The notes: a model not told the origin generated them from the sequence alone. Counted from the stretch's first letter, positions 1 through 64,000 are shown. The stretch: DNA of 64,000 nt from Halobacterium litoreum (GCF_021233415.1 NZ_CP089466.1:1-64000); one strand, 5' to 3'. Translations and numbers: made by a program.

Positions 1-9
1 GATTCGGAA
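1..9 (+). repeat. GATTCGGAA motif, copy 1
   Basis: First of three identical 9-mers in non-coding parts of the accessory block (others at 4522 and 4601). Each is followed by an A/C-rich stretch containing CCAC or CACC. This copy lies 47 bases before the Orc1/Cdc6 start. Its function is unknown. Confidence 0.4.
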
Positions 10-32
10 ATCACCCACTTCCATTTATTAGC

Positions 33-48
33 CTACAGCGACGCGTCG
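33..48 (+). repeat. CTACAGCGA(C)GCGTCG repeat, left copy
   Basis: The 16-mer CTACAGCGACGCGTCG lies just before the Orc1/Cdc6 gene. A copy differing by one deleted base lies after the gene at 1201-1215. The pair brackets the gene and its small downstream ORF. Confidence 0.35.
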
Positions 49-55
49 ACGCAGA

Positions 56-1075
56 ATGATCACCGACGCCCGCGTCCTTCAGCCCGAGTTCGTGCCCGGC
101 GAAGTCCAACACCGCGACGCCGAAGTCAACCACCTCTCGGCCGCACTCCGTCCCCTCATCGACGGTGACCCCACTGACCCCGTCCTCATCGACGGGCCAC
201 CGGGGGTAGGGAAGACGTGTATTGCGCGGTTCACGGTCGAACGGCTCCGCGAAGCCTCAGTCGCGTTGAATCATCAGTACGTGAATTGCTGGGAGGAGTA
301 CAGCCGCTTCAAAACCCTCTACCAGATCCTGGACGGCGTCGCATCCACCATCGACATTCATCGCCAGTCCACGCCGACCGACGTCCTCCTCGACCGGCTC
401 CGTGACTACGACGGCCCGCCCTACATCGTTATTCTCGACGAGGTCGATCAACTCGAAGACAAGAGCCTCCTCTACGACCTCTATCGCATCCCCGAGCTCA
501 CGATGGTGCTCATCGTCAACGACGAAGCACAACTGTTCGCTGGCCTCGACGACCGCCTCAACAGCCGCCTCAACGCCTGCACCCGAGTCCATTTCGACAC
601 CTACCCCAAGAGCGAACTTACCGCAATTCTCCACGACCGCGTCCGCTGGGGCCTCAACGCCGACTACCTCCAAGACGGCGTCTTACCGACGATCGCAGAG
701 CTAGCGGCCGGCGACGCTCGTACTGCAATCGGGATTCTTCGCCAAGCCGCCCACACCGTCCACACCAACTCCCACGACATGCTCACCGACAGCATCGCTG
801 AAGAGGTAGCTCCAGCAGCACGTACCGAAATCCGCCGCAATGCCGTCGAACGCCTCACCCACCACCAGGAAGTCATATACACCATCATCAACGAAGCAGG
901 TGAAATCACGCCCGGTGATCTCTACGAAGCCTACCGAGACCGCGTGGACAACTCGAAGACGAAACGCACGGTCCGGAATTATCTCGCCAAACTGGAGCAG
1001 TACAACCTCATCGCGGCCGACGGCCAAACCAAAGGCCGTCGGTATCGGACTCTCACCGACGCTGCACTAGCGTGA
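56..1075 (+). CDS. cdc6: Orc1/Cdc6-family AAA+ ATPase
   Basis: A 339-residue replication-initiator-type ATPase. Walker A is GPPGVGKT at residues 47-54, and Walker B is IVILDEVD at 124-131. A sensor-type segment with a conserved Asn (VLIVND) follows. The C-terminal third, roughly residues 260-339, reads as a winged-helix domain (VIYTIINEAGEITPGDLYEA). Family members bind origin DNA and load the replicative helicase. At 339 residues it is shorter than typical chromosomal paralogues (about 380-420), which fits the plasmid or element type. It sits in a low-GC block with nuclease and transposase genes and could serve a resident or past extrachromosomal element. I cannot tell whether it fires an origin, since no clear origin-recognition-box array is visible in the 55 bases upstream. 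Confidence 0.88.
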   Translation: MITDARVLQPEFVPGEVQHRDAEVNHLSAALRPLIDGDPTDPVLIDGPPGVGKTCIARFTVERLREASVALNHQYVNCWEEYSRFKTLYQILDGVASTIDIHRQSTPTDVLLDRLRDYDGPPYIVILDEVDQLEDKSLLYDLYRIPELTMVLIVNDEAQLFAGLDDRLNSRLNACTRVHFDTYPKSELTAILHDRVRWGLNADYLQDGVLPTIAELAAGDARTAIGILRQAAHTVHTNSHDMLTDSIAEEVAPAARTEIRRNAVERLTHHQEVIYTIINEAGEITPGDLYEAYRDRVDNSKTKRTVRNYLAKLEQYNLIAADGQTKGRRYRTLTDAALA

Positions 1076-1101
1076 AACAAATCTCCGTAGCAAACAAAAC
1101 C

Positions 1102-1197
1102 ATGGACACCACCCCCCAATCTCGGAGCCTCCTCCTCTTACTGTTCGGCATCATCATGACGATGATTGGCGTTCTAGGCCTCCTCGGTCACCTTTAA
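1102..1197 (+). CDS. Predicted 31-residue single-span membrane peptide
   Basis: ATG at 1102 and TAA at 1195 enclose 31 codons. After a polar start (MDTTPQSRS) comes one hydrophobic stretch of about 20 residues rich in Leu, Ile, Met and Gly, ending LLGHL. It starts 27 bases after the Orc1/Cdc6 stop on the same strand, so it could be co-transcribed. No Shine-Dalgarno is evident. It is a plausible small membrane protein or toxin-like peptide, but it is short enough to be a chance ORF. No function is assigned. Confidence 0.35.
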   Translation: MDTTPQSRSLLLLLFGIIMTMIGVLGLLGHL

Positions 1198-1200
1198 CGT

Positions 1201-1215
1201 CTACAGCGAGCGTCG
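1201..1215 (+). repeat. CTACAGCGA(C)GCGTCG repeat, right copy
   Basis: CTACAGCGAGCGTCG matches the copy at 33-48 except for one missing C. It begins three bases after the small membrane ORF stops. Confidence 0.35.
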
Positions 1216-1327
1216 TCCAGTCAAAACGTACCAGGGGTTGGCTGGGAATTTCTGTGAATAGACGAGTCCTGATTGGTAAGTGGGGATACGAACTTGTTGA
1301 ACCCAGCAGAATCGGATTCAACCAGTA

Positions 1328-2527
1328 CTAACCGTCTGTGGCTACGTCGAAGGCGAGAAGCGCTACGTCTACCTGATTACCACTGTCATCCGGTCTATCA
1401 AACGAGTACTGCCACCAATTCTCCTGTTTTTTCTCCTTCAAGCCTACACAGAGGGGATGTTCCTCAACAGCATCCGGAATCTTCTCTAGGATGCTGGAGA
1501 ACGAATCACGGTCCACGAAGAGGATCACTGCTGCCTTTGTATCTCTCCACGTAAGGTAGCGTTCAAGCAGCTGTGATATCTTCCCACCATCTTGGTCCTC
1601 TCCCGAAAGTGTTTGCGGGCCGGCCCACATCCCGCACTCTGCGATGAAGATGTTGTCTCCGTCGTGACGAAGGAGAATGTCAGATTTACCGTCCTTATTG
1701 AACGTTTCACCAGTTGCCGAACCTTCGAAGTTCATCTCCAGGAACGTGAGCATGACATTCCGGTAATCCTCCTCACCGAAGTCGGAGTATGTCTCCGGTG
1801 ACTTCTCAAAGCCGTGTCCAACCGCATCTACTGCCTCAATGATTTCATAATAGATCTCATCAGAGATGCCCGGACCAGGCTGTTCTTTGCTGATTTCGTC
1901 GATGGTGATCTCTTTCCGGCGCTGGGGTTCGTCAATTTTCAGCGCCTCATTTACATTGTCTCGCCGTACAACCTCTATTCCGAGATTTTCAAACCGTTGC
2001 TGCTGTTGTTGAATCTTCTCTTTCTTTTCTTCGTGAAGGCTCTTGGCTTCCTCTCGAACCCGGGTGTAGAACTCATCAAGATTATTGTCAACTCGGGAAT
2101 ATTGTTTTTTGATGTAATTCTGGATTTCTTTTTGGAACTTCTGGAGTTCACTATCGGAGTACCCATCGTTTCGCCTGGGGAAATATACGTCCACGTAGCC
2201 TTCCTCTTCATTCACCTCAGCCCGGTACCCGTTTGCCTTACTGGGTGAAGGCTTAAGCCGCAGAATCCGTTCATTGCCAGCGTACTGGAACCGGAGGGCT
2301 GGTTCTTCATCATCCCAATCGTCAATCGTAACCTGGGGATTGTCCAAATCAAGCTCCAGAGGGTCTAACTCAAAATCTTGAACGACATAGTCCGCAAAGT
2401 CATCCGAGCTGGTCCTTAGAATCTCATCCGAAGACGCATCCTCCACCTTCTGTCTGGCCTTCTGCCGTGGCCGTTGGGTAACGTTCGAAATCGGATCGTC
2501 GTTGAAAATTATAAACGTCCTCATCAT
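1328..2527 (-). CDS. PD-(D/E)XK-like protein with catalytic Lys replaced by Gly
   Basis: A 399-residue protein. The N-terminal two thirds holds a charged segment with a probable coiled coil including a Gln run (about residues 140-185). The C-terminal third has a restriction-endonuclease-like core: GKSDILL (D283), then FIAECG (E297, C298, G299), then QLLERYLTWRDTKAAVILF. In the bacterial and archaeal family I recall with this layout, the strand reads GECK or AECK and is followed by FW, giving D...E-x-K. Here the Lys is Gly; a migrated Lys could be the one in GGKISQLL a few residues on. I chose the ATG at 2527 because GGAGGG lies 9 bases before it. An in-frame start at 2605 is possible but lacks this support. 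AT-rich and foreign-looking. It faces the Cas4-like gene across an 87-base divergent gap. The biological role is unknown. Confidence 0.6.
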   Translation of the reverse strand: MMRTFIIFNDDPISNVTQRPRQKARQKVEDASSDEILRTSSDDFADYVVQDFELDPLELDLDNPQVTIDDWDDEEPALRFQYAGNERILRLKPSPSKANGYRAEVNEEEGYVDVYFPRRNDGYSDSELQKFQKEIQNYIKKQYSRVDNNLDEFYTRVREEAKSLHEEKKEKIQQQQQRFENLGIEVVRRDNVNEALKIDEPQRRKEITIDEISKEQPGPGISDEIYYEIIEAVDAVGHGFEKSPETYSDFGEEDYRNVMLTFLEMNFEGSATGETFNKDGKSDILLRHDGDNIFIAECGMWAGPQTLSGEDQDGGKISQLLERYLTWRDTKAAVILFVDRDSFSSILEKIPDAVEEHPLCVGLKEKKQENWWQYSFDRPDDSGNQVDVALLAFDVATDG

Positions 2528-2536
2528 ATATTTCAA

Positions 2537-2542
2537 CCCTCC
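2537..2542 (-). promoter_or_regulatory. Shine-Dalgarno fixing the start at 2527
   Basis: On the minus strand GGAGGG lies 9 bases before the ATG-ATG pair at 2527-2522. Strong Shine-Dalgarno sites are uncommon for first genes in haloarchaea, which are mostly leaderless, so this one decides the start codon. Confidence 0.65.
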
Positions 2543-2614
2543 TTCATTCGAGCAGATATAATATTCGGTCAGTGTCCCATACTGTACCGAGTGTTTTACC
2601 CCCAACGCGGAATA

Positions 2615-3841
2615 ATGAAACTGTCTTGGCGATCACCAGTTTTGGAAATCGGAAGAGACACTCGCTTGCCTAACAAGTGTCTCCCCTTCAGTTCGCCTGT
2701 GACATCATCCGATTCAGAGTTGGACAGCCAGGGCCCTAGTCCCGAATCAACACAGGTCGTCCAAACAACATCCGTCCTAGCTCAACTGCGTGCGCAGGTC
2801 ACAAAGGACCGGTTCAGCGCGTGGTACGCGGAACAGCAGTTCGCCGAGAACATCCTGGAGGGACAGGCTTACTTCAACGGGCCCGCAGACCCGAAACCGC
2901 CGGCTCGCCATAGCCCGAGTACGCTCTTGGAGTGCCACCGGAAAGCGAGCTACAAACGCCAGAACGCCCCCAAAGAAGACACCCCACCAGAGGGGCTGTT
3001 TTGGATCGGCACCGAATTCGAAGAACGCTTGGCCGTCCCGTTCCTCCAGGATGTGACGCCGCCCGATACCTACGTAACCAACTCGGTGTGGATCGACCAC
3101 GAACTCACCGTTGATGGCGTCACCGTACAACTCCGGGGTGCGACTGACCCCGCGATCGTCACGCCTGACGACGACCCGCTGCTGGTCACCGAGATCAAGA
3201 CCACGTCTTCACTCGACCATCTCTCCGGCCCGAAGGAGGCGCACAAAGCCCAACTCCACGCGTACCTCGCGGCGCTCAACGCCGACTACGACCACGAGAT
3301 CTCGACTGGCCTCCTCGTGTATGCGAGCCGGACGACCCTCGACGTCGAGGTGTTCGAGGTGGCCTTCGACGAGGCGTTCTGGGAGGCGGTGACCGAGTGG
3401 ATGGCCGCACTCACGACCTACGAGCAGGCGGGTGAGCTGCCGCCAGCTTCACCAGAGCGTGACTGGGAATGTTCGTACTGCTCGTTCAAGCATCGATGTG
3501 GCGAGGCGGACACTCCGTACAGTGACATCGGCCATGATGGCCTCCTGCCGCTGTTCGATAACTACGACACCGAGAACCTGAAAGCGTACTTGAATGCGCA
3601 CGCGGAGCGTGACGCCCGTCTCACACCCACACTAGCGCATAAATTCCCCCGGCTCGCTGACGAGTACGGTGTCTACGACTGGGCTTGCCCATCTTGTGGC
3701 GAAACCTTCGACTGGAAGAACATCGACTGGGAGACGGACTCAACCGACCCACCGTACTGTCCAAGCTGCCTCAAGGCCGGCGAGATGGTCACGATAGCAG
3801 GTCCAGAACCCGAAGACCAACTAACAGCTCCAGGAGAGTGA
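2615..3841 (+). CDS. Cas4-like Fe-S PD-(D/E)XK nuclease with C-terminal zinc ribbon
   Basis: About 408 residues from the ATG at 2615. The nuclease core is clear: TDPAIV (D178) followed by VTEIKTTS (E193-x-K195), with a Q-x(3)-Y helix after it (QLHAYLAAL). Four cysteines are placed as in Cas4/AddB-type Fe-S nucleases: C107 in ECHRK, and C286, C289 and C295 in CSYCSFKHRC. After a linker, a second metal site follows, C358/C361 and C382/C385 in the pattern CPSC...CPSC, a zinc ribbon not found in core Cas4. Expected activity is 5'-end resection or ssDNA cleavage, by family knowledge. No cas genes or CRISPR array are nearby. The first 70 or so residues are weakly constrained and the true start may be further downstream. 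It is divergent from the 1328-2527 gene. Confidence 0.72.
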   Translation: MKLSWRSPVLEIGRDTRLPNKCLPFSSPVTSSDSELDSQGPSPESTQVVQTTSVLAQLRAQVTKDRFSAWYAEQQFAENILEGQAYFNGPADPKPPARHSPSTLLECHRKASYKRQNAPKEDTPPEGLFWIGTEFEERLAVPFLQDVTPPDTYVTNSVWIDHELTVDGVTVQLRGATDPAIVTPDDDPLLVTEIKTTSSLDHLSGPKEAHKAQLHAYLAALNADYDHEISTGLLVYASRTTLDVEVFEVAFDEAFWEAVTEWMAALTTYEQAGELPPASPERDWECSYCSFKHRCGEADTPYSDIGHDGLLPLFDNYDTENLKAYLNAHAERDARLTPTLAHKFPRLADEYGVYDWACPSCGETFDWKNIDWETDSTDPPYCPSCLKAGEMVTIAGPEPEDQLTAPGE

Positions 3842-3961
3842 ACGGCTGAAATCCCTGTTGAAGATCAGAACGTCGATTGGCTATTGTGAAAGACAACTAG
3901 TAGGTTTCGACGGCAATCCGATACTTGATTTTGAGTGATGAGACCAGAGAGAACTCAACTG

Positions 3962-4477
3962 TCAGTACTCCTTTCTGACCCGTTCAGCAAGCTCCTCGTT
4001 GAGTTCCGAGCTCCGCTGTTCCAGAGACGTCTCAAACTCGCCAATATGGTCTTTGAACTCTGCTTCAAGCTCCCGAATCTCTTTCCGTATACGAGCTAAA
4101 TCAGTCCGTTCCAACTCATCCGCGACTATCTGTCCTTTTGCAGTCAGCGGATGGCGCTTATAGCCTCCACCACCGGTATAATCCGGCTTTTCTGAGATCA
4201 GTTCCAAGTCTTTGGCATCTTCAATCCGGTCAGTAATCGTTGCACGGCTAACCTCCAGTTTCTCCTGTAGCACAACGAACCGCTTTGGACCGTCCTGTAA
4301 CTCGTCTAAAACCCTGACTCCGCCCTTCTTCGAGAGGAAGTCTGCAATCCGTTCGGCTTCCTCATCGCTAAACGCTTCCAGGGAGGATGGACCCGCTCCT
4401 TCTCCAGACTCGTTGCTATCAACCACGCTTCTCCAATTACTTGCAAGCCCCCCAATAAGAAACGCCCGGTACAACAT
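3962..4477 (-). CDS. Winged-helix transcriptional regulator (MarR/PadR-like)
   Basis: 171 residues. A winged helix-turn-helix spans roughly residues 38-115. VLDELQDGPKRFVVLQEKL leads into the recognition helix SRATITDRIEDAKDLELI, then a Gly-rich wing (GGGGYKRHPLTAKG). The C-terminal 45 residues form a charged, probably coiled-coil helix for dimerisation. It is divergent from the transposase-fold pair, with two short palindromes in the gap, so it probably represses itself and/or those genes. The start is uncertain: ATG at 4477 is used here, but a GTG about 54 bases inside has GGAG just before it and would leave the palindromes in a normal upstream position. Low GC. Confidence 0.65.
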   Translation of the reverse strand: MLYRAFLIGGLASNWRSVVDSNESGEGAGPSSLEAFSDEEAERIADFLSKKGGVRVLDELQDGPKRFVVLQEKLEVSRATITDRIEDAKDLELISEKPDYTGGGGYKRHPLTAKGQIVADELERTDLARIRKEIRELEAEFKDHIGEFETSLEQRSSELNEELAERVRKEY

Positions 4478-4482
4478 AAACC

Positions 4483-4503
4483 AGTAGTTTAGACTAAACC
4501 ACT
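4483..4503. promoter_or_regulatory. Palindromic operator candidate 1 (GTTTAG-A-CTAAAC)
   Basis: Perfect 6-base arms GTTTAG and CTAAAC around A4493, extended by AGT/ACT with one mismatch. It lies immediately upstream of the winged-helix gene and 124 bases before the first transposase-fold gene. Confidence 0.5.
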
Positions 4504-4513
4504 ATTCTCCCCT

Positions 4514-4526
4514 GAATCGCCGATTC
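4514..4526. promoter_or_regulatory. Palindromic operator candidate 2 (GAATCG-C-CGATTC)
   Basis: Perfect 6-1-6 inverted repeat centred 27 bases from the first palindrome, on about the same face of the helix within half a turn. Its right arm overlaps the GATTCGGAA repeat at 4522. Confidence 0.45.
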
Positions 4527-4530
4527 GGAA
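4522..4530 (+). repeat. GATTCGGAA motif, copy 2
   Basis: Identical to positions 1-9 and 4601-4609. It is followed by TCCACC and lies in the divergent promoter gap. Confidence 0.4.
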
Positions 4531-4600
4531 TCCACCAGAAGTAGCATTCACACCGTTCTCAACCCTTCATTAGCCCGTATTACATACTTGCAGGTGGTGC

Positions 4601-4609
4601 GATTCGGAA
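4601..4609 (+). repeat. GATTCGGAA motif, copy 3
   Basis: The third identical 9-mer, 79 bases after copy 2 and 17 bases before the ATG at 4627. It is followed by ACGCCACC. Confidence 0.4.
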
Positions 4610-4626
4610 ACGCCACCCCGGCGAAT

Positions 4627-5778
4627 ATGGTTCACTCTGAACCACTCTGGGTTGCGCCACAGCAAACCATGCAACCAGCAAATAACGACGATTCACAGAC
4701 AACGGGGCCAACCCGTGAGCAAGCGAAGAGAGCTATAAGCACCGCAGTAACTCGAATTGATGAGGATTCCATTGGAGAGGACATCAACAATGTAGGTTTC
4801 GGTGAGATCCCTCGCTCACAGAAGGCAGGCGAGGTGTCTCAGCGAACTCGACCGTCGAAGGAACTCCAACGCAAGTGCGCGGAAACAGCGTTCGACGCTT
4901 CGGCCGAACACCTCACCAACATCCTCACCCAATACGACCAGATTTCACCGGTAACGATCGCACTAGATGTGAAGGTACTCGATTCCGAGTGCTGGACTAA
5001 TCCAGAAACGCACGAACTGGTTGACACCAACCAAGAAGGAGAGGGGTACACAGGCAAACTGCGCGTTGCGACCGCGACCGTTATCAATTCTTCAGTCCCG
5101 GTCACCGTGGCCATTATCCCGCTTAGAGGTAGGACCACGGACCAGAAAGAGTTCTATAGCGAAGTTGTCCAGGAGCTACTCTATCAAGCAACCCAATACG
5201 TGGAGGTGGGTACCGTTCTCGCCTCACGGGCGTTCAACTCGGCGGATTGCATCACGGAATTCGAGGAGCGAGGAATCGAGTATCTCGTTCCAGCGCGAAA
5301 AACACCAGAGATAATAGCGGAGATCAACCGCCTGGACCAGTCTGGTGTTACGAAGGCCACAGCCGACACTGATGTTACGGTTTGTGGTGAGGACCATGAG
5401 TCCGCATCGGCTGCCTTCGTCTATATCCCGACCGACGCAGAAAGTGAACGGGGTGAGTTCACGCCGTTTCTCTCGAACCTTGACGCTGTACTCAACGACC
5501 CGGAATGTCTCCTAGACCGTTTCAACCAGCGCTGGCAGGCAGCACACCACACTAGACTGTTCCGGAAGCAACTGGTAGACAAGGTCGAACCTGCTAGGAA
5601 GCTGCCGGTACGGGAGTTCTGGGTGGCTGCTACGGAGGTGAATGCCTACCAGCTTGCCCGTATGGTTCTCGCTGGTATTACTGAGGATCTCGAAGTTGGG
5701 AAGGCGCTTTCGTTTACCCAGTTTGTCGCCTTTGTCCAGTCCAAGCGACAGTTCGGGAGCCTCCACACTCAGGAGTAG
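4627..5778 (+). CDS. IS4-like transposase-fold protein lacking catalytic acids
   Basis: 383 residues from the ATG at 4627; earlier in-frame TTG/GTG starts from 4588 are possible. The RNase-H-like landmarks align by eye with the next gene. IALDVKVLD holds the first Asp (D114). GTVLASRAFNSADCI stands where active members have a DRGFYS or DRAF block, so the second Asp is Ser (S200). FNQRWQAAHHTRLFR stands where active members have the Y-R-E-K signature: F299 and R302 are kept in position, but the Glu is Ala (A306) and the Lys is Arg (R313). The length and fold look intact with no stop or frameshift, so this looks like a maintained inactive paralogue rather than debris. It ends 6 bases before the next gene, whose Shine-Dalgarno lies in its last codons. 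Possible roles are a transposase cofactor, a DNA-binding repressor or a domesticated factor; all are inference. Confidence 0.6.
   Translation: MVHSEPLWVAPQQTMQPANNDDSQTTGPTREQAKRAISTAVTRIDEDSIGEDINNVGFGEIPRSQKAGEVSQRTRPSKELQRKCAETAFDASAEHLTNILTQYDQISPVTIALDVKVLDSECWTNPETHELVDTNQEGEGYTGKLRVATATVINSSVPVTVAIIPLRGRTTDQKEFYSEVVQELLYQATQYVEVGTVLASRAFNSADCITEFEERGIEYLVPARKTPEIIAEINRLDQSGVTKATADTDVTVCGEDHESASAAFVYIPTDAESERGEFTPFLSNLDAVLNDPECLLDRFNQRWQAAHHTRLFRKQLVDKVEPARKLPVREFWVAATEVNAYQLARMVLAGITEDLEVGKALSFTQFVAFVQSKRQFGSLHTQE
5771..5775 (+). promoter_or_regulatory. Shine-Dalgarno inside the end of the upstream gene
   Basis: AGGAG spans the final Gln-Glu codons of the inactive transposase-fold gene, 9 bases before the ATG at 5785. 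This implies translational coupling of the pair from one mRNA. Confidence 0.6.
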
Positions 5779-5784
5779 TCGTCG

Positions 5785-7521
5785 ATGGAGCGTGATGACC
5801 CCGCAGTCGCTGAGTCCATCGTCGTGCACGCAGAGACGCTCTGTGAGCGCGAGGACCACCTGTGGGACGTCATCAACCAGCTTTCGATACCACTCGATCT
5901 CCTCACTGATCACCGTGACCAGAGCAAGGCGGTGTTCGAAACCGAGGAGATGGTTCGCGCGTTTTTATACAAAGAAATCCGTGGGTTTTCGCAGTCTGGC
6001 TTAGCGGAGGAGTTAGGAACGAGTTCCAGCCTGGTGAAGAGCTGTGGGTTCAACATCAAGGATTTAGGAAAATCGCCCTCACAGCAGGACCTTTCGTACG
6101 CGTGGGGGGAGTTTAGCGGGGATACAAAGGAGATCATCGAGGCGGCTGCCACATCGATTGCTGATGTTGCTGTTGAACACGGTGTTATTTCCGAAGGGCT
6201 CGTCCCGTCACGCCCGTCCGACGATATTGATCAGAGCGGGCAGAGTCAGCGGGAGTACAAGAGAGAACACTCCACAAGGACGATTCGGCTTGCTCGAAGC
6301 CATATGCTTCCTGAATTTAAGACTGGACGAGCGCCTCACCGGATTTATTCAGACGAAGAGCTTCATGACATGCTTGTTCGGGCCTGTGAGCGGAAAGGGA
6401 GCGCCCATTCTGAAGGTGAGTACGGGTGGCTGATTGATGATGACCAGACGTGCGCCGGCTCCACGCTCCTTCGCGCGATCAAGAAAATTGCGACACCGGA
6501 GGAGATGGATGCGCAGTTTACACTCTCTGATTTTGCGGACGAAGACGCGATGCCGCGGATCAGCCGGATTCGGGACAGCATCATGGAGTCATTCGATGCG
6601 GCGACAGACAACATCATCAACTCGATTCGGGGAGAGAATCCATTCGATCAGGGACGGAAAACTATCGCTGCTATCGACATAACCCACGAGCAGTTCCACG
6701 CCTCGCCGTGGGAGGACAAGGACAAGGGAATTGTCAAGGAAGATTTTCCCCCGATGGTGAGCGGGTACAAGAAGGACGGAGAGTACAAGCGCGGATTCAA
6801 ATACGCCACTATCACGCTCGTGGGAGATCACGCGCCGATTATTCTTGGTGTGGAGCCGGTGAAAGAGAACTCGAAGTGGGAGCCGGATGGTTCTCCGTCG
6901 TTCTCGAAGGCCGACCTCGTGGACCGGCTTCTTGATAAGGCCGAACGATTCGTTGACCTCGATGAGGTTCTGTTTGACCGGGGATTCTACAGCAACGAGG
7001 TGTACGCGAGGGTGCATGACCGTGACCTTATCTACACGTCACCGGTCCCGATGTACAAGGATGATTACGAGGCAATCGAGGATATTGAGGCCCACGACAC
7101 GGCTGATGCAGCTGTGAAACACGATGTTCCGTTTGGCCATGATGGGGAGGTCCATCACCATGCGGAATTCATGTACGTTCCAAGCCAGAGTGATGACGCT
7201 AACGGGAAGTACGCCGTCTTCGTAACGAACCGAGATCGCGTTGGGCCGGAGGAGGTCAAGAGTGTCTGTAACGGATACCGGCGAAGATGGGATATTGAGA
7301 ACCAGTATAAGTCCGTGAAAAGCTTCCTGGCGAAGACGTCCTCGAAGGACTACCGGGTTCGACTGTGTAACTTCGTGTTCGCGTCACTGATTTACAACCT
7401 CTGGCGATTGACGGACTACCTGATCAAGGTGGCGTTGGACAAGGAGATTCGCTCACCGCCAGTGTTGACGGCAAAGACATTCGTGCGGGCGCTTGGTGAA
7501 TTCCTCAGGGAGGTTGACTAG
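5785..7521 (+). CDS. IS4-type DDE transposase, apparently intact
   Basis: 578 residues. The N-terminal part (about 55-95) has a helix-turn-helix-like segment (FSQSGLAEELGTSSSLVKS). The catalytic core has D298 in AAIDITHEQ and D398 in VLFDRGFYSNEVY. The IS4 signature Y-(2)-R-(3)-E-(6)-K is exact at Y498, R501, E505 and K512, followed by RVRLCNFVFASLIYNLWRL. It should perform cut-and-paste transposition at element ends. It is longer than many haloarchaeal IS4 members (about 400-450) because of the N-terminal region. The gene is directly downstream of, and apparently co-translated with, the inactive homologue. I could not find terminal inverted repeats on either side of the pair, so whether it still moves DNA is open. 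Confidence 0.8.
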   Translation: MERDDPAVAESIVVHAETLCEREDHLWDVINQLSIPLDLLTDHRDQSKAVFETEEMVRAFLYKEIRGFSQSGLAEELGTSSSLVKSCGFNIKDLGKSPSQQDLSYAWGEFSGDTKEIIEAAATSIADVAVEHGVISEGLVPSRPSDDIDQSGQSQREYKREHSTRTIRLARSHMLPEFKTGRAPHRIYSDEELHDMLVRACERKGSAHSEGEYGWLIDDDQTCAGSTLLRAIKKIATPEEMDAQFTLSDFADEDAMPRISRIRDSIMESFDAATDNIINSIRGENPFDQGRKTIAAIDITHEQFHASPWEDKDKGIVKEDFPPMVSGYKKDGEYKRGFKYATITLVGDHAPIILGVEPVKENSKWEPDGSPSFSKADLVDRLLDKAERFVDLDEVLFDRGFYSNEVYARVHDRDLIYTSPVPMYKDDYEAIEDIEAHDTADAAVKHDVPFGHDGEVHHHAEFMYVPSQSDDANGKYAVFVTNRDRVGPEEVKSVCNGYRRRWDIENQYKSVKSFLAKTSSKDYRVRLCNFVFASLIYNLWRLTDYLIKVALDKEIRSPPVLTAKTFVRALGEFLREVD

Positions 7522-7758
7522 GGCTCATTCCCACAGCTGGGGTCGCAAACGCTGAGCGGTAGCGCTGTCCACCACTCCTTTCTTTCGCTAATAACATCCC
7601 TGTAATCGACGCGCCCCAGTATCGAGATTACAGTCACCTTCATTCCGCCCTGAACAACCCAGATACAAACTTCGGTAGTTCATGGCTCGTTTGTAGCCTT
7701 AAAAACGTCCAAAGAATGTGGGGAACTTTCTTGGCGTTCGCCGCCTCGCTCTCACCGG
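7522..7758. other. Boundary intergenic region
   Basis: 237 bases without a gene, between the accessory block and the core genome. It holds an 8-base inverted repeat (7600-7633) and an AT-rich CTTAAAAAC near 7699 that may be the promoter element for the dipeptidase gene. No match to the left flank of the transposase pair was found. Confidence 0.5.
7600..7633. repeat. Inverted repeat CTGTAATC/GATTACAG
   Basis: Perfect 8-base arms (7600-7607 and 7626-7633) with an 18-base spacer that itself contains TCGA at both ends. It lies 79 bases after the transposase stop. It may be a terminator hairpin, a protein site or part of an element end. Confidence 0.4.
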
Positions 7759-8814
7759 ATGCCCGACACGCCGCCGATTTTCGACGGCCACAACGACGCG
7801 CTGCTGGCGCTCCGGCGCGAGGACGAGACGGTTTCAGATTTCCTCGCCGGCCGGGACACCGGTGACCTCGACCTCCCGCGAGCGCGCGAAGGCGGACTCG
7901 CCGCGGGCTTCTTCGCGCTATTCGTGCCGTCCGGCCCCGAGTTCTCCGCGAGCGACGACGCGAACCGCACGGAGACCGACGACGGCTACCGAATCGAGCG
8001 CCCGCCGCCGCTCGCGGGGCCGTACGCGCGCTCGGTCGTCGGCGAGATGTTGGACGCGGTCGACGAACTCGCGACGGACGACCGGGTGCGCGTCTGTCGG
8101 GATGTCGACGACGTGCGGGCGTGCATCTCGGGCGACGAACTCGGCGTCGTCGTCCACTTCGAGGGCGCGGAGGCGATTCGCCCCGACTGCTCGAATTTCG
8201 GCGACTACTACGACCGCGGCCTGCGCTCGCTCGGGTTGGCGTGGAGTCGCCCGACCGCGTTCGCGGACGGCGTGCCGTTCCGCTACCCGAGTTCGCCCGA
8301 CGTGGGCGGCGGGCTCACCGACGCGGGCCGCCGGCTCGTCCGTCGGTGCAACGACCGCGGCGTGCTCGTGGACTGCGCGCACCTCACGGCGGCGGGATTC
8401 TGGGACGTCCACGAAGTCTCGTCGGCGCCGACGGTGGTGTCCCACAGCGGCGCCCACGAGGTGTGCCCGCTGTCCCGGAATCTCACCGACGAGCAACTCG
8501 ACGCCGTCGCGGACACCGGCGGACTCGTGGGGTTGACGTTCGGCGCGAGCGCGCTCCGGCCGGACGGCGGGCGCGACCCGGACGCGCCGCTCTCTGTGGC
8601 CGTCGAGCACGTCGACTACCTCGTGGACCGGATGGGAATCGATCACGTCGCGCTCGGGTCGGACTTCGACGGCGCGACGACTCTCGCACCGCTCGGCGAC
8701 GCGACGGCGCTCCCGGACCTGCTCCGGGCGCTCCGCGAGGCGGGGTACTCCGAGCGCGACATCGAGAAAATCGCCCACGGGAACTGGCTCCGGGTCCTGT
8801 CGGCGACGTGGTAG
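7759..8814 (+). CDS. Membrane dipeptidase (peptidase family M19)
   Basis: 351 residues, matching the zinc-dependent renal dipeptidase family that cleaves dipeptides, including D-residue-containing ones. Visible landmarks are FDGHND at residues 7-12 (metal ligands His and Asp), VHFEGAEAI (bridging Glu), LVDCAHLTAAGFWDV, VSHSGAHEV and HVALGSDFDGA near the C-terminus. The usual SHSxxR/H motif reads SHSGAH, which is acceptable for the family. There is no signal peptide, so it is probably cytoplasmic. It is the first high-GC core-type gene after the accessory block and is convergent with the DUF4442 gene, whose stop lies directly against its own. Confidence 0.88.
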   Translation: MPDTPPIFDGHNDALLALRREDETVSDFLAGRDTGDLDLPRAREGGLAAGFFALFVPSGPEFSASDDANRTETDDGYRIERPPPLAGPYARSVVGEMLDAVDELATDDRVRVCRDVDDVRACISGDELGVVVHFEGAEAIRPDCSNFGDYYDRGLRSLGLAWSRPTAFADGVPFRYPSSPDVGGGLTDAGRRLVRRCNDRGVLVDCAHLTAAGFWDVHEVSSAPTVVSHSGAHEVCPLSRNLTDEQLDAVADTGGLVGLTFGASALRPDGGRDPDAPLSVAVEHVDYLVDRMGIDHVALGSDFDGATTLAPLGDATALPDLLRALREAGYSERDIEKIAHGNWLRVLSATW

Positions 8815-9276
8815 TCAGGCGTCCCGGCGCACGTACAGCGTCTTCTCCACGTCGGCGTGGACGGTGCCGTCGGCGTCCACGACCGGCACGTCGTACGTGC
8901 GCTCGGTGGATTCGCCGGGCGCGAGTTCGCGGAACCGCCGGACATCCGCGTCGCTGACCTCGAACTTCGCGTACAGCGTCGACTCGCCTGGTTCGCGGTA
9001 GTCGATGGTCGCGGCAGAGTCCCAGACGGTGAAGTCGTCGCCGAGGCGCTGCCGGAGCAACACCATGTAGACGGGGTCGACGGCGCCGTAGATGCTCCCG
9101 CCGAACGTCGTGCCGACGACGTTCTTGGTGCGCCAGTTCAGCGGGAGTTTCACGCGAGCGTACGAGAAGTCCGGGGCGAGCGCGACGATTTTCGCGCCGG
9201 TCGTCCAGTACGCGGGGAAGTAGGAGAAGCCGAGGCGGTAGAGGCGGGCGCGCACGGCGTCGAAACTCGGGAGCAC
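8815..9276 (-). CDS. DUF4442 hotdog-fold protein (putative thioesterase)
   Basis: 153 residues from a GTG start at 9276. The sequence fits the DUF4442 branch of the hotdog superfamily. KIVALAPDFSYARVKLPLNWRTKNVVGTTFGGSIYGAVDPVYM is typical, with the Asn-Val-Gly-Thr-x-Phe-Gly-Gly turn that packs against the substrate in acyl-CoA thioesterases. A role in acyl-CoA hydrolysis is a family-level inference; no substrate can be read. It is adjacent to, but 37 bases downstream of, the DHH phosphoesterase gene on the same strand. Confidence 0.75.
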   Translation of the reverse strand: MLPSFDAVRARLYRLGFSYFPAYWTTGAKIVALAPDFSYARVKLPLNWRTKNVVGTTFGGSIYGAVDPVYMVLLRQRLGDDFTVWDSAATIDYREPGESTLYAKFEVSDADVRRFRELAPGESTERTYDVPVVDADGTVHADVEKTLYVRRDA

Positions 9277-9313
9277 GCCACCGGCTTCGCCGCCCCTCTA
9301 GATAGGCGTTCCG

Positions 9314-10720
9314 TCAGTCCCGCTGCGCGGCGAGTTCGTCGCTCGCGGTGTCGAGGAACGCGCGCTCCTCGCCCTTGGGGACGGTCGCACCGGCGGCGAC
9401 GGTGTGCCCGCCGCCGTCGCCGCCCACTGCTTGGGACGCCTCGCGCATCACGACCGAGAGGTCGACGCCGTCGTCGACGAGCGCTGGCGTGGCGCGCGCC
9501 GACACCTTCACCTCCTCGTCGTTCTTGTTCCCGAAGCCGACGATTGGGCGGTCGCTCGCGGTCTCCTCGGCGCCGAGGGCCATCCCCGCGACGATGCCGA
9601 CGATGGTCTCCCGGATGCGGTCCTCGGCGTGGAACCACTGAATCTCGTCCTCGACGGTGACGCCCTCGCGTTTCACCCAGTCGAGGCCCTCAGAGAGGTT
9701 CCGGCGGTGCTGGGACAAGAGGTCGCGGGCGGCGTCGAGGGGGTCGCCGCGCTCGCCGAGACAGACCGCGAGCCCCACGTCGGCGCGCTCGTAGCGCGCC
9801 GTCGCGTTCAGCAGCGTGGAGAACTCGCTTGCGTCCCGCAACTCGGTGCCGGGTTCCTCGTCGGCGAGCGTGTACGTCGTGCCGACCAAGTTCTCGACTT
9901 CGTCGCCGGAGACGCCGTTCCGGACGGCGCGCTTGACGAGCGCGCTCACGACGGTCTGGCGCTCGTCGTGGGCGAGGTCGGCCCACGTCCGCCAGTCGCC
10001 GCCGTCGTGGAGGTCGACGTCGAGGCCGTCGAGGAACCGAATCGCGCCCTGCTCGTCGTTCGTGATGCCGGGGACGTACACCTCGCTGGCGTACTCCAAG
10101 AGTTTGGGGAGCGGACGCGTCTGCGTGCCGTACAGCGCGAGGTCCTTCGCCGTGTCGAGGACGCCGGCTTCGACGCCCTCCGCGGCGATTTCGGTGTTCG
10201 CGCCGACGAGTTCGCCGTTCACGGTCTGCATGTCGCCGACGGCGCCCACCACCGCGAGCGCCGCGAGGTCAGTCGCGTCCTCGCCGAGCAGGGCGCGCGC
10301 GAGGACGTAACTCGCGCCCGCACCGGACAGTTCCTTCCCGCCGTCGACGCCCTCCAGCAGGGGGTTCAGGTGGTACTCGGTGTCGGCGTCGGCGGGCTGG
10401 TGGTGGTCGGCGATGACGGGCGTGAAGTCGCCCGCGGCCTCGTGTTCGGTGATGATATCCAACTGCCCGCTCCCGAAGTCCGTGAACAGCACGGTGTCGT
10501 GGTCGTGGGCGGCGATGCCCGCGAGTTCCTCCTCGTCGAGTTGCTTCGAGAACACCACGTCGTGGGGAATCTCGGCGCGTTCCAGCGCCGTCGACGCGAC
10601 GCCCGCGCTCGTCAGGCCGTCGGCGTCGATGTGCGACGCGAGCAACACCGAGTCGGCGTCGTGTAAGGCGTCGGCACAGGCGTCCGCGCGCGCTTCGAGT
10701 TCCGGGACCGGCGCGTCCAT
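9314..10720 (-). CDS. DHH-family phosphoesterase (RecJ-like, haloarchaeal)
   Basis: 468 residues. I placed the start at the ATG at 10720 (MDAPVPELE) because the 20 upstream in-frame residues look like non-coding translation. DHH-superfamily motifs are in order: LLASHIDADGLTSAG (motif I), VLFTDFGSGQ (motif II), PVIADHHQPA (the DHH motif itself) and GAVGDMQ (motif IV). The C-terminal DHHA1 domain ends with GGGGHTVAAG. Family members are Mn-dependent 5'-3' exonucleases or nanoRNases. Haloarchaea carry several RecJ paralogues and I cannot say which this is. It is divergent from the ABC importer operon. Confidence 0.85.
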   Translation of the reverse strand: MDAPVPELEARADACADALHDADSVLLASHIDADGLTSAGVASTALERAEIPHDVVFSKQLDEEELAGIAAHDHDTVLFTDFGSGQLDIITEHEAAGDFTPVIADHHQPADADTEYHLNPLLEGVDGGKELSGAGASYVLARALLGEDATDLAALAVVGAVGDMQTVNGELVGANTEIAAEGVEAGVLDTAKDLALYGTQTRPLPKLLEYASEVYVPGITNDEQGAIRFLDGLDVDLHDGGDWRTWADLAHDERQTVVSALVKRAVRNGVSGDEVENLVGTTYTLADEEPGTELRDASEFSTLLNATARYERADVGLAVCLGERGDPLDAARDLLSQHRRNLSEGLDWVKREGVTVEDEIQWFHAEDRIRETIVGIVAGMALGAEETASDRPIVGFGNKNDEEVKVSARATPALVDDGVDLSVVMREASQAVGGDGGGHTVAAGATVPKGEERAFLDTASDELAAQRD

Positions 10721-10823
10721 TGGCGTGTTCTTGCGCGGCTTCGCGTATAAACTGCGGGCTCTCGCGGCTCTCGGGCCCACTCCCGGCGAATATTAAGAAA
10801 AGAGGAGAGAATAACAACTACTA

Positions 10824-10845
10824 TTAACTCTAGTGCTAGAGTTAA
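10824..10845. promoter_or_regulatory. Perfect palindromic operator upstream of the ABC importer
   Basis: Arms TTAACTCTAG and CTAGAGTTAA match perfectly around a TG spacer. The site ends 7 bases before the ATG at 10853. An AT-rich stretch (AATATTAAGAAAA, about 10789-10801) 25-35 bases upstream can serve as TATA box. A bound regulator would sit over the transcription start or leader. The cognate regulator is not in the window. Confidence 0.7.
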
Positions 10846-10852
10846 CAACGAG

Positions 10853-11863
10853 ATGGTCGACCTGTCACGACGCGGTACGATAGCGGCGGTCGGTACCGGC
10901 ATGGCGTCGCTCGCGGGCTGCACCGGCGTCCTCGGTTCCGGCGGTGGAACGAACTCGCTCCACGTCGGCTGGGTGCCGATACTCCCGAACGTCCAGCACT
11001 TCGTGATGAGCGAGCGCGGCTACTACGACGAACTCGACGCGTCGCTCTCGACGACCGAGTTCTCCTCGGGCCCGGCCGCGGTCAAGGCATTCGCGGCCGG
11101 CGACCTCGACGTCGGCTTCTTCGGCGTGACGCCCGCGATGGTGCTCACGGACAAGGGCGTCGGCGCCGACGTGCTCGCCGCGAACTCCCGGAACGGCTTC
11201 GAGATGGTGGCGTCGACCGCGTTCGCCGACAGATACGACGACGAGGGCGCGGACGCGTTCGCGGCGCACGCCGACGCGACCGGTTCCAAACCGACGTGGG
11301 GAACCGCGCCCGACGGCTCCGTCCCGGACACGCTCACGCGGTACTGGCTCGAACGCCACCTCGACGCCGGCGACACCGAGGACGTAATCGCGAAGCCGAA
11401 ACTCCCGCCGGCGAACGCCCCGCAGGCCGCCGGCGGCGGCGACGTCACGGGGACGACGGTACAGGAACCCTACGCCACGCTCGTCGCCGACCTGGACGGT
11501 TACCGGCGAATCGAGTGGTCCGGGAACGTGCTCCCCGACCATCCGGTGACGGTCGCGTTCGTCGCCGACGGCGTCCCGGACGACTTGCGCCGCGGTTTCG
11601 TCGAACAGCACGTCCGCGCGACCGAGGCGGTGCGCGACGACCCCGCGGCCGCCGCCAGCGACGCCGCTGCCGTCCTCGACATCGACGCGGCGCTCGCGGA
11701 GCGGGCGGTGCGGTCGCGGGCCGCCGACTTCCTCTCGAACCCCCGCGACATCGCCGAGCAGGCCGAGGCGATGTCGACGTTCGTCGCCGACGTGGGGAAC
11801 ATCGGCGCGCCGATGGACGCCGACGAACTGTTCGACTTCGCCGTCTACGACGACGTCGCATGA
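10853..11863 (+). CDS. ABC importer substrate-binding lipoprotein (nitrate/sulfonate/taurine type)
   Basis: 336 residues. The N-terminus has a twin-arginine motif (SRRGTI) and a lipobox (LAGC), so it is probably exported by Tat and lipid-anchored, as is usual in haloarchaea. The mature part follows the SsuA/TauA/NMT1-like fold: HVGWVPILPNVQHFVMSERGYY, FSSGPAAVKAFAAGDLDVGFFGVTPAMVL, and a C-terminal helical region. The substrate cannot be read from the sequence; alkanesulfonate, taurine, nitrate or a thiamine precursor are all carried by this family. Its stop overlaps the permease start by ATGA, and it lies behind the perfect palindrome at 10824-10845. Confidence 0.85.
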   Translation: MVDLSRRGTIAAVGTGMASLAGCTGVLGSGGGTNSLHVGWVPILPNVQHFVMSERGYYDELDASLSTTEFSSGPAAVKAFAAGDLDVGFFGVTPAMVLTDKGVGADVLAANSRNGFEMVASTAFADRYDDEGADAFAAHADATGSKPTWGTAPDGSVPDTLTRYWLERHLDAGDTEDVIAKPKLPPANAPQAAGGGDVTGTTVQEPYATLVADLDGYRRIEWSGNVLPDHPVTVAFVADGVPDDLRRGFVEQHVRATEAVRDDPAAAASDAAAVLDIDAALAERAVRSRAADFLSNPRDIAEQAEAMSTFVADVGNIGAPMDADELFDFAVYDDVA

Positions 11864-12696
11864 GCCACGCGACACGCGACGCGTTCGGCGCCGGCGACGC
11901 CGAGAATCGCGGGTGGCGGTTCGCCGCGGGTGCGGCCGGCGTCCTCGGCTTCGTCGGCGTCTGGGCGGCCGCGGCCGCGCTCGTCACGCCCGACTACTTC
12001 CTCCCCGGACCGCTCCCCGTGGCGCGCGCACTCGCCGCCGAGTTCACCACCGACGCGCCGCTCGCACTCCCGGTGGTCGGCGGCACCGTCGACCTGCCGC
12101 GGGCCGTGACCCGGCTCGCCCAGTCGTCGTTCCACCTCGTCCCCGGACTCCTCGTCGGCGCCGTCGCGGGGAACGCGCTCGGCCTCGCGGTCGGGTACTC
12201 CGAACGCGCCGACGCAGTCGCCACGCCCGTCGTCCGCGTCCTCCGGCCCGTCCCCGAACTGGCGTGGATTACGTTCGCCATCGTCTGGTTCGGCATCGGG
12301 CACGCCGGCGCCGCGTTCATCGTCGCCATCGGCGCGCTCTGGATAAACTACTACGGCGCGTACTCGGGCGTTCGCGGCGTCCGCGACGGCTACAAGGAGG
12401 TCGCCGCGAGCCTCGGCGTCGACACGCACAGCGGGATGGTCCGGCACGTCGTCCTGCCCGCCGCGTCGCCCGCGATGTTCGCGGGGTTCCGCACGAGCGT
12501 CGGGCGCTGTCTCATGATTGTCGTGGGCGCCGAACTGTTCGGCGCGCCGGGCGTCGGCTACGAGATTATCAACGCCTCGAACAACCTCGACATGGCACGC
12601 AGCATGGCGTACATGCTGCTGGTCAGCGCCGTCTACATCTGCGTCGACGTGGCGTACGCGGCCGCCGAAGCGAGGTGGTTCGCGTGGCGCCAGTGA
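11860..12696 (+). CDS. ABC importer permease (SsuC/TauC type)
   Basis: 278 residues from the ATG at 11860, which overlaps the binding-protein stop. About six membrane segments are visible, starting with FAAGAAGVLGFVGVWAAAAAL. The cytoplasmic coupling loop EVAASLGVDTHSGMVRHVVLPAASPAMFAG matches the EAA motif of this permease class. It forms the channel with the ATPase encoded next. A GTGA overlap joins it to the ATPase gene. Confidence 0.88.
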   Translation: MSHATRDAFGAGDAENRGWRFAAGAAGVLGFVGVWAAAAALVTPDYFLPGPLPVARALAAEFTTDAPLALPVVGGTVDLPRAVTRLAQSSFHLVPGLLVGAVAGNALGLAVGYSERADAVATPVVRVLRPVPELAWITFAIVWFGIGHAGAAFIVAIGALWINYYGAYSGVRGVRDGYKEVAASLGVDTHSGMVRHVVLPAASPAMFAGFRTSVGRCLMIVVGAELFGAPGVGYEIINASNNLDMARSMAYMLLVSAVYICVDVAYAAAEARWFAWRQ

Positions 12697-13502
12697 ACGC
12701 GACGGGCGGCGAGACGGTCCGCGGGGACGACCGCCGAGGCGGCGATGACGCGCCGCCGGACGACCCGCCGGCTATCGAGGTGGACGGCGTGACGAAGCGC
12801 TACGACGGCCGGCAGTCCGTGGAGGCGCTCCGGGACGTGTCGCTGTCGGTCGCCGACGGCGAGTTCGTCTGTCTGGTCGGCGCCTCCGGGTGCGGGAAGA
12901 CGACGCTGTTCCGCGTGCTCGCGGGCCTCGAAGCCCCGACCTCGGGGGCCGTCGAAGTCGGCGGGTCGCCGGTCACGGGGCCGGGCGTCGACCGCGGGAT
13001 GGTGTTCCAGTCGTACAACCTCTTCCCGTGGCTCACCGTCGAGGAGAACGTCCGGTTCGGCCTCGACCAACCGGCCTGTGACTGCGCCGACTGCGCCGCG
13101 CGCGTCGCCCACCTCGTCGACCTCGTCGGGCTCTCGGGGTTCGAGGACGCCTACCCGAAGGAACTCTCGGGCGGCATGAAACAGCGCGTCGCGGTCGCTC
13201 GCGCGCTCGCCGTCGACCCCGGCATCCTCCTGTTGGACGAGCCGTTCGGGAGCATCGACGCCCAGACCCGCGACCGTCTCCAGTCCGAACTGCTCGACGT
13301 CTGGCGTGAGACCGAGAAGACCGTGCTGTTCGTCACCCACGAAATCGCGGAGGCGGTGACGCTCGCGGACCGCGTCGTCGTCCTCGCCGCGGACCCCGGT
13401 CGCGTCGCGGCGACCGTCGAAATCGACCTGCCACGGCCCCGCGACCCGTCGAACCCGGCGTTCCGAGACCTCGTCGACGAGATTCGCGCCGCCATCGAGT
13501 GA
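12693..13502 (+). CDS. ABC importer ATPase (SsuB/TauB type) with CxCxxC insertion
   Basis: 269 residues from GTG 12693, which overlaps the permease stop. Walker A is GASGCGKTT (63-71), the Q-loop Gln is near residue 106, the signature is LSGGMKQRV (158-166) and Walker B is ILLLDEP (178-184); the switch His is in FVTHE. An acidic N-terminal extension of about 25 residues is halophile-typical. Unusual is C129-x-C131-x-x-C134 (CDCADC) in the helical domain after the EENVRFGL helix, a position with no Cys in the standard family. It might bind metal or sense redox, but this is only inference. Confidence 0.9.
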   Translation: MNATGGETVRGDDRRGGDDAPPDDPPAIEVDGVTKRYDGRQSVEALRDVSLSVADGEFVCLVGASGCGKTTLFRVLAGLEAPTSGAVEVGGSPVTGPGVDRGMVFQSYNLFPWLTVEENVRFGLDQPACDCADCAARVAHLVDLVGLSGFEDAYPKELSGGMKQRVAVARALAVDPGILLLDEPFGSIDAQTRDRLQSELLDVWRETEKTVLFVTHEIAEAVTLADRVVVLAADPGRVAATVEIDLPRPRDPSNPAFRDLVDEIRAAIE

Positions 13503-13512
13503 CGCCCGCCGA

Positions 13513-14223
13513 CTAGTCGAGCACGGCGCGCGCCAACTGCTCGAAGTCGGCGTCGTCTGGCACCACGTCCACGTCGACGCCCGCGGCTTCAGCCGTCTCG
13601 CGGGTCGGCGGGCCGATACAGCCGACCGTGGCGTCGTTCAGGCCGGCGAGCGCGTCCTCCCGGATGCCGCGGTCGCTGGCGGCGTCGAGCCAGTGTTCGA
13701 CCGTGAGCGAGGACGTGAACAGCGCGGCGTCGAGGTCGCCGTCGGCCGCGAGTTCGGCGGAGTCGCCGGCGCCCTCGGGGGTCGTGAGTTCGTAGAGGAT
13801 GGTCTCGTGGACGTACGCGCCGGCGTCGTTCAGGCCGTCCGTGAGCACCGCGGAGCCGTGGTCCGAGCGTGCGACTTCGACGCGCGCCCCCTCGACGTCC
13901 CCGTCGAGTTCGGCGACGAGGCCGGCGCTCGTGTACTCGTCGGGCACCCGAGCGACCGTCCAGCCGGCGTCCCGGCACGCACTCGCGGTGGCGTCGCCGA
14001 TGGCACAGAGCGCGGCGTCGCCGGGCGTCCAGCCGGCGTCGTCGGCGAGTTCGACGCCGGTCTTGCTCGTCAGAATCGCGAAGTCGCCGTCGCTCCGCGG
14101 GGCGTCGCCGGTCGGCGCGACTTCCAGCATCGGGTCCGGGACGGGCGTCGCGCCGAGCGCTTCGAGCAGGTCGACGGCGCGGTCGAGGCGCTCGTCGGCG
14201 GGGCGGAAGACGGCGACGTTCAT
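13513..14223 (-). CDS. hemD: Uroporphyrinogen-III synthase
   Basis: 236 residues. It cyclises hydroxymethylbilane with D-ring inversion to uroporphyrinogen III, the branch point for sirohaem, haem and cobalamin. HemD proteins are poorly conserved. Recognisable here are the N-terminal VAVFRPADERLDRAVDLLEALGATPVPDPML, FAILTSKTGVELA, a two-domain layout, and the late ALFTSSLTVEHWLDAA and TVGCIGPPTRETAEAAGV segments. It is last in the hemC-cobA-hemD operon; its ATG overlaps the cobA stop by 4 bases. Confidence 0.9.
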   Translation of the reverse strand: MNVAVFRPADERLDRAVDLLEALGATPVPDPMLEVAPTGDAPRSDGDFAILTSKTGVELADDAGWTPGDAALCAIGDATASACRDAGWTVARVPDEYTSAGLVAELDGDVEGARVEVARSDHGSAVLTDGLNDAGAYVHETILYELTTPEGAGDSAELAADGDLDAALFTSSLTVEHWLDAASDRGIREDALAGLNDATVGCIGPPTRETAEAAGVDVDVVPDDADFEQLARAVLD

Positions 14224-14948
14224 GCGTCCCTCCAGAGGCCCGCGACGCCGCCGATGACGGTGACGGCGGGCGGTTCGATGCCCACCTCGTCGCGCACGTC
14301 GACGATGGTGTCGAGGGTGCCGGTGGCGACCTGCTGGCCCGGTCGCGTCCCCTTCTCTATCAGCGCCACGGGCGTCTCGGCGTCCATCCCCGCGTTCAGG
14401 AGTTCGCGGGTGTAGTCGGGGAGCCGACCGACGCCCATCAGCACGACGATGGTGCCGCCGGTCGCCGCGAGCGCGTCCCAGTCCACCGCGGACTCCTCTT
14501 TCGTGGGGTCCTCGTGGCCCGTGACGAACGACACCGAGGAGGCGTGGTCGCGGTGCGTGACGGGGATGTCGGCGGCCGCCGGCGCCGCGATTGCCGACGT
14601 GATGCCGGGCACCACCTCGAACTCGACGCCGTGCTCGGCGAGGTACTGCATCTCCTCGCCGCCGCGCCCGAACACGAACGGGTCGCCGCCCTTCAGGCGC
14701 ACCACGTCCTCGCCCGCCTCGGCGAGTTCCACCAGCCGGGCGTTGATTTCGGATTGGGGGGTGCGCTCGCCGCCCGCGCGCTTCCCGACGTCCTCGCGTT
14801 TGGCCTCGGGGATGGTGTCCAGAATCTCGGGGCCGGGGAGTTTGTCGTGGAGCACCACGTCGGCGTCGTCGAGCAGGCGGCGGGCCTTCACCGTCAACAG
14901 GTCGGGGTCGCCCGGCCCGCTCCCTACGAGGTAGACGGTGCCCGGCAT
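14220..14948 (-). CDS. cobA: Uroporphyrinogen-III C-methyltransferase
   Basis: 242 residues from the ATG at 14948. This SAM-dependent enzyme makes precorrin-2 from uroporphyrinogen III. Motifs are VYLVGSGPGDPDLLTVKA at the N-terminus, VVLHDKL, RLKGGDPFVFGRGGEE, VVPGITSAIAAPAAADIPVTHRD and VVLMGV. It overlaps hemD by ATGA and is separated from hemC by 2 bases. It is the single-domain form, without the CysG dehydrogenase part. Together with the flanking genes it supplies the sirohaem/haem d1/alternative haem pathway used by archaea. Confidence 0.95.
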   Translation of the reverse strand: MPGTVYLVGSGPGDPDLLTVKARRLLDDADVVLHDKLPGPEILDTIPEAKREDVGKRAGGERTPQSEINARLVELAEAGEDVVRLKGGDPFVFGRGGEEMQYLAEHGVEFEVVPGITSAIAAPAAADIPVTHRDHASSVSFVTGHEDPTKEESAVDWDALAATGGTIVVLMGVGRLPDYTRELLNAGMDAETPVALIEKGTRPGQQVATGTLDTIVDVRDEVGIEPPAVTVIGGVAGLWRDA

Positions 14949-14950
14949 CG

Positions 14951-16129
14951 CTACTCCTCCCGGCGCGCCGCCGCGATGAGTTCCGCGGCGCCGCGCTCCC
15001 GCAGGTCGTTCGCGAGCGCTCGGGCCTCGTTCGCGTAGTTCTCCGCGTCGAGTTCCCGGGTCTCGCCGACCTGCTCGGTGCCGTCTCGGCTGAACACCTG
15101 GACGTCCGTGCGCACCATCTCGCCTTGCACGAGCGCGTGGATGCCGATGGGGGCGATGCAGCCGCCGCCGAGTTCCTCGAGGACGACGCGCTCGGTGGTC
15201 GTCTCGACCCGCGAGCGCACGTGGTCGAGGGCGTCTCGGAGGTCGGTCGCCACGTCGCTGTCGCGGCGCGCCGTGATGCAGAGCGCGCCCTGCCCCGCCG
15301 ACGGGACGTGCGTGTTCGTCGGCAGCTCTTCGGTCTCGACGTGGTGAATCAGGCCGGTGCGCTCGAGGCCGACGCGCGCCAACACGAGCGCGTCGTAGTC
15401 CTCGTCCGGGTCGCGTTCGAGTGCGGACTGCTGGAGCGGCGACAGCGACGCGAACCACTCCTCGACCGTCTGATCGAACTCGGCGTTCTGGCGGCTCCCG
15501 CCGTCGCTTTCCCCGGCGCTCTCGTTGTCCAGATTCTCGACGCCGGCTTCCACGTCGTCGCTGTAGTCGCCGCGTCGCTGCTCGCGGGCGTCCGCGGACT
15601 GCTTTTCCTTCTCGGCTTCCGTGCGGCGCTCGTGTTCGGCGTGCAGGCCGGGCGCGAGCAGTTTCTCCACGCGGGTGTCGACGTTCCCGCGAATCGGCTC
15701 CACGGTGAGGTCGGGGCGGTGGGCCTTCACCTGCGCGCCGCGGCGCAGGCTCGCCGTGCCGACGACGCTCCCCGAATCGAGGTCTTCGAGGTCGGTGCCG
15801 TCGTTCGTCACGAGCACGTCCGCGGGGTTCTCGCGGTGCGGGACGGCCGCCACCACGAGGTCGTCGGGTACGTCCGTCGGCACGTCCTTCATCGAGTGGA
15901 CGGCCGCGTCGACGTTCCCGTCGAGCACTTCTTCGTCCAGCGCGCGCACGAACGCCCCGGTCTTCCCGAGGTCGCTGATGAGCGCGTCGGAGACGCGGTC
16001 CCCCTTCGTCTCCACCTCCACGAGTTCCACGTCGTGGCGGTGGTCTTCGAGCGTGGACTTCACCTCGCCGGCCTGGCGGAGGGCGAGGTCCGACCCACGG
16101 GTCGCGAGGCGAATCGGGTCGTCGTTCAT
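14951..16129 (-). CDS. hemC: Hydroxymethylbilane synthase with long acidic insertion
   Basis: 392 residues from ATG 16129. It polymerises four porphobilinogens. Conserved segments are LATRGSDLALRQA, HSMKDVPT, VGTASLRRGAQV, EPIRGNVDTRVEKL, HVPSAGQGALCI and EELGGGCIAPIGIHA, the last with the Cys that holds the dipyrromethane cofactor. The usual length is about 310. The excess is a charged, low-complexity insertion from about residue 162 to 243, just after the RGNVDTRVEKL strand, rich in Glu, Asp, Arg and Gln. Such expansions occur in halophilic HemC, but this one is large. It is the first gene of the operon. Confidence 0.95.
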   Translation of the reverse strand: MNDDPIRLATRGSDLALRQAGEVKSTLEDHRHDVELVEVETKGDRVSDALISDLGKTGAFVRALDEEVLDGNVDAAVHSMKDVPTDVPDDLVVAAVPHRENPADVLVTNDGTDLEDLDSGSVVGTASLRRGAQVKAHRPDLTVEPIRGNVDTRVEKLLAPGLHAEHERRTEAEKEKQSADAREQRRGDYSDDVEAGVENLDNESAGESDGGSRQNAEFDQTVEEWFASLSPLQQSALERDPDEDYDALVLARVGLERTGLIHHVETEELPTNTHVPSAGQGALCITARRDSDVATDLRDALDHVRSRVETTTERVVLEELGGGCIAPIGIHALVQGEMVRTDVQVFSRDGTEQVGETRELDAENYANEARALANDLRERGAAELIAAARREE

Positions 16130-16178
16130 ACCAGACACTCGGCGTTCGGCATTGAAACCCCCTGCGTTCCGTCGCTCG

Positions 16179-16694
16179 CTACCGCAACTGCTCCTCGGGC
16201 CGGAGTTCGGTGCGCCACTCGCGCAGGCTGCCGGGCATCGCCACCAGGGACTTGCGCTCGCGGAGGTAGCGCACGCAGAGCCACGTCCCGGCGACGACGG
16301 CGACGCCGATGAGCAGCGTGCCCAGCGGGTCCGGTCGGAGCACGCTCTCGTTCCCCTCGAAGAACTGGTAGACGCCGGCGAGGAGCACGAGGTCGAGTGC
16401 GCCCGCAATCTGGGGGGCGCGTGCGCCCAACTCGGACCAGTCGCCGCCCGCGCGCTCGACGGCCCGCGAGTCCTGGAGGAGCGCGAGCGGCAACAGGAGG
16501 AACACGACGACGGCGGGGACGCCGAGCGCGACGGCGGGAATCGAGACGACCGCGTTCATGGACGTGGCGGCGGCCTCGGGCACGAGTAACACGACCGCGG
16601 CGACCCACAGCGCGCTCACCAGCCAGAACGCGGTGACGACGGGGACGGCGGCGACCCAGTACCACCACCGGGAGTCGACTCGGAGTTCGCTCAC
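16179..16694 (-). CDS. Four-span membrane protein, paralogue of its neighbour
   Basis: 171 residues from the GTG at 16694, which overlaps the upstream gene stop by GTGA. The N-terminus carries RWWYWVAAVP, shared exactly with the gene next door, followed by about four hydrophobic spans: one after that motif, one at ALGVPAVVVFLLLPLALL, one at GALDLVLLAGVYQFF and one at LLIGVAVVAGTWLCV. No catalytic motif is seen. The function is unknown. It ends 49 bases before hemC on the same strand, so it may be co-transcribed with the hem operon. Confidence 0.65.
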   Translation of the reverse strand: MSELRVDSRWWYWVAAVPVVTAFWLVSALWVAAVVLLVPEAAATSMNAVVSIPAVALGVPAVVVFLLLPLALLQDSRAVERAGGDWSELGARAPQIAGALDLVLLAGVYQFFEGNESVLRPDPLGTLLIGVAVVAGTWLCVRYLRERKSLVAMPGSLREWRTELRPEEQLR

Positions 16695-17182
16695 GGTCGC
16701 CCTACGGACTCGTGCCTCTTGAAGAGGTAGTATACGGCGACGGGGACCTGTAGCGGCTGGAGGAGGATTCCCGCGACCCCGAGCGCGGCGTACAGCGCGG
16801 GGTCGGGGTCCCAGTCGACGTCCGCGTCCGCGAGCGCGGTGGCGTCCCGGTAGACCGCCAGCGGGAACGCGACGGAGACGAGCAGGCCGACGGCGGCGAG
16901 CAGGAGCGCGCCGAGCACGACGAGGGCGAACCCGAGACCGACGCTCAGCGGCGCGGTCACGTCGCCGGCGCTCGCGGTGAACACGCCGCCGACGGCGAGC
17001 GCGAACGCGACCACGCCGAGCAGGAAGCCCAGCACGGTCGCGGCGACGTAGTACAGCGGGACCGCGGCGACCCAGTACCACCACCGGCCGCCGACGGGCG
17101 GCGCGTCGACTGCGGACGGCGCGTCGCTCCGTGGCTCGTCGGACGGCGAGGAGTCGGACGAATCCGCGGATTCGGAGACCAT
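16691..17182 (-). CDS. Membrane protein with acidic N-terminus, paralogue of its neighbour
   Basis: 163 residues. A Ser/Asp/Glu-rich head of about 30 residues precedes RWWYWVAAVP, the same ten residues that open the adjacent protein. Three to four membrane spans follow, with a polar C-terminus containing QVPVAVYYLFKRHESVG. The family is unrecognised. The shared motif, similar topology and overlapping stop/start suggest tandem duplication and a hetero-oligomer, which is inference. Confidence 0.65.
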   Translation of the reverse strand: MVSESADSSDSSPSDEPRSDAPSAVDAPPVGGRWWYWVAAVPLYYVAATVLGFLLGVVAFALAVGGVFTASAGDVTAPLSVGLGFALVVLGALLLAAVGLLVSVAFPLAVYRDATALADADVDWDPDPALYAALGVAGILLQPLQVPVAVYYLFKRHESVGRP

Positions 17183-17243
17183 ACCGGCGGTACGCCGGCC
17201 ACCGAGAAAAAGCCCTGTTCGAGACCCGTCCGGCGAGCGCCGG

Positions 17244-18515
17244 TCAGAGCGCGTCGCGGTAGGCGTCGAGCGTGCGCTCCACGTCCTCGGCGGTGTGGGC
17301 GTAGGAGACGAACTGGGACTCGAACTGGTTCTGGGAGAGCATCACGCCGTCGTCGAGGACCTGCGGGCGGAACACGCGGTTCCAGCGGTCGACCGCCGCG
17401 TCGTCCACGTCGCCGCCGTTCCGGGGCGGGCCGTCGCGCGTGAACACGACCTTGAAAAGCGAGTCGGTGCCGACCACCGAGTAGTCGGGCGCCTGCGTCG
17501 AGACGATTTCGCGCAGGCCGTCGCGGAGTCGGCTCCCGAGGTCGTTGACGTGCTCGTAGACGTCGTTCTCGGCGGCGTACTGGAGGGTTTCGAGGCCGGC
17601 GGCCATCGTGACGGGGTGGCCGGAGAAGGTGCCGGCCTGGAACACGTCGCCGACCGGCGTGAACTCCTCCATCAGGTCCGTGCGGCCGCCGATGGCGCCG
17701 ACCGGGAAGCCGCCGCCGATAATCTTCCCGAACGTCGTGAGGTCGGGCGTCACGTCGTACTTCGACTGCGCGCAGCCGAGGCCGCCGACGCGGAAGCCGG
17801 TGATAACCTCGTCCCAGATGAGGAGCGCGCCGTGGTCGTCGGTGAGGTCGCGGAGCGTCTCGTGGAAGCCGTCGACGGGTTCGACGATGCCCTTGTTCGC
17901 GAGCATCGGTTCGACGAGGACGCACGCGATGTCGTCGCCGTGCTCCTCGAAGACGCGGGTGGCCTCGTCGGCGTCGTTGAACGGCACCGGAATCGTGTGC
18001 TTCGCGAACTCGCGGGGGATGCCCGCCGACGAGGGGCCGCGCTCGTCGGCGTCGCCCTCGACCAGCGTCGATTCCTGCGCGCCGTGGTAGCCGCCCTGCA
18101 TCACGACGACCTTGTTTCGGCCGGTGACGCCGCGCGCGAGGCGCACCGCGGAGACGGTGGCCTCGGTGCCGGAGTTCACGAACCGTACCATCTCCACGCT
18201 CGGGACGTGGCGCGCGACGAACTCCGCGTGCTCGACTTCGAGTTCGGTGGGCATCCCGTACATCGGGCCCTCGCTCGCGCGGCGCTGGACCGCGGCCTGC
18301 ACGGACTCGGGGAGGTCGTGGCCCAACAGCAGGGGGCCGAGGCCCATCACCCAGTCCACGTAGCGGTTGCCGTCGGCGTCGACGACGTGGCCGCCGTCGC
18401 CCTTCCGCACGAACGTCGGGTAGGGCTGGGGGGCGGCCCGCACGGAGGAGTTCACGCCGCCGACGAGCACGTCGAGCGCGCGGTCGTAGAGGTCCCGCGA
18501 GGTCTCCCGGTTCAT
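17244..18515 (-). CDS. hemL: Glutamate-1-semialdehyde 2,1-aminomutase
   Basis: 423 residues from ATG 18515. This PLP enzyme makes 5-aminolevulinate in the C5 pathway. Motifs are [75 protein letters not shown] and [15 protein letters not shown] with the PLP-binding Lys. The length is normal. An in-frame MPG-type start a few codons upstream is not supported by an ATG. It lies with hemB and the hemC cluster but as a separate unit. Confidence 0.96.
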
Positions 18516-18714
18516 GCCCGGCAGTTGGGGTGGTCTCGGAAAATAGGTGTCGGGTCGGGCGTCAGCGGGCGGGCCGAACGCCGGTCTCGCCACTCGGCGG
18601 TCGACGACGGAGGATGTGGGTCGCCCGCGCGCTCCGCGGGCGGCCGCGGCAACAGGCGGGGCGGATTCGGGCTGTCCGAGGGCCCTGCGGGACCCCGAGG
18701 CCCGCGAGACGTGG

Positions 18715-18742
18715 CCGGGCGCCGACTGCGGTCGGCGCCCGG
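18715..18742. repeat. Perfect 12-base hairpin with TGCG loop
   Basis: Arms CCGGGCGCCGAC and GTCGGCGCCCGG pair perfectly around TGCG. There is no T-run after it on either strand, so a classical terminator is unlikely. Confidence 0.6.
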
Positions 18743-18956
18743 GAGCACAGTCCGACAGGACAGTGGCACCGTCACGCAGTCGTACCTACGCGTCGACCAC
18801 CTCCTCGACGACGCCCACACCGACTGGGCGTTCGCGTGCGTTCGCGCCGTCCGTGGCGACGTTCGTGGGTCGCATCGTCGATTCAGTGTGAGGGCGTACC
18901 ACTACCTAAAGGTTAGCACTACGAACGTCCATTTCATCAACGCTCTTCCGGACGCT

Positions 18957-18980
18957 CGGCAGATATTAATTCGTCTGCCG
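18957..18980. repeat. 7-base inverted repeat with AT-rich loop
   Basis: Arms CGGCAGA and TCTGCCG flank TATTAATTCG. The AT loop could act as a TATA-like promoter element inside an operator. Confidence 0.4.
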
Positions 18981-19095
18981 TACGTATAAGGACGTAAACC
19001 GTCCAGAAAGCCGACCGTTCGACCACTTCGATTGGACGAACGACAACCCGCGAACGGCTGGGAATCGAGCCGGTCTGCGAGCGAACGAGCCCTCC

Positions 19096-20076
19096 CTAGA
19101 GGCCTTCTGCGACGCGCTCGGCGAAGTACGTGACAATCAGGTCGGCGCCCGCGCGCTTGATGGAGAGCAGGCTCTCGCGGGCCGTCGCCTCGACGTCCAG
19201 CCACCCCTGCTCGCCGGCGGCGTGGAGAATCGCGTACTCGCCCGAGACGTTGTACGCCGCCACCGGCCGGTCGAACTCCCGGCGCACGTCCGAGACGATG
19301 TCGAGGTACGGGAGCGCCGGCTTCACCATCAACACGTCCGCGCCCTGCTCGGCGTCGAGCGCGACCTCCCGGCGGGCTTCCCGGCGGTTCGCGGGGTCCA
19401 TCTGGTAGTGTCGCCGGTCGCCGAACGCGGGCGCGCCGTCCGCCGCGTCCCGGAACGGGCCGTAGAACGCCGATTCGTACTTCGCGGCGTAGGACATGAT
19501 GGGCACGTCCTCGAAGCCCGCGTCGTCCAGCGCCGCCCGGATGGCGGCGACCATCCCGTCGGTCATCGACGACGGCGCCACCATCTCCGCGCCCGCCTCG
19601 GCCTGCGAGACGGCGGTCTCCGCGAGCAGGTCGAGCGTCTCGTCGTTCTCCACCGTGAGGGCCGGGTCGTCCGCGGCGTCGTCCTCAACGATGCCGCAGT
19701 GCCCGTGGCTCGTGTACTCACAGAGACAGACGTCCGTGATGACGTAGGCGTCCGTCTCCTCGGTGATTCGACGCGTCGCCTCCTGCACGACGCCGTCCTC
19801 GGCGTACGCCCGACTCCCCACCTCGTCCTTGCTCTCGGGGATGCCGAACAGCATCACCGCCTCGACGCCCGTCGCCAACACCTCCTCGACGCGAGCCACC
19901 GCCTCGTCGACCGGCACGCGCTCGTGGCCCGGCATCGACTCGATAGGCACGCGCTCCTCGGTCGTCGCGTCCACGAACACCGGCGCCACGAAGTCCGACG
20001 GCGACAGACTCGTCTCCGAGACGAGGCCGCGCACGCCGTCCCGCCGCAGTCGCCGCGGTCGGTCCGTCAAGTCCAT
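19096..20076 (-). CDS. hemB: Porphobilinogen synthase (5-aminolevulinate dehydratase)
   Basis: 326 residues. It condenses two 5-aminolevulinates to porphobilinogen. Visible are [17 protein letters not shown], the zinc-site cysteines in [16 protein letters not shown] (three Cys, so the Zn-dependent form), [31 protein letters not shown] with the first Schiff-base Lys, and [13 protein letters not shown] with the second. The length is normal. It is transcribed alone, in the same direction as hemL but separated by 580 bases. Confidence 0.96.
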
Positions 20077-20420
20077 AGCCGAACCTCGGGGACGCGCGCC
20101 AAAAGGGTTCGCGGAACCGGTCGTTTGTCTTCGTTTGTTCTTCTGTCTGCTTCTCGTCCGTTTCTCATACCACCGAAAGCCCCGGCCGTCTCGACTCCCG
20201 GGCCTCGCTGTGCGCGCTCACTTCGTTCGCGTGCTTGCGTCGGCCGGGTTCGCCGAGACGGCCGCCCCTTTCGATGTCCTCCCCGCTGGGTCGTGTGGCG
20301 AGCCGTCGCGGGGTGGTCGGCTAATTCGCTGTCGCGTGGCGGCCGTGGCGGTCGCTGTCCTCCCACTGCGAAATCGTCGGCTTTCACAACCGCCTTTATC
20401 CGCCCCCGCTATCCGCGAGT
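20077..20420. other. 344-base divergent gap between hemB and the MFS gene
   Basis: No gene is seen. It contains one copy of an intergenic repeat (20186-20295). A CTTTATC near 20393 lies about 25 bases before the GTG of the transporter, fitting a TATA box for a leaderless transcript. Confidence 0.5.
20186..20295. repeat. Extragenic repeat copy A
   Basis: Shares modules in the same order with 50425-50595: CGAAAGCCCC, then CTCGCTG-GCGCGCTC, then TCGCGTGCTTGC, then GGCC/CGGCCCCTTTCG, then CCCGCT. Copy B has extra hairpins inserted. Haloarchaeal genomes carry similar CG-rich intergenic repeats, which I recall only generally. Confidence 0.5.
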
Positions 20421-21665
20421 GTGAACCGCGACCGGCTCCAGTTCTACTCGCTTTATGTCACCCGGTTCGCGGGCGGCTTCGGCTTCAGCGCGCTCGCGTT
20501 GCTCCTCCCGAAGTACGCCAACGAACTGGTCGCCTCCGACCTGATGATCGGCCTCTTCTACACGGGGTTCACCGCGACCCAGGCGCTCGTCGTCGTGCCG
20601 CTCGCGTGGGCGGGCGACCGCTACGACAAGCAGAAACTGCTCGCGGGCCTGCTCGCGTTCGGCGTCGTCGTCGCGGGCGGCTTCGTGCTCGTGGACTCGT
20701 CGTGGGAACTCGTCCTCGTGCGCGGCGGCCAAGGCATCATCGCCACCGGGATGGGCCTGTTGAGCCTCGCGCTCGTCGGCGAACTCGCGACGAAGGGGAC
20801 GCGCGCGAACCACATCGGGAAGGCGAACTCGTGGCGCTTTGCGGCCTCCCTCTGCGGGTTCGGCGCCGCGGGCCTCCTCTACGATCTCTACGGCTTCGAC
20901 CCCGTGTTCTACCTGCTCGGCGCGCAGTTCGTCGTCGCGTTCGTCGCCGTGTGGTTCCTCCTCGACGCCGACGACACCCGCATCCGCGGGTTCCCGTTCA
21001 CGGACCTCGCGGTGAACCGCCGCATCCTCACGCTCACCAGTTTCCGCGCGCAGTACGCCGTCGCGGTGACGCTCGTGCGGTCGTGGGTCGCCGTCTTCGC
21101 CGGCCTCGAAGCCGCGCGCGGCGGCCTCGCGTACACGGGCGTCGTGCTCGCCGTCGTGCTCAGCGCGGAGAAGTTCACGAACATGCTCTGCCAGCCCCAC
21201 ACCGGCCGGCTCTCGGACAGTTACGGCCGGTCGTTGTTCGTCGCCGCGGGCGGCGCGGCCTACGGCCTCGTCGCGTTCCTCGTGCCGTTCACGCCCGAAA
21301 TCGGGCGGGCGCTCGGCGCGCCCGCCTCGGTGCCCGTTCTCGGCGCGGTGTCCCCGGCGTTCCTCCCGCTGGTCGCCGTCAACGGCCTGCTCGGCGTCGC
21401 CGACTCGTTCCGCGAGCCCGCGAGCATGGCGCTGTTCGCCGACGAGGGGAGCGACGGCGACGGCGTCGCGTCCTCCTTCGGCATCCGCGAGTTGGTGTGG
21501 CGACCGGGAAGCGTGCTCGCACCGCTCGCGGGCGGCGCGCTCACCGCGTCGCTCGGCGTCGAGTCCGTCTTCTTCGTCGGCGGCGCCGCGGCGCTCACGG
21601 GCGTCGGCACCTTCCTCGGCGTGCTGAGTTACTACCACGGCGCGAACGCGCTCACCGAGTGGTAG
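20421..21665 (+). CDS. MFS transporter
   Basis: 414 residues from a GTG at 20421. About twelve membrane spans with the usual 6+6 arrangement are visible. The loop 2-3 signature reads GDRYDKQKLLAG, a form of the MFS GxxxDRxGR(R/K) motif A, and the second half has GRLSDSYGRSLFVAAGG at the equivalent place. These two half-motifs make the family assignment firm. The substrate cannot be read; a drug or sugar efflux role is possible. It has no obvious operon partner. Confidence 0.85.
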   Translation: MNRDRLQFYSLYVTRFAGGFGFSALALLLPKYANELVASDLMIGLFYTGFTATQALVVVPLAWAGDRYDKQKLLAGLLAFGVVVAGGFVLVDSSWELVLVRGGQGIIATGMGLLSLALVGELATKGTRANHIGKANSWRFAASLCGFGAAGLLYDLYGFDPVFYLLGAQFVVAFVAVWFLLDADDTRIRGFPFTDLAVNRRILTLTSFRAQYAVAVTLVRSWVAVFAGLEAARGGLAYTGVVLAVVLSAEKFTNMLCQPHTGRLSDSYGRSLFVAAGGAAYGLVAFLVPFTPEIGRALGAPASVPVLGAVSPAFLPLVAVNGLLGVADSFREPASMALFADEGSDGDGVASSFGIRELVWRPGSVLAPLAGGALTASLGVESVFFVGGAAALTGVGTFLGVLSYYHGANALTEW

Positions 21666-21734
21666 ACCTGTCGGGATTCTTAGTGTAGGTCTCTTCTGCG
21701 AACACCTAACTCCGTGCAGTCTCGTGGTTCGACT

Positions 21735-22280
21735 ATGCCCGGAGCCACGTTTGCGGAGGGCGATTCGGTCGCCCTCCGCACCGTCGAGGAGGACGACCTC
21801 GACTTCGTGCAGACCGCCCGCAACGACCCCGCCGTCCGCCGCCCGCTCACGCTGAACCGACCGGCGAACGGCGAGCAGATTCGCACGTTCTTCGAGAACG
21901 CCGTCTGCGACGACGACAGCGTCAGTCTGCTCGCGTGCGAGGCCGACGGGGACGACCCCGAGGCGGTCGGCGCGCTCGCGCTGTTCGACGAGGACGACGT
22001 CGCGGGGACGGCGACAATCTCGTACTGGATTGCGCCCGACCACTGGGGGAACGGCTACGCCACCGAGGCCGCCGAACTGCTCTGCGAGCACGCGTTCGAC
22101 GACCGCCGCCTCAACAAACTCCGCGCGGACGTGCTCGTCTCCAACGACGCGTCCCGCGGCGTGCTGGAGTCGGTCGGTTTCGAGCGCGAGGGGACGCTCC
22201 GCGAGGAGAAGTTCGTCGGCGGCGACTACGAGGACGTGCATCGCTACGGCCTGCTCGCGGCCGAGTGGGGTGGTCGGTGA
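21735..22280 (+). CDS. GNAT acetyltransferase, array member 1 (RimJ/RimL-like)
   Basis: 181 residues from the ATG at 21735 (MPGATFAEGD). All four array members open MPG-x-x-FA-x-G-(D/E) and continue with a VEEDDLDF-type helix. The acetyl-CoA loop reads HWGNGYATEA, with Trp where the other members have Gln. Late motif: ASRGVLESVGFEREGTLREE. RimJ/RimL-type enzymes acetylate protein N-termini or small amines; the substrate here is unknown. It overlaps member 2 by TGATG. Confidence 0.85.
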   Translation: MPGATFAEGDSVALRTVEEDDLDFVQTARNDPAVRRPLTLNRPANGEQIRTFFENAVCDDDSVSLLACEADGDDPEAVGALALFDEDDVAGTATISYWIAPDHWGNGYATEAAELLCEHAFDDRRLNKLRADVLVSNDASRGVLESVGFEREGTLREEKFVGGDYEDVHRYGLLAAEWGGR

Positions 22281-22873
22281 TGCCTGGTCCCGTGTTCGCC
22301 GAGGGCGAGTCCGTGACGCTGCGAACAATCGAGGAAGAAGACCTCGAGTTCCTCCAGCGCGGCCGGAACCATCCCGAGATTCGCCGCCCGCTGACGGACG
22401 TCGACCCGCAGAACGGCGAGCAGATTCGGGAGTACTTCGAGAACGGTGTCTCCGGCGACGGCGACGGGTTCGGCTTCCTGATTTGCGCGCCGGAGGAATC
22501 CGACGACGCGGACGGCGAGGACGACGACAGCGAGGCCGACCCGGTGCCGGTCGGCGCCGTCCACATCCCGTGGGTTCGCACGAAACACGGCTCCGGGATG
22601 TTGATGTACTGGGTGCTCCCGGAGTACCAGGGGAACGGCTACGTTACCGAGGCGACGGAACTGATTCTAGACTTCGCGTTCGAGGAGCGCCGCCTCGCGA
22701 AGGTGTACGCCGTCGTCCTCGAATCGAACGTCGGCTCCCAGCGCGTCCTCGAGAGACTCGGGTTCGAGCGCGAGGGTGTCCACCGGCGCGAGTCATTCGT
22801 CGCGGGCGAGCGCGTGGACAACTACCGGTACGGCGTCCTCGCCGACGAGTGGCTCGACCAGTCGGAAACCTGA
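22280..22873 (+). CDS. GNAT acetyltransferase, array member 2
   Basis: 197 residues, starting inside the stop of member 1. It has the same fold: VTLRTIEEEDLEFLQRGRNHPEIRRPL, an acidic insertion of about 20 residues (EESDDADGEDDDSEAD), MYWVLPEYQGNGYVTEATEL for acetyl-CoA binding, and VGSQRVLERLGFEREG. It is distinct enough from members 3 and 4 to be an older duplicate. Confidence 0.85.
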   Translation: MPGPVFAEGESVTLRTIEEEDLEFLQRGRNHPEIRRPLTDVDPQNGEQIREYFENGVSGDGDGFGFLICAPEESDDADGEDDDSEADPVPVGAVHIPWVRTKHGSGMLMYWVLPEYQGNGYVTEATELILDFAFEERRLAKVYAVVLESNVGSQRVLERLGFEREGVHRRESFVAGERVDNYRYGVLADEWLDQSET

Positions 22874-22925
22874 GTGAACTTCGTTTCAGCGAATCTATAA
22901 CCCGTTGCGGGCGTCTCCTTCGACT

Positions 22926-23510
22926 ATGCCAGGTCCAGCCTTCGCTCGCGGTGACCGCGTCTCCCTCCACCCCGTCGAGGAGGAGGACTACGAGTTCGTC
23001 CAGTACGGCCGCAACCACCCCGACGTCCGCGTCCCGCTGACGGACACGACCATCCGGTCGTCGGACGACGTGGCCGAGATGTTCGAGGACGCCGACTACC
23101 ACTTCCTCATCTGCGTGGGCGACGGCGGGGAGTCCACGAACGACGAGAGCGGTGAAACCGCGAGCGCGGCCGAGGATACGGACGACCTCGAGGCCGTGGG
23201 CGTCGTGGCGTTTCCGTGGGTGCGCGACGGGGTGCAGGTCGGGAGCCTGATGTACTGGGTCGCGCCCGACCACCAGGGCAACGGCTACGTCACGGAAGCC
23301 ACCGAGTTGTTCCTCGACTACGCGTTCGGCGAGTGCGGCTTCCACAAGGTGAACGCCCGCGTGAACGCGGACAACGGGGCCTCGGCGTCCGTCCTCGAGA
23401 ACCTCGGATTCGAGCGCGAGGGGACGCGGCGAGCCGAGAGCGTCGTGGACGGCGAGTGGGTGGACATGCACATGTACGGCCTGCTCGCTGACGAGTGGCT
23501 CGACGCCTGA
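22926..23510 (+). CDS. GNAT acetyltransferase, array member 3
   Basis: 194 residues from ATG 22926. It is very close to member 4: HPVEEEDYEFVQYGRNHPD, TTIRSSDDVAEMFED and MYWVAPDHQGNGYVTEATEL. A 60-base stretch covering the acetyl-CoA loop (23246-23305) is identical at DNA level to 23871-23930 in member 4, which points to recent duplication or gene conversion. A variable acidic insertion (NDESGETASAAEDTDD) is halophile-typical. Confidence 0.85.
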   Translation: MPGPAFARGDRVSLHPVEEEDYEFVQYGRNHPDVRVPLTDTTIRSSDDVAEMFEDADYHFLICVGDGGESTNDESGETASAAEDTDDLEAVGVVAFPWVRDGVQVGSLMYWVAPDHQGNGYVTEATELFLDYAFGECGFHKVNARVNADNGASASVLENLGFEREGTRRAESVVDGEWVDMHMYGLLADEWLDA

Positions 23511-23571
23511 CAGAGAGAGTCCCACGCACACCGGGAAAAGAGATAATTCGCTGGTCGCGGGACGTGGCTGT

Positions 23572-24135
23572 ATGCCAGGTCCCGCGTTCGCGGAAGGCGA
23601 CACCGTCTCCCTCCATCCCATCGAGGACGACGACCACGAGTTCGTCCAGTACGGCCAGAATCATCCCGACCTGCGGCGTCCGCTCGGGTCGACGACCATC
23701 CGGTCGGTCGACGACGTGGCCGAGATGGTCGAGGACGACAAGTACCGGTTCGTCGTCTGCGTGGACGACGTGGCGGCGTCCGGGGAGTCCGAGCGCGCCG
23801 ACGCGGACGACCGCGAACGCGTCGGCGTCGTCGGCCTCCCGTGGGTGTTCGACGACCAGCAGTCCGGCTTCCTGATGTACTGGGTCGCGCCCGACCACCA
23901 GGGCAACGGCTACGTCACGGAAGCCACCGAACTCCTCCTCGACTACCTCTTCGGGGAGTGTGGCTTCCACAAAATCAGCGCGTTCGTCCTCGAGTCGAAC
24001 GACGCGTCGGCCGCCGTCCTCGAGAAACTCGGCTTCGTCCGGGAGGGCACGCTGCGCGGCGAGTCGTTCAGCGGCGGCGAGTGGGTGGACAACTACCGGT
24101 ACGGCCTGCTCGCCGACGAGTGGTTGGACGGCTGA
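23572..24135 (+). CDS. GNAT acetyltransferase, array member 4
   Basis: 187 residues from ATG 23572. HPIEDDDHEFVQYGQNHPDLR, TTIRSVDDVAEMVEDD, MYWVAPDHQGNGYVTEATELL and SAAVLEKLGFVREGTLRGE are present. It shares the 60-base identical block with member 3. The spacing of 61 bases from member 3 leaves room for its own promoter. Confidence 0.85.
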   Translation: MPGPAFAEGDTVSLHPIEDDDHEFVQYGQNHPDLRRPLGSTTIRSVDDVAEMVEDDKYRFVVCVDDVAASGESERADADDRERVGVVGLPWVFDDQQSGFLMYWVAPDHQGNGYVTEATELLLDYLFGECGFHKISAFVLESNDASAAVLEKLGFVREGTLRGESFSGGEWVDNYRYGLLADEWLDG

Positions 24136-24175
24136 CGGGAGAAGACGTTTCTCGGTGGTCGTCGTAGCACCCCGC

Positions 24176-24544
24176 ATGCACACGGACGTAGACAGCGTGC
24201 TGGCGTCGGTGGTCGAACGACTCGCAGAAGCCGGCGGTGTCGGGTCGGTGTACGGCGACCCCGTGGAGCGCGACGACCGCACCGTGATTCCCGTCGCGCG
24301 CGTCGCGTGGGGGTTCGGTGGCGGCGGCGGGAGCGGCCCCGCGGACGCCGAGCGCGAGGACGGCGAAGGAGACGAACCGGCCGGTGAGGGCTACGGGATG
24401 GGCGGCGGCGTCTCGGCGTCGCCCGCCGGCGCGCTCGAAATCACGGACGACGGTACGCGGTTCGTGCGCTACGAGAGTCGGAAGCGACTGGTCGTCGCCG
24501 TCCTGCTGGCGTTCCTCGCGGGCGTCCTGCTCGGCCGGCGGTAG
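24176..24544 (+). CDS. YtfJ/GerW-family protein
   Basis: 122 residues from ATG 24176. The family layout is clear: an N-terminal helix VDSVLASVVERLAEAGGVGSVYG, then the strand DRTVIPVARVAWGFGGGGGSG, an acidic Gly-rich middle, GYGMGGGVSASPAGALEI, and a hydrophobic C-terminal segment (RLVVAVLLAFLAGVLLG) that looks like a membrane anchor. Bacillus homologues are called sporulation proteins, but archaeal members have no known role. It is convergent with the next gene, with adjacent stops. Confidence 0.75.
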   Translation: MHTDVDSVLASVVERLAEAGGVGSVYGDPVERDDRTVIPVARVAWGFGGGGGSGPADAEREDGEGDEPAGEGYGMGGGVSASPAGALEITDDGTRFVRYESRKRLVVAVLLAFLAGVLLGRR

Positions 24545-24940
24545 TCACTCGGAGAACGCGACCCGGCGCACGTCCGCGACGAACTCGGCACACGACCGCG
24601 CGACGTGGGTTTCGAGTTCCACGAACACGCCCGACCGGACGTCCGCCGACGCCGACGGCTTGAGGTGCATCATCGCCGCGCCGTCCCGAATCTGGATGCT
24701 CGCGCGCTCCAGACCGAGCGTCCCCCACTGCTCGTCCGTCTCCGACACGTCGTCGCAGGCCGCGAGCACCGACGCGTGGAGGTCGGCGAACCGCTCGCGG
24801 AGGTCGTCGCCGAGGTCGCCCCTGACGTACGTCACGTCCAGCACGTCGCCGCGGTAGACGGCAACCCCTCGGAGGCCGTCCTGTGCGCGCTCCTGTACGT
24901 ACGCCTTGACTGCCGACGGTGACACGGATGCGGAGCTCAC
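24545..24940 (-). CDS. Conserved haloarchaeal protein of unknown function
   Basis: 131 residues from a GTG start at 24940. It is acidic and soluble, beginning with a helix (VKAYVQERAQDGLRGVAVYRGDVLDVTYVRGDL). The mixed alpha/beta pattern with GVAVYRGDVLDVTYV, IQIRDGAAMMHL and GVFVELETHV resembles a small PAS/roadblock-like sensor fold, but this is only a visual impression. No catalytic residues stand out. Confidence 0.5.
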   Translation of the reverse strand: MSSASVSPSAVKAYVQERAQDGLRGVAVYRGDVLDVTYVRGDLGDDLRERFADLHASVLAACDDVSETDEQWGTLGLERASIQIRDGAAMMHLKPSASADVRSGVFVELETHVARSCAEFVADVRRVAFSE

Positions 24941-25000
24941 GAACTACGAATCGGAGCCCGCGGGGATAATATTTTGCCTCGGTTACACGAACTGAAACCG

Positions 25001-27127
25001 CTAGTCCGCCGCCGCGGACGTAGTGCCGGCGTCCGTCGCGGTGCCCTTCGCGTCGATGGCTTCCACGAGCAGTTCCGTGATGTCCGTCACCTCGATGTCG
25101 TCCTCGAAGCCGCCGGTCTTCCGGCCGTCCTCGTACATCGTCATGCACATCGGGCACGCGACGACGAACCGGTCGACGCCCGCACCGGCGTCGGTGTCCT
25201 CCAGGGCTTCGCGGATGCGTTCCTCGCTCGGCTTCGAGTCCTCCTCGAAGTCCATCCAGAGGCCGCCGCCGCCGCCCCCACAGCAGAACGAATCACTGCG
25301 GTTGCGGGGCATCTCGTCGAGCGTGACGCCCGTCGCGCGGATGACCTCGCGGGGCGCCTCGAACTCGCCGTTGTACCGGCCGAGGTGACACGGGTCGTGG
25401 TACGTCACGGTGTCGTCGAGCTCGGTGCCCGAGAGACCGAGTTCGCCCGCGTTCACGAGGTTCTCGACGACCTGCGTGTAGTGGAACACGGAGTCGGCGT
25501 TCTCGAACCCGAACTGGTCGTACTCGTTGGTGAACGTGTTGTACGAGTGCGGGTCGGTGCAGACGATTTTGTCGTACTCGCACTCCCGGAACGCCTCGAT
25601 GTTGTCCTCGGCGACCATCTCGAAGAGTCCCTCCTCGCCCACTCTGCGGATGTCGTTGCCGTCGTTCTGTTCGTCCTCGTAGAGGATGCCGTAGGAGACG
25701 CCGGCCTCCTCGAAGACCTTCGCGAGCGAGCGCGCGACGTGTTGGTTGCGCTCGTCGTAGGACGGGTAGTCGCCGACGTACCAGAGGTACTCGACTTCCT
25801 GGTCGCGGGCGTCCGGCACCTCGAAGTCCAACTCCTCGGTCCAGTCGGGGCGCTTCCGGTCCGGGTCGCCGAACGTGTTGCCCTTCTGGAAGACGTTCAT
25901 CACGGCCTCCTCGACGTTCTTGTTCATCTGGCCGGACTCGGTGAGGCGGCGGTTCATCTCCGTGAACTGCGTGACGTGCTCGATGTCCACCGGGCACGCG
26001 TCCATGCAGGCCATACAGGACATGCAGGACTCCATCGTCTCCGCGTCGATGACGGAGGTGCCGCCGTCCGCGACGATGTCGACCTCGTCTCGCTCGCCGG
26101 CTTCGAGGTCCTCGCGGTACGTCTTCAGGTCCAAAATCACGTCGCGCGGGTCGAGCGGGCGGCCCGACGCCTTCGCCGGGCAGACCGACGAACACCGGCC
26201 GCACTTCGTGCAGGCGTCGTGGTCGAGCAGTTGCTTCCACGAGAAGTCCTCGATTTCGGAGGGGCCGATTTCCTCGGGGCTGGCGTCCTCCGGCACGCGG
26301 GGGAGGCGGGCGCCAGCGTTCTCGTCGCGCGTGACGAGGTTCGCGTAACTCGAAATCATGTGGAACGGCTTCGCGTACGGAATCGCCGCGACGAACGCGA
26401 GCGCGAGCAGCGCGTGACTCCACCAGATGGCGGGGTAGGCCGCCGTCGCCATCGACTCGGTGACGCCCACGAACTCGAAGACGTCGGCGGTGAACCACCC
26501 GACGAACGAGACGGTCTCGAAGTCGGGGCGGCCCGTGCCGAGGATGCGGACGCCCTCGGTGACGTAGCCGCCGACGCCGAGGAAGAACAGCGTCCACACG
26601 AACAGGCCGTCCTCGGTGCTGGTGTGTTTCCCCCAGAGGCGGTCGTTGCGCGTCCAGTACCGGCGGTAGAGCGCGACGCCGACGCCCACCACGAACAGCA
26701 GGCCCATGGCGTCCATCACCAGCGAGTAGGCGAGATAGAAGTCACCGACGAAAAACGAGGGCTGGCCGAGCGCCTTCGTCCAGATGTCCATGTCGATGGC
26801 GAGGATGGTGGTGCCGATGAGCAGGGTCAGGAATCCCCAGAGGATGAACGTGTGCATCAGGCCCGCGACGAGGTCGCGGTCGAACTGCTTCTCGTTGGTC
26901 GCGACGAGTTTCGCGGCCTCGGCGATTCGACCGGGGAGGTCGGTCAGCCGTTCGGTCGGGTCTTCGCTGCCTTTCGCGTACGTCGCGAACCGCTGGTACA
27001 CCCCGTACAGGAGAATGAGGATGGCCACGGCGGCGAGGTAGTAGAACAGGGCCTCGCCGACGTGGCTTATCTGCCAGAACGTGGGGCGGGTCTCGGTCCC
27101 CGCCTGCGCCAGCGCGAACGAATACAT
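25001..27127 (-). CDS. Membrane-anchored Fe-S oxidoreductase (HdrD/GlcF-like fused to cytochrome b-like domain)
   Basis: 708 residues from ATG 27127 (MYSFALAQAG). The N-terminal 290 residues have about five membrane spans resembling the NarI/HdrE cytochrome b subunit. Next come two 4Fe-4S ferredoxin motifs, CTKCGRCSSVCPAKASG and CMSCMACMDACPVDIE. The C-terminal half has two CCG-type Cys-rich domains: the first with YHDPCHLGRYNGE and SFCCGGGGGGLW, and the last with VACPMCMTMYED. This is the layout of heterodisulfide-reductase-like proteins that pass electrons between a soluble donor, often ETF or a dehydrogenase, and menaquinone. No partner genes flank it here, so its donor is not known. Confidence 0.85.
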   Translation of the reverse strand: MYSFALAQAGTETRPTFWQISHVGEALFYYLAAVAILILLYGVYQRFATYAKGSEDPTERLTDLPGRIAEAAKLVATNEKQFDRDLVAGLMHTFILWGFLTLLIGTTILAIDMDIWTKALGQPSFFVGDFYLAYSLVMDAMGLLFVVGVGVALYRRYWTRNDRLWGKHTSTEDGLFVWTLFFLGVGGYVTEGVRILGTGRPDFETVSFVGWFTADVFEFVGVTESMATAAYPAIWWSHALLALAFVAAIPYAKPFHMISSYANLVTRDENAGARLPRVPEDASPEEIGPSEIEDFSWKQLLDHDACTKCGRCSSVCPAKASGRPLDPRDVILDLKTYREDLEAGERDEVDIVADGGTSVIDAETMESCMSCMACMDACPVDIEHVTQFTEMNRRLTESGQMNKNVEEAVMNVFQKGNTFGDPDRKRPDWTEELDFEVPDARDQEVEYLWYVGDYPSYDERNQHVARSLAKVFEEAGVSYGILYEDEQNDGNDIRRVGEEGLFEMVAEDNIEAFRECEYDKIVCTDPHSYNTFTNEYDQFGFENADSVFHYTQVVENLVNAGELGLSGTELDDTVTYHDPCHLGRYNGEFEAPREVIRATGVTLDEMPRNRSDSFCCGGGGGGLWMDFEEDSKPSEERIREALEDTDAGAGVDRFVVACPMCMTMYEDGRKTGGFEDDIEVTDITELLVEAIDAKGTATDAGTTSAAAD

Positions 27128-27193
27128 ACGAGAAACCCGGGCCGATACCCGCATAAAGGTTGTCAACCGCGAGACCACGCGCGCTCGGTTTCC

Positions 27194-27901
27194 TCACGCG
27201 AACGCGGCGACGGCGAGCGCGAGCGCGCCCGCGGTCGCGGCCCAGTCGGCGTCGTCGTACGCGAGCGGCGGCCGGGTGGGGTTCCACGCGAAACACCGGG
27301 CGCGGAGCGCGACGGCGAGGCGGTCGGCGCGCTCGAACGCCCGGTTCAGACCGCCGACGGCGACGAGGCGGAGGCGTTCGCGGAGCGAGCGCTCGGTCCC
27401 GAGCCGGGCGTCGACGGCGTCCCGGCGGCCCGCGAGGTCGCCCTGCAGGACGGGGAGAAAGCGGAACACGAGCGCGACGCCGACGCCCGTGGCCGCCCCC
27501 ACTTTGCCGGGGAGGAGCCACCGAATCGCGGCTCGCGAGTCGCGGACGGGCGTGCTGTAGACGTACGCCGCCGACACGAGCAACACGAGCAGGACGCGGT
27601 AGGACGCGAGCGCGGCGGCGAACGCGGGGTCGACCTCGAACCACGGCGGGCCGAGCGTGAGGCCGGCGACTGCGGGACCGAGCAGGAGGAAGGGGAGTGC
27701 CAGCCAGAACTCGCCGAGCGCGTCCCGAACCGACGCGCCGGCGAGTCGGGGCGCGGCGGCGGCGAGCGGCGTCAGCAGGGCGAGGCCGACGGGCGTGGTG
27801 TGCGCGAACGCCGTGACCGCGAAGGCGGCCTGTAGGGCGAGTTTCGCGCGCGGGTCGCGCCGGTGGAACACGCCTGAGCCGGGCCGGTAGGCGAGCGTCA
27901 C
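27194..27901 (-). CDS. bioN: ECF transporter transmembrane subunit (biotin)
   Basis: 235 residues from GTG 27901, overlapping the ATPase stop by GTGA. There are about five spans. The start LAYRPGSGVFHRRDPRAKLALQAAF is the EcfT/CbiQ signature, and the cytoplasmic helices carry AxRxR-type motifs that touch the ATPases (DLAGRRDAVDARLG, ALRARCFAW). The neighbouring bioY makes biotin the likely substrate. It is the last gene of the bioY-bioM-bioN operon. Confidence 0.85.
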   Translation of the reverse strand: MTLAYRPGSGVFHRRDPRAKLALQAAFAVTAFAHTTPVGLALLTPLAAAAPRLAGASVRDALGEFWLALPFLLLGPAVAGLTLGPPWFEVDPAFAAALASYRVLLVLLVSAAYVYSTPVRDSRAAIRWLLPGKVGAATGVGVALVFRFLPVLQGDLAGRRDAVDARLGTERSLRERLRLVAVGGLNRAFERADRLAVALRARCFAWNPTRPPLAYDDADWAATAGALALAVAAFA

Positions 27902-28596
27902 GGCGCGCGCACCCCCAACTCGGGGAGCGCGTCGCGGACGTCCTCGGGCGGGCCGTCGGCCGCAATCGCGCCGTCCGCGAGCGCGACGATGCGGTCCGCG
28001 AGGTCCCAGACGTCTCGCAGGTCGTGGGTGACGACGACGACGCTGGTGCCGTCGGCGCGGAGCGCGCGCAGGCGGTCGAGGACGGACTGGCGGGCGGGCC
28101 AGTCGAGGCCCGAAAACGGTTCGTCGAGGACGAGGTGGTCGGGGCGCATCGCGAGCGCGCTGGCGATGGCGACGCGGGCCTGCTCGCCGCCCGACAGTTC
28201 GTCGATGCGCTCGTCGTGGCGACCCGCGAGTTCGACGGCTTCGAGGGCGTCGGTCACGCGCTCGTCGACCGCCTCCCGGGAGAGCCCCAGGTTCTCGGGG
28301 CCGAACGCCACGTCCGCGCCGACCGTCGCGCCGACGAACCCGTTCCGGGGGTTCTGGAACACCATCGCGACGCTCGCGCGCGCCGCCACGAGGTCGTCTG
28401 CGACGGGTGTTCCGTTCACGGAGACTTCGCCGTCGTCGGGGTCCAGCAGACCGTTGAAGTGGCGGACGAGCGTGGTCTTCCCGGAGCCGTTCGCGCCCGC
28501 GAGCACGACGAACTCGCCGTCGGGGATTTCGAGGCTCACGCCGTCGACGGCGACCGCGTCCCCGTAGCGGTGCGTCAGGTTCCGGACCGAGAGCAT
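27898..28596 (-). CDS. bioM: ECF transporter ATPase (biotin)
   Basis: 232 residues from ATG 28596, which overlaps the bioY stop by TGATG. Walker A is GANGSGKTT, the Q-loop VFQNP is typical of ECF ATPases, the signature is LSGGEQARV, Walker B is HLVLDEPF and the switch region is VVTHD. Only one ATPase is encoded, so the transporter probably uses a homodimer, as in BioMNY systems. Confidence 0.9.
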   Translation of the reverse strand: MLSVRNLTHRYGDAVAVDGVSLEIPDGEFVVLAGANGSGKTTLVRHFNGLLDPDDGEVSVNGTPVADDLVAARASVAMVFQNPRNGFVGATVGADVAFGPENLGLSREAVDERVTDALEAVELAGRHDERIDELSGGEQARVAIASALAMRPDHLVLDEPFSGLDWPARQSVLDRLRALRADGTSVVVVTHDLRDVWDLADRIVALADGAIAADGPPEDVRDALPELGVRAP

Positions 28597-29177
28597 CAGG
28601 CGGCGTTCAGTTCCTCGCTCCGGGTGACGCCGACCGCGGCGGCGATTTTGATGGCTTCCGCGGGGATGAACGCCACCGCGGAGACGGCGAACGCCTCGGA
28701 GAGCGTGACGTTCTGGACGTACGCGAAGCCGACGGTGCCCATCGCGTAGATGACGACGGTGCCCGCGACCATCCCGGCGACGAGGCGAACGACGCTCACG
28801 TCTCGGGGGTCGGCGAGGCCGTCGGTGCCGTGGACGATGCCGCCGGTCAGCGCGGCGGCGACCGGATAGGACAGGAGGTAGCCGCCGGTGTAGCCCGTGA
28901 GCGCGCCGATACCGGCGGTGCCGCCCGCGAAGACGGGGGCGCCGGCGGCGCCGGCGACGAGGTACAGCGTCAGGGAGACGCCGCCCCACAGCGGGCCGAG
29001 GTAGACGCCCGCGAGGAAGACGCCCAGCACTTGGAGCGTGATGTCCGTCGGCGACACCGGGTTCGGGAACGCGACGTACGCGAACGCGCCGGTGAGCGCG
29101 GCGAACACGGCGGCGCGCGCGACGTTCTCGACGACGCGCTCGCCGACGAGGTCGACTGACTCGGTCTCGACACTCAT
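28596..29177 (-). CDS. bioY: Biotin-binding S component BioY
   Basis: 193 residues from ATG 29177 (MSVETESVD). Six membrane spans are visible. Family hallmarks are NPVSPTDITLQVLGVFLAGVYLGPLWGGVSLTLYLVAGAAGAPVFAGGTAGIGALTG in shortened form (SPTDITLQ, LYLVAGAAGAPVFAGG). It captures biotin and docks on the EcfT/ATPase module encoded next. No biotin synthesis genes are in the window, consistent with scavenging. Confidence 0.93.
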   Translation of the reverse strand: MSVETESVDLVGERVVENVARAAVFAALTGAFAYVAFPNPVSPTDITLQVLGVFLAGVYLGPLWGGVSLTLYLVAGAAGAPVFAGGTAGIGALTGYTGGYLLSYPVAAALTGGIVHGTDGLADPRDVSVVRLVAGMVAGTVVIYAMGTVGFAYVQNVTLSEAFAVSAVAFIPAEAIKIAAAVGVTRSEELNAA

Positions 29178-29283
29178 GACTCGACCACGCTCGTCAACCA
29201 CTTTCAATTCCTCGGTTTACGTCCCGGGCCGCGGTCAGGCGTCAGACATTTGGCGGCGCGGGAACACAGTGTCGCACTACTAC

Positions 29284-29886
29284 ATGGACGAGAAGACCGA
29301 GGAACTCCGTGACATCTTCATGGACGTCGCCGACGACGAGGAGGTCACGGAGTCCCAAGCGGAAACCCACGGGTCTCTCAGTTCCGAGACGGAGGTCGAC
29401 GAGCGCCTCCGGAACGCCGTCGAGGAGATGCGCGACAACCTCGACGTCGACACCGACCTCGCCACCGACGACCTCACTGACCTCGTCAAGACGTTCTACG
29501 CCGGCGAGAGCGACGCCGAAATCGCCGCCGAACTCGACGCCGACGTGGACGCCGCCGCCGTCGCCGACACCCGCTACGACCTCCACCTCCTCCGCGACGC
29601 CGACACCGACGCCGACTTCGACCTCGACGCGCTCCGCGAGCGCCGCGGCGAGGACGCCGACCCGGCCGACCTCGCCGACGACCTCGACGGCGACGAGGAC
29701 GCCGTCGAGCGCTGCCTGCGCGTCCTCGACGCGCGCGACGAGATTCGCAGCGTCAACGACCGCTACCGCGCCGAGTTCGAGAACGCGCTCCGCGACCGCG
29801 AGCTCTCCGAGCGCCTCACCTCCACCGTCCACGAGGACGGCCTCGACGACGCCACCGAGGGACAGGAGACGGACATGCAACTGTAG
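29284..29886 (+). CDS. Haloarchaeal acidic protein, likely Cmi4 (conditioned-medium-induced) family
   Basis: 200 residues from ATG 29284. A GTG 15 bases upstream in frame is an alternative. The start MDEKTEELRDIFMDVADDEEVTE and the extremely Asp/Glu-rich body match proteins I recall annotated as conditioned medium-induced protein 4. The middle (DLTDLVKTFYAGESDAEIAAELD) and the later CLRVLDARDEIRSVNDRYRAEFENAL suggest helix-turn-helix-like modules. The function is unknown; a growth-phase regulatory role is only inferred from the name. It lies 40 bases before the Cas4-like gene on the same strand. Confidence 0.6.
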   Translation: MDEKTEELRDIFMDVADDEEVTESQAETHGSLSSETEVDERLRNAVEEMRDNLDVDTDLATDDLTDLVKTFYAGESDAEIAAELDADVDAAAVADTRYDLHLLRDADTDADFDLDALRERRGEDADPADLADDLDGDEDAVERCLRVLDARDEIRSVNDRYRAEFENALRDRELSERLTSTVHEDGLDDATEGQETDMQL

Positions 29887-29925
29887 CCCGGACGTTCAAG
29901 TACCAGACCGGGACCACCCCGTGGC

Positions 29926-30588
29926 GTGCCCGACACCCTCGCGTTCGGCGACCTCGCTCGCGCCGCGTACTGCCCGCGCCAACTCTACTACGCGCGCAGA
30001 GACGACGGCGACCCGCCGCCCGAGTACCGCGCTGCCCGCGAACTCGCCCGGTCGTACGACGAACTCGCAGTCGCTTCTGACGCCGCGCTCGACACCTTCG
30101 ACCTCGCGGTCCCCGTCGCGAAGTTCCGGTCGAACCTCGAATCGAGTCTCGACCGCCACCCTCGGGTCGCCGACCCCGAGGAGACGGACGCGTTCCTGCG
30201 CGGGAAGGACGCCCACGGGCGCGCCGCGAAAGTCCACCGCGACCCGCTCGCCGTCTCCGTGGTCACGCCCGGAGCGCCGCCCGAGCAGGGCGTCTGGGAG
30301 CCACAGACCGTGCGCGCCGTCGCCGCGACGAAGGCGCTCGCGTGGCGGGAGAACGCGCCGGTCGACGTCGCGTACGTGGAGTACGCGCGCCACGGCGTCG
30401 TCCGCCGGGTGGACGTGACGACGCGGAAGAAGGCGGCCTACCGGCGCGCGCTCCGGGCCGCCCGGGGCCTCGACGGCCCGCCGCCGCGCCTCCACGACGA
30501 CGCGAAGTGCGGCGCCTGCGACTACCGCGAGATCTGCGGGACAAAGACGCGGACGCTCGGCTCGCTGCTGTCGCTCGGCGACGACTGA
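29926..30588 (+). CDS. Cas4-like Fe-S protein without CRISPR context
   Basis: 220 residues from a GTG at 29926. Four cysteines are placed as in Cas4: C16 in YCPRQLYY and C195, C198 and C204 in CGACDYREIC, enough for a 4Fe-4S cluster. The PD-(D/E)XK nuclease residues are not obvious. Between the Cys blocks I see HRDPLAVSVVTPG and WEPQTVRAVAATKALAW, but no clear D...E-x-K. The fold is probably Cas4/RecB-like with uncertain or lost nuclease activity. No cas1, cas2 or repeats are in the window. It differs from the accessory-block nuclease, which keeps the motif. Confidence 0.7.
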   Translation: MPDTLAFGDLARAAYCPRQLYYARRDDGDPPPEYRAARELARSYDELAVASDAALDTFDLAVPVAKFRSNLESSLDRHPRVADPEETDAFLRGKDAHGRAAKVHRDPLAVSVVTPGAPPEQGVWEPQTVRAVAATKALAWRENAPVDVAYVEYARHGVVRRVDVTTRKKAAYRRALRAARGLDGPPPRLHDDAKCGACDYREICGTKTRTLGSLLSLGDD

Positions 30589-30606
30589 GAACGGAGCGGC
30601 GCGGCC

Positions 30607-31206
30607 CTACCGGCGGGCGGCGAGCCAGTCCTCGATGGCGGCGGCGTTCGCGCCCTCGCGGAGAATTTCGCCCTGCGCCACGTCCACGACCGTGCTCCCC
30701 GTCCCGCCGGGGGTCTCGCCGGCGTCCAGCACGAAATCGACGCGCTCCCGGAACTCGGGGTCGAGGTCGGCGGGACGGGTGACGCTCGGACGCCCCGAGA
30801 TGTTCGCGCTCGTCGACGTGAGCGGCGCGACCCGGTCGAGGAGCGCCAGCGCGACGTCGTGGTCGGGAACGCGGACGCCGACGCGGTCGCGACCGCCGGT
30901 CAGCGCCTCGGGCACCGTGTCGCGCTTCTCGCAGACGACGGTGACGGGGCCGGGCAGGAACTCGGCCATAAACTCGCGTTCCGCCTCGCCGACGCGAACG
31001 TGGTCGAGTGCGGCCTCGTACGTCGGAAACGCGAACGAGAGCGGTTTGTTCCGGGGTCGCTCTTTCGCCTCGAAGGCGGCCTCGATTGCGTCCTCGTTGA
31101 GCGCGTCCGCGCCGAGGCCGTAGACCGTCTCGGTCGGGTAGACGACCAAGCCGCCGTCGCGGGCGGCGCGGGCGGCCGCGTCGAGGTCCGCGTCACTCAC
31201 ATCCAT
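30607..31206 (-). CDS. Threonylcarbamoyl-AMP synthase (Sua5/YrdC family)
   Basis: 199 residues. It activates threonine and bicarbonate with ATP for the t6A37 modification of tRNA. Family motifs are GGLVVYPTETVYGLGADA, KERPRNKPLSF, FLPGPVTVV, VGVRVPDH, PLTSTSANISGRP and VDAGETPGG-like (VLDAGETPGGTGSTVVD). It is the short YrdC-type form without the C-terminal Sua5 domain. Its stop is 19 bases from the convergent Cas4-like gene. Confidence 0.93.
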   Translation of the reverse strand: MDVSDADLDAAARAARDGGLVVYPTETVYGLGADALNEDAIEAAFEAKERPRNKPLSFAFPTYEAALDHVRVGEAEREFMAEFLPGPVTVVCEKRDTVPEALTGGRDRVGVRVPDHDVALALLDRVAPLTSTSANISGRPSVTRPADLDPEFRERVDFVLDAGETPGGTGSTVVDVAQGEILREGANAAAIEDWLAARR

Positions 31207-31295
31207 GCCCGCAACTTGGACGGCCCGCGAAAAAACGTTGTCAGTGTCGCAGTACCGGGGAAAGTGTTACACTCACCACTCGACTGTGTGGGAGT

Positions 31296-31646
31296 GTGCC
31301 GACCTCCTACCTCAGCGCCATGGCGCTTTGCGGCGTCGTCGGTGCGGCCCTCGTCTCCGCCGCCGTCGAGCGGGACGCTCGCGGGCGTCGGTTGCCCGGC
31401 CCGTCGCGCTGGCTCCTCGTCGCTGTCGCATGCTTTGCGGGCTTCGGCGCGTTCCTCGTTCCGGTCGTCTACGAACGCCAGTTGTCACACTTCTACTTCC
31501 ACGTCGTCAAACCCGCGCCGACCGTCGTCTCGCCGTACGAGTGGCTGACTGTGAGCGTCGCGACCGGCGCACTGCTCTGTGAAGGCGCCTACGCGACGTA
31601 CGTGGCGGGTGTCAGTCGAGTGGCGCCGGCCGAAGGCGACCTCTGA
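31296..31646 (+). CDS. Small membrane protein of unknown function
   Basis: 116 residues from the GTG at 31296; an ATG at 31320 is an alternative start. There are three hydrophobic spans: MALCGVVGAALVSAAV, WLLVAVACFAGFGAFLVPVVY and VSVATGALLCEGAYATYVAGV. The loop HFYFHVVKPAPTVVSPYEW between spans 2 and 3 holds two His. It is convergent with the redoxin gene, 3 bases apart. The family is unrecognised. Confidence 0.5.
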   Translation: MPTSYLSAMALCGVVGAALVSAAVERDARGRRLPGPSRWLLVAVACFAGFGAFLVPVVYERQLSHFYFHVVKPAPTVVSPYEWLTVSVATGALLCEGAYATYVAGVSRVAPAEGDL

Positions 31647-31649
31647 GCG

Positions 31650-32168
31650 TTACAGGTCCGCGAGCGCTGCCTCTACCTCGTCGTAGTCCGGGAACTCCGG
31701 CCACTCCGAGGCGACCCACGCGTACTCGACGGTGCGGTCCGCGCCGACGAGGAAGACGGCGGGGCGCGGCTCGCTGACGCCGGCCATCCCGTCGACGTCG
31801 TGACTGACGCCGTAGGCTTCGGCGACGCCGTTCTGGGGGTCGCTGAACAGGCCCGCGAAGTGCCCGATGTCGCGGTCAGCGACGGTGGTCTTGTGCTCGT
31901 AGGGCGACGAGATGGAGACGCCCGCGACCTGCACGCCGTACTCCTCGACGCTCCGGTCGCGGAGCTCGTTCCAGACGTACGTCGCGGGGAACGCGCCGTC
32001 CATCGTCGTGAACACCAGCAGGACGGGCCCGTCGCCGAGCAAATCCGAGAGCGCCACGTCCTCCCAGTACTCGTCGTTCACGAGCGGGCGCGTGAACTCC
32101 GGTGCCTCGTCGCCCTCGGCGACGTGGTCCGCGTCGGGGAGGTCGACGACGTCGAAGCCGAGGTCCAT
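31650..32168 (-). CDS. Peroxiredoxin-like thioredoxin-fold protein with no cysteine
   Basis: 172 residues. The thioredoxin-fold layout of AhpC/TSA proteins is clear: EGDEAPEFTRPLVNDEYWEDVALSDLLGDGPVLLVF, then WNELRDR, VQVAGVSISSPYEHKTTVADRDIGHFAGLFSD, and PAVFLVGADRTVEYAWVASEWPEFPDYDEV. In active peroxiredoxins the peroxidatic Cys follows the first strand in a PxxxTxxC loop. Here that stretch reads FTTMDGAFPATYVW, and the whole protein has no Cys. It therefore cannot act as a normal peroxiredoxin and may be a binding or chaperone-like relic. Its start overlaps the CPFC protein stop (TGATG). Confidence 0.75.
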   Translation of the reverse strand: MDLGFDVVDLPDADHVAEGDEAPEFTRPLVNDEYWEDVALSDLLGDGPVLLVFTTMDGAFPATYVWNELRDRSVEEYGVQVAGVSISSPYEHKTTVADRDIGHFAGLFSDPQNGVAEAYGVSHDVDGMAGVSEPRPAVFLVGADRTVEYAWVASEWPEFPDYDEVEAALADL

Positions 32169-32458
32169 CAGGCGTCACCCCCGTAGGTCGCGTCGAGGTA
32201 GTCCACGATGTTCGCGCTCTCGGCCATCGCCACGCCCGTCTCGTCGTCCACGATGGCGGGCACGGTGCGCGCGCCGACGATGCGCTTGACGGCGTTGCGC
32301 TCCGAGTGCAGCGGTTCGACGAACCGCGACTGGTAGTCGAGGCCGAGTTCGTCGAGTCGCCGCACGACGCGCTCGCAGAACGGACACGCCTGCAGTCGGT
32401 ACAGCGTGATGTGGGCGTCGCTGTGGTCGGGACGCGGCGGGATGTCTCGCGCGCTCAT
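32168..32458 (-). CDS. Glutaredoxin/GST-N-like protein with CPFC motif
   Basis: 96 residues. A thioredoxin fold of glutathione-S-transferase N-domain type: ITLYRLQACPFCERVVRRLDELGLDYQSR, then ARTVPAIVDDETGVAMAESANIVDYLDATY with the cis-Pro in TVPAIV and the ESANIVDYL helix. The CPFC pair is redox-capable. Haloarchaea lack glutathione and use gamma-glutamylcysteine, so it likely acts with that thiol or a protein partner (established for the group, inferred here). It is translationally coupled to the Cys-less redoxin. Confidence 0.82.
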   Translation of the reverse strand: MSARDIPPRPDHSDAHITLYRLQACPFCERVVRRLDELGLDYQSRFVEPLHSERNAVKRIVGARTVPAIVDDETGVAMAESANIVDYLDATYGGDA

Positions 32459-32530
32459 GTACGCGACGATTGGCCCGAACGCCGGGTAAACGCTTCGCCC
32501 GCGGCATTTGCGGTGGCTTCGTTGAGAAAG

Positions 32531-32540
32531 GTATTAATCC
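32531..32540 (+). promoter_or_regulatory. TATA-like promoter element for the CNNM gene
   Basis: GTATTAATCC lies 28 bases before the ATG at 32568 in an otherwise GC-rich stretch. The spacing fits a near-leaderless transcript. Confidence 0.5.
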
Positions 32541-32567
32541 GGGCGGCCGGAAACAAGTCGTACTGGA

Positions 32568-33947
32568 ATGGGCTCACTGTTGTCTCCACTCGCAGTGACG
32601 GTACTCGGCTTCGAACTCGGGGAGACCGCCATCACAGTGGCCGGTGCTTCGGTCATGGTCGTGTTGATGTTGCTCTCCGCGTTCTTCTCGTCCTCTGAGC
32701 TGGCGATGTTCTCGCTGGCGAGCCACCGCATCGACGCGCTCCAGGAGGAGGGACGGCCGGGCGCGAACACGGTCGCCGCCCTGAAAGAGGACCCCCACCG
32801 ACTCCTCATCACGATTCTCGTCGGGAACAACCTCGTGAACATCGCCATGTCCTCTATCGGTACCGCTCTGTTCGCCGTCTACATGTCACAGGGGCAGGCG
32901 GTCGTCGCGGCGACGTTCGGCGTCACCGCGCTCGTGTTGCTGTTCGGCGAGAGCGCGCCGAAGTCCTACGCCGTCGAGAACTCGGAGTCGTGGGCGCTCT
33001 CCATCGCGCGCCCCCTGAAGTGGTCCGAGCGCCTCCTGTACCCACTGGTCGTCCTCTTCGACCACCTCACCCGCATCGTGAACCGCGTCACGGGCGGCCG
33101 CGCGGCCATCGAGACGAGCTACGTCACGCGCTCCGAGATTCAGGACATGATCAAGACCGGGGAGCGCGAGGGCGTCATCGAGGAAGAGGAACGCGAGATG
33201 CTCCAGCGCATCTTCCGGTTCAACAACACCATCGCGAAGGAGGTGATGACGCCCCGCCTGGACATGACCGCCGTCTCGAAGGACGCCACCGTCGAGGAGG
33301 CGATACAGACGTGTACGCAGTCCGGCCACGAGCGCGTCCCCGTCTACGAGGGCGAACTCGACAACGTCATCGGCGTCGTCAGCCTCGAAGACCTCGTCCG
33401 CGAGTACCTCTACGGGGAGTCCGAGGACGTCGAACTCGACGACCTCATCGAGCCGACGCTCCACGTCCCCGAGTCGAAGAACGTCGACGACCTGCTCCAG
33501 GAGATGCAGGACGAGCGCGTCCAGTTGGTCGTCGTCATCGACGAGTTCGGGACGACCGAGGGCCTGCTCACCACCGAGGACATCACGGAGGAGATTGTCG
33601 GCGAAATCCTCGAAGGCGAGGAGGAACTCCCCCTCGACTTCGTGGAGGACGACACCGTCCGCGTGCGCGGCGAAGTGAACATCGAGGAGGTCAACGAAGC
33701 CCTCGAAATCGACCTGCCGGAGGGCGAGGAGTTCGAGACCATCGCGGGGTTCATCTTCAACCGCGCGGGCCGCCTCGTCGAGGAGGGGGAGACGTTCCGC
33801 TTCGAGAACGTCGAACTCACCGTCGAACACGTCGAGAACACGCGCATCATGAAGGCGCGCGTCAAGCGCCTGCCGCCCGAGGAGGCCGACGACCTCGAAC
33901 ACGAGTCGCTGGCCGCCGAAGGCGAGACGCAGACCAACGACACGTAG
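32568..33947 (+). CDS. CNNM/CorC-type membrane transporter with CBS pair
   Basis: 459 residues. The order is an N-terminal CNNM (DUF21) domain with about four spans (MVVLMLLSAFFSSSELAMFSLA...), the linker EIQDMIKTGEREGVIEEEEREMLQRIFRF, then FNNTIAKEVMTPRLDM and two CBS domains (ERVPVYEGELDNVIGVVSLEDL; VQLVVVIDEFGTTEGLLTTEDI), and a C-terminal CorC_HlyC domain (EDDTVRVRGEVNIEEVNEAL). Family members transport or regulate Mg2+/Co2+ or other divalent cations. The older name haemolysin is misleading. It is a single-gene unit. Confidence 0.93.
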   Translation: MGSLLSPLAVTVLGFELGETAITVAGASVMVVLMLLSAFFSSSELAMFSLASHRIDALQEEGRPGANTVAALKEDPHRLLITILVGNNLVNIAMSSIGTALFAVYMSQGQAVVAATFGVTALVLLFGESAPKSYAVENSESWALSIARPLKWSERLLYPLVVLFDHLTRIVNRVTGGRAAIETSYVTRSEIQDMIKTGEREGVIEEEEREMLQRIFRFNNTIAKEVMTPRLDMTAVSKDATVEEAIQTCTQSGHERVPVYEGELDNVIGVVSLEDLVREYLYGESEDVELDDLIEPTLHVPESKNVDDLLQEMQDERVQLVVVIDEFGTTEGLLTTEDITEEIVGEILEGEEELPLDFVEDDTVRVRGEVNIEEVNEALEIDLPEGEEFETIAGFIFNRAGRLVEEGETFRFENVELTVEHVENTRIMKARVKRLPPEEADDLEHESLAAEGETQTNDT

Positions 33948-33982
33948 CCCGCCGACTGCCGCCCCGAAGACCGACACCCGTC

Positions 33983-33987
33983 TTTTT
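33983..33987 (+). terminator. T-run terminator after the CNNM gene
   Basis: TTTTT on the plus strand, 36 bases after the stop and preceded by CCCGTC. Short T-runs are the usual archaeal termination signal. Confidence 0.4.
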
Positions 33988-34079
33988 GCATCGGAGTCCG
34001 CTCACGCCGTCGCCGCCGTCCAGAGCCGCGGGCGTCTCCGGGTCGGGTGCTCACTCGCTGTCGTCCGGTCGGTCCGCGA

Positions 34080-35255
34080 TTAGGCGAGCGCGTCGACCGC
34101 GGTGAACGCGCCGTAACTCACGCCGAGTGCGAGCGCGAGCGACGCGACCCACGCCAGCACGGTGAACACCATCTTCCGCGTGCTCACGCCGCTCCCCGTC
34201 GACGCGGCGAACCCGGAGCCGACGATGCCGGAGACGATGATTTCGTTGAACGAGACGGGGATGCCGAGGAAGACGGCGGTCTGCGCGATGGCGAAACTCG
34301 GGATGAGCGCGGCGATAGAGCGCCGCGGCCCCAGACTGGAGTAGTCCTGGGAGAGCGCCTTTATCATCCGCGGGGCGCCCGTCCACGACCCGGCGAGCAG
34401 GCCGATGCCGCCGCCGAGCAGGACGTACGTCAGCGGCACGTCCCCGCCGACCAGCGGGAGCAGCGGCCCGACCGCGAGCCCGACCTGGCTCCCGCCGGCG
34501 GAGAACGCGACGAGGCCGCCGAGCGCGAGCAGGAAGTGACGCTGGCCGCGCTCGGCGTCCCGCATCACGTCCCGGCGGAGGACGAGCGCGACGGCGGCCG
34601 CGAACGCGACGGTCGCCGCGACCTGTACCGCGACCTCGTTTCGCCCGACCTCGGCGGCGACGGCGGCCGCCAGCGACCGACTCGTGCCCGTCGGTCCGAG
34701 GAACACGAACTCGATGTTCGCGACGATGGCGCCGACCACCGCCGCGAGCACCGGCGTCGTCACCTCGTCGGCGTCCAGCGACCGCAGGCCCCGCGCCGTC
34801 GCGTACGCGATGCCGCCGCCGACGAACGGCACGAGCACCCACAGCGTCGCTATCTCCCGGTACTTCGGCCACGCCGGCTCGCCGCCCATCGCGAGGCCGG
34901 TGCCGACGACCGCGCCCGTCACGGTGAACGCCGTCGCGATGGGGTAGCCCGCGAACACGCCGACCGCCACCAGCACGGCGGCGACGATGAGCGCCGTCGT
35001 CGCCGCGAGCGGCGACAGCGTCACCCCGACGACGAGTTCGCGGCCGACCGCCTCCGAGACGTTCGCGCCCTGGAACACCGCGCCGGCGAGGCCGAGGATG
35101 CCCACGACGAATCCCGCGCGCATCACCGTGATGGCGTTCGCGCCGACCGCGGGCGCGAACGGCGTCGACCCCGACGACCCCGCGCCGATGGCCCACGCCA
35201 TGAAGAGACTTGCCAGTGCGGCCACCACGAGCGTCGCGAGGGCGGTGCCACTCAT
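34080..35255 (-). CDS. Inorganic phosphate transporter (PiT family)
   Basis: 391 residues from ATG 35255. About ten spans. The two PiT signature repeats are recognisable. The first half has GSTPFAPAVGANAITVMRAGFVVGILGLAGAVFQGANVSEAV in outline (FAPAVGANAITVMRAG), and the second half has PVSFNEIIVSGIVGSGFAAS. LGPRRSIAALIPSFAIAQ occurs in place of the usual GxN-type signature. It couples phosphate uptake to Na+ or H+. It lies 57 bases downstream of the DUF5828-type gene on the same strand; in many haloarchaea a PhoU-like gene is next to PiT, but none is here. Confidence 0.87.
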   Translation of the reverse strand: MSGTALATLVVAALASLFMAWAIGAGSSGSTPFAPAVGANAITVMRAGFVVGILGLAGAVFQGANVSEAVGRELVVGVTLSPLAATTALIVAAVLVAVGVFAGYPIATAFTVTGAVVGTGLAMGGEPAWPKYREIATLWVLVPFVGGGIAYATARGLRSLDADEVTTPVLAAVVGAIVANIEFVFLGPTGTSRSLAAAVAAEVGRNEVAVQVAATVAFAAAVALVLRRDVMRDAERGQRHFLLALGGLVAFSAGGSQVGLAVGPLLPLVGGDVPLTYVLLGGGIGLLAGSWTGAPRMIKALSQDYSSLGPRRSIAALIPSFAIAQTAVFLGIPVSFNEIIVSGIVGSGFAASTGSGVSTRKMVFTVLAWVASLALALGVSYGAFTAVDALA

Positions 35256-35312
35256 GCTTGCGGACTCGGGGAGGCGACACAAAGAGACTACCGGCCTGCG
35301 TCCGTGTCGCCG

Positions 35313-35996
35313 TTAGTTCGTCGTGGATTTCGCGTCGTCGTTTTGCTCGGGCGGTTCGACGCCCTCGACGGCCTCCGCGATTTCCGTCTCGCGTTCCGTG
35401 TCGACGTGCCACCGGTCGATGTCCTCGAAGGACTGGAGGTACTCGCGGACGGCCTCCTTGAGGTCGTCGTCGTTGACGTTCACCTCGAAGACGAACTCCT
35501 CTTGGCTGCGCACGCGCTGGATGTTCGCGGACACGACGTCGTTGTCGAAGTAGTACGGCGCGACCTGCGTCATCACGTTCTGGTAGACGACGTTCTCGAC
35601 TTTGCGGAGGGCCTTCCGCCCGGCGGTGTCGGCGGCGCGCTTGACGTGGCCGAGGGAGTCCTGCCACTTCTCGACGGCGTCCTCGTCCTCGCCGTTTTCG
35701 AGTTTCTCGTAGGACTCCGAGAGGTGTTCGCCCGCCGTCTGGAGGTCCTCGTCCGGGGATTTTCCCGCCTTCTCGCCTTCGCCCTCGTCGACGCTCGCCT
35801 GCTCGGCGGTCTTCTCGCTGACCTCGTCCTCGATGCGCTCGTGGGACTTCGGCCGCCACTCGTCCCACGCCGCGAACTCCTCGGCGTACGCCTCGTCGGC
35901 GCCGGCCTCCCGGAGCGCGTGCGTGATGCGTTCGCCGTGCTCGACGACGTCGCCCCACGACCCGCGCTGTTTGAACCCGGCGACGCTCTCTTCCAT
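35313..35996 (-). CDS. Haloarchaeal conserved protein (DUF5828-like)
   Basis: 227 residues from ATG 35996 (MEESVAGFKQRGSWGDVVEHG). Highly acidic and mostly helical. A Glu/Lys-rich middle (EKTAEQASVDEGEGEKAGKS) leads to GEHLSESYEKLENGE and a structured C-terminal half with ENVVYQNVMTQVAPYYFDNDVVSANI. I recall this sequence type as DUF5828, found only in haloarchaea and often near upp, which is divergent here too. No function is known. Confidence 0.65.
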   Translation of the reverse strand: MEESVAGFKQRGSWGDVVEHGERITHALREAGADEAYAEEFAAWDEWRPKSHERIEDEVSEKTAEQASVDEGEGEKAGKSPDEDLQTAGEHLSESYEKLENGEDEDAVEKWQDSLGHVKRAADTAGRKALRKVENVVYQNVMTQVAPYYFDNDVVSANIQRVRSQEEFVFEVNVNDDDLKEAVREYLQSFEDIDRWHVDTERETEIAEAVEGVEPPEQNDDAKSTTN

Positions 35997-36144
35997 GCCA
36001 TCTACGTTCGGGCGCTGGCGGATAAACCTCTTGCCGCACCCGTGCTTCCACGGGACACGGTAACACCTATCACGCGGACCGCCGACACTCCGGTTCTCGG
36101 TCCGCATAGCGGGATTTAAGCCGTCGCGGACTCGGCGTGCTAGT

Positions 36145-36825
36145 ATGACCATCGAGGACCGCGGCGACGCGCACGTCGTCACGCACGCGCTGGCGAAAGA
36201 CACCCTCTCGAAGATTCGGGACGTGGAGACCGAGCAGGTCGGCTTCCGGAAGGGCCTCGTGAAACTCGGGCGCATCTCCGGCTACGAAATCATCGACGGC
36301 GCGATGGACACCGAGTTCGTCTCGCTGGAGACGCCGCTCACCGAGACCACCGGCGAGCGCGTGAAGGGCCTCGACGACGTCGTCATCATCAACGTCCTGC
36401 GGGCCGCGACGCCGTTCGTGGAGGGCCTGCTGAAGGCGTTCCCGCGCGCGAAGCAGGGCGTCATCAGCGCGGGCCGCGACGAGGAAGCCGGGATGAACGA
36501 CGAGGGCGAGTTCCCCATCACCATCGACTACGTGAAACTCCCCGAAATCAAGCCCGAGGACACCGTCATCGTCGCGGACCCGATGCTCGCCACCGGCTCC
36601 ACGATGTGTACGGTCCTCGACCACGTCACCGAAGAGGCCCCCGACGACCTCGAAGGCCTGTTCGTGCTGTCGGCGGTGAGCGCGCCCGACGGCCTGCTCC
36701 GCGTCAGCGACCAGTTCCCGGAGGCCGACCTGCTCACCGTCTCCATCGACGACCACCTCGACGACGACGGCTTCATCGTCCCCGGCCTCGGCGACGCCGG
36801 CGACCGCGCGTTCCGCACGACCTGA
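36145..36825 (+). CDS. upp: Uracil phosphoribosyltransferase
   Basis: 226 residues. It salvages uracil with PRPP to UMP. Motifs are [33 protein letters not shown] in outline ([13 protein letters not shown]), the PRPP loop [14 protein letters not shown], and the uracil-binding C-terminus [20 protein letters not shown]. The length is normal. Confidence 0.95.
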
Positions 36826-36878
36826 CGACGAACGCTTCGCTGCCGGTCTCGTTCTCGACGACCCCTGTCCCGCGGTGA

Positions 36879-36899
36879 AACGCCGTGATTCGCGGCGTT
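36879..36899. terminator. Hairpin downstream of upp
   Basis: Arms AACGCCG and CGGCGTT with the loop TGATTCG, 53 bases after the upp stop. No strong T-run follows, so terminator use is tentative. Confidence 0.35.
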
Positions 36900-36966
36900 C
36901 GACGGCCGGAACGCCGGTGTGTCCCGGACCCCCACGTTCAAGGCGCTGCCCGTCCTCGGCGACCGT

Positions 36967-37206
36967 ATGAGCGACGACGTGGACACCGAGCCGTGTGACT
37001 GGTGCGGGGACGCGGTCGCGGACCCGCTGTCGCGGACCGCGCGCGTGACGGTCGACCGCTCCCAGATAGACAGCCAGCGGCTCTGCCCCGAGTGCTTCGC
37101 GAACTGGATCGAGCGCTACGAGGCCGAGATGCGGCCCGACGACGCAGACGAGGAGGATTCCGGCCCGCAGCCGGCGAGCGAGGACACCGACATCATCGTC
37201 GACTGA
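36967..37206 (+). CDS. Small zinc-finger-like protein
   Basis: 79 residues from ATG 36967. Two Cys pairs, CDWCG near the N-terminus and CPEC about 30 residues later, form a likely treble-clef or zinc-ribbon site. The tail after residue 55 is acidic and disordered (DADEEDSGPQPASEDTD). Haloarchaea encode many such tiny zinc-finger proteins. The role is unknown. Confidence 0.65.
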   Translation: MSDDVDTEPCDWCGDAVADPLSRTARVTVDRSQIDSQRLCPECFANWIERYEAEMRPDDADEEDSGPQPASEDTDIIVD

Positions 37207-37371
37207 CCGGTCGAAGCGACTCCCGACGCGCCCCGACAGCAGCCGCGTCGTCGCGGGCGCTTTGCCTCTCCGAACCCCTTCCTTTCACCTCCACGAAGCG
37301 CCGTCGTCCTGCGGTTCTCGCGCCGGCTACCGGGGTCGGAAACCGCTCCCTTGACGGCTACGTGTCTCTCC

Positions 37372-39402
37372 CTACCGCTCCGGGTTCTCGTCCTCGCCGC
37401 TCTCGCCCGCCGAGAGCCCGTCGTTTCGCTCTCGGTCGAGCGCGCGCTCGGCGTCGTGGTGGGCGGAGTAGCCGTCGAACCAGCGCGCGATGCGCTCGAT
37501 GCGGTCCACGACGTGTCCGGGTTCGCCCGAGCGCGAGAGTTCGTGGCCCTCGCGGGGGTAGCGCACCATCCGGGTGTCGACGCCCTGCTTGCGCAGCGAG
37601 AGGTAGAACAACTCGGCGGTGTTCGCGGGCGTCCGGTAGTCGTTCTCCGCGTGGACGACGAGCGTCGGCGTGTCGACGTTTTCGACGTGCGCGACCGGCG
37701 ACTGCTCCCAGAGGAACTCCGGTTCGTCCCACGGCACCGTCCCGAAGTCGCCCTCCACGAGCTTGTAGGCGTCCGTGGAGCCGTAGAAGCCGGAGAGGTC
37801 GTAGACGCCGCGCTGGGCGACCGCGCCCGCGAAGAAGTCGGTGTGGCCGACCGCCCACGCGGTCATGAAGCCGCCGAAACTCCCGCCCGTGACGAACGCG
37901 TTCTCGGCGTCCACGTAGTCGCGGTCGGCGACCTGTCGCGAGCCCGCCATCACGTCCTCGAAGGTCACGTCGCCCCAGTCGCGCTCGATGCTCCGCATGA
38001 ACGACTGACCGTACCCGGAGGAGCCCCGAGGGTTACACCAGAACACGACGTAGCCCCGCGCCGCGAGCGTCTGGAACTCGTGCCACATCGACCCGGTCGT
38101 CGACCACATCCGGTGGGGGCCGCCGTGGACCTCCACGACCAGCGGGTACTCCTCGTCCGGGTCGAAGTCCGGCGGCGTCAACACCCAGCCCTGCACCTCG
38201 CCGCCGGGCGCGTCCACGCTAATCTCCTCGGGCTGGCTGACCGCGCGGTCGTCGAGGTAGTCGCTGTTCGCGCGCGTCAGGCGGTTCTCCTCGCCGCCCG
38301 CGGGCGTCGCCGCGACCACGTCACCGGGGTGGTCCCACTCCGACTGCACGACGCCGACGGCGTCCCGCGCGACCGAGAAGCCGTGGACGTGGCGGTCGCC
38401 GCCCAAGACGAGTTCGTCGCCCTCGTGGCCGAGGCGCCGGAGGACGTAACTCCCCTCGTCGGGCGTGCAGACGTAGAGGTAGTCGCCGTCGGGCCCCCAC
38501 TCGGGCGCGTGGCTCGCGTTCCACAGTTCGAGTGTGCGGTCGAGGTCGGCGGTCAGGCGCTCTGTCTCGCCGGTCGCGCGGTCGAACACGTCCACCTCGG
38601 TCTGTGCGAGCGTCGGGTCGTCGGCGGGCGTCGTCGTGTACGCGATTCGAGAGCCCGAGACGGCGAGCGTCGGCCCCCAGCCCTCGACGGTCGTCACGAC
38701 CTCTCGGCCCCCGGTCTCGGGGTCGAACGCCTCGATTTCCCACGCGAGCCGGTCGTCGCCGTCGACGCCCCGTCGAATCGGGTAGTAGAGGTCGCTGTCG
38801 CCCCACGCCGGCCCGAGGCAGTCCGCGACGCCCTCGGTGACGCGTTCTACCTCACCGGCGTCGAGGTCGGCGAGGTAGACGTGCGAGCGCGCGCCGTCGG
38901 CGTACGACTCGTGGCTCCGGTAGACGTGCCGGTCGATTACCCGAGGGTCGGGGTCTTCGCGCTCGTACTCGTCGTCGTAGGCCAAGTCGAGGTCGTCGTC
39001 TCGCTCCTCCGGGCGCACCCCTTGGAGGAACGCGATGCGGTCGCCGTCCGGTCCCCACGCGATGGAGGAGACGCCGCCGACCACGTCGGTCACCTGCTCG
39101 GCCTCCCCGCCTTCGACGGGGAGCACCCACAACTGGGGCCGGTCGTCGTCCGCGCCCCGCGTCGAGACGAACGCGAGTCGGTCGCCGGACGGACTCCACG
39201 CCGGTTCGGAGTCCACGCCCTCGGCGACCGTGAACCGCCGCGCCTCGTCGCCGCCGACCGACGCGACGTACACCGTCGCCGCGTACTCGGTGTCGGTGTC
39301 GGGTGTCTGTTTCACGAACGCCACTCGGTCGCCGTCCGGCGACACCGCGGGATGAGAGAGCCGCGAGAAGTCGTGGTAGTCCTCGGCTTCGACAGTCTGC
39401 AT
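37372..39402 (-). CDS. S9-family serine peptidase (acylaminoacyl/prolyl-oligopeptidase type)
   Basis: 676 residues from ATG 39402. The N-terminal 400 residues form a seven-bladed propeller with WD40-like/TolB repeats (PAVSPDGDRVAFVKQ; PAWSPSGDRLAFVST; IAWGPDGDRIAF). The C-terminal alpha/beta hydrolase has VEVHGGPHRMW, FWCNPRGSSGYGQSF (oxyanion region), the nucleophile S508 in TGGSFGGFMTAW, a catalytic Asp in LVVHAENDYRTP and His in REGHELSRSGEP. It degrades short peptides in the cytoplasm. It is monocistronic. Confidence 0.95.
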   Translation of the reverse strand: MQTVEAEDYHDFSRLSHPAVSPDGDRVAFVKQTPDTDTEYAATVYVASVGGDEARRFTVAEGVDSEPAWSPSGDRLAFVSTRGADDDRPQLWVLPVEGGEAEQVTDVVGGVSSIAWGPDGDRIAFLQGVRPEERDDDLDLAYDDEYEREDPDPRVIDRHVYRSHESYADGARSHVYLADLDAGEVERVTEGVADCLGPAWGDSDLYYPIRRGVDGDDRLAWEIEAFDPETGGREVVTTVEGWGPTLAVSGSRIAYTTTPADDPTLAQTEVDVFDRATGETERLTADLDRTLELWNASHAPEWGPDGDYLYVCTPDEGSYVLRRLGHEGDELVLGGDRHVHGFSVARDAVGVVQSEWDHPGDVVAATPAGGEENRLTRANSDYLDDRAVSQPEEISVDAPGGEVQGWVLTPPDFDPDEEYPLVVEVHGGPHRMWSTTGSMWHEFQTLAARGYVVFWCNPRGSSGYGQSFMRSIERDWGDVTFEDVMAGSRQVADRDYVDAENAFVTGGSFGGFMTAWAVGHTDFFAGAVAQRGVYDLSGFYGSTDAYKLVEGDFGTVPWDEPEFLWEQSPVAHVENVDTPTLVVHAENDYRTPANTAELFYLSLRKQGVDTRMVRYPREGHELSRSGEPGHVVDRIERIARWFDGYSAHHDAERALDRERNDGLSAGESGEDENPER

Positions 39403-39449
39403 GCAGTCCGCGTCGTCCGGTGCGCGCAAAGGCGTTGTGCTACCCGGCG

Positions 39450-40329
39450 TCAGTCGTCCAGTTCCGCGACGTACGACCGGACGTGTTCGTCGTCGAGGTG
39501 GTCGAGCAGGCGGTGGTGGGCACGCTCGGTTCGCGCCGCAATCTCCTCGTCGGTGAGTTTCGTGTCGAACGCGCGGTCGATGTACGCCTCACGGAGTTCC
39601 GCGAGTCGCTCGTCGCCGACCTCGCTCTCCTCGATTTCGCCGTGGAACCACTCCCGCCACCGGTCGCGGTCGCTCCACTCGCCCGCGAACTCGGACTCGG
39701 GGCGCATCCAGTCGTAGTGGGGGGCGACGCCGTCCGGGAACCCCCGGTCGCGCTTGTGGTCGGCGAGCAGGCGGCGCGCGACGTGCGCGCCGTGGCCCGC
39801 CGCGACGATGGCTTGGGCGTTCCACTCGCCCGCCGGCGCCGCGACGTAGAGGCCGTCGACGGGCGTTCGGCCGTCTGGGTCGGCGTAGTCCGGGTCGAGG
39901 TGCTCGTGTTCCTCGTCGCCGTGCTCGTGGGTCTCGAAGGGGTCGTCGCCGATTATCGGCTTGAGGTAGGAGCCGTCGTACCACGCCGCCGTGACGACGT
40001 AGTCCGCGTCCACCTCGCGGCCGTCCTGTGTCTCCACGACGAAGCCGTCGTCGCGCTCCGTGACGCGCACGACGCCGTCCTCGACGCGGTCACAGCCCGC
40101 GCGCTCGGCGTGGTCGTGGAGCAGGTCGTACAGCGTCCCCACGTCGATACCGCCCGGGGAACCCCGGATAGTTCTCGACGAACGCGCACCGCTGGAGCGC
40201 CGCGTTCCCGCGGTCGAAGATGACGGTGTCGAGGCCGTAGCGCGCCGTGAACACGCCCGCCGAACAGCCGGTCGGACCGCCGCCGACGACCACCACGTCG
40301 GCGTCGGTCGGCTCGGGCGCCTCAGACAT
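39450..40329 (-). pseudogene. FAD-dependent oxidoreductase (thioredoxin-reductase-like), single-base frameshift
   Basis: Two frames together make one flavoprotein of about 293 residues. The first part, from ATG 40329, has the dinucleotide fold DVVVVGGGPTGCSAGVFTARYGLDTVIFDRG and then NYPGFPG. The continuation GGIDVGTLYDLLHDHAERAG...VDGLYVAAPAGEWNAQAIVAAGHGAHVA lies in a different frame, down to 39450. The total is 880 bases, one more than a multiple of three. Removing one base in the run at 40156-40159 (GGGG on plus, CCCC in the gene) restores NYPGFPGGID. The classical CxxC redox pair is not seen. It follows the siderophore-type binding protein with an 8-base overlap, so it may be a ferric-siderophore reductase. 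This is either a homopolymer sequencing error or a real recent mutation. Confidence 0.72.
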
Positions 40330-41497
40330 CGCCCTCCACCGCCGCGACGACGCGCTCGCGGTCGAACAGCGTCTCTTCTGCGCCGTAGAGGTCGCGGGCG
40401 AGGCGCTCCGTCAGCACGAGGTTCGTAATCGGGCCCTGGTAGAGGCCGCCGGCGCGGTAGACGTCGCCGTTCTGGACGGCGGTGAGGTTGCTCGCGGCGG
40501 CGTGGTCTTCGAGGGACGCGACGACGGTGTTCCGGAACTCGGCGTCGGTCTTGGCCTCGTAGCCGCGCAGCAACAACACCTCGGGGTCGACGTTCAGCAG
40601 CGTCTCCACGTCGATGGCGGCCCGCGTGCCGTGGAAGTCCTTGACGCCGGACTCGGCGAGCGCGTCCCGGACGTTCAGGTCGCGGAGGTGTTTGAAGCCG
40701 GTGCCGCCGCCGATTACGTACGGGTAGAACTCCGTCGGCTGGTCGCCGATACCCCAGACGACGGCGACTTCGGGGCGGTCGCCCGCGCTCGGGACGACCG
40801 GCGCGAGGTTCGACTGGAAGTCGTCGTGAATCGACTCGAAGGCCTCGTAGCGGTCGGTTCGCTGGAACACCTGTGCGAGTTTCTCGAACCCCTCCATCAG
40901 GGTGTAGTAGCGGTAGTCGTCGTGCCACGGGTAGTGCTGGGCGTAGATGCAGTTCCCGAACAGCGGCGCGACGCGCTCCTCGATTTCGGCCACGTCCTTC
41001 TCGGACCACCCCTCGAAGCGGTTCATCAGGAAGTTCGGGTCCATCACGTGGATGTCGGCGTCGAGGTCGAGGAACCGCTCCTTGCTCACGCCGTCCTGGA
41101 ACAGCGACACCATCCCGCTCTTGTCGACCGAGAGTCCGTCTATCGCGTCGTAGTACTGGGTGTGGTAGCGGCTCGTGAGCCACAGCGCTTCCGGCGGTTC
41201 GAGGCCGAGCGCGACGCCCATATCCGCCCAACTCCCGTTGTTCGCGACCCACGTCTCGGGGACGCCGTCGAACTCGACGGCGCCGACCGGCTCCATCGAC
41301 ACCGCGTACGACGCGCTCGCGTCCGTGTCTCCGGAGCCGGCGGTCTCCGCGTCGGTCGTGGGAGCGCCGGTCGTCTGCGTCGTCTCGTCGTCCGTGGCGG
41401 GGGACGTACAACCGGCGAGCGCGCCGCCGAGCAGCGTCGCGCCGCCAGCGAGGTACGTTCGCCGCGTCAGTCCGTCGTCGTCTGACTCTCCGAACAT
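40322..41497 (-). CDS. ABC importer substrate-binding lipoprotein (iron/siderophore type)
   Basis: 391 residues from ATG 41497. The twin-arginine signal TRRTYLAGGATLLGGALAGC ends in a lipobox Cys, so it is Tat-exported and anchored. A Thr/Ser/Asp-rich linker is followed by the class III binding-protein fold (FepB/BtuF-like): VETWVANNGSWADMGVALG-type first lobe, a long connecting helix EKLAQVFQRTDRYEAFESIHDDF, and DVETLLNVDPEVLLLRGYEAK. Iron control is suggested by palindromes touching the start codon (41501-41516). No permease or ATPase is adjacent; they must be elsewhere. Confidence 0.82.
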   Translation of the reverse strand: MFGESDDDGLTRRTYLAGGATLLGGALAGCTSPATDDETTQTTGAPTTDAETAGSGDTDASASYAVSMEPVGAVEFDGVPETWVANNGSWADMGVALGLEPPEALWLTSRYHTQYYDAIDGLSVDKSGMVSLFQDGVSKERFLDLDADIHVMDPNFLMNRFEGWSEKDVAEIEERVAPLFGNCIYAQHYPWHDDYRYYTLMEGFEKLAQVFQRTDRYEAFESIHDDFQSNLAPVVPSAGDRPEVAVVWGIGDQPTEFYPYVIGGGTGFKHLRDLNVRDALAESGVKDFHGTRAAIDVETLLNVDPEVLLLRGYEAKTDAEFRNTVVASLEDHAAASNLTAVQNGDVYRAGGLYQGPITNLVLTERLARDLYGAEETLFDRERVVAAVEGDV

Positions 41498-41500
41498 GGT

Positions 41501-41516
41501 TTTAGGCTCGCCTAAA
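41501..41516. promoter_or_regulatory. DtxR/SirR-type iron box, perfect palindrome
   Basis: TTTAGGC-TC-GCCTAAA with 7-base perfect arms, ending 3 bases before the ATG at 41497. It overlaps a TATA-like TTTATTTA read on the minus strand. The half-site TTAGG/CCTAA matches what I recall for haloarchaeal iron-dependent DtxR-family regulators. Confidence 0.75.
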
Positions 41517-41534
41517 TAAACATACGTGTTCCGA

Positions 41535-41550
41535 TTTAGGCCGGCCAAAA
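41535..41550. promoter_or_regulatory. Second, imperfect iron box
   Basis: TTTAGGC-CG-GCCAAAA has the same half-site spaced identically, with one mismatch. It is centred 34 bases upstream of the first box, so two dimers could bracket the promoter. Confidence 0.55.
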
Positions 41551-41577
41551 GACGGCGCCGTGTCGGCGGAACGGCCG

Positions 41578-42201
41578 CTACTGGAGGTCGGCGCGCCCGC
41601 TCGTCGCGTCCGCGAGGCGCTCCCGCAGGCCGTCGGCGTCCTCGCGGGCCACCGTCACCTCGAAGGCGACGTTCTCGCCGTAGTCGGCGTCGAACTCGCA
41701 GTCCGCGCTCTCCAGAATCCCCCGCACCGTCCCCGAGTCGTCGTAGTCCACGGCGACCGTCAGGCGCTCCTGCGGGCGCTGCTCGACGACGCCGGCGGCG
41801 TCCAACGCGTCCTTCACGGCCCGCGAGTACGCCCGCGCCAGCCCGCCGACACCGAGGTTCGTACCGCCGTAGTACCGGGTCACGACGACCACGGCGTTCT
41901 CCACGTCGCGCTGCTGGAGGACGTTCAGCGCCGGCTTCCCCGCCGAGCCGGTCGGCTCGCCGTCGTCGCTCTGGTACTCCCGAAGCATGTGCCCGGAGCC
42001 GGGGCCGCCGGACTCCACGCGAACCCGATAACAGGGAACGTTGTGCGTCGCGTCCGCGTGGCGCTCCCGGACCTCCGCGACGAACGCTTCGGCCTCGTCG
42101 ACGGTGGCCGCCGGACTCGCGTACCCGATGAACTCCGAGCCCTGCACCTCGAATCTGGCGTCGCCCCGCCCGGCGAGCGTGCGGTACGCGTCTGTCACGT
42201 C
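41578..42201 (-). CDS. YigZ/IMPACT-family protein
   Basis: About 207 residues from the GTG at 42201 (TDAYRTLAGRG...); a TTG at 42246 would add 15 residues. Family signature: FEVQGSEFIGYASPA, AFVAEVRERHADATHNVPCYRV, MLREYQSDDGEPTGSAGKPALNVLQQRDVENAVVVVTRYYGGTNLGVGGLARAYS in outline (DDGEPTGSAGKP and TRYYGGTNLGVGGL are diagnostic). A C-terminal ferredoxin-like domain follows. Relatives regulate translation or bind nucleic acid; the archaeal role is unknown. It is divergent from a small membrane protein gene. Confidence 0.87.
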   Translation of the reverse strand, partial: DVTDAYRTLAGRGDARFEVQGSEFIGYASPAATVDEAEAFVAEVRERHADATHNVPCYRVRVESGGPGSGHMLREYQSDDGEPTGSAGKPALNVLQQRDVENAVVVVTRYYGGTNLGVGGLARAYSRAVKDALDAAGVVEQRPQERLTVAVDYDDSGTVRGILESADCEFDADYGENVAFEVTVAREDADGLRERLADATSGRADLQ

Positions 42202-42281
42202 CGCGTCTCGGACGCCCAACGGGTTCTCGCTTGCGGTTCCGCCCAAAGGATTATGCCCGCGCTCTCGCTAGTCTACCCCGA

Positions 42282-42578
42282 ATGGCCGACCTGTCGACGC
42301 CCGACCTCCTCTACATCGTCTCCAGTGTCGCCCTCTCGCTGTCCGGACTCGCGATGGTGTCGATTGCCGCCAACGCCTACCTCGAGACCGAGCGCCGAGA
42401 GATGCTGCTGCTCGCCATCGGCTTCGTCATCGTCGTCGCCGCCGCGATTTCCACGACCGTCTCTGCGTTCAAACAGGAGTTCGCGGACGCCGTCGTTCTC
42501 CTCACCGTGAACTACGCGTTCACCACCGTCGGCTACCTGTTCATCATCGCGAGCGTCCTGACTCGCGGCCGCGACTAG
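42282..42578 (+). CDS. Small haloarchaeal three-span membrane protein
   Basis: 98 residues from ATG 42282. Three hydrophobic spans are visible: LYIVSSVALSLSGLAMVSIAANAY, MLLLAIGFVIVVAAAIS and LTVNYAFTTVGYLFIIASVL. The short loop ETERREM after span 1 and FKQEFADA after span 2 are typical of a haloarchaeal family often found beside regulators. No function is known. Its last 4 bases overlap the convergent ACT-domain gene. Confidence 0.65.
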   Translation: MADLSTPDLLYIVSSVALSLSGLAMVSIAANAYLETERREMLLLAIGFVIVVAAAISTTVSAFKQEFADAVVLLTVNYAFTTVGYLFIIASVLTRGRD

Positions 42579-43078
42579 GAGAGTTCCACCGACCGCACGA
42601 ACGGCAGCGCCATCAGTTCCGTCAACACGTCACCGGGCAGGTCCTCGTCCGTCACGAGGTAGAGCCGCGGCTCGTCCGTGAACTCCGGGTCCTCGCTTAT
42701 CGTCTGGCGGATGCTGATGCCGCGGTCCGCGAGCAGACCCGCGACCTCGGCGACGATACCGGACTCGTCGGCGTCCTGCACCTCGACCGTGACCACCGTC
42801 AAATCGAGCACGGGCGCGAGGTCCATCAGGCTCGGAATCTGGGAGATGTTCTGGAAGATGCGCCGTAGTTCGTCGTCCGCGAGAATCGCCTCCGTCGTCG
42901 AGTCCACCACGCGCCGGTCGACGCCCGCCTCCGCGGCGACCTGCGTGTACGGAATCTCGATGTCGCCGGACACCACCCGGCCGTCGTCGTTCACGGAGAA
43001 GCCCCGCTCGAGCAGCAGGCGGATGACGGCCTGCTGGCCGGGGCTCCCCTCGAACTTCTGCATGATGTCCTGGAACAT
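42575..43078 (-). CDS. ACT-domain regulatory protein
   Basis: 167 residues from ATG 43078 (MFQDIMQKFEGSPGQQ). The N-terminal half is a helix-turn-helix-like segment (AVIRLLLERGFSVNDDGRVV, DIEIPYTQVAAEAGVDRRVVDSTTEAIL). The C-terminal half is an ACT domain (TVVTVEVQDADESGIVAEVAGLLADRGISIRQTISEDPEF) with the Gly-x-hinge for ligand binding. It probably senses an amino acid and controls its biosynthesis, by family knowledge. Confidence 0.8.
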   Translation of the reverse strand: MFQDIMQKFEGSPGQQAVIRLLLERGFSVNDDGRVVSGDIEIPYTQVAAEAGVDRRVVDSTTEAILADDELRRIFQNISQIPSLMDLAPVLDLTVVTVEVQDADESGIVAEVAGLLADRGISIRQTISEDPEFTDEPRLYLVTDEDLPGDVLTELMALPFVRSVELS

Positions 43079-43123
43079 ACGACGACCCACGGAACCCCCA
43101 CGTAAAACGTTCGCGTCCCCGGG

Positions 43124-43957
43124 TCAGGTGGCGGTGTCCGGCCACACGGCGACGGCGGCGGCGCCGAGGCTCGCGGCGACCCACGCGAGCAGGCCGAGCG
43201 CGCTCGCGACCGGCGACGCCGTGGCGACAGTCGGCGTCTCCGCGAGCGCCGGCCCGACTGCGAGTTCGAAGACGAGGCCGCGGAACGCGCTCGCGGGGCT
43301 CAGGCCGGCAAGCGGCGCAATCGACCCGGGGTCGACGAGGCCGCCGGACGCGAGCGCGACGAGCGCGAGGTCGAGGCCGACGGCGACGGCGACGAGCACG
43401 CCGACCGACGCGCCGAGCGCTTCGCGCTGGCTGCGCGTCGCGGCGGACACCGCGAGCGCGAGCGCCACCGCGACGAGCGCGTACGCCGCGACGAACACCG
43501 CGAACCGCACGAACACGACGGGGGTGTCGCCGGCGGCGTGCGTCGCGAAGTACGACGCGGGTTCGGTCGCGCCGAGACTCGACGCGACGCCCGCCGCGCC
43601 GAGCGCGACGAGCACGACCGCGAGTACGGCGGCCGCACGCCCGAGGAACACGCCGAGGACGTACTCGGCGCGCGTCACCGGGTACGTCCGAATCACGTCG
43701 AGTTCGCCGCGGTCGGCGTCGCCGCGCACGGACTGGTAGACGAACGCGAACGCCACCGTCGGCACCAACACCTCCACCGGGAGCAGGAGGTCGAACGTCA
43801 GCGAGACGTAGCCGCCCGGTGACCCCATCGCGGCGCCGCCGAGGCCGACGATGACCGCGGCGAACGCGGCGGCGACGAGGACGAGCGTGCGGTTCCGGGC
43901 GACCGTGCGGAGTTCGCGTTCGACGACGACGAGCACGCGCTCGCGTCGCCCCATCAC
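43124..43957 (-). CDS. nosY: ABC permease NosY-like
   Basis: 277 residues with about six spans. It starts RVLVVVERELRTVARNRTLVLVAAAFA, as in NosY and ABC-2 permeases, and has a large luminal loop after span 1 with VLVPTVAFAFVYQSVRGDADRGELDVIRTYPVTRAEYVLG, the coupling motif. It pairs with the ATPase upstream (4-base overlap). In nitrous oxide reductase assembly NosDFY handles sulfur or copper for NosZ, per published work. The window lacks nosZ. Confidence 0.82.
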   Translation of the reverse strand: MMGRRERVLVVVERELRTVARNRTLVLVAAAFAAVIVGLGGAAMGSPGGYVSLTFDLLLPVEVLVPTVAFAFVYQSVRGDADRGELDVIRTYPVTRAEYVLGVFLGRAAAVLAVVLVALGAAGVASSLGATEPASYFATHAAGDTPVVFVRFAVFVAAYALVAVALALAVSAATRSQREALGASVGVLVAVAVGLDLALVALASGGLVDPGSIAPLAGLSPASAFRGLVFELAVGPALAETPTVATASPVASALGLLAWVAASLGAAAVAVWPDTAT

Positions 43958-44694
43958 GCGTCACCCCCGGGCCGGACCGCGCGCACGTCCACCGACGACC
44001 GGTCGGTCGCGCGCACCGTCTGCGAGAACGCGTCGCGGAGCGTCTCCGCGCCCGTCTCGGCGAGCAGGTCGGCGGGCGCGCCGTCCAACGCGAGGGCGCC
44101 GTCCGCGAGCAACACCACGCGGTCCGCGCGCGCCTCGACGGCGGCGAGGTCGTGGCTCGCGAGGACGACGAGCCGGTCGTCGGTCGCGAGGTCGCTCGCG
44201 ACGCCGAAGATGTGGTCCGCGACGTCCGGGTCGAGGCCGGACGTGGGTTCGTCGAGGACGACCACGGGCGGGTCGCCGACGAGCGCCTGCGCCAACCCGA
44301 GCAGCCGGGTCATCCCGCCGGAGAGCGCTTCGACGCGGCGGTCGGCGGCGCCCGCCAGTCCGACGCGGTCGAGCAGCGCCGCGGGGTCGGTGTCGGCGTC
44401 CACGAGGTCGGCGTAGAACGCCACGGTCTCGCGGACCGTGAACCCCGACCGGAACTGCGGGGACTGGGGGAGGTACGCGACGCTCCGCGCGCCGCCGTCG
44501 GGGCGCGTGACGGTTCCCGCGTCGGGCGCTCGGAGGCCCGCGAGCAGTTCCAGCGCCGTCGTCTTCCCGGCGCCGTTCGGGCCGACGAGCGCCGTCAGGT
44601 GGCCCGCGTCGAGGGTCGCGGTCACGTCGTCGAGGATGGACACGTCCCCGAATCCGAACGAGACGCCGTCGACGGCGAGGGTCGCGTCGGTCAC
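43954..44694 (-). CDS. nosF: ABC ATPase NosF-like
   Basis: 246 residues from GTG 44694, overlapping the nosD stop. Walker A GPNGAGKTT, Q-loop YLPQSPQF, signature LSGGMTRLL (with Met-Thr in place of the usual Gly-Gln), Walker B PVVVLDEPTSGLD and switch LASHD are visible. The position between nosD and nosY makes the NosF assignment firm. Confidence 0.87.
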   Translation of the reverse strand: MTDATLAVDGVSFGFGDVSILDDVTATLDAGHLTALVGPNGAGKTTALELLAGLRAPDAGTVTRPDGGARSVAYLPQSPQFRSGFTVRETVAFYADLVDADTDPAALLDRVGLAGAADRRVEALSGGMTRLLGLAQALVGDPPVVVLDEPTSGLDPDVADHIFGVASDLATDDRLVVLASHDLAAVEARADRVVLLADGALALDGAPADLLAETGAETLRDAFSQTVRATDRSSVDVRAVRPGGDA

Positions 44695-46604
44695 GCCGCC
44701 ACCTCCGTCTCGTTCCCGCGGACGGCCGCCAGCACGTCCGGGCGCGCCGGCGTCACGCGCGGCGCGGTGTCGACCACGCCGGCCTCCCGCAGGCCGGGGA
44801 CGGTGCTCTGGACCTCGCGCAGGACCGCGACGGCGGGCGACCGGGCGAGCGTGTACGCGCCCGGCGCGTCGTGGATGTGCGCGTCGACGCCGCCGGTCGG
44901 GCGGAACGCGCGGTCGTAGGAGCCGTCGCCGTCCCGGTCGTCGGCGGGCATCGCGCCCCAGTAGTTCCCGGCGCCGTCGACGGTCCACACGCGCAGCGCG
45001 CCGAGGTCCGTCTCCACGGGTTTCTCGTTGTCGACGACGTCGTTCGCGGTGACGAGGTTCGTCGGGAGCGACGCCTCGCCGCGGAGGCCGACGTCGTTCC
45101 CGACGATGGTGTTCCGTTCGACGAGCGACCGGTAGCCGAGCACGTCGATGCCGTGGCCGTTGTCCGCGAGGACGTTCCCCGCGTAGTAGGACGTCGCCCC
45201 GGCGGTGGAGATGCCGACCTCCGCGTCCCGCACGACGTTGTCCACGACGAGATTCCCGGTCGGGCGCGTCATCACGATGACGCCGGTCCGCACGCCGCTG
45301 GCGGTGTTGTTCCGGACGAGCGCGTCCGACGTGTACATCTCGTGGACGCCGAAGCGCTGCCCGCGGAACACGTTGTCGCGCACGACGACGCCGTCGGCGC
45401 GGTGCGTGTAGACGCCGTCGCGGCCGCCGACGAACTCGCTGTCCTCGACGACGATTCGGTCGTACATCGCGACGACGCCCATGAACCCCTGCAGGGGGTC
45501 GTCGGTGCCGTTCACGCGCACGTCCCGGACGACGGCGCCGGCGCTCTCGAGGACGATGACGCCGCTCGCGCCCGTCTCAACCGTGACTCCCGAGACGAGC
45601 GACTCGCTCGCGTCGAACAGTTTGACGGCCGCGTCCCCGCGTCCGTAGGCGAGTTCGATGCTCCGTGACCAGTTCACGTCGAGTTCCGAGTCGTTCAGTT
45701 GGCTCCGGCGACTCCCGACGTCGCCGACGCCGGCGACGTGGAGGTCGGTGAGACCGGCCCGCGGCGCGGCGAGCGCGAACACGGTCCCGTTCCCGTCGCC
45801 GACGACACGCGTCTCGGGGCCGACGCCGGACACGGTTATCGACTTGTTCACGGTGACGCCGCCGGTCTCGTAGGTGCCCGCCGGCAGTTCGACGGTGGTG
45901 TTCGGCGGGGCGGCCGCGACGGCGGCTTCGAGGGTCGGCGCGTCCTCGCCGACGACCACCGACGTCGGGCGGTCCCGGAGCGTTCGCGCGTCGGCGACGC
46001 GCTCGTCGGCCCACCCCGACGCGTTCGCCACCGCCGACCGGAAGCGCTCCGTGGTCAGTCGGCGCTCCGCGTCGACGCGCTCGGCGACCTCGCTCCACGG
46101 CACCACGCTCCCGCCGTACTCGTCGGCGAACGCCGCCGCGGCCGACTCGTCGCTGAACGGCACGGCGACGGGGCCGCCGGGACTGCGCGCTCGACTCCCG
46201 ACGACCACGACCGTCTCGCTCGCGGGTTCGAAGCCGACGAACCGCGTCGGCTTCAGGTAGCCAGCGTCCGTAAGCGAGACGTTCGTGCCGGCGTAGTCCG
46301 AGACGAACAGTTCGACCGCGCTCCCGAACTGGCGCTCGTGGCCGGTTCGAGCCCGCTCCTCGAGGAACGCCTCGACGCCGTAGTAGCCGACCGCGTACTC
46401 GAACCCCGAGTAGTACGCTTGGACGCGCGGGACGGACACCCCGCGTTCTCGCGCTTCCTGCACAGCGGCGCTCGTGAGGCCGAGTTGGAGCGTGTCGTCG
46501 AACGGCGCCGGTTCTCGCTCGCCGCCGCTCACGGGGAGCGCCAGCGAGTAACTCAGCAACGCGAGCACCACGGCGAGCACCGCGAGGAGTTCTCGCGCCG
46601 CCAT
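44691..46604 (-). CDS. nosD: NosD-type parallel beta-helix protein with NosL-like N-terminal half
   Basis: 637 residues from ATG 46604. It has an N-terminal signal/anchor (ELLAVLAVVLALLSYSLAL). Residues about 90-173 align by eye to the NosL encoded upstream: ELFVSDYAG matches AFYVTDYSA, and VPFSDESAAAAFADEYGG matches VAFGDEADAEAFADEHGG. The copper CxxC of NosL is absent. From about residue 220 follows the NosD right-handed beta-helix (TYETGGVTVNKSITVSG, then many NxVxxN-type coils such as VVRDNVFRGQRFGVHEM). It probably works in the cell-surface compartment with NosFY. Confidence 0.85.
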   Translation of the reverse strand: MAARELLAVLAVVLALLSYSLALPVSGGEREPAPFDDTLQLGLTSAAVQEARERGVSVPRVQAYYSGFEYAVGYYGVEAFLEERARTGHERQFGSAVELFVSDYAGTNVSLTDAGYLKPTRFVGFEPASETVVVVGSRARSPGGPVAVPFSDESAAAAFADEYGGSVVPWSEVAERVDAERRLTTERFRSAVANASGWADERVADARTLRDRPTSVVVGEDAPTLEAAVAAAPPNTTVELPAGTYETGGVTVNKSITVSGVGPETRVVGDGNGTVFALAAPRAGLTDLHVAGVGDVGSRRSQLNDSELDVNWSRSIELAYGRGDAAVKLFDASESLVSGVTVETGASGVIVLESAGAVVRDVRVNGTDDPLQGFMGVVAMYDRIVVEDSEFVGGRDGVYTHRADGVVVRDNVFRGQRFGVHEMYTSDALVRNNTASGVRTGVIVMTRPTGNLVVDNVVRDAEVGISTAGATSYYAGNVLADNGHGIDVLGYRSLVERNTIVGNDVGLRGEASLPTNLVTANDVVDNEKPVETDLGALRVWTVDGAGNYWGAMPADDRDGDGSYDRAFRPTGGVDAHIHDAPGAYTLARSPAVAVLREVQSTVPGLREAGVVDTAPRVTPARPDVLAAVRGNETEVAA

Positions 46605-46605
46605 C

Positions 46606-47232
46606 TCACATCCCGAGCGAGGCAATCATCGTCGGCGTCACGTCGCCGAAGGACGCGAGTTTGCCGCCGTGTTCGTCCGCGAACGCCTCGGCGTCGGCCT
46701 CGTCGCCGAACGCGACGAGGTCCCGCCCCATCGCGCCGACGACGTCGGACCCGACGACGAACGTGACGTCTTCCGCGTCCGCGAACGCCTCGGCGGTCGG
46801 GTGCGTAGAGATGAGCTTCTGGCCGCCGTCCGTGCGAATCTCGTAGTCGACCGCCGAGTAGTCAGTGACGTAGAACGCCTCGCGGTCCCAGTCGTCGTGC
46901 TCGAAGTCGTACTGGAACGCCTCCCACGTGCTGTCGAAGCGCGCGGGGTTGTCGTGGCCGCTCGGCTGCTCGTCCGCGTAGAAAATCTCGGCCGTCGGGC
47001 CGGGGTGGTTCGGAATCACCATCCCGCAGACGTCACAGGTGGCGGATTCGCCGAGCGTGACCGGCTCGGGCGCGTCGTCGCCGCCGCCAGAACTGGAGAG
47101 ACAGCCCGCGAGCCCCGCGACGCCAGCGGCGCTCGCGCCCTGGAGGACGCGACGGCGCGTGACGCCGCGTTCGGTGCAGTCCGTCGACGCGGTCCCGGGC
47201 GACTGGTCGTGGGTGGTGTCGTCTTTGCACAT
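46606..47232 (-). CDS. nosL: NosL copper chaperone lipoprotein
   Basis: 208 residues from ATG 47232 (MCKDDTTHD). A twin-arginine signal (TRRRVLQGASAAGVAGLAGC) has a lipobox Cys. The copper site is CDVCGMVI followed by the conserved Met/Gly, then the DUF/NosL fold with DSTWEAFQYDFEHDDW, AFYVTDYSAVDY and VAFGDEADAEAFADEHGG. It delivers Cu(I) to apo-NosZ by family knowledge. It is the first gene of nosLDFY and is spaced one base from nosD. Confidence 0.9.
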   Translation of the reverse strand: MCKDDTTHDQSPGTASTDCTERGVTRRRVLQGASAAGVAGLAGCLSSSGGGDDAPEPVTLGESATCDVCGMVIPNHPGPTAEIFYADEQPSGHDNPARFDSTWEAFQYDFEHDDWDREAFYVTDYSAVDYEIRTDGGQKLISTHPTAEAFADAEDVTFVVGSDVVGAMGRDLVAFGDEADAEAFADEHGGKLASFGDVTPTMIASLGM

Positions 47233-47461
47233 GAGTGGGAACCCAGCGAGTGGTCGTGGGACGCACGTAGGCGACTCGCGGATAAGTGGCGACCGGGGAT
47301 TCTCGGGCGCTGGGAACGCCGAGGGACGCACCGGACTCCCTCACACGAGCGAGACGGGACAGTCGGTCACCGAGGCGACGGCAGTGGACGACACGGACAA
47401 CACTACCGCGGTCGTCGCCCGGCGGCGAGTAGCATTTAGTGGTGGCGTCCGTTCCCCCGCT

Positions 47462-48040
47462 ATGCGCCAACTCGACGCGTGTGACTTCTGTGGCGACGCC
47501 CCCGAGGGCGTCTTCGAGGTCGTGCCCGCGACCGTCCCGGACGGTCCGGTCCGCCTCGCGCTGTGTGCCGACTGCCGGACCACCCTCCAGACCGTCGTCG
47601 ACCCCCTCCTCGACGCCGACGGCGAGCCCGCCGAATCGACGGGCGGGTCGGCCGCCGAACCGGCCAGCGAAGAACTGGCAGCCGAACCGACCGTCGACGA
47701 GCCGTCCCGCTCCTCTCCGCCGGCGTCCGACGACGCCGCGGGCGTCACCATCGAAATCGAGGACGACGACGAGACTGGAGGCGACGAGACGAGCGCGGAC
47801 GCCGGCGACGACAGCGCGGACTCGGGGACGGCGGGCGGCGCGCCGGCGCGCCGGCCGGACGGCTACGCGCAAGTGATTCGCCTCCTCCAGAACCGCGAGG
47901 GCGCGATGCCCCGCGAGGACCTGCGCGCGCTCGCGACGAACGCCTACGACCTCGGCGAACAGACCTTCGAGGACGCCGTCGACGCCGCCATCGACAACGG
48001 CGACGTCGAGGAGTCCGCGGGCGGCCTCCGCACGACGTAG
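47462..48040 (+). CDS. Zinc-finger protein with acidic linker and C-terminal winged-helix-like part
   Basis: 192 residues from ATG 47462. CDFCG at residues 7-11 and CADC about 29 residues later form a likely zinc site. Residues 50-130 are an acidic, Ala/Ser-rich disordered linker. The last 55 residues (YAQVIRLLQNREGAMPREDLRALATNAYDLGEQTFEDAVDAAIDNGDVEESAGG in outline) look like a winged helix. It is probably a DNA- or RNA-associated regulator. The family is otherwise unrecognised. Confidence 0.65.
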   Translation: MRQLDACDFCGDAPEGVFEVVPATVPDGPVRLALCADCRTTLQTVVDPLLDADGEPAESTGGSAAEPASEELAAEPTVDEPSRSSPPASDDAAGVTIEIEDDDETGGDETSADAGDDSADSGTAGGAPARRPDGYAQVIRLLQNREGAMPREDLRALATNAYDLGEQTFEDAVDAAIDNGDVEESAGGLRTT

Positions 48041-48088
48041 CGCGAGCGTCAACTGTTATTACCGTCCCGTCCCCTCTTCGGGATAGCA

Positions 48089-49753
48089 TTGCTGGGTCTC
48101 ATCGGCGGCGCCGTCGTCCTCGCCACGTTCACCGCGGGCGCCGGCACGCTGGCGCTCGTCTGGTATCTCGACCGGTACCGGGGGCGCGCCGGCGCGACCT
48201 GGTTCATGGCGACGCTGTCCGCGCAGTCGCTGTGGGCGTTCTCCTACGGCGTCGGCCTGCTCGTCTCCGAGCGCGCGCTCCGGGCGTACCTCGAAGCGCT
48301 CTCGCTGGTCGGTCTGGTGTGGCTCGGCCCGCTGTTCCTCGGGTTCGCCCTGGAGTACACCGGCCGCACCGACGTCGTCCAGTCGAACGCGTTCCGCGCG
48401 GTGCTCGCCGTCCCCGCGGTCGTCTCCGGTCTCGCCCTGACGCATCCGTTCCACGACCTGCTGTGGCGGAACTTCCGCGCTGCGCCCGTCTTCGACCTCT
48501 CGACGGTCCTGTACGCGATTCAGCCCGCCGGCTACCTCGCGGCCGTCGTCGACGTCGCGACGGTGTCGGTCGCCGTCCTGTTGCTCGTCGAGGCGATGCT
48601 CGCGTACGGTCCGCTCTACCGCCGGGAGGCGATAGCCGTCGCCGCGAGCACGGTGCCGCCCGCCGCCGGCCTCCTCGTCTGGCTGACGAAAACGGGGCCG
48701 TGGCCGGCGCTCAACCTCGGCGTCGCCCTCCTGCTCCCGCACGTCGCGCTCGACGCGTACGCGTTCGTCGGCACCCACATGTTCGGGACGAACCCGACCA
48801 CCCAGCGCGCCGCCGAGCAGAGCGCGCTCGACGACCGCGAAGACCCCCTGTTCGTCGTGGACACGGACGGCCGCGTCGTGAAACTGAACGACCGCGCCGC
48901 CGACCTGTTCGGCGCCGACCCGGACGCGCTCCCGACGCCGTTCGCGGCGATTACCGGCACCGAGTTGGCCGCCCTCCGCGACGCCGGCGAACTCGACGTG
49001 TCGGGGCCGGGCGGCGGCGTCTACGCCGTCTCCTACACGCCACTCGAAGACTCCCGGGACGACTCGGTGGGGGGTATCGTCGCGCTCTACGACATCACCG
49101 AGGAGCGCCAGCGCGAGCAACGCCTCACCGTTCTCAATCGGGTGCTCCGGCACAACCTCCGGAACGAACTCACCGTCGCCACGGGCCACGCCCAGTCCAT
49201 CGCGTCGAAGACCGACGACGACGGCATCGCGTCGCAGGCCGAGATGGTCGCGGACGCCGGCGACCGCCTGCTCTCGGTCGCCGAGAACGCCCGGGACTTC
49301 GAGCGCCTGCAGGAACGGGACGTCCAGCGGACGGCCGTCGACCCGGCGTCGCTGCTCGACCGGGTCCGCGGCGACGTGCGCGAGGACCACCCGGACGCCG
49401 AAATCGACACCGAAATCGGGGTCGAGGGGTCCGTTCGCACGGACCCGGACGTGCTCGCGCTCGCGCTCTCGAACCTCGTGGAGAACGCGATAGCGCACGC
49501 CGACGACCCCGAGCCCGCGGTGTCGATTCGCGTCTCGACGGTCGACGACGCCACCGTCTTCGAGGTGCGCGACGGCAACGAGCGCATCCCCGACATCGAG
49601 ACGGCGACGCTCCACGAGGGCGACGAGACCCAACTCCAGCACGGCCAGGGGATGGGTCTCTGGGTCGTGAACTGGTGTGTCACCGCGCTCGACGGCGACG
49701 TGACCTTCGACTACGACGACGGCAACGTCGTCCGCGTCGCGCTCCCGAACTAG
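48089..49753 (+). CDS. Sensor histidine kinase (7TM sensor, PAS, GHKL)
   Basis: 554 residues from TTG 48089; no ATG or GTG fits better. The N-terminal 220 residues have seven spans of the histidine-kinase 7TM type. Then comes a PAS domain ([29 protein letters not shown]), the phospho-acceptor H355 in [12 protein letters not shown], the N-box [11 protein letters not shown] and a G-box [12 protein letters not shown]. No response regulator is adjacent. The His-Asn-Leu-Arg-Asn-Glu box is the usual haloarchaeal form. The signal is unknown. Confidence 0.88.
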
Positions 49754-50337
49754 AGTTCGCCCTTCGTCGACGGCGTGTCAGACCGCCGCTCGTCGACGCG
49801 CGTCGCGTCGTCCAGTGCTCGCGCGCAGGCCTTGAACAGCGCCTCGATTTCGTGATGCGCGTTCTCCCCGGACACCTCGCAGTGCAGCGTCAGCCCGGCG
49901 TTCATCGCGAACGACCGCCAGAAGTGCGCGCCCATCTGACTCGTCAGGTCGCCCACGGCGGGCTGGCTGAACTCGCCGTCGAACTCGTACAGCGGCCGCC
50001 CCGACACGTCCACGACCACCGACGCCACCGCCTCGTCCAGCGGCACGCGGCGGTCCGCGAACCGCACGATGCCGCGCTTCTCGCCGAGCGCCTCCGCGAA
50101 CGCCGACCCGAGCGCGATACCCACGTCCTCGACGGTGTGGTGGTCGTCGATGTCGAGGTCGCCGTCACACCGCACGGTCACGTCGAACAGGCCGTGCTTC
50201 GCGAACGACTCCAGCATGTGGTCGAAGAAGCCCACGCCCGTCTCCACGGTGCTGTCGCCGTCCCCGTCCACGTCCACGGTCACCTCGATGTCCGTCTCCG
50301 CCGTCGCCCGCGTCACGGCGGCCGTTCGGTCGGTCAT
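49750..50337 (-). CDS. hisB: Imidazoleglycerol-phosphate dehydratase
   Basis: 195 residues from ATG 50337. This Mn-dependent step of histidine synthesis shows paired metal motifs: [32 protein letters not shown] and [21 protein letters not shown]...[12 protein letters not shown] in outline. The length is normal. It is convergent with the kinase (4-base overlap). Confidence 0.96.
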
Positions 50338-50442
50338 TGCTTCGATGTTAGCGCGCGTCCACAAGGTCGTTGCGCTAGACTGGACGGTAGTTGACACTCG
50401 AACTGGCCTGACCTTCGAGGCCTCCTCGAAAGCCCCCTCCCG

Positions 50443-50463
50443 CGTGGCGGCTTCGCCGCCACG
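50443..50463. repeat. Perfect hairpin CGTGGCGGC/GCCGCCACG
   Basis: 9-base arms with a TTC loop, 6 bases before a second hairpin. Confidence 0.6.
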
Positions 50464-50469
50464 TTATAG

Positions 50470-50490
50470 GAGAGCGGCTCTGCCGCTCTC
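50470..50490. repeat. Perfect hairpin GAGAGCGGC/GCCGCTCTC
   Basis: 9-base arms with a TCT loop, in the same repeat unit. Confidence 0.6.
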
Positions 50491-50590
50491 CCGCTCGCGG
50501 CCGTTCGCTCGCTGCGCGCGCTCGCTCCGCTCGCGTGCTTGCTTCGCGAAGCGACCGCGACCGGTCGGCCCCTTTCGGATTCCCTACCCG

Positions 50591-51316
50591 CTACCGAACC
50601 GCTTCCTTGGCTTCTTCGAGCGTGAAGTTGCCCTCGTAGAGCGCGGTGCCGACGACGACGCCCGCCGCGCCCGCGTCCTTCAGCGCGACCACGTCGTCGA
50701 CGGTGGCGACGCCGCCGCTCGCGATGACGGGGATGTCGACGCTGTCGGCGAGGTCGCGGACCGGTTCGGTGCGAACGCCCTCCTGTTTCCCTTCGACGTC
50801 GACGTTCGTGAAGAGGATGGAGCCGGCGCCGAGGTCGGCGTAGCGCTCGGCCGCCTCGACGGGGTCGAGGCCCGTGCCCTCGGTCCATCCCTCGACGACG
50901 ACTTCGCCGTCCTTCGCGTCGAGGCTCACCATCACGCTCCCGGGGTACTCGGCGCTGATTTCGCCGACCACGTCGGGGTTCTCGACGGCCGCGGTGCCGA
51001 GGATGACGCGGTCGACGCCCCGGTCGAGGAGGTCGATTGCGTCCGCTGCGGTGCGGATGCCGCCGCCCACCTGCACGTCCACGTCCGTCGCGTCGAGGAT
51101 GCGCTCGACCGCGTCGGCGTTCGCGCGAGCGCCCTCGAACGCGCCGTCGAGGTCGACGAGGTGGAGGATGTCGGCGCCCGCGTCAACCCACCGGGTCGCC
51201 GCGTCCACCGGGTCGCCGTACCGTCGCTCGGTGCCGCGTTCGCCCTGCACTAGTTGGACGACCTCGCCGTCCTGCATGTCGACGGCGGGCACCACCGCAA
51301 ACGAGTCGAAAGCCAT
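50591..51316 (-). CDS. hisA: Phosphoribosylformimino-5-aminoimidazole carboxamide ribotide isomerase
   Basis: 241 residues from ATG 51316. TIM barrel with twofold-repeated phosphate sites: VVPAVDMQDGEVVQLVQG, LHLVDLDGAFEG, VQVGGGIRT, VILGTAAVENP, and the second-half equivalents GWTEGTGLDPVE, FTNVDVEG, VIASGGVATVDD and VVVGTALYEG. It follows hisB on the same strand after a repeat-filled gap, probably as one unit. Confidence 0.96.
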   Translation of the reverse strand: MAFDSFAVVPAVDMQDGEVVQLVQGERGTERRYGDPVDAATRWVDAGADILHLVDLDGAFEGARANADAVERILDATDVDVQVGGGIRTAADAIDLLDRGVDRVILGTAAVENPDVVGEISAEYPGSVMVSLDAKDGEVVVEGWTEGTGLDPVEAAERYADLGAGSILFTNVDVEGKQEGVRTEPVRDLADSVDIPVIASGGVATVDDVVALKDAGAAGVVVGTALYEGNFTLEEAKEAVR

Positions 51317-51466
51317 GCCCCACAATCGGCGCGCCCGCCATAAAAGGCCTCGCGTGGAGAGACGCGACGAACGCCCGTCGTAGCCCGTGAGCGTGCCGGA
51401 CGCCCGACAGCACGCTCCCGGCCCGAACAATAACTACTATGCCGGCGGGACGCGAACCGGCGCACG

Positions 51467-51856
51467 ATGCCGACGGTTGAATACCTGAACTACGAAGTAC
51501 TGGATGACCAGGGCTGGGACATGGACGACGACGACCTCTTCGAGAAGGCCGCCGACGCGGGCCTCGACGAGGAGGACTACGGCTCCCTCGACGTCGCCGA
51601 AGGCGAGTACATCCTCGAGGCCGCCGAGGCCCAGGGGTACGACTGGCCGTTCTCGTGTCGCGCCGGTGCGTGTGCGAACTGCGCGTCCATCGTCAAGGAG
51701 GGCGACATCGACATGGACATGCAACAGATCCTCTCCGACGAGGAGGTCGAGGAGAAGAACGTCCGCCTGACCTGCATCGGGTCGCCGGCGGCGGACACCG
51801 TGAAAATCGTCTACAACGCCAAGCACCTCGACTACCTCCAGAACCGCGTCATCTAA
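51467..51856 (+). CDS. fdx: Halophilic plant-type [2Fe-2S] ferredoxin
   Basis: 129 residues. The cluster ligands are in CRAGACANC (C-x4-C-x2-C) and LTCIG. The N-terminal acidic insertion of about 30 residues ([25 protein letters not shown]) is the well-known halophilic extension of Haloarcula and Halobacterium ferredoxins. It is the electron carrier for 2-oxoacid oxidoreductases and other reactions. It has its own promoter region. Confidence 0.96.
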
Positions 51857-52011
51857 GCGGCGACGTGGCCGCGCGGCGGCCACCGTCGACGCGGACGCAC
51901 CGCTTTTCGGTTCGCGCCGCACGCGGACAGCGCGCGAACTCCCTCCGATTTCTCTCTACGTCGCGCGCCACCGAGACGTCCAAGGGTAACACCTAAGCGA
52001 CCGGCGTCCAC

Positions 52012-52962
52012 GTGTTCCGGGTAGTGTACGCCTCGATACCAGACCTCCTGCGGTTGGTCGCCGTGCCGGCGCTCGGGTGGGCGGCGGTCCGCGACTGGCG
52101 CACGCGTCGCGTGCCGAACGACCTCTGGTCGCCACTCGCCTTCCTCGGCATCGGTCTGCTGTTCTGGGACGGCTTGATGGCACTCGGGGTACCGGGCGGC
52201 TTCCAGCCGTTCGCGGTGCGCGCGGCGTTCAGCGTGCTGTTCATCGTCCCGCTCGCGTACGGCTTCTGGTACATCGGCGGATTCGGCGGCGCGGACGCTC
52301 GCGCGTTCATGGTGCTGGCGGTGTTGTTCCCGACGTACCCCGCGTATCAGGTCGCGGGCTACGCGCTGCCGGCGGTGGAGACTCATCTGGGCGTGTTCTC
52401 GCTGACGATTCTGACGAACGCCGTGCTCGTGGGGTTGGCGTACCCGCTCGTGCTCGGCGTGCGGAACGCGCTCGACGGCGAGTTCTCCGTGGTGATGTTC
52501 GTCGGGCGCCGCGTCCCCGTCGAGGCCCTCGCGACGATGCACGGCAGCCTGCTGGAGACCGGGTCGGGGTTCACGCGGGACGGCCTCGATTTGGACGCGC
52601 TCCGGATGTACCTGCGGTGGCGGGACGTGTCGCTCGCGGACCTCCGGGTCGACCCGGAACTCCGCGACCCGGCGACGCTCCCCGAGGAGCCCGGTGACCC
52701 GACGGACGGCGCGGTCGTCACCGACGGGAGCGGCGACCCGTGGGGCGCGGCGGCGTTCCTCGACGACATCGACAGTTCGGCGTACGGCACGACGCCCGCG
52801 GAACTCCGCGAGGGCCTCGACGTCGTCGTGGACAGCGAGGACGTGTGGGTGACGCCGGGCGTGCCGTTTATCCTCCCGCTGTTCGTCGCGCTGCTGGTCG
52901 CGCTCACGGGCGGCGACATCCTGTTTTACCTGCTGTCGACGTTCGGCGTGGTGCCGGCGTGA
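52012..52962 (+). CDS. pibD: Archaeal prepilin peptidase (PibD/FlaK type)
   Basis: 316 residues from GTG 52012. This A24 aspartyl peptidase removes class III signal peptides from archaellins and pilins. The catalytic Asp residues are D28 in AAVRDWRTRRVPN and D95 in GFGGADARAF (the GxGD-type motif). There are six spans, with a large soluble loop of about 110 residues (around 165-280) before the last span (FILPLFVALLVALTGGDILFYLL). A GTGA overlap joins it to the next gene. Confidence 0.88.
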   Translation: MFRVVYASIPDLLRLVAVPALGWAAVRDWRTRRVPNDLWSPLAFLGIGLLFWDGLMALGVPGGFQPFAVRAAFSVLFIVPLAYGFWYIGGFGGADARAFMVLAVLFPTYPAYQVAGYALPAVETHLGVFSLTILTNAVLVGLAYPLVLGVRNALDGEFSVVMFVGRRVPVEALATMHGSLLETGSGFTRDGLDLDALRMYLRWRDVSLADLRVDPELRDPATLPEEPGDPTDGAVVTDGSGDPWGAAAFLDDIDSSAYGTTPAELREGLDVVVDSEDVWVTPGVPFILPLFVALLVALTGGDILFYLLSTFGVVPA

Positions 52963-53300
52963 ACCGGCGCGTCGCGGTCGTCTTCGCGGTCCTCGTCGGC
53001 GCGGCGTTCGCGGCGGCGACGTACGTCGGCCTGTGGCGAAGTTACGAACTCGCGTTCGGCGTGTTCGTCGCGTACTCCTTCGGCGCGTGGGCGTTCGCGG
53101 ACGTCTACGACGACTGGCCCGAGGACGAGCACAACTGGGTGCAGGCGGCGTTCCCGGCGTTCGCCACCCTGCCCGCGCTAATCGGCCTCCCGGCGACGAT
53201 TCCGGTCGCCCGGCGCGCCGCCCTCGGCGTACTCGTGTTCGGCGCGGCGTACGGCGGCATCTTCCTCGGGATGGCGTGGACGCTGCGCGCGACCCGCTGA
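52959..53300 (+). CDS. Small membrane protein coupled to pibD
   Basis: 113 residues from GTG 52959. There are three to four spans: VAVVFAVLVGAAFAAATYVG, LAFGVFVAYSFGAWAFADVY, AFPAFATLPALIGLPATI and ALGVLVFGAAYGGIFLG. A polar loop (DDWPEDEHNWVQ) separates spans 2 and 3. Its stop abuts the DUF364 stop. The function is unknown; the overlap implies co-translation with the peptidase. Confidence 0.65.
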   Translation: MNRRVAVVFAVLVGAAFAAATYVGLWRSYELAFGVFVAYSFGAWAFADVYDDWPEDEHNWVQAAFPAFATLPALIGLPATIPVARRAALGVLVFGAAYGGIFLGMAWTLRATR

Positions 53301-54092
53301 CTACGCGTCGAACGCGAGGCCGGGCGCTCCCTCGGGGCCGACGACGTACACTTTCTGGACGCCGTTGTCGTGGAGGTCGGTGCCGCAGTCGCCCGCCAGC
53401 ACGCGCTCGCGCACTCGCTCCGGGTCGACCACGCGAGCGCCCGCGACGACGCTCACGCCGCGCTCGAAGGCGGGTTCGGGCCAGTGCGACGCCGTCGCGC
53501 CGACGAGCACGACGGTCGACACGCCCGCGGTTTCGAGCGCGCCGAGGTAGTCGTCGAAACCGCCGTAGACGAGCGCCGACCCGGTGAGAAAGCAGACGTC
53601 GGCGTCCGCGAACGCCGCCGCGCAGTCTCCGGGCGCGTGGGTCGTGACGGTCGCGCCAGAGGGCGCTTCGACCGACTCGGGCGGGTCGCGCTCCACGACG
53701 CGCACCGTCGCCGCCCCGAACTTCCGGAGCGCGGGCCGGAACAGGCCGACCGTTGCCACCACGTCCACGTCCGCCGAGAGCGACGCCATCGGGTCGCCCT
53801 CGCGCCACGCCATCTCCGGCGCGGACAGCGCGTTCAGCGCGGCGACGCCGACGGCGCGCGAAAGCGGGTCGGTCGCGTCGGCGGCGAGCGCCGCCAGTTC
53901 ACTCGGCTCGGTCGGCCACGCTCGCATCTCGCCCTCGGGTCGGTGCGCCAGTCCCGCCAGCCGACCCGACTCGGGGTGTGTGAGTTCCGCGAGGAGCGCG
54001 CGCTCGCCGACCGTCACGCGGGCGTCGGTCGCCTCGCTCGCCCGCTCGGCGAGGTGGTCCGCGACTCGAGCGAGGTAGTCGCCGGCGGGCAC
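53301..54092 (-). CDS. DUF364/DUF4213 Rossmann-like protein (putative metal chelation)
   Basis: 263 residues from GTG 54092. The N-terminal helical part (DYLARVADHLAERASEATDARVTVGERALLAELTHPESG in outline) leads into a Rossmann-like domain: VDVVATVGLFRPALRKFGAATVRVVERDP, then DADVCFLTGSALVYGGFDDYLG and STVVLVGATASHWPEPAFERGVSVVAG. Pfam describes this fold as putative heavy-metal chelation. It ends the cox cluster, 3 bases after xdhC, so it may act in Mo or Cu handling for CO dehydrogenase (inference). Confidence 0.72.
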   Translation of the reverse strand: MPAGDYLARVADHLAERASEATDARVTVGERALLAELTHPESGRLAGLAHRPEGEMRAWPTEPSELAALAADATDPLSRAVGVAALNALSAPEMAWREGDPMASLSADVDVVATVGLFRPALRKFGAATVRVVERDPPESVEAPSGATVTTHAPGDCAAAFADADVCFLTGSALVYGGFDDYLGALETAGVSTVVLVGATASHWPEPAFERGVSVVAGARVVDPERVRERVLAGDCGTDLHDNGVQKVYVVGPEGAPGLAFDA

Positions 54093-54095
54093 GCG

Positions 54096-55205
54096 CTACC
54101 CACCCTCGACGACGCCGTCGAGGTAGCGCTCGGGGTCGTCGGCGAACGCGTCGGCACACCCCTGCCCGCAGAAGTGGTACGTCTCGCCGCCGTGGTCGGC
54201 GGTCGCCGCGGCGTCCGCCACGTCGACGGTCATCCCGCAGACCGGGTCGACGGCCGTCTCCTCGTCGGCCTGCGCCGCGTCGTCGCGCTCCTCGTCGTCC
54301 GAGAGGTCGTCGACGACTTCCACGTCGATGGCGTCGGTCGCCGTCCGGTCGCTCGCACCGCGTCGAACGGCCACGAGTTCGGCGAGCACGCTCACGGCGA
54401 TTTCGGCGGGCGTCTCCGCGCCGATGTCGAGGCCGGCGGGCGTCGTCACGGCGTCGACCACGGATTCGGCGTCGGTGCCGAGGCGGTCGGCGACCTCCTC
54501 GGCGACCGCGTCCCGGCGCTTCCTGCTGGACACCAGTCCGACGTAGGGCGCGCCGGCGGCGAGCGCGGCGGCGACGCCCTCGGTGTCGTACTCGCCGGTC
54601 GAAGCGACGACCACGGCGGCCGCGCCAGCGACGGCGTCCGCGAGGGCGGGGTCGTCGACGGCGACCACGTCGTCCGCGCCCGCGAACTCGCCGTCGGCGT
54701 CGGCGGCGACGACGGTCACGTCGAAACTCGTCTCGCTGGCGAGGCGCGCGAGCGCCAGTGCAATCGGGGATTCGCCCACCACGACGAGACGCGGCGTCGG
54801 TACGACGGGCTCGACGAACAGTTCGAGCGTGCCGCCGCTGTGGCACGTCATCGGGTACGCCGTCAGGCCCTCGCGCTCCACGTCGGCGGGGTCGGGCGCG
54901 AGGCCGACGAGGCGCGGCTCGCCGGACTCGATGGCGGAAAGAGCCTCCTTCACGGCGACGGACTGCGCGCACGCCGCGCCACCCACCCACCCGACGAGGT
55001 CGCCGTCCGGCGTGACGACGGCGCGGTCGCCGACGTTCGCGGGGACCGGCGGCTCCCGGCGCACCACGGTCACGAGCGCGAACGGGTCGCCCGCCGCTCG
55101 CAGGTCCGCCGCGAGGTCGTCCACGCGCTCGACGGACGCGGCGGCAGCGCGCTCCGCCGCCGCGTCGTTTTGCGTTTCTCCGCCGCCGGAGGTGTCCTCG
55201 GTCAT
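54096..55205 (-). CDS. XdhC/CoxF-type maturation protein with C-terminal YHS domain
   Basis: 369 residues. The XdhC_CoxI N-domain (RAAGDPFALVTVVRREPPVPANVGDRAVVTPDGDLVGWVGGAACAQSV in outline, with the GWVGGxC motif) and a Rossmann domain (PRLVVVGESPIALALARLASE, VVASTGEYDTEGVAAALAAGAPYVGLVSSRKR) are standard for the factor that sulfurates or protects molybdenum cofactor for this enzyme family. After residue about 320 comes a YHS domain, DPVCGMTVDVADAA...ETYHFCGQGCADAFADDPERYL, a metal-binding module. The fusion suggests metal delivery in addition to cofactor insertion. It lies 3 bases after coxL. Confidence 0.87.
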   Translation of the reverse strand: MTEDTSGGGETQNDAAAERAAAASVERVDDLAADLRAAGDPFALVTVVRREPPVPANVGDRAVVTPDGDLVGWVGGAACAQSVAVKEALSAIESGEPRLVGLAPDPADVEREGLTAYPMTCHSGGTLELFVEPVVPTPRLVVVGESPIALALARLASETSFDVTVVAADADGEFAGADDVVAVDDPALADAVAGAAAVVVASTGEYDTEGVAAALAAGAPYVGLVSSRKRRDAVAEEVADRLGTDAESVVDAVTTPAGLDIGAETPAEIAVSVLAELVAVRRGASDRTATDAIDVEVVDDLSDDEERDDAAQADEETAVDPVCGMTVDVADAAATADHGGETYHFCGQGCADAFADDPERYLDGVVEGG

Positions 55206-55208
55206 CGG

Positions 55209-57704
55209 TCAGTCGTCGTCCGCGGCCGCCTCGTCGTCGGCGCCCGCATCGAAGTCGAAGCGCTCCGACGGTTCCTTCGAGAGGCCGGCGTCGTCCAGCA
55301 CCTCCCAGACGCGGTCGGCGGTCATCGGCATGTCCACGTGCCGGACGCCTGCGTGGGCCATCGCGTCCACGACGGCGTTCACGATGGCGGGCGGCGACCC
55401 GACCGTCGGGGACTCGCCGACGCCCTTCGCGCCGATGGGGTGGTGCGGGGACGGCGTGACGGTGTAGTCCGTCTCCATCTCCGGAATCTCCATCGCCGTC
55501 GGCAGGAGGTAGTTCATGAAGTCGCCGGCGGTGACGTTGCCGTCGTCGTCGTAGGTGACGTGTTCGAGCATCGCCGTGCCGATGCCCTGCGCGACGCCGC
55601 CGTGGACCTGCCCCTCGATAATCATCGGGTTGATGCGGTTCCCGCAGTCGTCGAGCGCGTAGAACTGCCGGATGTCCACCTCGCCGGTCTCCCGGTCGAC
55701 CTCCACGACGCAGACGTACGCGCCGAACGGGTACGTCATGTTCGGCGGGTCGTAGTAGTCCACGGCCTCCAGGCCGGGCTCCTCGTCTGCTGGCGAGTTC
55801 ATGTAGGAGGCGGCCGCCACCTCCTCGATGGTGACGGTGCGCTCTGGCGCGCCCTCGATGCTGAACGCGCCGCTCTCCCGGCTCCACACCACGTCCTCCT
55901 CGTCGGCTTCGAGTTCGTTCGCGGCGACGCTCTTTGCCTTCTCGCGGACCTTCCGTGCCGCGACCGCGGTCGCCGCGCCGCCGACCGGCGTGCTCCGGGA
56001 CGCGTACGTCCCGAGGCCGTAGGGCTCGGTGTCCGTGTCGCCGTGTTCGACCTCGACGCTGTCCACGTCGAGCCCGAGTTCCTCCGCGACGATTTGCGCG
56101 AACGTCGTCTCGTGGCCCTGCCCTTGGGTCTGCACGCCGATGCGGACCGTGGCCGTGCCGGTCGGGTGGACGCGAATCTCACAGGAGTCGAACATCTCGA
56201 CGCCCGCGATGTCGCACTGCTTGCCCGGGCCGGCACCCACGATTTCCGTGAACGTCGACAGCCCGATGCCCAGCAGTGTGTCGTCGTCGTTCTCGATGCG
56301 CTCGGCCTGCTCCTCCCGGAGACCGTCGTAGTCCACCGATTCGAGGGCCTTGTCGAGCGCGCGCTCGTAGTTCCCGGAGTCGTACTCCCAGCCGGTCGCG
56401 CTCTCGTACGGGAACGCGTCCTCGGGGATGAAGTTCTGCCGCCGAATCTCGGCGGGGTCGGCGTCGAGTTCCTGCGCGAGCGCCTTCACCAGTCGCTCCA
56501 CGAGGTAGACGGCCTCGGTCACGCGGAACGAACACCGGTACGCGATGCCGCCCGGCGCGGTGTTCGTGTAGTACGCGTCCAGACTCGCGTGGGCCGCCGG
56601 CACGTCGTACGATCCGGTGAAGATTTTGAAGAACCCCGCCGGGAACTTCGAGGGCTGTGCCGCCGCGTTGTACGCGCCGTGGTTCGCCAGCACCTCGGTG
56701 TCGATGCCCAGAATCTCGCCGTCCTCGGTCGCCGCGATGCGACCCGTCATGTCGTAGTCGCGCGCGAACGACGTCGTCTGCACGTTCTCGGAGCGCTCCT
56801 CGACCCACTTCACGGGCTGTTCGAGGACGTACGACGCTGCCGCCGCGACGACGTACCCCGGATAGATTGGGACCTTGTTCCCGAACCCGCCGCCCACGTC
56901 CGGCGACACGATGCGGACCTTGTGCTCGGGGATGCCCGACACCATCGAGAACAGTGTCCGGTGGGCGTGGGGCGCCTGCGAGGTCATGTGGACGGTCATC
57001 TGCTCGTCGTCCTCGTCCCAGTCGGCGACACACCCGCAGGTCTCGATGGGCGCGGGGTGGAGCCGCTGGTAGTACATGTCCTGCTCGACGGTCACGTCGG
57101 CGTCCGCGAACGCCTGCTCGGTCGCTTCCTCGTCGCCGGCCTCCCACGTGAAGATGTGGTTCGTGTCCTCCTCCAAGTCCTCGCGCACGATGGGGGCGTC
57201 CTCGGCCTTCGCGTCCGCGGCGTCCACCACGGCGTCGAGCGTGTCGTACTCGACTTCCACGCGCTCGGCGCCGTCCTTCGCGGCGTACCGGTCGGTCGCG
57301 ATGACGGCAGCGACCTCTTGGGACTGGAATTTCACCTTCTCCCGGACGAGCACCTCTTGGGTGTCGTCCATCAGCGTCGGCATCGTCGCGAGGTCGTGGG
57401 CCGCCAGGTCCTCGGCGGTGATGACCGCGACCACGTCGTCCATCGATTCGGCCCGCGAGCCGTCGATGTCCACCACGCGAGCGTGCCCGTGCGGACTCCG
57501 CACGATTTCGCAGTGGAGCATCCCGTCTTTCTTGATGTCGTCGACGTACGTCCCCTCGCCCGTCACGAATCGGCGGTCTTCCTTCCGGCGCACGTCCTCG
57601 CCCATCCCGCCGCGGTCGTGTCCACACGTCTTCTCGGGTTCCGGGCCGCCGTCCTCGTCGAACCGGAACCGCTCGTCGGGCTTCTGACTGCGGTCGCTAC
57701 TCAT
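55209..57704 (-). CDS. coxL: Form I aerobic CO dehydrogenase large subunit
   Basis: 831 residues from ATG 57704; a GTG at 57713 is an alternative. The active-site loop reads AYRCSFR with C391, the hallmark of form I CoxL whose Cys carries the Cu of the Mo-Cu centre. It is followed by VTEAVYLVERLVKALAQELD, as in the Oligotropha enzyme. Other matches: GDVGGGFGNK-type PDVGGGFGNKVPIYPGY, FTEIVGAGPGKQCDIAGVEMFDSCEIRVHPTG in part, QTQGQGHETTFAQI, YGLGTYASRSTPVGGAA, and GAKGVGESPTVGSPPA with the catalytic Glu. It oxidises CO to CO2 and passes electrons through CoxS and CoxM to the respiratory chain. Confidence 0.94.
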   Translation of the reverse strand: MSSDRSQKPDERFRFDEDGGPEPEKTCGHDRGGMGEDVRRKEDRRFVTGEGTYVDDIKKDGMLHCEIVRSPHGHARVVDIDGSRAESMDDVVAVITAEDLAAHDLATMPTLMDDTQEVLVREKVKFQSQEVAAVIATDRYAAKDGAERVEVEYDTLDAVVDAADAKAEDAPIVREDLEEDTNHIFTWEAGDEEATEQAFADADVTVEQDMYYQRLHPAPIETCGCVADWDEDDEQMTVHMTSQAPHAHRTLFSMVSGIPEHKVRIVSPDVGGGFGNKVPIYPGYVVAAAASYVLEQPVKWVEERSENVQTTSFARDYDMTGRIAATEDGEILGIDTEVLANHGAYNAAAQPSKFPAGFFKIFTGSYDVPAAHASLDAYYTNTAPGGIAYRCSFRVTEAVYLVERLVKALAQELDADPAEIRRQNFIPEDAFPYESATGWEYDSGNYERALDKALESVDYDGLREEQAERIENDDDTLLGIGLSTFTEIVGAGPGKQCDIAGVEMFDSCEIRVHPTGTATVRIGVQTQGQGHETTFAQIVAEELGLDVDSVEVEHGDTDTEPYGLGTYASRSTPVGGAATAVAARKVREKAKSVAANELEADEEDVVWSRESGAFSIEGAPERTVTIEEVAAASYMNSPADEEPGLEAVDYYDPPNMTYPFGAYVCVVEVDRETGEVDIRQFYALDDCGNRINPMIIEGQVHGGVAQGIGTAMLEHVTYDDDGNVTAGDFMNYLLPTAMEIPEMETDYTVTPSPHHPIGAKGVGESPTVGSPPAIVNAVVDAMAHAGVRHVDMPMTADRVWEVLDDAGLSKEPSERFDFDAGADDEAAADDD

Positions 57705-58335
57705 CGCCGTCACCCCGCGGGTACTCCCGCGTCAAATCGAGTGGCCTGCCCCCATCCGTCCGCCCACCGTCCGGCTCCCCGCCGTCGGCGGTCGCTTCCA
57801 CGCCCGAACTCGGGTTCTCGACCGGGGACTCCGGCGGTTCCCGGCCAGCCAGCACGTCGGCGGCGTACTCGATGGACTTCACGATGTTCTGGTAGCCCGT
57901 GCAGCGACAGAGGTTCCCGCTGATGTTCTGGCGGATTTCGGTCTCGCTCGGGTCGTCGTGTTCCTCCAGCAGGGCCTTCCCAGCGAGCATCATGCCGGGC
58001 GTGCAGAAGCCACACTGGAGGCCGTGCATCTCGTGGAACCCCTCCTGGACCGGGTGGAGGTCGCTCTCCCCCATGCCGGCCTCCGGGAGGTCCTCCATCC
58101 CCTCGACGGTCGTAATCTCGCTTCCGTCGGCCTGCGGCGCGAACTGGAGACACGACTTCACCGCCTCGCCGTCCTTGTAGACGGTACAAGCGCCGCAGTT
58201 CCCGGTGTCACAGCCGATGTGCGTGCCGGTCAAGTCGAGGTCCTCGCGGATGGCGTGGACGAGCAGTTTCCGGGGCTCTACCCGTAGTTCGCGCTCGGTG
58301 CCGTTGACGGTGAATGTAATCTCTTTCTCGGTCAT
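57697..58335 (-). CDS. coxS: CO dehydrogenase small [2Fe-2S] subunit
   Basis: 212 residues. Cluster II ligands are in CDTGNCGACTVYKDG plus SCLQ; the cluster I pairs are CGFCTPGMML and NLCRCTGYQNIVKSI. The last 45 or so residues (after DVLAGREPP) are a Gly/Asp/Pro-rich acidic tail beyond the usual 160-residue subunit. It overlaps coxL by 8 bases. Confidence 0.95.
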   Translation of the reverse strand: MTEKEITFTVNGTERELRVEPRKLLVHAIREDLDLTGTHIGCDTGNCGACTVYKDGEAVKSCLQFAPQADGSEITTVEGMEDLPEAGMGESDLHPVQEGFHEMHGLQCGFCTPGMMLAGKALLEEHDDPSETEIRQNISGNLCRCTGYQNIVKSIEYAADVLAGREPPESPVENPSSGVEATADGGEPDGGRTDGGRPLDLTREYPRGDGDE

Positions 58336-58338
58336 CGG

Positions 58339-59253
58339 TCAGTCGTCCCCTACGGCGGTCTGGTCGCTTCCGACGGCGCCCGCCGGGTCGTCGGTGCGGG
58401 CGCGCCGCACCGCGTCGGCGAGCGCTCGCTGCGCGAGCACCCGCACCATGTTCTCCTTGTACTCGGCGCTCCCGTGCTCGTCGGACTCCGGGTTCGAGTG
58501 GTCGGCGGCGAGTTCGCCGGCGCGCTCGAACAGGTCCCCGGACGGCACTTCGCCTTCGAGGTGGTCGGCGGCGTCCGGCACCGAGACGTTCGTGATGTCC
58601 ACGGCGGTCAACGCGAGCGAGGCGTCCGCGATTTCGTCGCCGTCCAGTCGGACGCGGGCGGCGACGCCGACCATCGCGTAGTCCCCGACCTTGCGCTTGA
58701 GTTTGTGGTACGCGCTCCCCTCGTCGTCGCCCGACGCGGGGACGCGGAGCGCGGTGATGATTTCGGCGTCGTCGAGGCTGTTGTCGTACGGCAGCAGGAA
58801 GAACTCCTCTGCGGGAATCGTGCGCTCCCCGTCCGGACCGTGCGCGACGACTTCGCCGTCGTGGGCGAGCAGCACCGACCCCCAGTCGCCCTTCGGGTCC
58901 GACTGCGCAATCGAACCCGCGACCGTGCCGCGGTTCCGAATCTGAGGGTCCGCGACGAGCGGCGCGCAGTCCGCGAAACTCCCGTAGTTCTCGGCGACGG
59001 CCGCCGAGCGCTCCACGTCGGCGTGGCGCGCGAGCGCTCCGAGTTCGAGGTGGTCGTCGGTCTCTCGGAGGTAGTCGAGGTCGTCGATGGCGTTGATGTC
59101 GACGACCGTCTCCGGGACGGCGAGGCGGAACCGCATCATCGGGACGAGGCTCTGCCCGCCGGCGAGCACGAGCGGTTCGTCCAGACTCTCCAGGAGGCTC
59201 ACCGCCTCCTCGACGCTCGACGGCTCGTGGTGTTCGAACGGCGCGGCCTTCAT
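58339..59253 (-). CDS. coxM: CO dehydrogenase medium FAD subunit
   Basis: 304 residues from ATG 59253 (MKAAPFEHHEPSSVEEAVSLL). FAD loops: VLAGGQSLVPMMRFRLAVPETVVDIN and RNRGTVAGSIAQSDPKGDWGS, the latter a variant of the TIGGSxxHADP motif. The C-terminal CO_deh_flav_C domain is present (GDYAMVGVAARVRLDGDEIADASLALTAV in outline). It transfers electrons to quinone. An ATGA overlap joins it to the upstream coxG. Confidence 0.93.
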   Translation of the reverse strand: MKAAPFEHHEPSSVEEAVSLLESLDEPLVLAGGQSLVPMMRFRLAVPETVVDINAIDDLDYLRETDDHLELGALARHADVERSAAVAENYGSFADCAPLVADPQIRNRGTVAGSIAQSDPKGDWGSVLLAHDGEVVAHGPDGERTIPAEEFFLLPYDNSLDDAEIITALRVPASGDDEGSAYHKLKRKVGDYAMVGVAARVRLDGDEIADASLALTAVDITNVSVPDAADHLEGEVPSGDLFERAGELAADHSNPESDEHGSAEYKENMVRVLAQRALADAVRRARTDDPAGAVGSDQTAVGDD

Positions 59254-59849
59254 GACCCCAGCATCCTCCGGAGTCGGTCGGTGACGCCGCCCTCGTCGCT
59301 GGCCTCGACTTCGGTCATCTGGTCCTCGATGTTCCCGAAGAAGTTGTTCACGATGCGCTCGGCGACGGGGTTGATGACGCGCCCGCCGAGTTGCGCGATG
59401 CGGCCCGCCACGTCGGCCTCCGCGCCCCACTCGATGCGGGAGCCCTCGTCGGTCTCGTCGATGTCCATCCAGGACTCCATCTCGAACGTGGAGTCGCTGG
59501 CGTTCCCGCGCCCGCTCGCGACCATTCGGTGTTCCTGCTCGTCGCGTTCCTCGATGGTGATTCGGGACTCGAATTTCGGTTTGACGCTGCCGACGCCGAT
59601 TTGCAGCAAGGCGGCGTACGTCTGTCCCTCCTCGAAGGTGCGCGCTGCGACCACCTCCGGGTCGGCTTCGGGGAGCGTCTCCAGGCCCTCCTCGGGTTCG
59701 TAGGCGTCGAAGTCGAAGTCGTCTCCCTCGATGGGGGTGATGTACTTACAGCCCGTCAGCGCGTTCCGTACCGCCACGGGGTCTGATAACATTACCCACG
59801 CATCGCCCGGTGCAACGCCCTCCAGTTCGAATGAACCACTGAAATCCAT
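59250..59849 (-). CDS. coxG: CoxG-like SRPBCC protein
   Basis: 199 residues from ATG 59849, chosen because GGAGGT lies 7 bases upstream; a GTG at 59885 would add 12 residues. SRPBCC/CoxG layout: MDFSGSFELEGVAPGDAWVMLSDPVAVRNALTGCKYI, FESRITIEERDEQEHRMVASGRG and RIEWGAEADVAGRIAQLGGRVINPVAERIVNNFF in outline. Family members recruit CO dehydrogenase to the membrane. It is the first gene of the cluster. Confidence 0.87.
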   Translation of the reverse strand: MDFSGSFELEGVAPGDAWVMLSDPVAVRNALTGCKYITPIEGDDFDFDAYEPEEGLETLPEADPEVVAARTFEEGQTYAALLQIGVGSVKPKFESRITIEERDEQEHRMVASGRGNASDSTFEMESWMDIDETDEGSRIEWGAEADVAGRIAQLGGRVINPVAERIVNNFFGNIEDQMTEVEASDEGGVTDRLRRMLGS

Positions 59850-59856
59850 GTTGAGT

Positions 59857-59862
59857 ACCTCC
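59857..59862 (-). promoter_or_regulatory. Shine-Dalgarno for coxG
   Basis: GGAGGT on the minus strand, 7 bases before the ATG at 59849. It decides between that ATG and the upstream GTG at 59885. Confidence 0.65.
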
Positions 59863-59908
59863 GCCCGAACGGAGTCTGTCGCCACTAGTCACGTCGGCAG
59901 CGACGACC

Positions 59909-59928
59909 ATAAACCTAGGTAAACAATA
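59909..59928 (-). promoter_or_regulatory. Probable cox operon promoter
   Basis: On the minus strand TTGTTTACCTAGGTTTAT includes a TATA-like GGTTTAT (59915-59909), 60 bases before coxG, and an 8-base palindrome ACCTAGGT that could bind a regulator. The stretch is the only AT-rich part of the gap before hisI. Confidence 0.45.
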
Positions 59929-60053
59929 ATGAAGGATACGATGTGTGGCGGCTACGGCCCGCGAACCGGCGTCTCGGACGGGACCGGACCGTCGGCGCCC
60001 GCGCGTCGTCTCCCGGACGCAACCCCTAACCGCCGGCGCGCCCACGCTCGAAT

Positions 60054-60413
60054 ATGGACGTCGACCTCGACTTCGGCGACGACGGCCTCGTCCCCGTCGT
60101 CGCGCAGGACGCCGACTCCGGCGACGTGTTGATGCTCGCGTACGCCGACCGCGAAGCCGTCGAACGCACCCGCGAGACGGGGCGCGCGCACTACTACTCG
60201 CGCTCCCGCGACGAACTCTGGGAGAAGGGCGCGACCAGCGGCCACACCCAGGAAATCGAGGAAGTCCGCGTCGACTGCGACGCCGACGCCCTCCTCTACG
60301 TCGTCGACCAGACGGGCGGCGCGTGCCACACCGGCTACGAGTCCTGCTTCCACCGCACCCTCGACGGCGACGTGGTCGGCGAGAAAGTGTTCGACCCCGA
60401 CGAGACGTACTGA
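60054..60413 (+). CDS. hisI: Phosphoribosyl-AMP cyclohydrolase
   Basis: 119 residues. Motifs: [45 protein letters not shown] (Zn site and substrate loop), [26 protein letters not shown] with the zinc cysteines. It is monofunctional, without the HisE domain. It is separate from hisA and hisB, as in other haloarchaea. Confidence 0.96.
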
Positions 60414-60476
60414 CTGCGCGGCCGTCACTCCCGGGGTGACAGAAAGCCTATCAGCGCGACCGCCGTCGTTCCAGTC

Positions 60477-61598
60477 ATGCCCGACGCGCAGGCCGCCCCC
60501 GACGGCCTCGTCGCCGACCTCGAACGCGCCAGCGACGCCGTCGCCGACGCCGAAGCGAGCGTCGAGGACGTGGGGGAGGCCCGACTCCGCGCCCTCGACG
60601 CCGCGCTCGACGACCTCGACCGACTGTTCGCGCAGTACGAGGACGACGCCACCGGCACCGGCGACTTCCAGTCGTACATCTCGTTCCAGGACGACCTCGT
60701 GGCGCTCGTCGAGGAGTTCGACGACGACCTCCCGGAGCGCGACGCCTTCGAGTCCCTGCTCGAGTTGTTCAAGAAGAAGCGCCTCTCCGAGTCGGACTTC
60801 GCGGAGGCGCGCTCGCGGCTCTCGGACGCCCGCGACCTCGCGGGTCGCCTCGGCACGCTCGAAGCCGCGCGCTCCGAGTACGGCGAGGTTCGCAAGCGCG
60901 TCCAGGCCCGCGCCGACGAGTACGCCGCCGAGGTCGAGGACCTCGAACGCCTCGAACGCCTCGGGAACGCCGACCTCGACGCGCCAACGGAAGAACTCCG
61001 CGAGCCCGTCCAGCGCTACGACGACGCGGTGCGCTCGGCGTTCGCCGACTTCCGCGAGAACGAGCCCGCCCGCGACGTACTCGCGTTCGTGGAGACGACC
61101 GAATCCTACCCGCTGGTCGGCTTCGACCCCGTTCCCGACGACCTCGCCGACTTCGTCGCGGACAACCCCGCGGGCGACGAGCCGATTCCCGAGTTGCTGG
61201 AGTACGCCGACTACTCGCCGTCGAAACTCGACCACTTCGTCGCCGAACCCCGGACGCTCAAGCGCGTCGTCGGCGGGAACCGCACGTACCTCGACCGCCT
61301 CGACGCCGCGCCGCTGACTGTCGGGTGGCCGCCCGAGCGCGCCGACGAACTCCGGTACCGGCTCGACGAACTCGTCTCCGTCGTCGACCGGTTCGCCGGC
61401 GACGACGTCCTCGAAGCGCTCCACGCGGTCCGGCGGCGCGTGCGCGCCGACGACTACGAGCGCCTGCGCACCGCCGCAGCTGCGGAACACGAACTCACGG
61501 ACGAGGAACGACGCCGCATCGAGGACGGTATCCAGTCCGAGTTGGCCGCCGCCCGCGACGCGGAAGCCGAACTGCGGGACGCGCTGGAGACGTACTAG
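60477..61598 (+). CDS. Haloarchaeal coiled-coil protein of unknown function
   Basis: 373 residues from ATG 60477. Acidic and almost all helical, with heptad-like stretches at about 12-45 (LVADLERASDAVADAEASVEDV), 100-160 and 330-373. A central globular-looking segment has FVETTESYPLVGFDPVPDDLADFVADNPAGDEPIPELLEYADYSPSKLDHFV in outline, conserved-looking with Pro, Gly and Tyr. There are no Cys or His clusters. The family is restricted to haloarchaea as far as I recall. Its last 4 bases overlap convergent glmM. Confidence 0.6.
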   Translation: MPDAQAAPDGLVADLERASDAVADAEASVEDVGEARLRALDAALDDLDRLFAQYEDDATGTGDFQSYISFQDDLVALVEEFDDDLPERDAFESLLELFKKKRLSESDFAEARSRLSDARDLAGRLGTLEAARSEYGEVRKRVQARADEYAAEVEDLERLERLGNADLDAPTEELREPVQRYDDAVRSAFADFRENEPARDVLAFVETTESYPLVGFDPVPDDLADFVADNPAGDEPIPELLEYADYSPSKLDHFVAEPRTLKRVVGGNRTYLDRLDAAPLTVGWPPERADELRYRLDELVSVVDRFAGDDVLEALHAVRRRVRADDYERLRTAAAAEHELTDEERRRIEDGIQSELAAARDAEAELRDALETY

Positions 61599-62959
61599 AC
61601 GTCGGCCTTCGCGGCGCGGAGTGCGGCCGCGAACGACTCCGCGAGCTCGGACGCGCGGTCCTCGTCGGCCGCCTCGGCGTAGATGCGGACGACCGGCTCG
61701 GTGCCCGAGGGTCGCGCGAGCACCCACGCGTCGCCGTAGTCGAGGCGGTAGCCGTCGATGGTGGTGCGGTCCACGTCGGCGTCGAGCGCGCGCTGCTCGG
61801 CGGCGCCCAAGAGGGCTTCGCGCTGGGCGTCGTCGTCGTAACTGACGTTGATGCGGACGTTGTGGTAGTCGTCGTACGGCGCGACGACCTCGCTCGCTGG
61901 CCGGTCGGCGAGCAGTTCGAGGAAGCGCGCGCCGGTGTACGCGCCGTCCCGCGTCAGCCGGTAGTTCGGGAAGATGATGCCGCCGTTGCCCTCGCCCGCG
62001 ACCGGAACTGACTCGCCTTCGGCGGTGAGTTCTCGGATTCGAGTCATGATTTGGGTGGAGCCGATGGGCGTGAGTTCGAGCGTCGCGCCGGTGCGGTCGC
62101 AGACGTCCACGAGGCGCTGGCTGACGTTCACCGCGGAGACGGTGGTGTCGCCCTCCGAGAGTTCGGCCTCCGCGAGCGCGGCGAGCGTCGCGTCGCCCTC
62201 CACGTACTCGCCGGTCTCGTCGAAGAAGATGGCGCGGTCCGCGTCGCCGTCGTGGGCGATGCCGACGTCGGCGTCGGCGGCGCGTACGAGGCCGCCGAGG
62301 TCTTCGAGGTTCTCGCGCACGGGTTCGGGGTCCCGTCCCGGGAAGTGGCCGTCGGGCTGGCTGTTCACGGTGACTACGTCACAGCCCAGCTCGCGGTAGA
62401 ACTCGGGGCTGGTGAGCGCGCCCGCGCCGTGTCCGGGGTCGAGTGCGACCGTCAGGTCGGCGTCCGCGATGGCCTCCCGGTCCACCGATTCGAGGAGCTG
62501 CTCGACGTAGTGGCGGCGCGCCGACGGGACGTCGCTGTCCGCGCCCACCTCGTCCCACGCCGCGTCGTCGAACTGCTCGGTGGAGAACTTCCGCTCGATG
62601 CGCTCGAGGTCGGCGACGGACAGTTCCACGCCGTCCGCGCCGACCAGTTTCACGCCGTTGTACTCCCCGGGGTTGTGGCTCGCGGTCACCATCACCGCGG
62701 GCACCTCTTCGCGTTCAGCGTACGCTTGGGTCCCCGGCGTTGGCACCACGCCGAGGCGGTCCACGTCCGCGCCGACGCTCTGGAGGCCGCCGACCGCGGC
62801 GTTCTCCAGCATCCGGCCCGTCGTCCGCGTGTCGCGCGCGACGGCGACGCGGTCGGCGCGCCACACCGACCCCGCGGCCTTCGCGACGCGCTGGACGAAC
62901 CCCGGCGTCAACTCCTCGTTTGCCACCCCCCGCGTGCCACTCGACCCGAACACCTTCAT
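61595..62959 (-). CDS. glmM: Phosphoglucosamine mutase/phosphohexomutase
   Basis: 454 residues. FGSSGTRGVANEELTPG opens the sugar-phosphate mutase fold. The phosphoserine loop is VTASHNPGEYNGVKLV, the Mg loop is GIAHDGDADRAIF, the sugar loop is GEGNGGIIFPNY and the C-terminal phosphate loop is RPSGTEPVVRIYAEA. Archaeal members interconvert glucosamine phosphates for surface glycans. The start ATG overlaps the upstream lipoprotein stop (ATGA). Confidence 0.92.
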   Translation of the reverse strand: MKVFGSSGTRGVANEELTPGFVQRVAKAAGSVWRADRVAVARDTRTTGRMLENAAVGGLQSVGADVDRLGVVPTPGTQAYAEREEVPAVMVTASHNPGEYNGVKLVGADGVELSVADLERIERKFSTEQFDDAAWDEVGADSDVPSARRHYVEQLLESVDREAIADADLTVALDPGHGAGALTSPEFYRELGCDVVTVNSQPDGHFPGRDPEPVRENLEDLGGLVRAADADVGIAHDGDADRAIFFDETGEYVEGDATLAALAEAELSEGDTTVSAVNVSQRLVDVCDRTGATLELTPIGSTQIMTRIRELTAEGESVPVAGEGNGGIIFPNYRLTRDGAYTGARFLELLADRPASEVVAPYDDYHNVRINVSYDDDAQREALLGAAEQRALDADVDRTTIDGYRLDYGDAWVLARPSGTEPVVRIYAEAADEDRASELAESFAAALRAAKADV

Positions 62960-63381
62960 ACCGAATCCGACGGCTGTCGCCCTCTAATCGCTTCCGAACT
63001 GGTCGAGGCCGGTTCGACGAGCCGCTCGCCGTTTTCCTCGACGCGAACCGCGTACGTCTCCTCGCCGAAGTGATAGAGGCCGCCGGGGTTGTCGCAGTGA
63101 GCGCGCAGGTCCGCGGCGAGCGAGTCGCCGACGTCCCGCGCCGTGCCGGTCGTCACCCACTCGCCGCGGGGCGCCGTCGACGCCGAATCGAGGACGCGTT
63201 CGAGCACCGGGTGGTCGGCGACGAAGTCGGCTTCGAGCGCGCAGTGGCGAGTCTCGCCGTCGGCGCGGTCCTCGGGCGCGCGCATCACGCGAACGCGGAC
63301 CGGGTCGCTCCCGAGGACGCGAGCACACCCGCTTCCCGCCGCCAGCGCGGCGACCGACGCGAGTACCCTCCGTCGTCGCAT
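62956..63381 (-). CDS. Small haloarchaeal lipoprotein
   Basis: 141 residues from ATG 63381 (MRRRRVLASVAALAAGSGCARVLG). An Arg-rich signal resembling Tat is followed by a lipobox-like GSGC. The mature part has RVRVMRAPEDRADGETRHCALEADFVADHPVLERVLDSA in outline and ends with LYHFGEETYAVRVEENG. No family is recognised beyond haloarchaeal lipoproteins. It is coupled to glmM. Confidence 0.6.
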   Translation of the reverse strand: MRRRRVLASVAALAAGSGCARVLGSDPVRVRVMRAPEDRADGETRHCALEADFVADHPVLERVLDSASTAPRGEWVTTGTARDVGDSLAADLRAHCDNPGGLYHFGEETYAVRVEENGERLVEPASTSSEAIRGRQPSDSV

Positions 63382-63461
63382 TGGGGTGTGGTACGAACCC
63401 CATCCCAAAGGGTTTTCGAGAAATCGCAACACTTTGGCCGTCACGCGCGGCGGATTCACGT

Positions 63462-64000
63462 ATGCCCGAGATTCGAGAGAAACGCGTCTACGTCGACCGC
63501 GCGGCGACCGTCGAGGCGTACGTCGCCGCCGAACTGGGCGTCGCGGTGGCGCGCGTCTCCGGCGACAAAATCGGGGAGTTCAGCCTCGTCGAGCGCTGTA
63601 CCGCCCGCGACGTGGCGGCGACCGCGCTCGGCGTCGCGGCGGCGACCGACGACGATGTCCTGCTCGGCGACGGCGAGGATTTCGCCGAAACCGGCTTCGG
63701 GCCGGCGGTCGCGGTGGCGGGCGTCGGCGACGGCGTGCTCGCGGCGGGCGCGGACGGCACCGTCGCGCGCTACGACGGCGACGACTGGACGACCGTCGGG
63801 AGCGTCGACGCCGACGTGCGCGCACTGGACGCGGACCTCGTCGCGGCGAGCGACGGCGTTCACCGCGTCACCGACGACGGTCTCGCGCCCGCCGGACTCG
63901 ACGACGCGCGGGACGTGGCGGCCGCGGGCGTCCCGCACGCCGCGACCGCGTCGGGCCTGTACGCGCTCGGAAACGGCTGGATGGACGCGCTCGACGGCGA
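63462..64000 (+). CDS. HVO_0234-type beta-propeller protein, 5' part only
   Basis: The frame opens at ATG 63462 (MPEIREKRVYVDR) and is still open at the window end after 179 codons. Repeats of the kind VARVSGDKIGEFSLVERC, GPAVAVAGVGDGVLAAGADGTVARYDGDDW and VRALDADLVAASDGVHRVTDDG suggest propeller blades. The pattern matches proteins I recall as the HVO_0234 beta-propeller family. The 3' end lies outside the window. Confidence 0.65.
   Translation, partial: MPEIREKRVYVDRAATVEAYVAAELGVAVARVSGDKIGEFSLVERCTARDVAATALGVAAATDDDVLLGDGEDFAETGFGPAVAVAGVGDGVLAAGADGTVARYDGDDWTTVGSVDADVRALDADLVAASDGVHRVTDDGLAPAGLDDARDVAAAGVPHAATASGLYALGNGWMDALDG

Follow-up and report, generated by a model that had tools for sequence, protein, structure and literature searches.

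In Halobacterium litoreum, two adjacent genes near the start of the 64,000-nucleotide stretch of DNA analysed here (NZ_CP089466.1, positions 1 to 64000; hereafter the window) raise the question of why a protein with the fold of a transposase, and without most of its catalytic residues, should be maintained directly 5' of an intact transposase. The original prediction regarded this pair (ORF1 and ORF2) as a system in itself, in which the inactive protein would be one half of a two-component transposase, a dominant-negative brake or a domesticated DNA-binding factor. The pair is not the whole system: it forms the right part of an element of approximately 7.7 kb (window positions 1 to 7720), which comprises, in this order, genes for an Orc1/Cdc6-like AAA+ ATPase, cargo, a Cas4-like nuclease of the PD-(D/E)XK type, a winged-helix protein, ORF1 and the DDE transposase ORF2. 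The features of this element are as follows.

1 to 33, plus strand: left border, tandem TTCCGGAA-GA-TTCGGAAATCACCCACTTCCATTTATTA, where homology between elements ends in at least nine pairwise comparisons
56 to 1075, plus strand: Orc1/Cdc6-like AAA+ ATPase, 339 amino acids (Pfam AAA_16 and Cdc6_lid)
1328 to 2605, minus strand: cargo, phage-defence candidate PDC-S54, 425 amino acids (PADLOC PDLC05036, E = 1e-95)
2474 to 3841, plus strand: Cas4-like PD-(D/E)XK nuclease with a four-cysteine cluster and zinc ribbon (Pfam PDDEXK_1, 4e-12; NCBIfam cas4, 4e-13)
2641 to 2648, plus strand: TTYGGAAA motif, second copy, 5' of the nuclease gene
3962 to 4477, minus strand: divergent winged-helix regulator, 171 amino acids (Pfam HVO_A0261_N, 4e-7, below cut-off; helix-turn-helix matches)
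4603 to 4610, plus strand: TTCGGAAA motif, third copy, 5' of ORF1 (43-fold enrichment in element promoters)
4627 to 5778, plus strand: ORF1, degenerate DDE-fold protein without an ORF2-type N-terminal domain (alignments, predicted fold)
5771 to 5776, plus strand: Shine-Dalgarno-like AGGAGT at the ORF1 stop, approximately 9 bases 5' of the ORF2 ATG
5785 to 7521, plus strand: ORF2, intact IS4/ISH3-superfamily DDE transposase, 578 amino acids (NCBIfam, Pfam, catalytic residues)
7687 to 7720, plus strand: right end, CTCGTTTGTAGCC...AAGAATGTG, matching the sequence with which related solo insertion sequences end on the right

The reading frame of ORF1 is open throughout and ends with the stop at 5778, so that the description of the gene as full-length was correct. 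The frame is not open by chance, since homologues with 27-30% identity occupy the same place in three other loci. In an alignment to approximately 50 relatives, ORF1 has S200, A306 and R313 where the relatives have D, E and K; the three substitutions that had been predicted are thus real, and the earlier list omitted only the retained first catalytic aspartate, D114. With S200 and A306 the complete catalytic triad is absent, and a relation to the IS4/ISH3 superfamily is present both in sequence (Pfam DDE_Tnp_1, E = 0.008; NCBIfam ISH3, E = 4e-8) and in predicted fold. An AF2 model built from a 33-sequence alignment reached a pLDDT of 72 and a pTM of 0.71 (pLDDT was 38 for a model from 4 sequences), and its best match in the PDB was the Tn5 transposase (E = 5e-8), the Tn5 inhibitor 1b7e being matched lower. 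The simple objection that the protein might not have an RNase-H fold thus failed, and sequence and predicted fold together confirmed ORF1 as a DDE-related protein with an IS4/Tn5-fold core. ORF1 can be aligned to ORF2 only from ORF2 residue ~265 onwards; as in the inhibitor (Inh) of Tn5, the RNase-H/DDE core is present without the N-terminal region, which in such inhibitors is the DNA-binding one.

ORF2, which begins with an ATG at 5785, carries D298, D398 and Y498-R501-E505-K512 in the alignment, as had been predicted, and thus the D, D, E signature of the IS4/ISH3 superfamily with Y-(2)-R-(3)-E-(6)-K. It matches NCBIfam ISH3 (5e-22) and Pfam DDE_Tnp_1 (1.7e-7); at 78 bits against a curated NCBIfam cut-off of 225, it does not belong to the ISH3 family proper. 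The claim that the two genes are translated together holds in part. A GGAG does overlap the stop codon of ORF1 (CAGGAGTAGTCGTCGATG), but the tight gap of 6 bp is peculiar to the window, related loci having approximately 125 bp between the two genes, and translational coupling is therefore suggested for the window only.

ORF1 is single-copy in its own genome, and pattern scans of genome contigs and viral contigs found no close relatives; members were recovered by profile search alone. A profile built from three sequences placed the family in 4 of 391 halobacterial genomes; its members scored approximately 600-680 bits, and generic transposases no higher than 146 (a separation of more than 450 bits). 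A profile search of 125 genomes from the family of genome G369 added no further members. Besides the window, the carriers are Natronococcus sp. A-GB1, the Natronorubrum daqingense plasmid NZ_CP019329.1, in whose record the protein is annotated as hypothetical, and Natrinema hispanicum CDM_6. In all four, ORF1 lies immediately 5' of the same type of ORF2 (62-65% identity) and has a divergent winged-helix gene upstream, as the predicted co-occurrence in fixed order requires. The four sequences are monophyletic (support 100/100) on a long branch, and the family is ancient. Recent duplication of ORF2 was rejected as its source, the tree giving ORF1 a separate old branch.

Fifty-seven columns are invariant among the four ORF1 sequences, and none of the four coding regions contains a disabling change despite an identity of only ~30%. 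Between the two closest copies, dN/dS is 0.34 for ORF1, 0.067 for ORF2, 0.10 for Cdc6, 0.19 for the nuclease and 0.08 for the winged-helix protein. Neutrality is rejected for ORF1 (p = 3e-4), and ORF1 is more relaxed than ORF2 (p = 2.6e-5); ORF1 is thus under purifying but relaxed selection. The prediction of a kept inactive partner could have failed, in simple form, through usual absence or decay of the gene or through a lack of purifying selection, and failed on neither count. Loss of the catalytic acids, on the other hand, is not uniform in the family: the substituted positions differ between copies (S/S/P and A/N/H), and the Natrinema protein (locus L116) retains both aspartates and the glutamate, K alone being replaced by R. 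This last homologue (L116:5599-7101) carries, as a C-terminal fusion, a counterpart of the ORF2 N-terminal domain, nearest to that of L147-type transposases, and is apparently a rearranged transposase.

The neighbouring genes show the setting to which the pair belongs. The four ORF1 loci also share the Orc1/Cdc6-like AAA+ protein (61% identity) and the Cas4-like nuclease (51-55%) in the same order, the Cdc6 gene of the Natrinema locus falling off its contig. The AAA+ protein of the window is 60-66% identical to the first gene of other elements and matches Orc1/Cdc6 families and structures, not TnsC; it also weakly matches a phage family of DNA-transposition AAA+ proteins (phrog_296, 6e-9). The nuclease gene probably starts near 2612-2650, and an alignment of 14 relatives shows no variation in its catalytic D, ExK and Q or in the four cysteines. 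Homologues of the winged-helix protein hold the same place in related elements. The PDC-S54 gene is absent from other elements. In the Natronococcus copy (L114:3049-3791) a MarR-like and PemK-like pair, likely a toxin-antitoxin cargo, stands between nuclease and winged helix. The nuclease gene of the Natrinema locus is split by a 3.4-kb insertion (L116:1209-4584) that carries a TnpB-like zinc-ribbon fragment.

Over 7130 bp the Natronococcus and Natronorubrum copies agree at 96.2% identity, their flanks being unrelated on either side, and this 7.13-kb copy in two genera indicates that the unit from Cdc6 to ORF2 moves as a whole. The element has discrete boundaries, of which the left one is putative. 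The right boundary of the Natronococcus element (7806/7807 in locus L114) is fixed by uninterrupted sites in seven other Natronococcus genomes, which carry the right flank but no element, homology starting precisely at that boundary; in relatives the two flanks of L114 are not adjacent, and no uninterrupted site was found for the left flank of L147. The window element starts at the start of the circular contig C1 and is contiguous with its end, the chromosome being joined across the two, and the first 8 bases of the left border lie at that end. No uninterrupted site was found for the window element, the island from -10.6 to +7.75 kb being variable among relatives in the genus. A search for target duplications gave no consistent target-site duplication; the CTACAAAC terminal repeat has no left copy, and no terminal repeat is common to both ends. 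A solo insertion sequence with ORF1 as a passenger was considered and rejected, as no left terminal repeat of solo insertion sequences lies between the nuclease gene and ORF2 in the window. Upstream, an operon at the end of contig C1 (L169:11409-17348) encodes a 1058-residue protein, a PglZ-like protein, a HerA-like ATPase and a GNAT protein; together with the element it makes up an island of approximately 18 kb that relatives in the genus lack at this site.

The octamer TTYGGAAA, in most cases with a pyrimidine and NNCAC after it, precedes cdc6, the nuclease gene and the transposase operon, and is 43-fold enriched before these three transcription units relative to the rest of the loci. Since it also occurs 5' of cdc6 genes outside the elements, it is read as a putative operator or binding box that is linked to Cdc6 and has been taken up by all three units; it does not prove a transposon end. 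For the left motif, a Cdc6-linked operator is at least as likely as a transposon end, and the exact left end is still only putative.

ORF1 is not a universal partner of ORF2. Most ORF2 relatives are insertion sequences without it, including two-gene insertion sequences with a divergent winged-helix gene, and many have multiplied without ORF1, Cdc6 or nuclease. Among other members of the superfamily, locus L052 holds two tandem copies of one 2.5-kb insertion sequence (2928-5422 and 5428-7922) with CACA...CTACAAAC terminal repeats, each edged by TAGTT. Several Cdc6 elements with the same type of ORF2 also lack ORF1, and at least nine further loci without it repeat the gene order of Cdc6, nuclease, winged helix (again divergent) and DDE protein, the last of ~590 amino acids (genomes G053, G230, G265, G183 and G145, Haloterrigena sp. 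H1, in which the nuclease is shortened, halophilic archaeon DL31, Halobacterium sp. GN101 and Halococcus dombrowskii). Because such elements recur across haloarchaea, ORF1 is considered an optional part.

The DDE proteins of the Cdc6 elements fall into at least three clades, and since the Cdc6 and nuclease trees disagree, modules have been exchanged. When both flanks are counted, the nuclease stands beside the Cdc6 gene in 11 of 18 members of the element clade against 0 of 20 in the next clade (p = 3e-5), and a DDE gene lies nearby in 14 of 18 against 7 of 20 (p = 0.011). Where members of the next clade have a DDE gene, it is divergent, often with a winged-helix gene, and there is no nuclease; this second arrangement, a winged helix and DDE divergent from the neighbouring-clade Cdc6, was seen at L267, L272, L274-L277 and L280. 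At L067 (4588-5229) and L244 (4357-5001) the nuclease slot holds a protein without a family match in which inspection of the sequence picks out DEDD-exonuclease-like motifs (FDIETSG, NxxxxxGGFD and HNxxDI), hinting that another nuclease has replaced the PD-(D/E)XK enzyme. On plasmid PHS3 of the laboratory strain Halobacterium salinarum R1 (L201), an annotated orc1 of the element clade is followed by a nuclease gene fragment, probably a decayed element.

Several known systems resemble this unit in part. Like Tn7 and Tn7-like transposons, it is a single mobile unit in which a DDE transposase, an AAA+ ATPase and a nuclease of the PD-(D/E)XK fold are combined and the defence cargo varies. However, the transposase is of the DDE_Tnp_1/IS4-ISH3 type, and ORF2 matched no TnsB (rve/Mu-like) model; the AAA+ protein is Orc1/Cdc6, not TnsC; and the nuclease is of the Cas4/RecB, PDDEXK_1 type, not TnsA. 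No TnsD/TniQ was seen in the element. As judged from these family assignments, the element falls outside Tn7 on all three core proteins and would share with it the set of activities. A large survey did not find Tn7-like transposases in archaea (PMC8649781). With respect to ORF1, the closest likeness is to Tn5 Inh, an N-terminally shortened IS4-family DDE protein beside an active transposase, whose structure (1b7e) the ORF1 model matches. Inh is an alternative product of the transposase gene itself, whereas ORF1 is a separate, ancient gene that has lost catalytic residues. ISH3 and other IS4-superfamily insertion sequences share the catalytic motifs of ORF2, give its best NCBIfam match and include related two-gene forms with a divergent winged helix, but ORF2 scores below the family cut-off and is here joined to Cdc6 and the nuclease. 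Haloarchaeal cdc6 genes close to transposases have been described, and the transposases proposed to mobilise origins (PMC3528665); the parts of that paper considered here describe neither a fixed multigene unit nor a degenerate transposase. The word nuclease is absent from PMC3528665 and PMC4441112, and the passages considered do not present the unit. No Cas1-type integrase of the casposon kind was matched among the main ORFs of window 1-7720, where the Cas4-like nuclease is the one Cas-type match. We found no description of the element in the openly searchable literature.

ORF1 could be left over from an older transposase whose place in the element ORF2 has taken, no longer functional and slowly decaying. 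Its relaxed dN/dS, its catalytic positions that vary among close relatives, its very long branch and its absence from solo insertion sequences and other Cdc6 elements would all fit, and since constraint is approximately fivefold weaker than on ORF2, slow decay keeps some weight; it is rather unlikely, however, in view of four coding regions free of disabling change at such low identity, the invariant columns and the rejection of neutrality. A heterodimeric transposase of ORF1 and ORF2, in which ORF1 as an active structural half supplies DNA binding or contacts to the target and the chemistry is left to ORF2, would fit the strict co-occurrence of ORF1 with one ORF2 type and the RNase-H core that it has kept, with D114 and the helices around it. 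The spread of ORF2-type transposases without ORF1, and the Cdc6 elements that lack it beside the same ORF2 type, make such a joint enzyme improbable.

Two further alternatives concern the element rather than the pair. Ordinary insertion sequences of winged helix and DDE gene might repeatedly have landed beside mobile Cdc6 replication genes, a course of events suggested earlier for haloarchaeal origins, with no composite element at all. In the data of PMC3528665 considered here, 42 of 102 predicted orc/cdc6 origins have a transposase or integrase nearby; type-C DDE proteins occur as two-gene insertion sequences, the Cdc6, nuclease and DDE trees are incongruent, and the second, divergent arrangement of Cdc6 and DDE also occurs. 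Repeated landing is unlikely to account for a fixed order and strand, a promoter motif common to three units, a nuclease specific to the Cdc6 clade of the element and a 7.1-kb unit, both halves included, at two unrelated sites with 96% identity. It is also doubtful that the element is mainly a replicon or origin cassette, with the TTCGGAAA repeats as the origin box to which Cdc6 binds and with transposases that do no more than move it. The motif is found with this Cdc6 family outside elements as well, and Cdc6 relatives are found on plasmids and viruses; but the same motif stands 5' of the nuclease and transposase genes, which fits an operator, and the element sits in chromosomes as well as plasmids.

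The explanation preferred here, with a probability of approximately 0.58, is a cargo-bearing element with ORF1-ORF2 as its right module, in which ORF1, conserved and optional, serves one lineage as a non-catalytic DDE subunit that joins ORF2 complexes as a brake, ORF2 catalyses and the AAA+ protein and nuclease are Tn7-like helpers. In the roles that we infer, ORF2 would carry out strand cleavage and transfer at the element ends, and the AAA+ protein and nuclease would help to choose the target and to cut the second strand, in the manner of TnsC and TnsA in Tn7. ORF1, without the catalytic acids and without the N-terminal, presumably end-binding, domain, would enter ORF2 complexes through its dimer-forming RNase-H core and lower their activity. 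By analogy with Tn5 Inh, ORF1 is thus probably an N-truncated, non-catalytic partner that acts as a brake. A brake is preferred to a joint enzyme because ORF2-type transposases have spread without ORF1 and because ORF1 lacks the N-terminal domain; the same missing domain weakens the domesticated DNA-binding factor, one of the three roles first proposed. A possible, though tentative, reading is that haloarchaea have a cargo-bearing counterpart of Tn7, made of several proteins and assembled independently of it, with Cdc6 in the role of TnsC, the Cas4-like nuclease in that of TnsA and the IS4-type transposase in that of TnsB, to which one lineage added a separately encoded dead subunit as a regulator.

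If this is true, an archaeal element with the three activities of Tn7 drawn from unrelated proteins would represent convergent evolution of controlled transposition, and orphan haloarchaeal cdc6 genes would gain a role outside replication. It would also partly explain the movement of defence genes and origins among haloarchaea, and the dead partner would be a natural, ancient regulator of a transposase.
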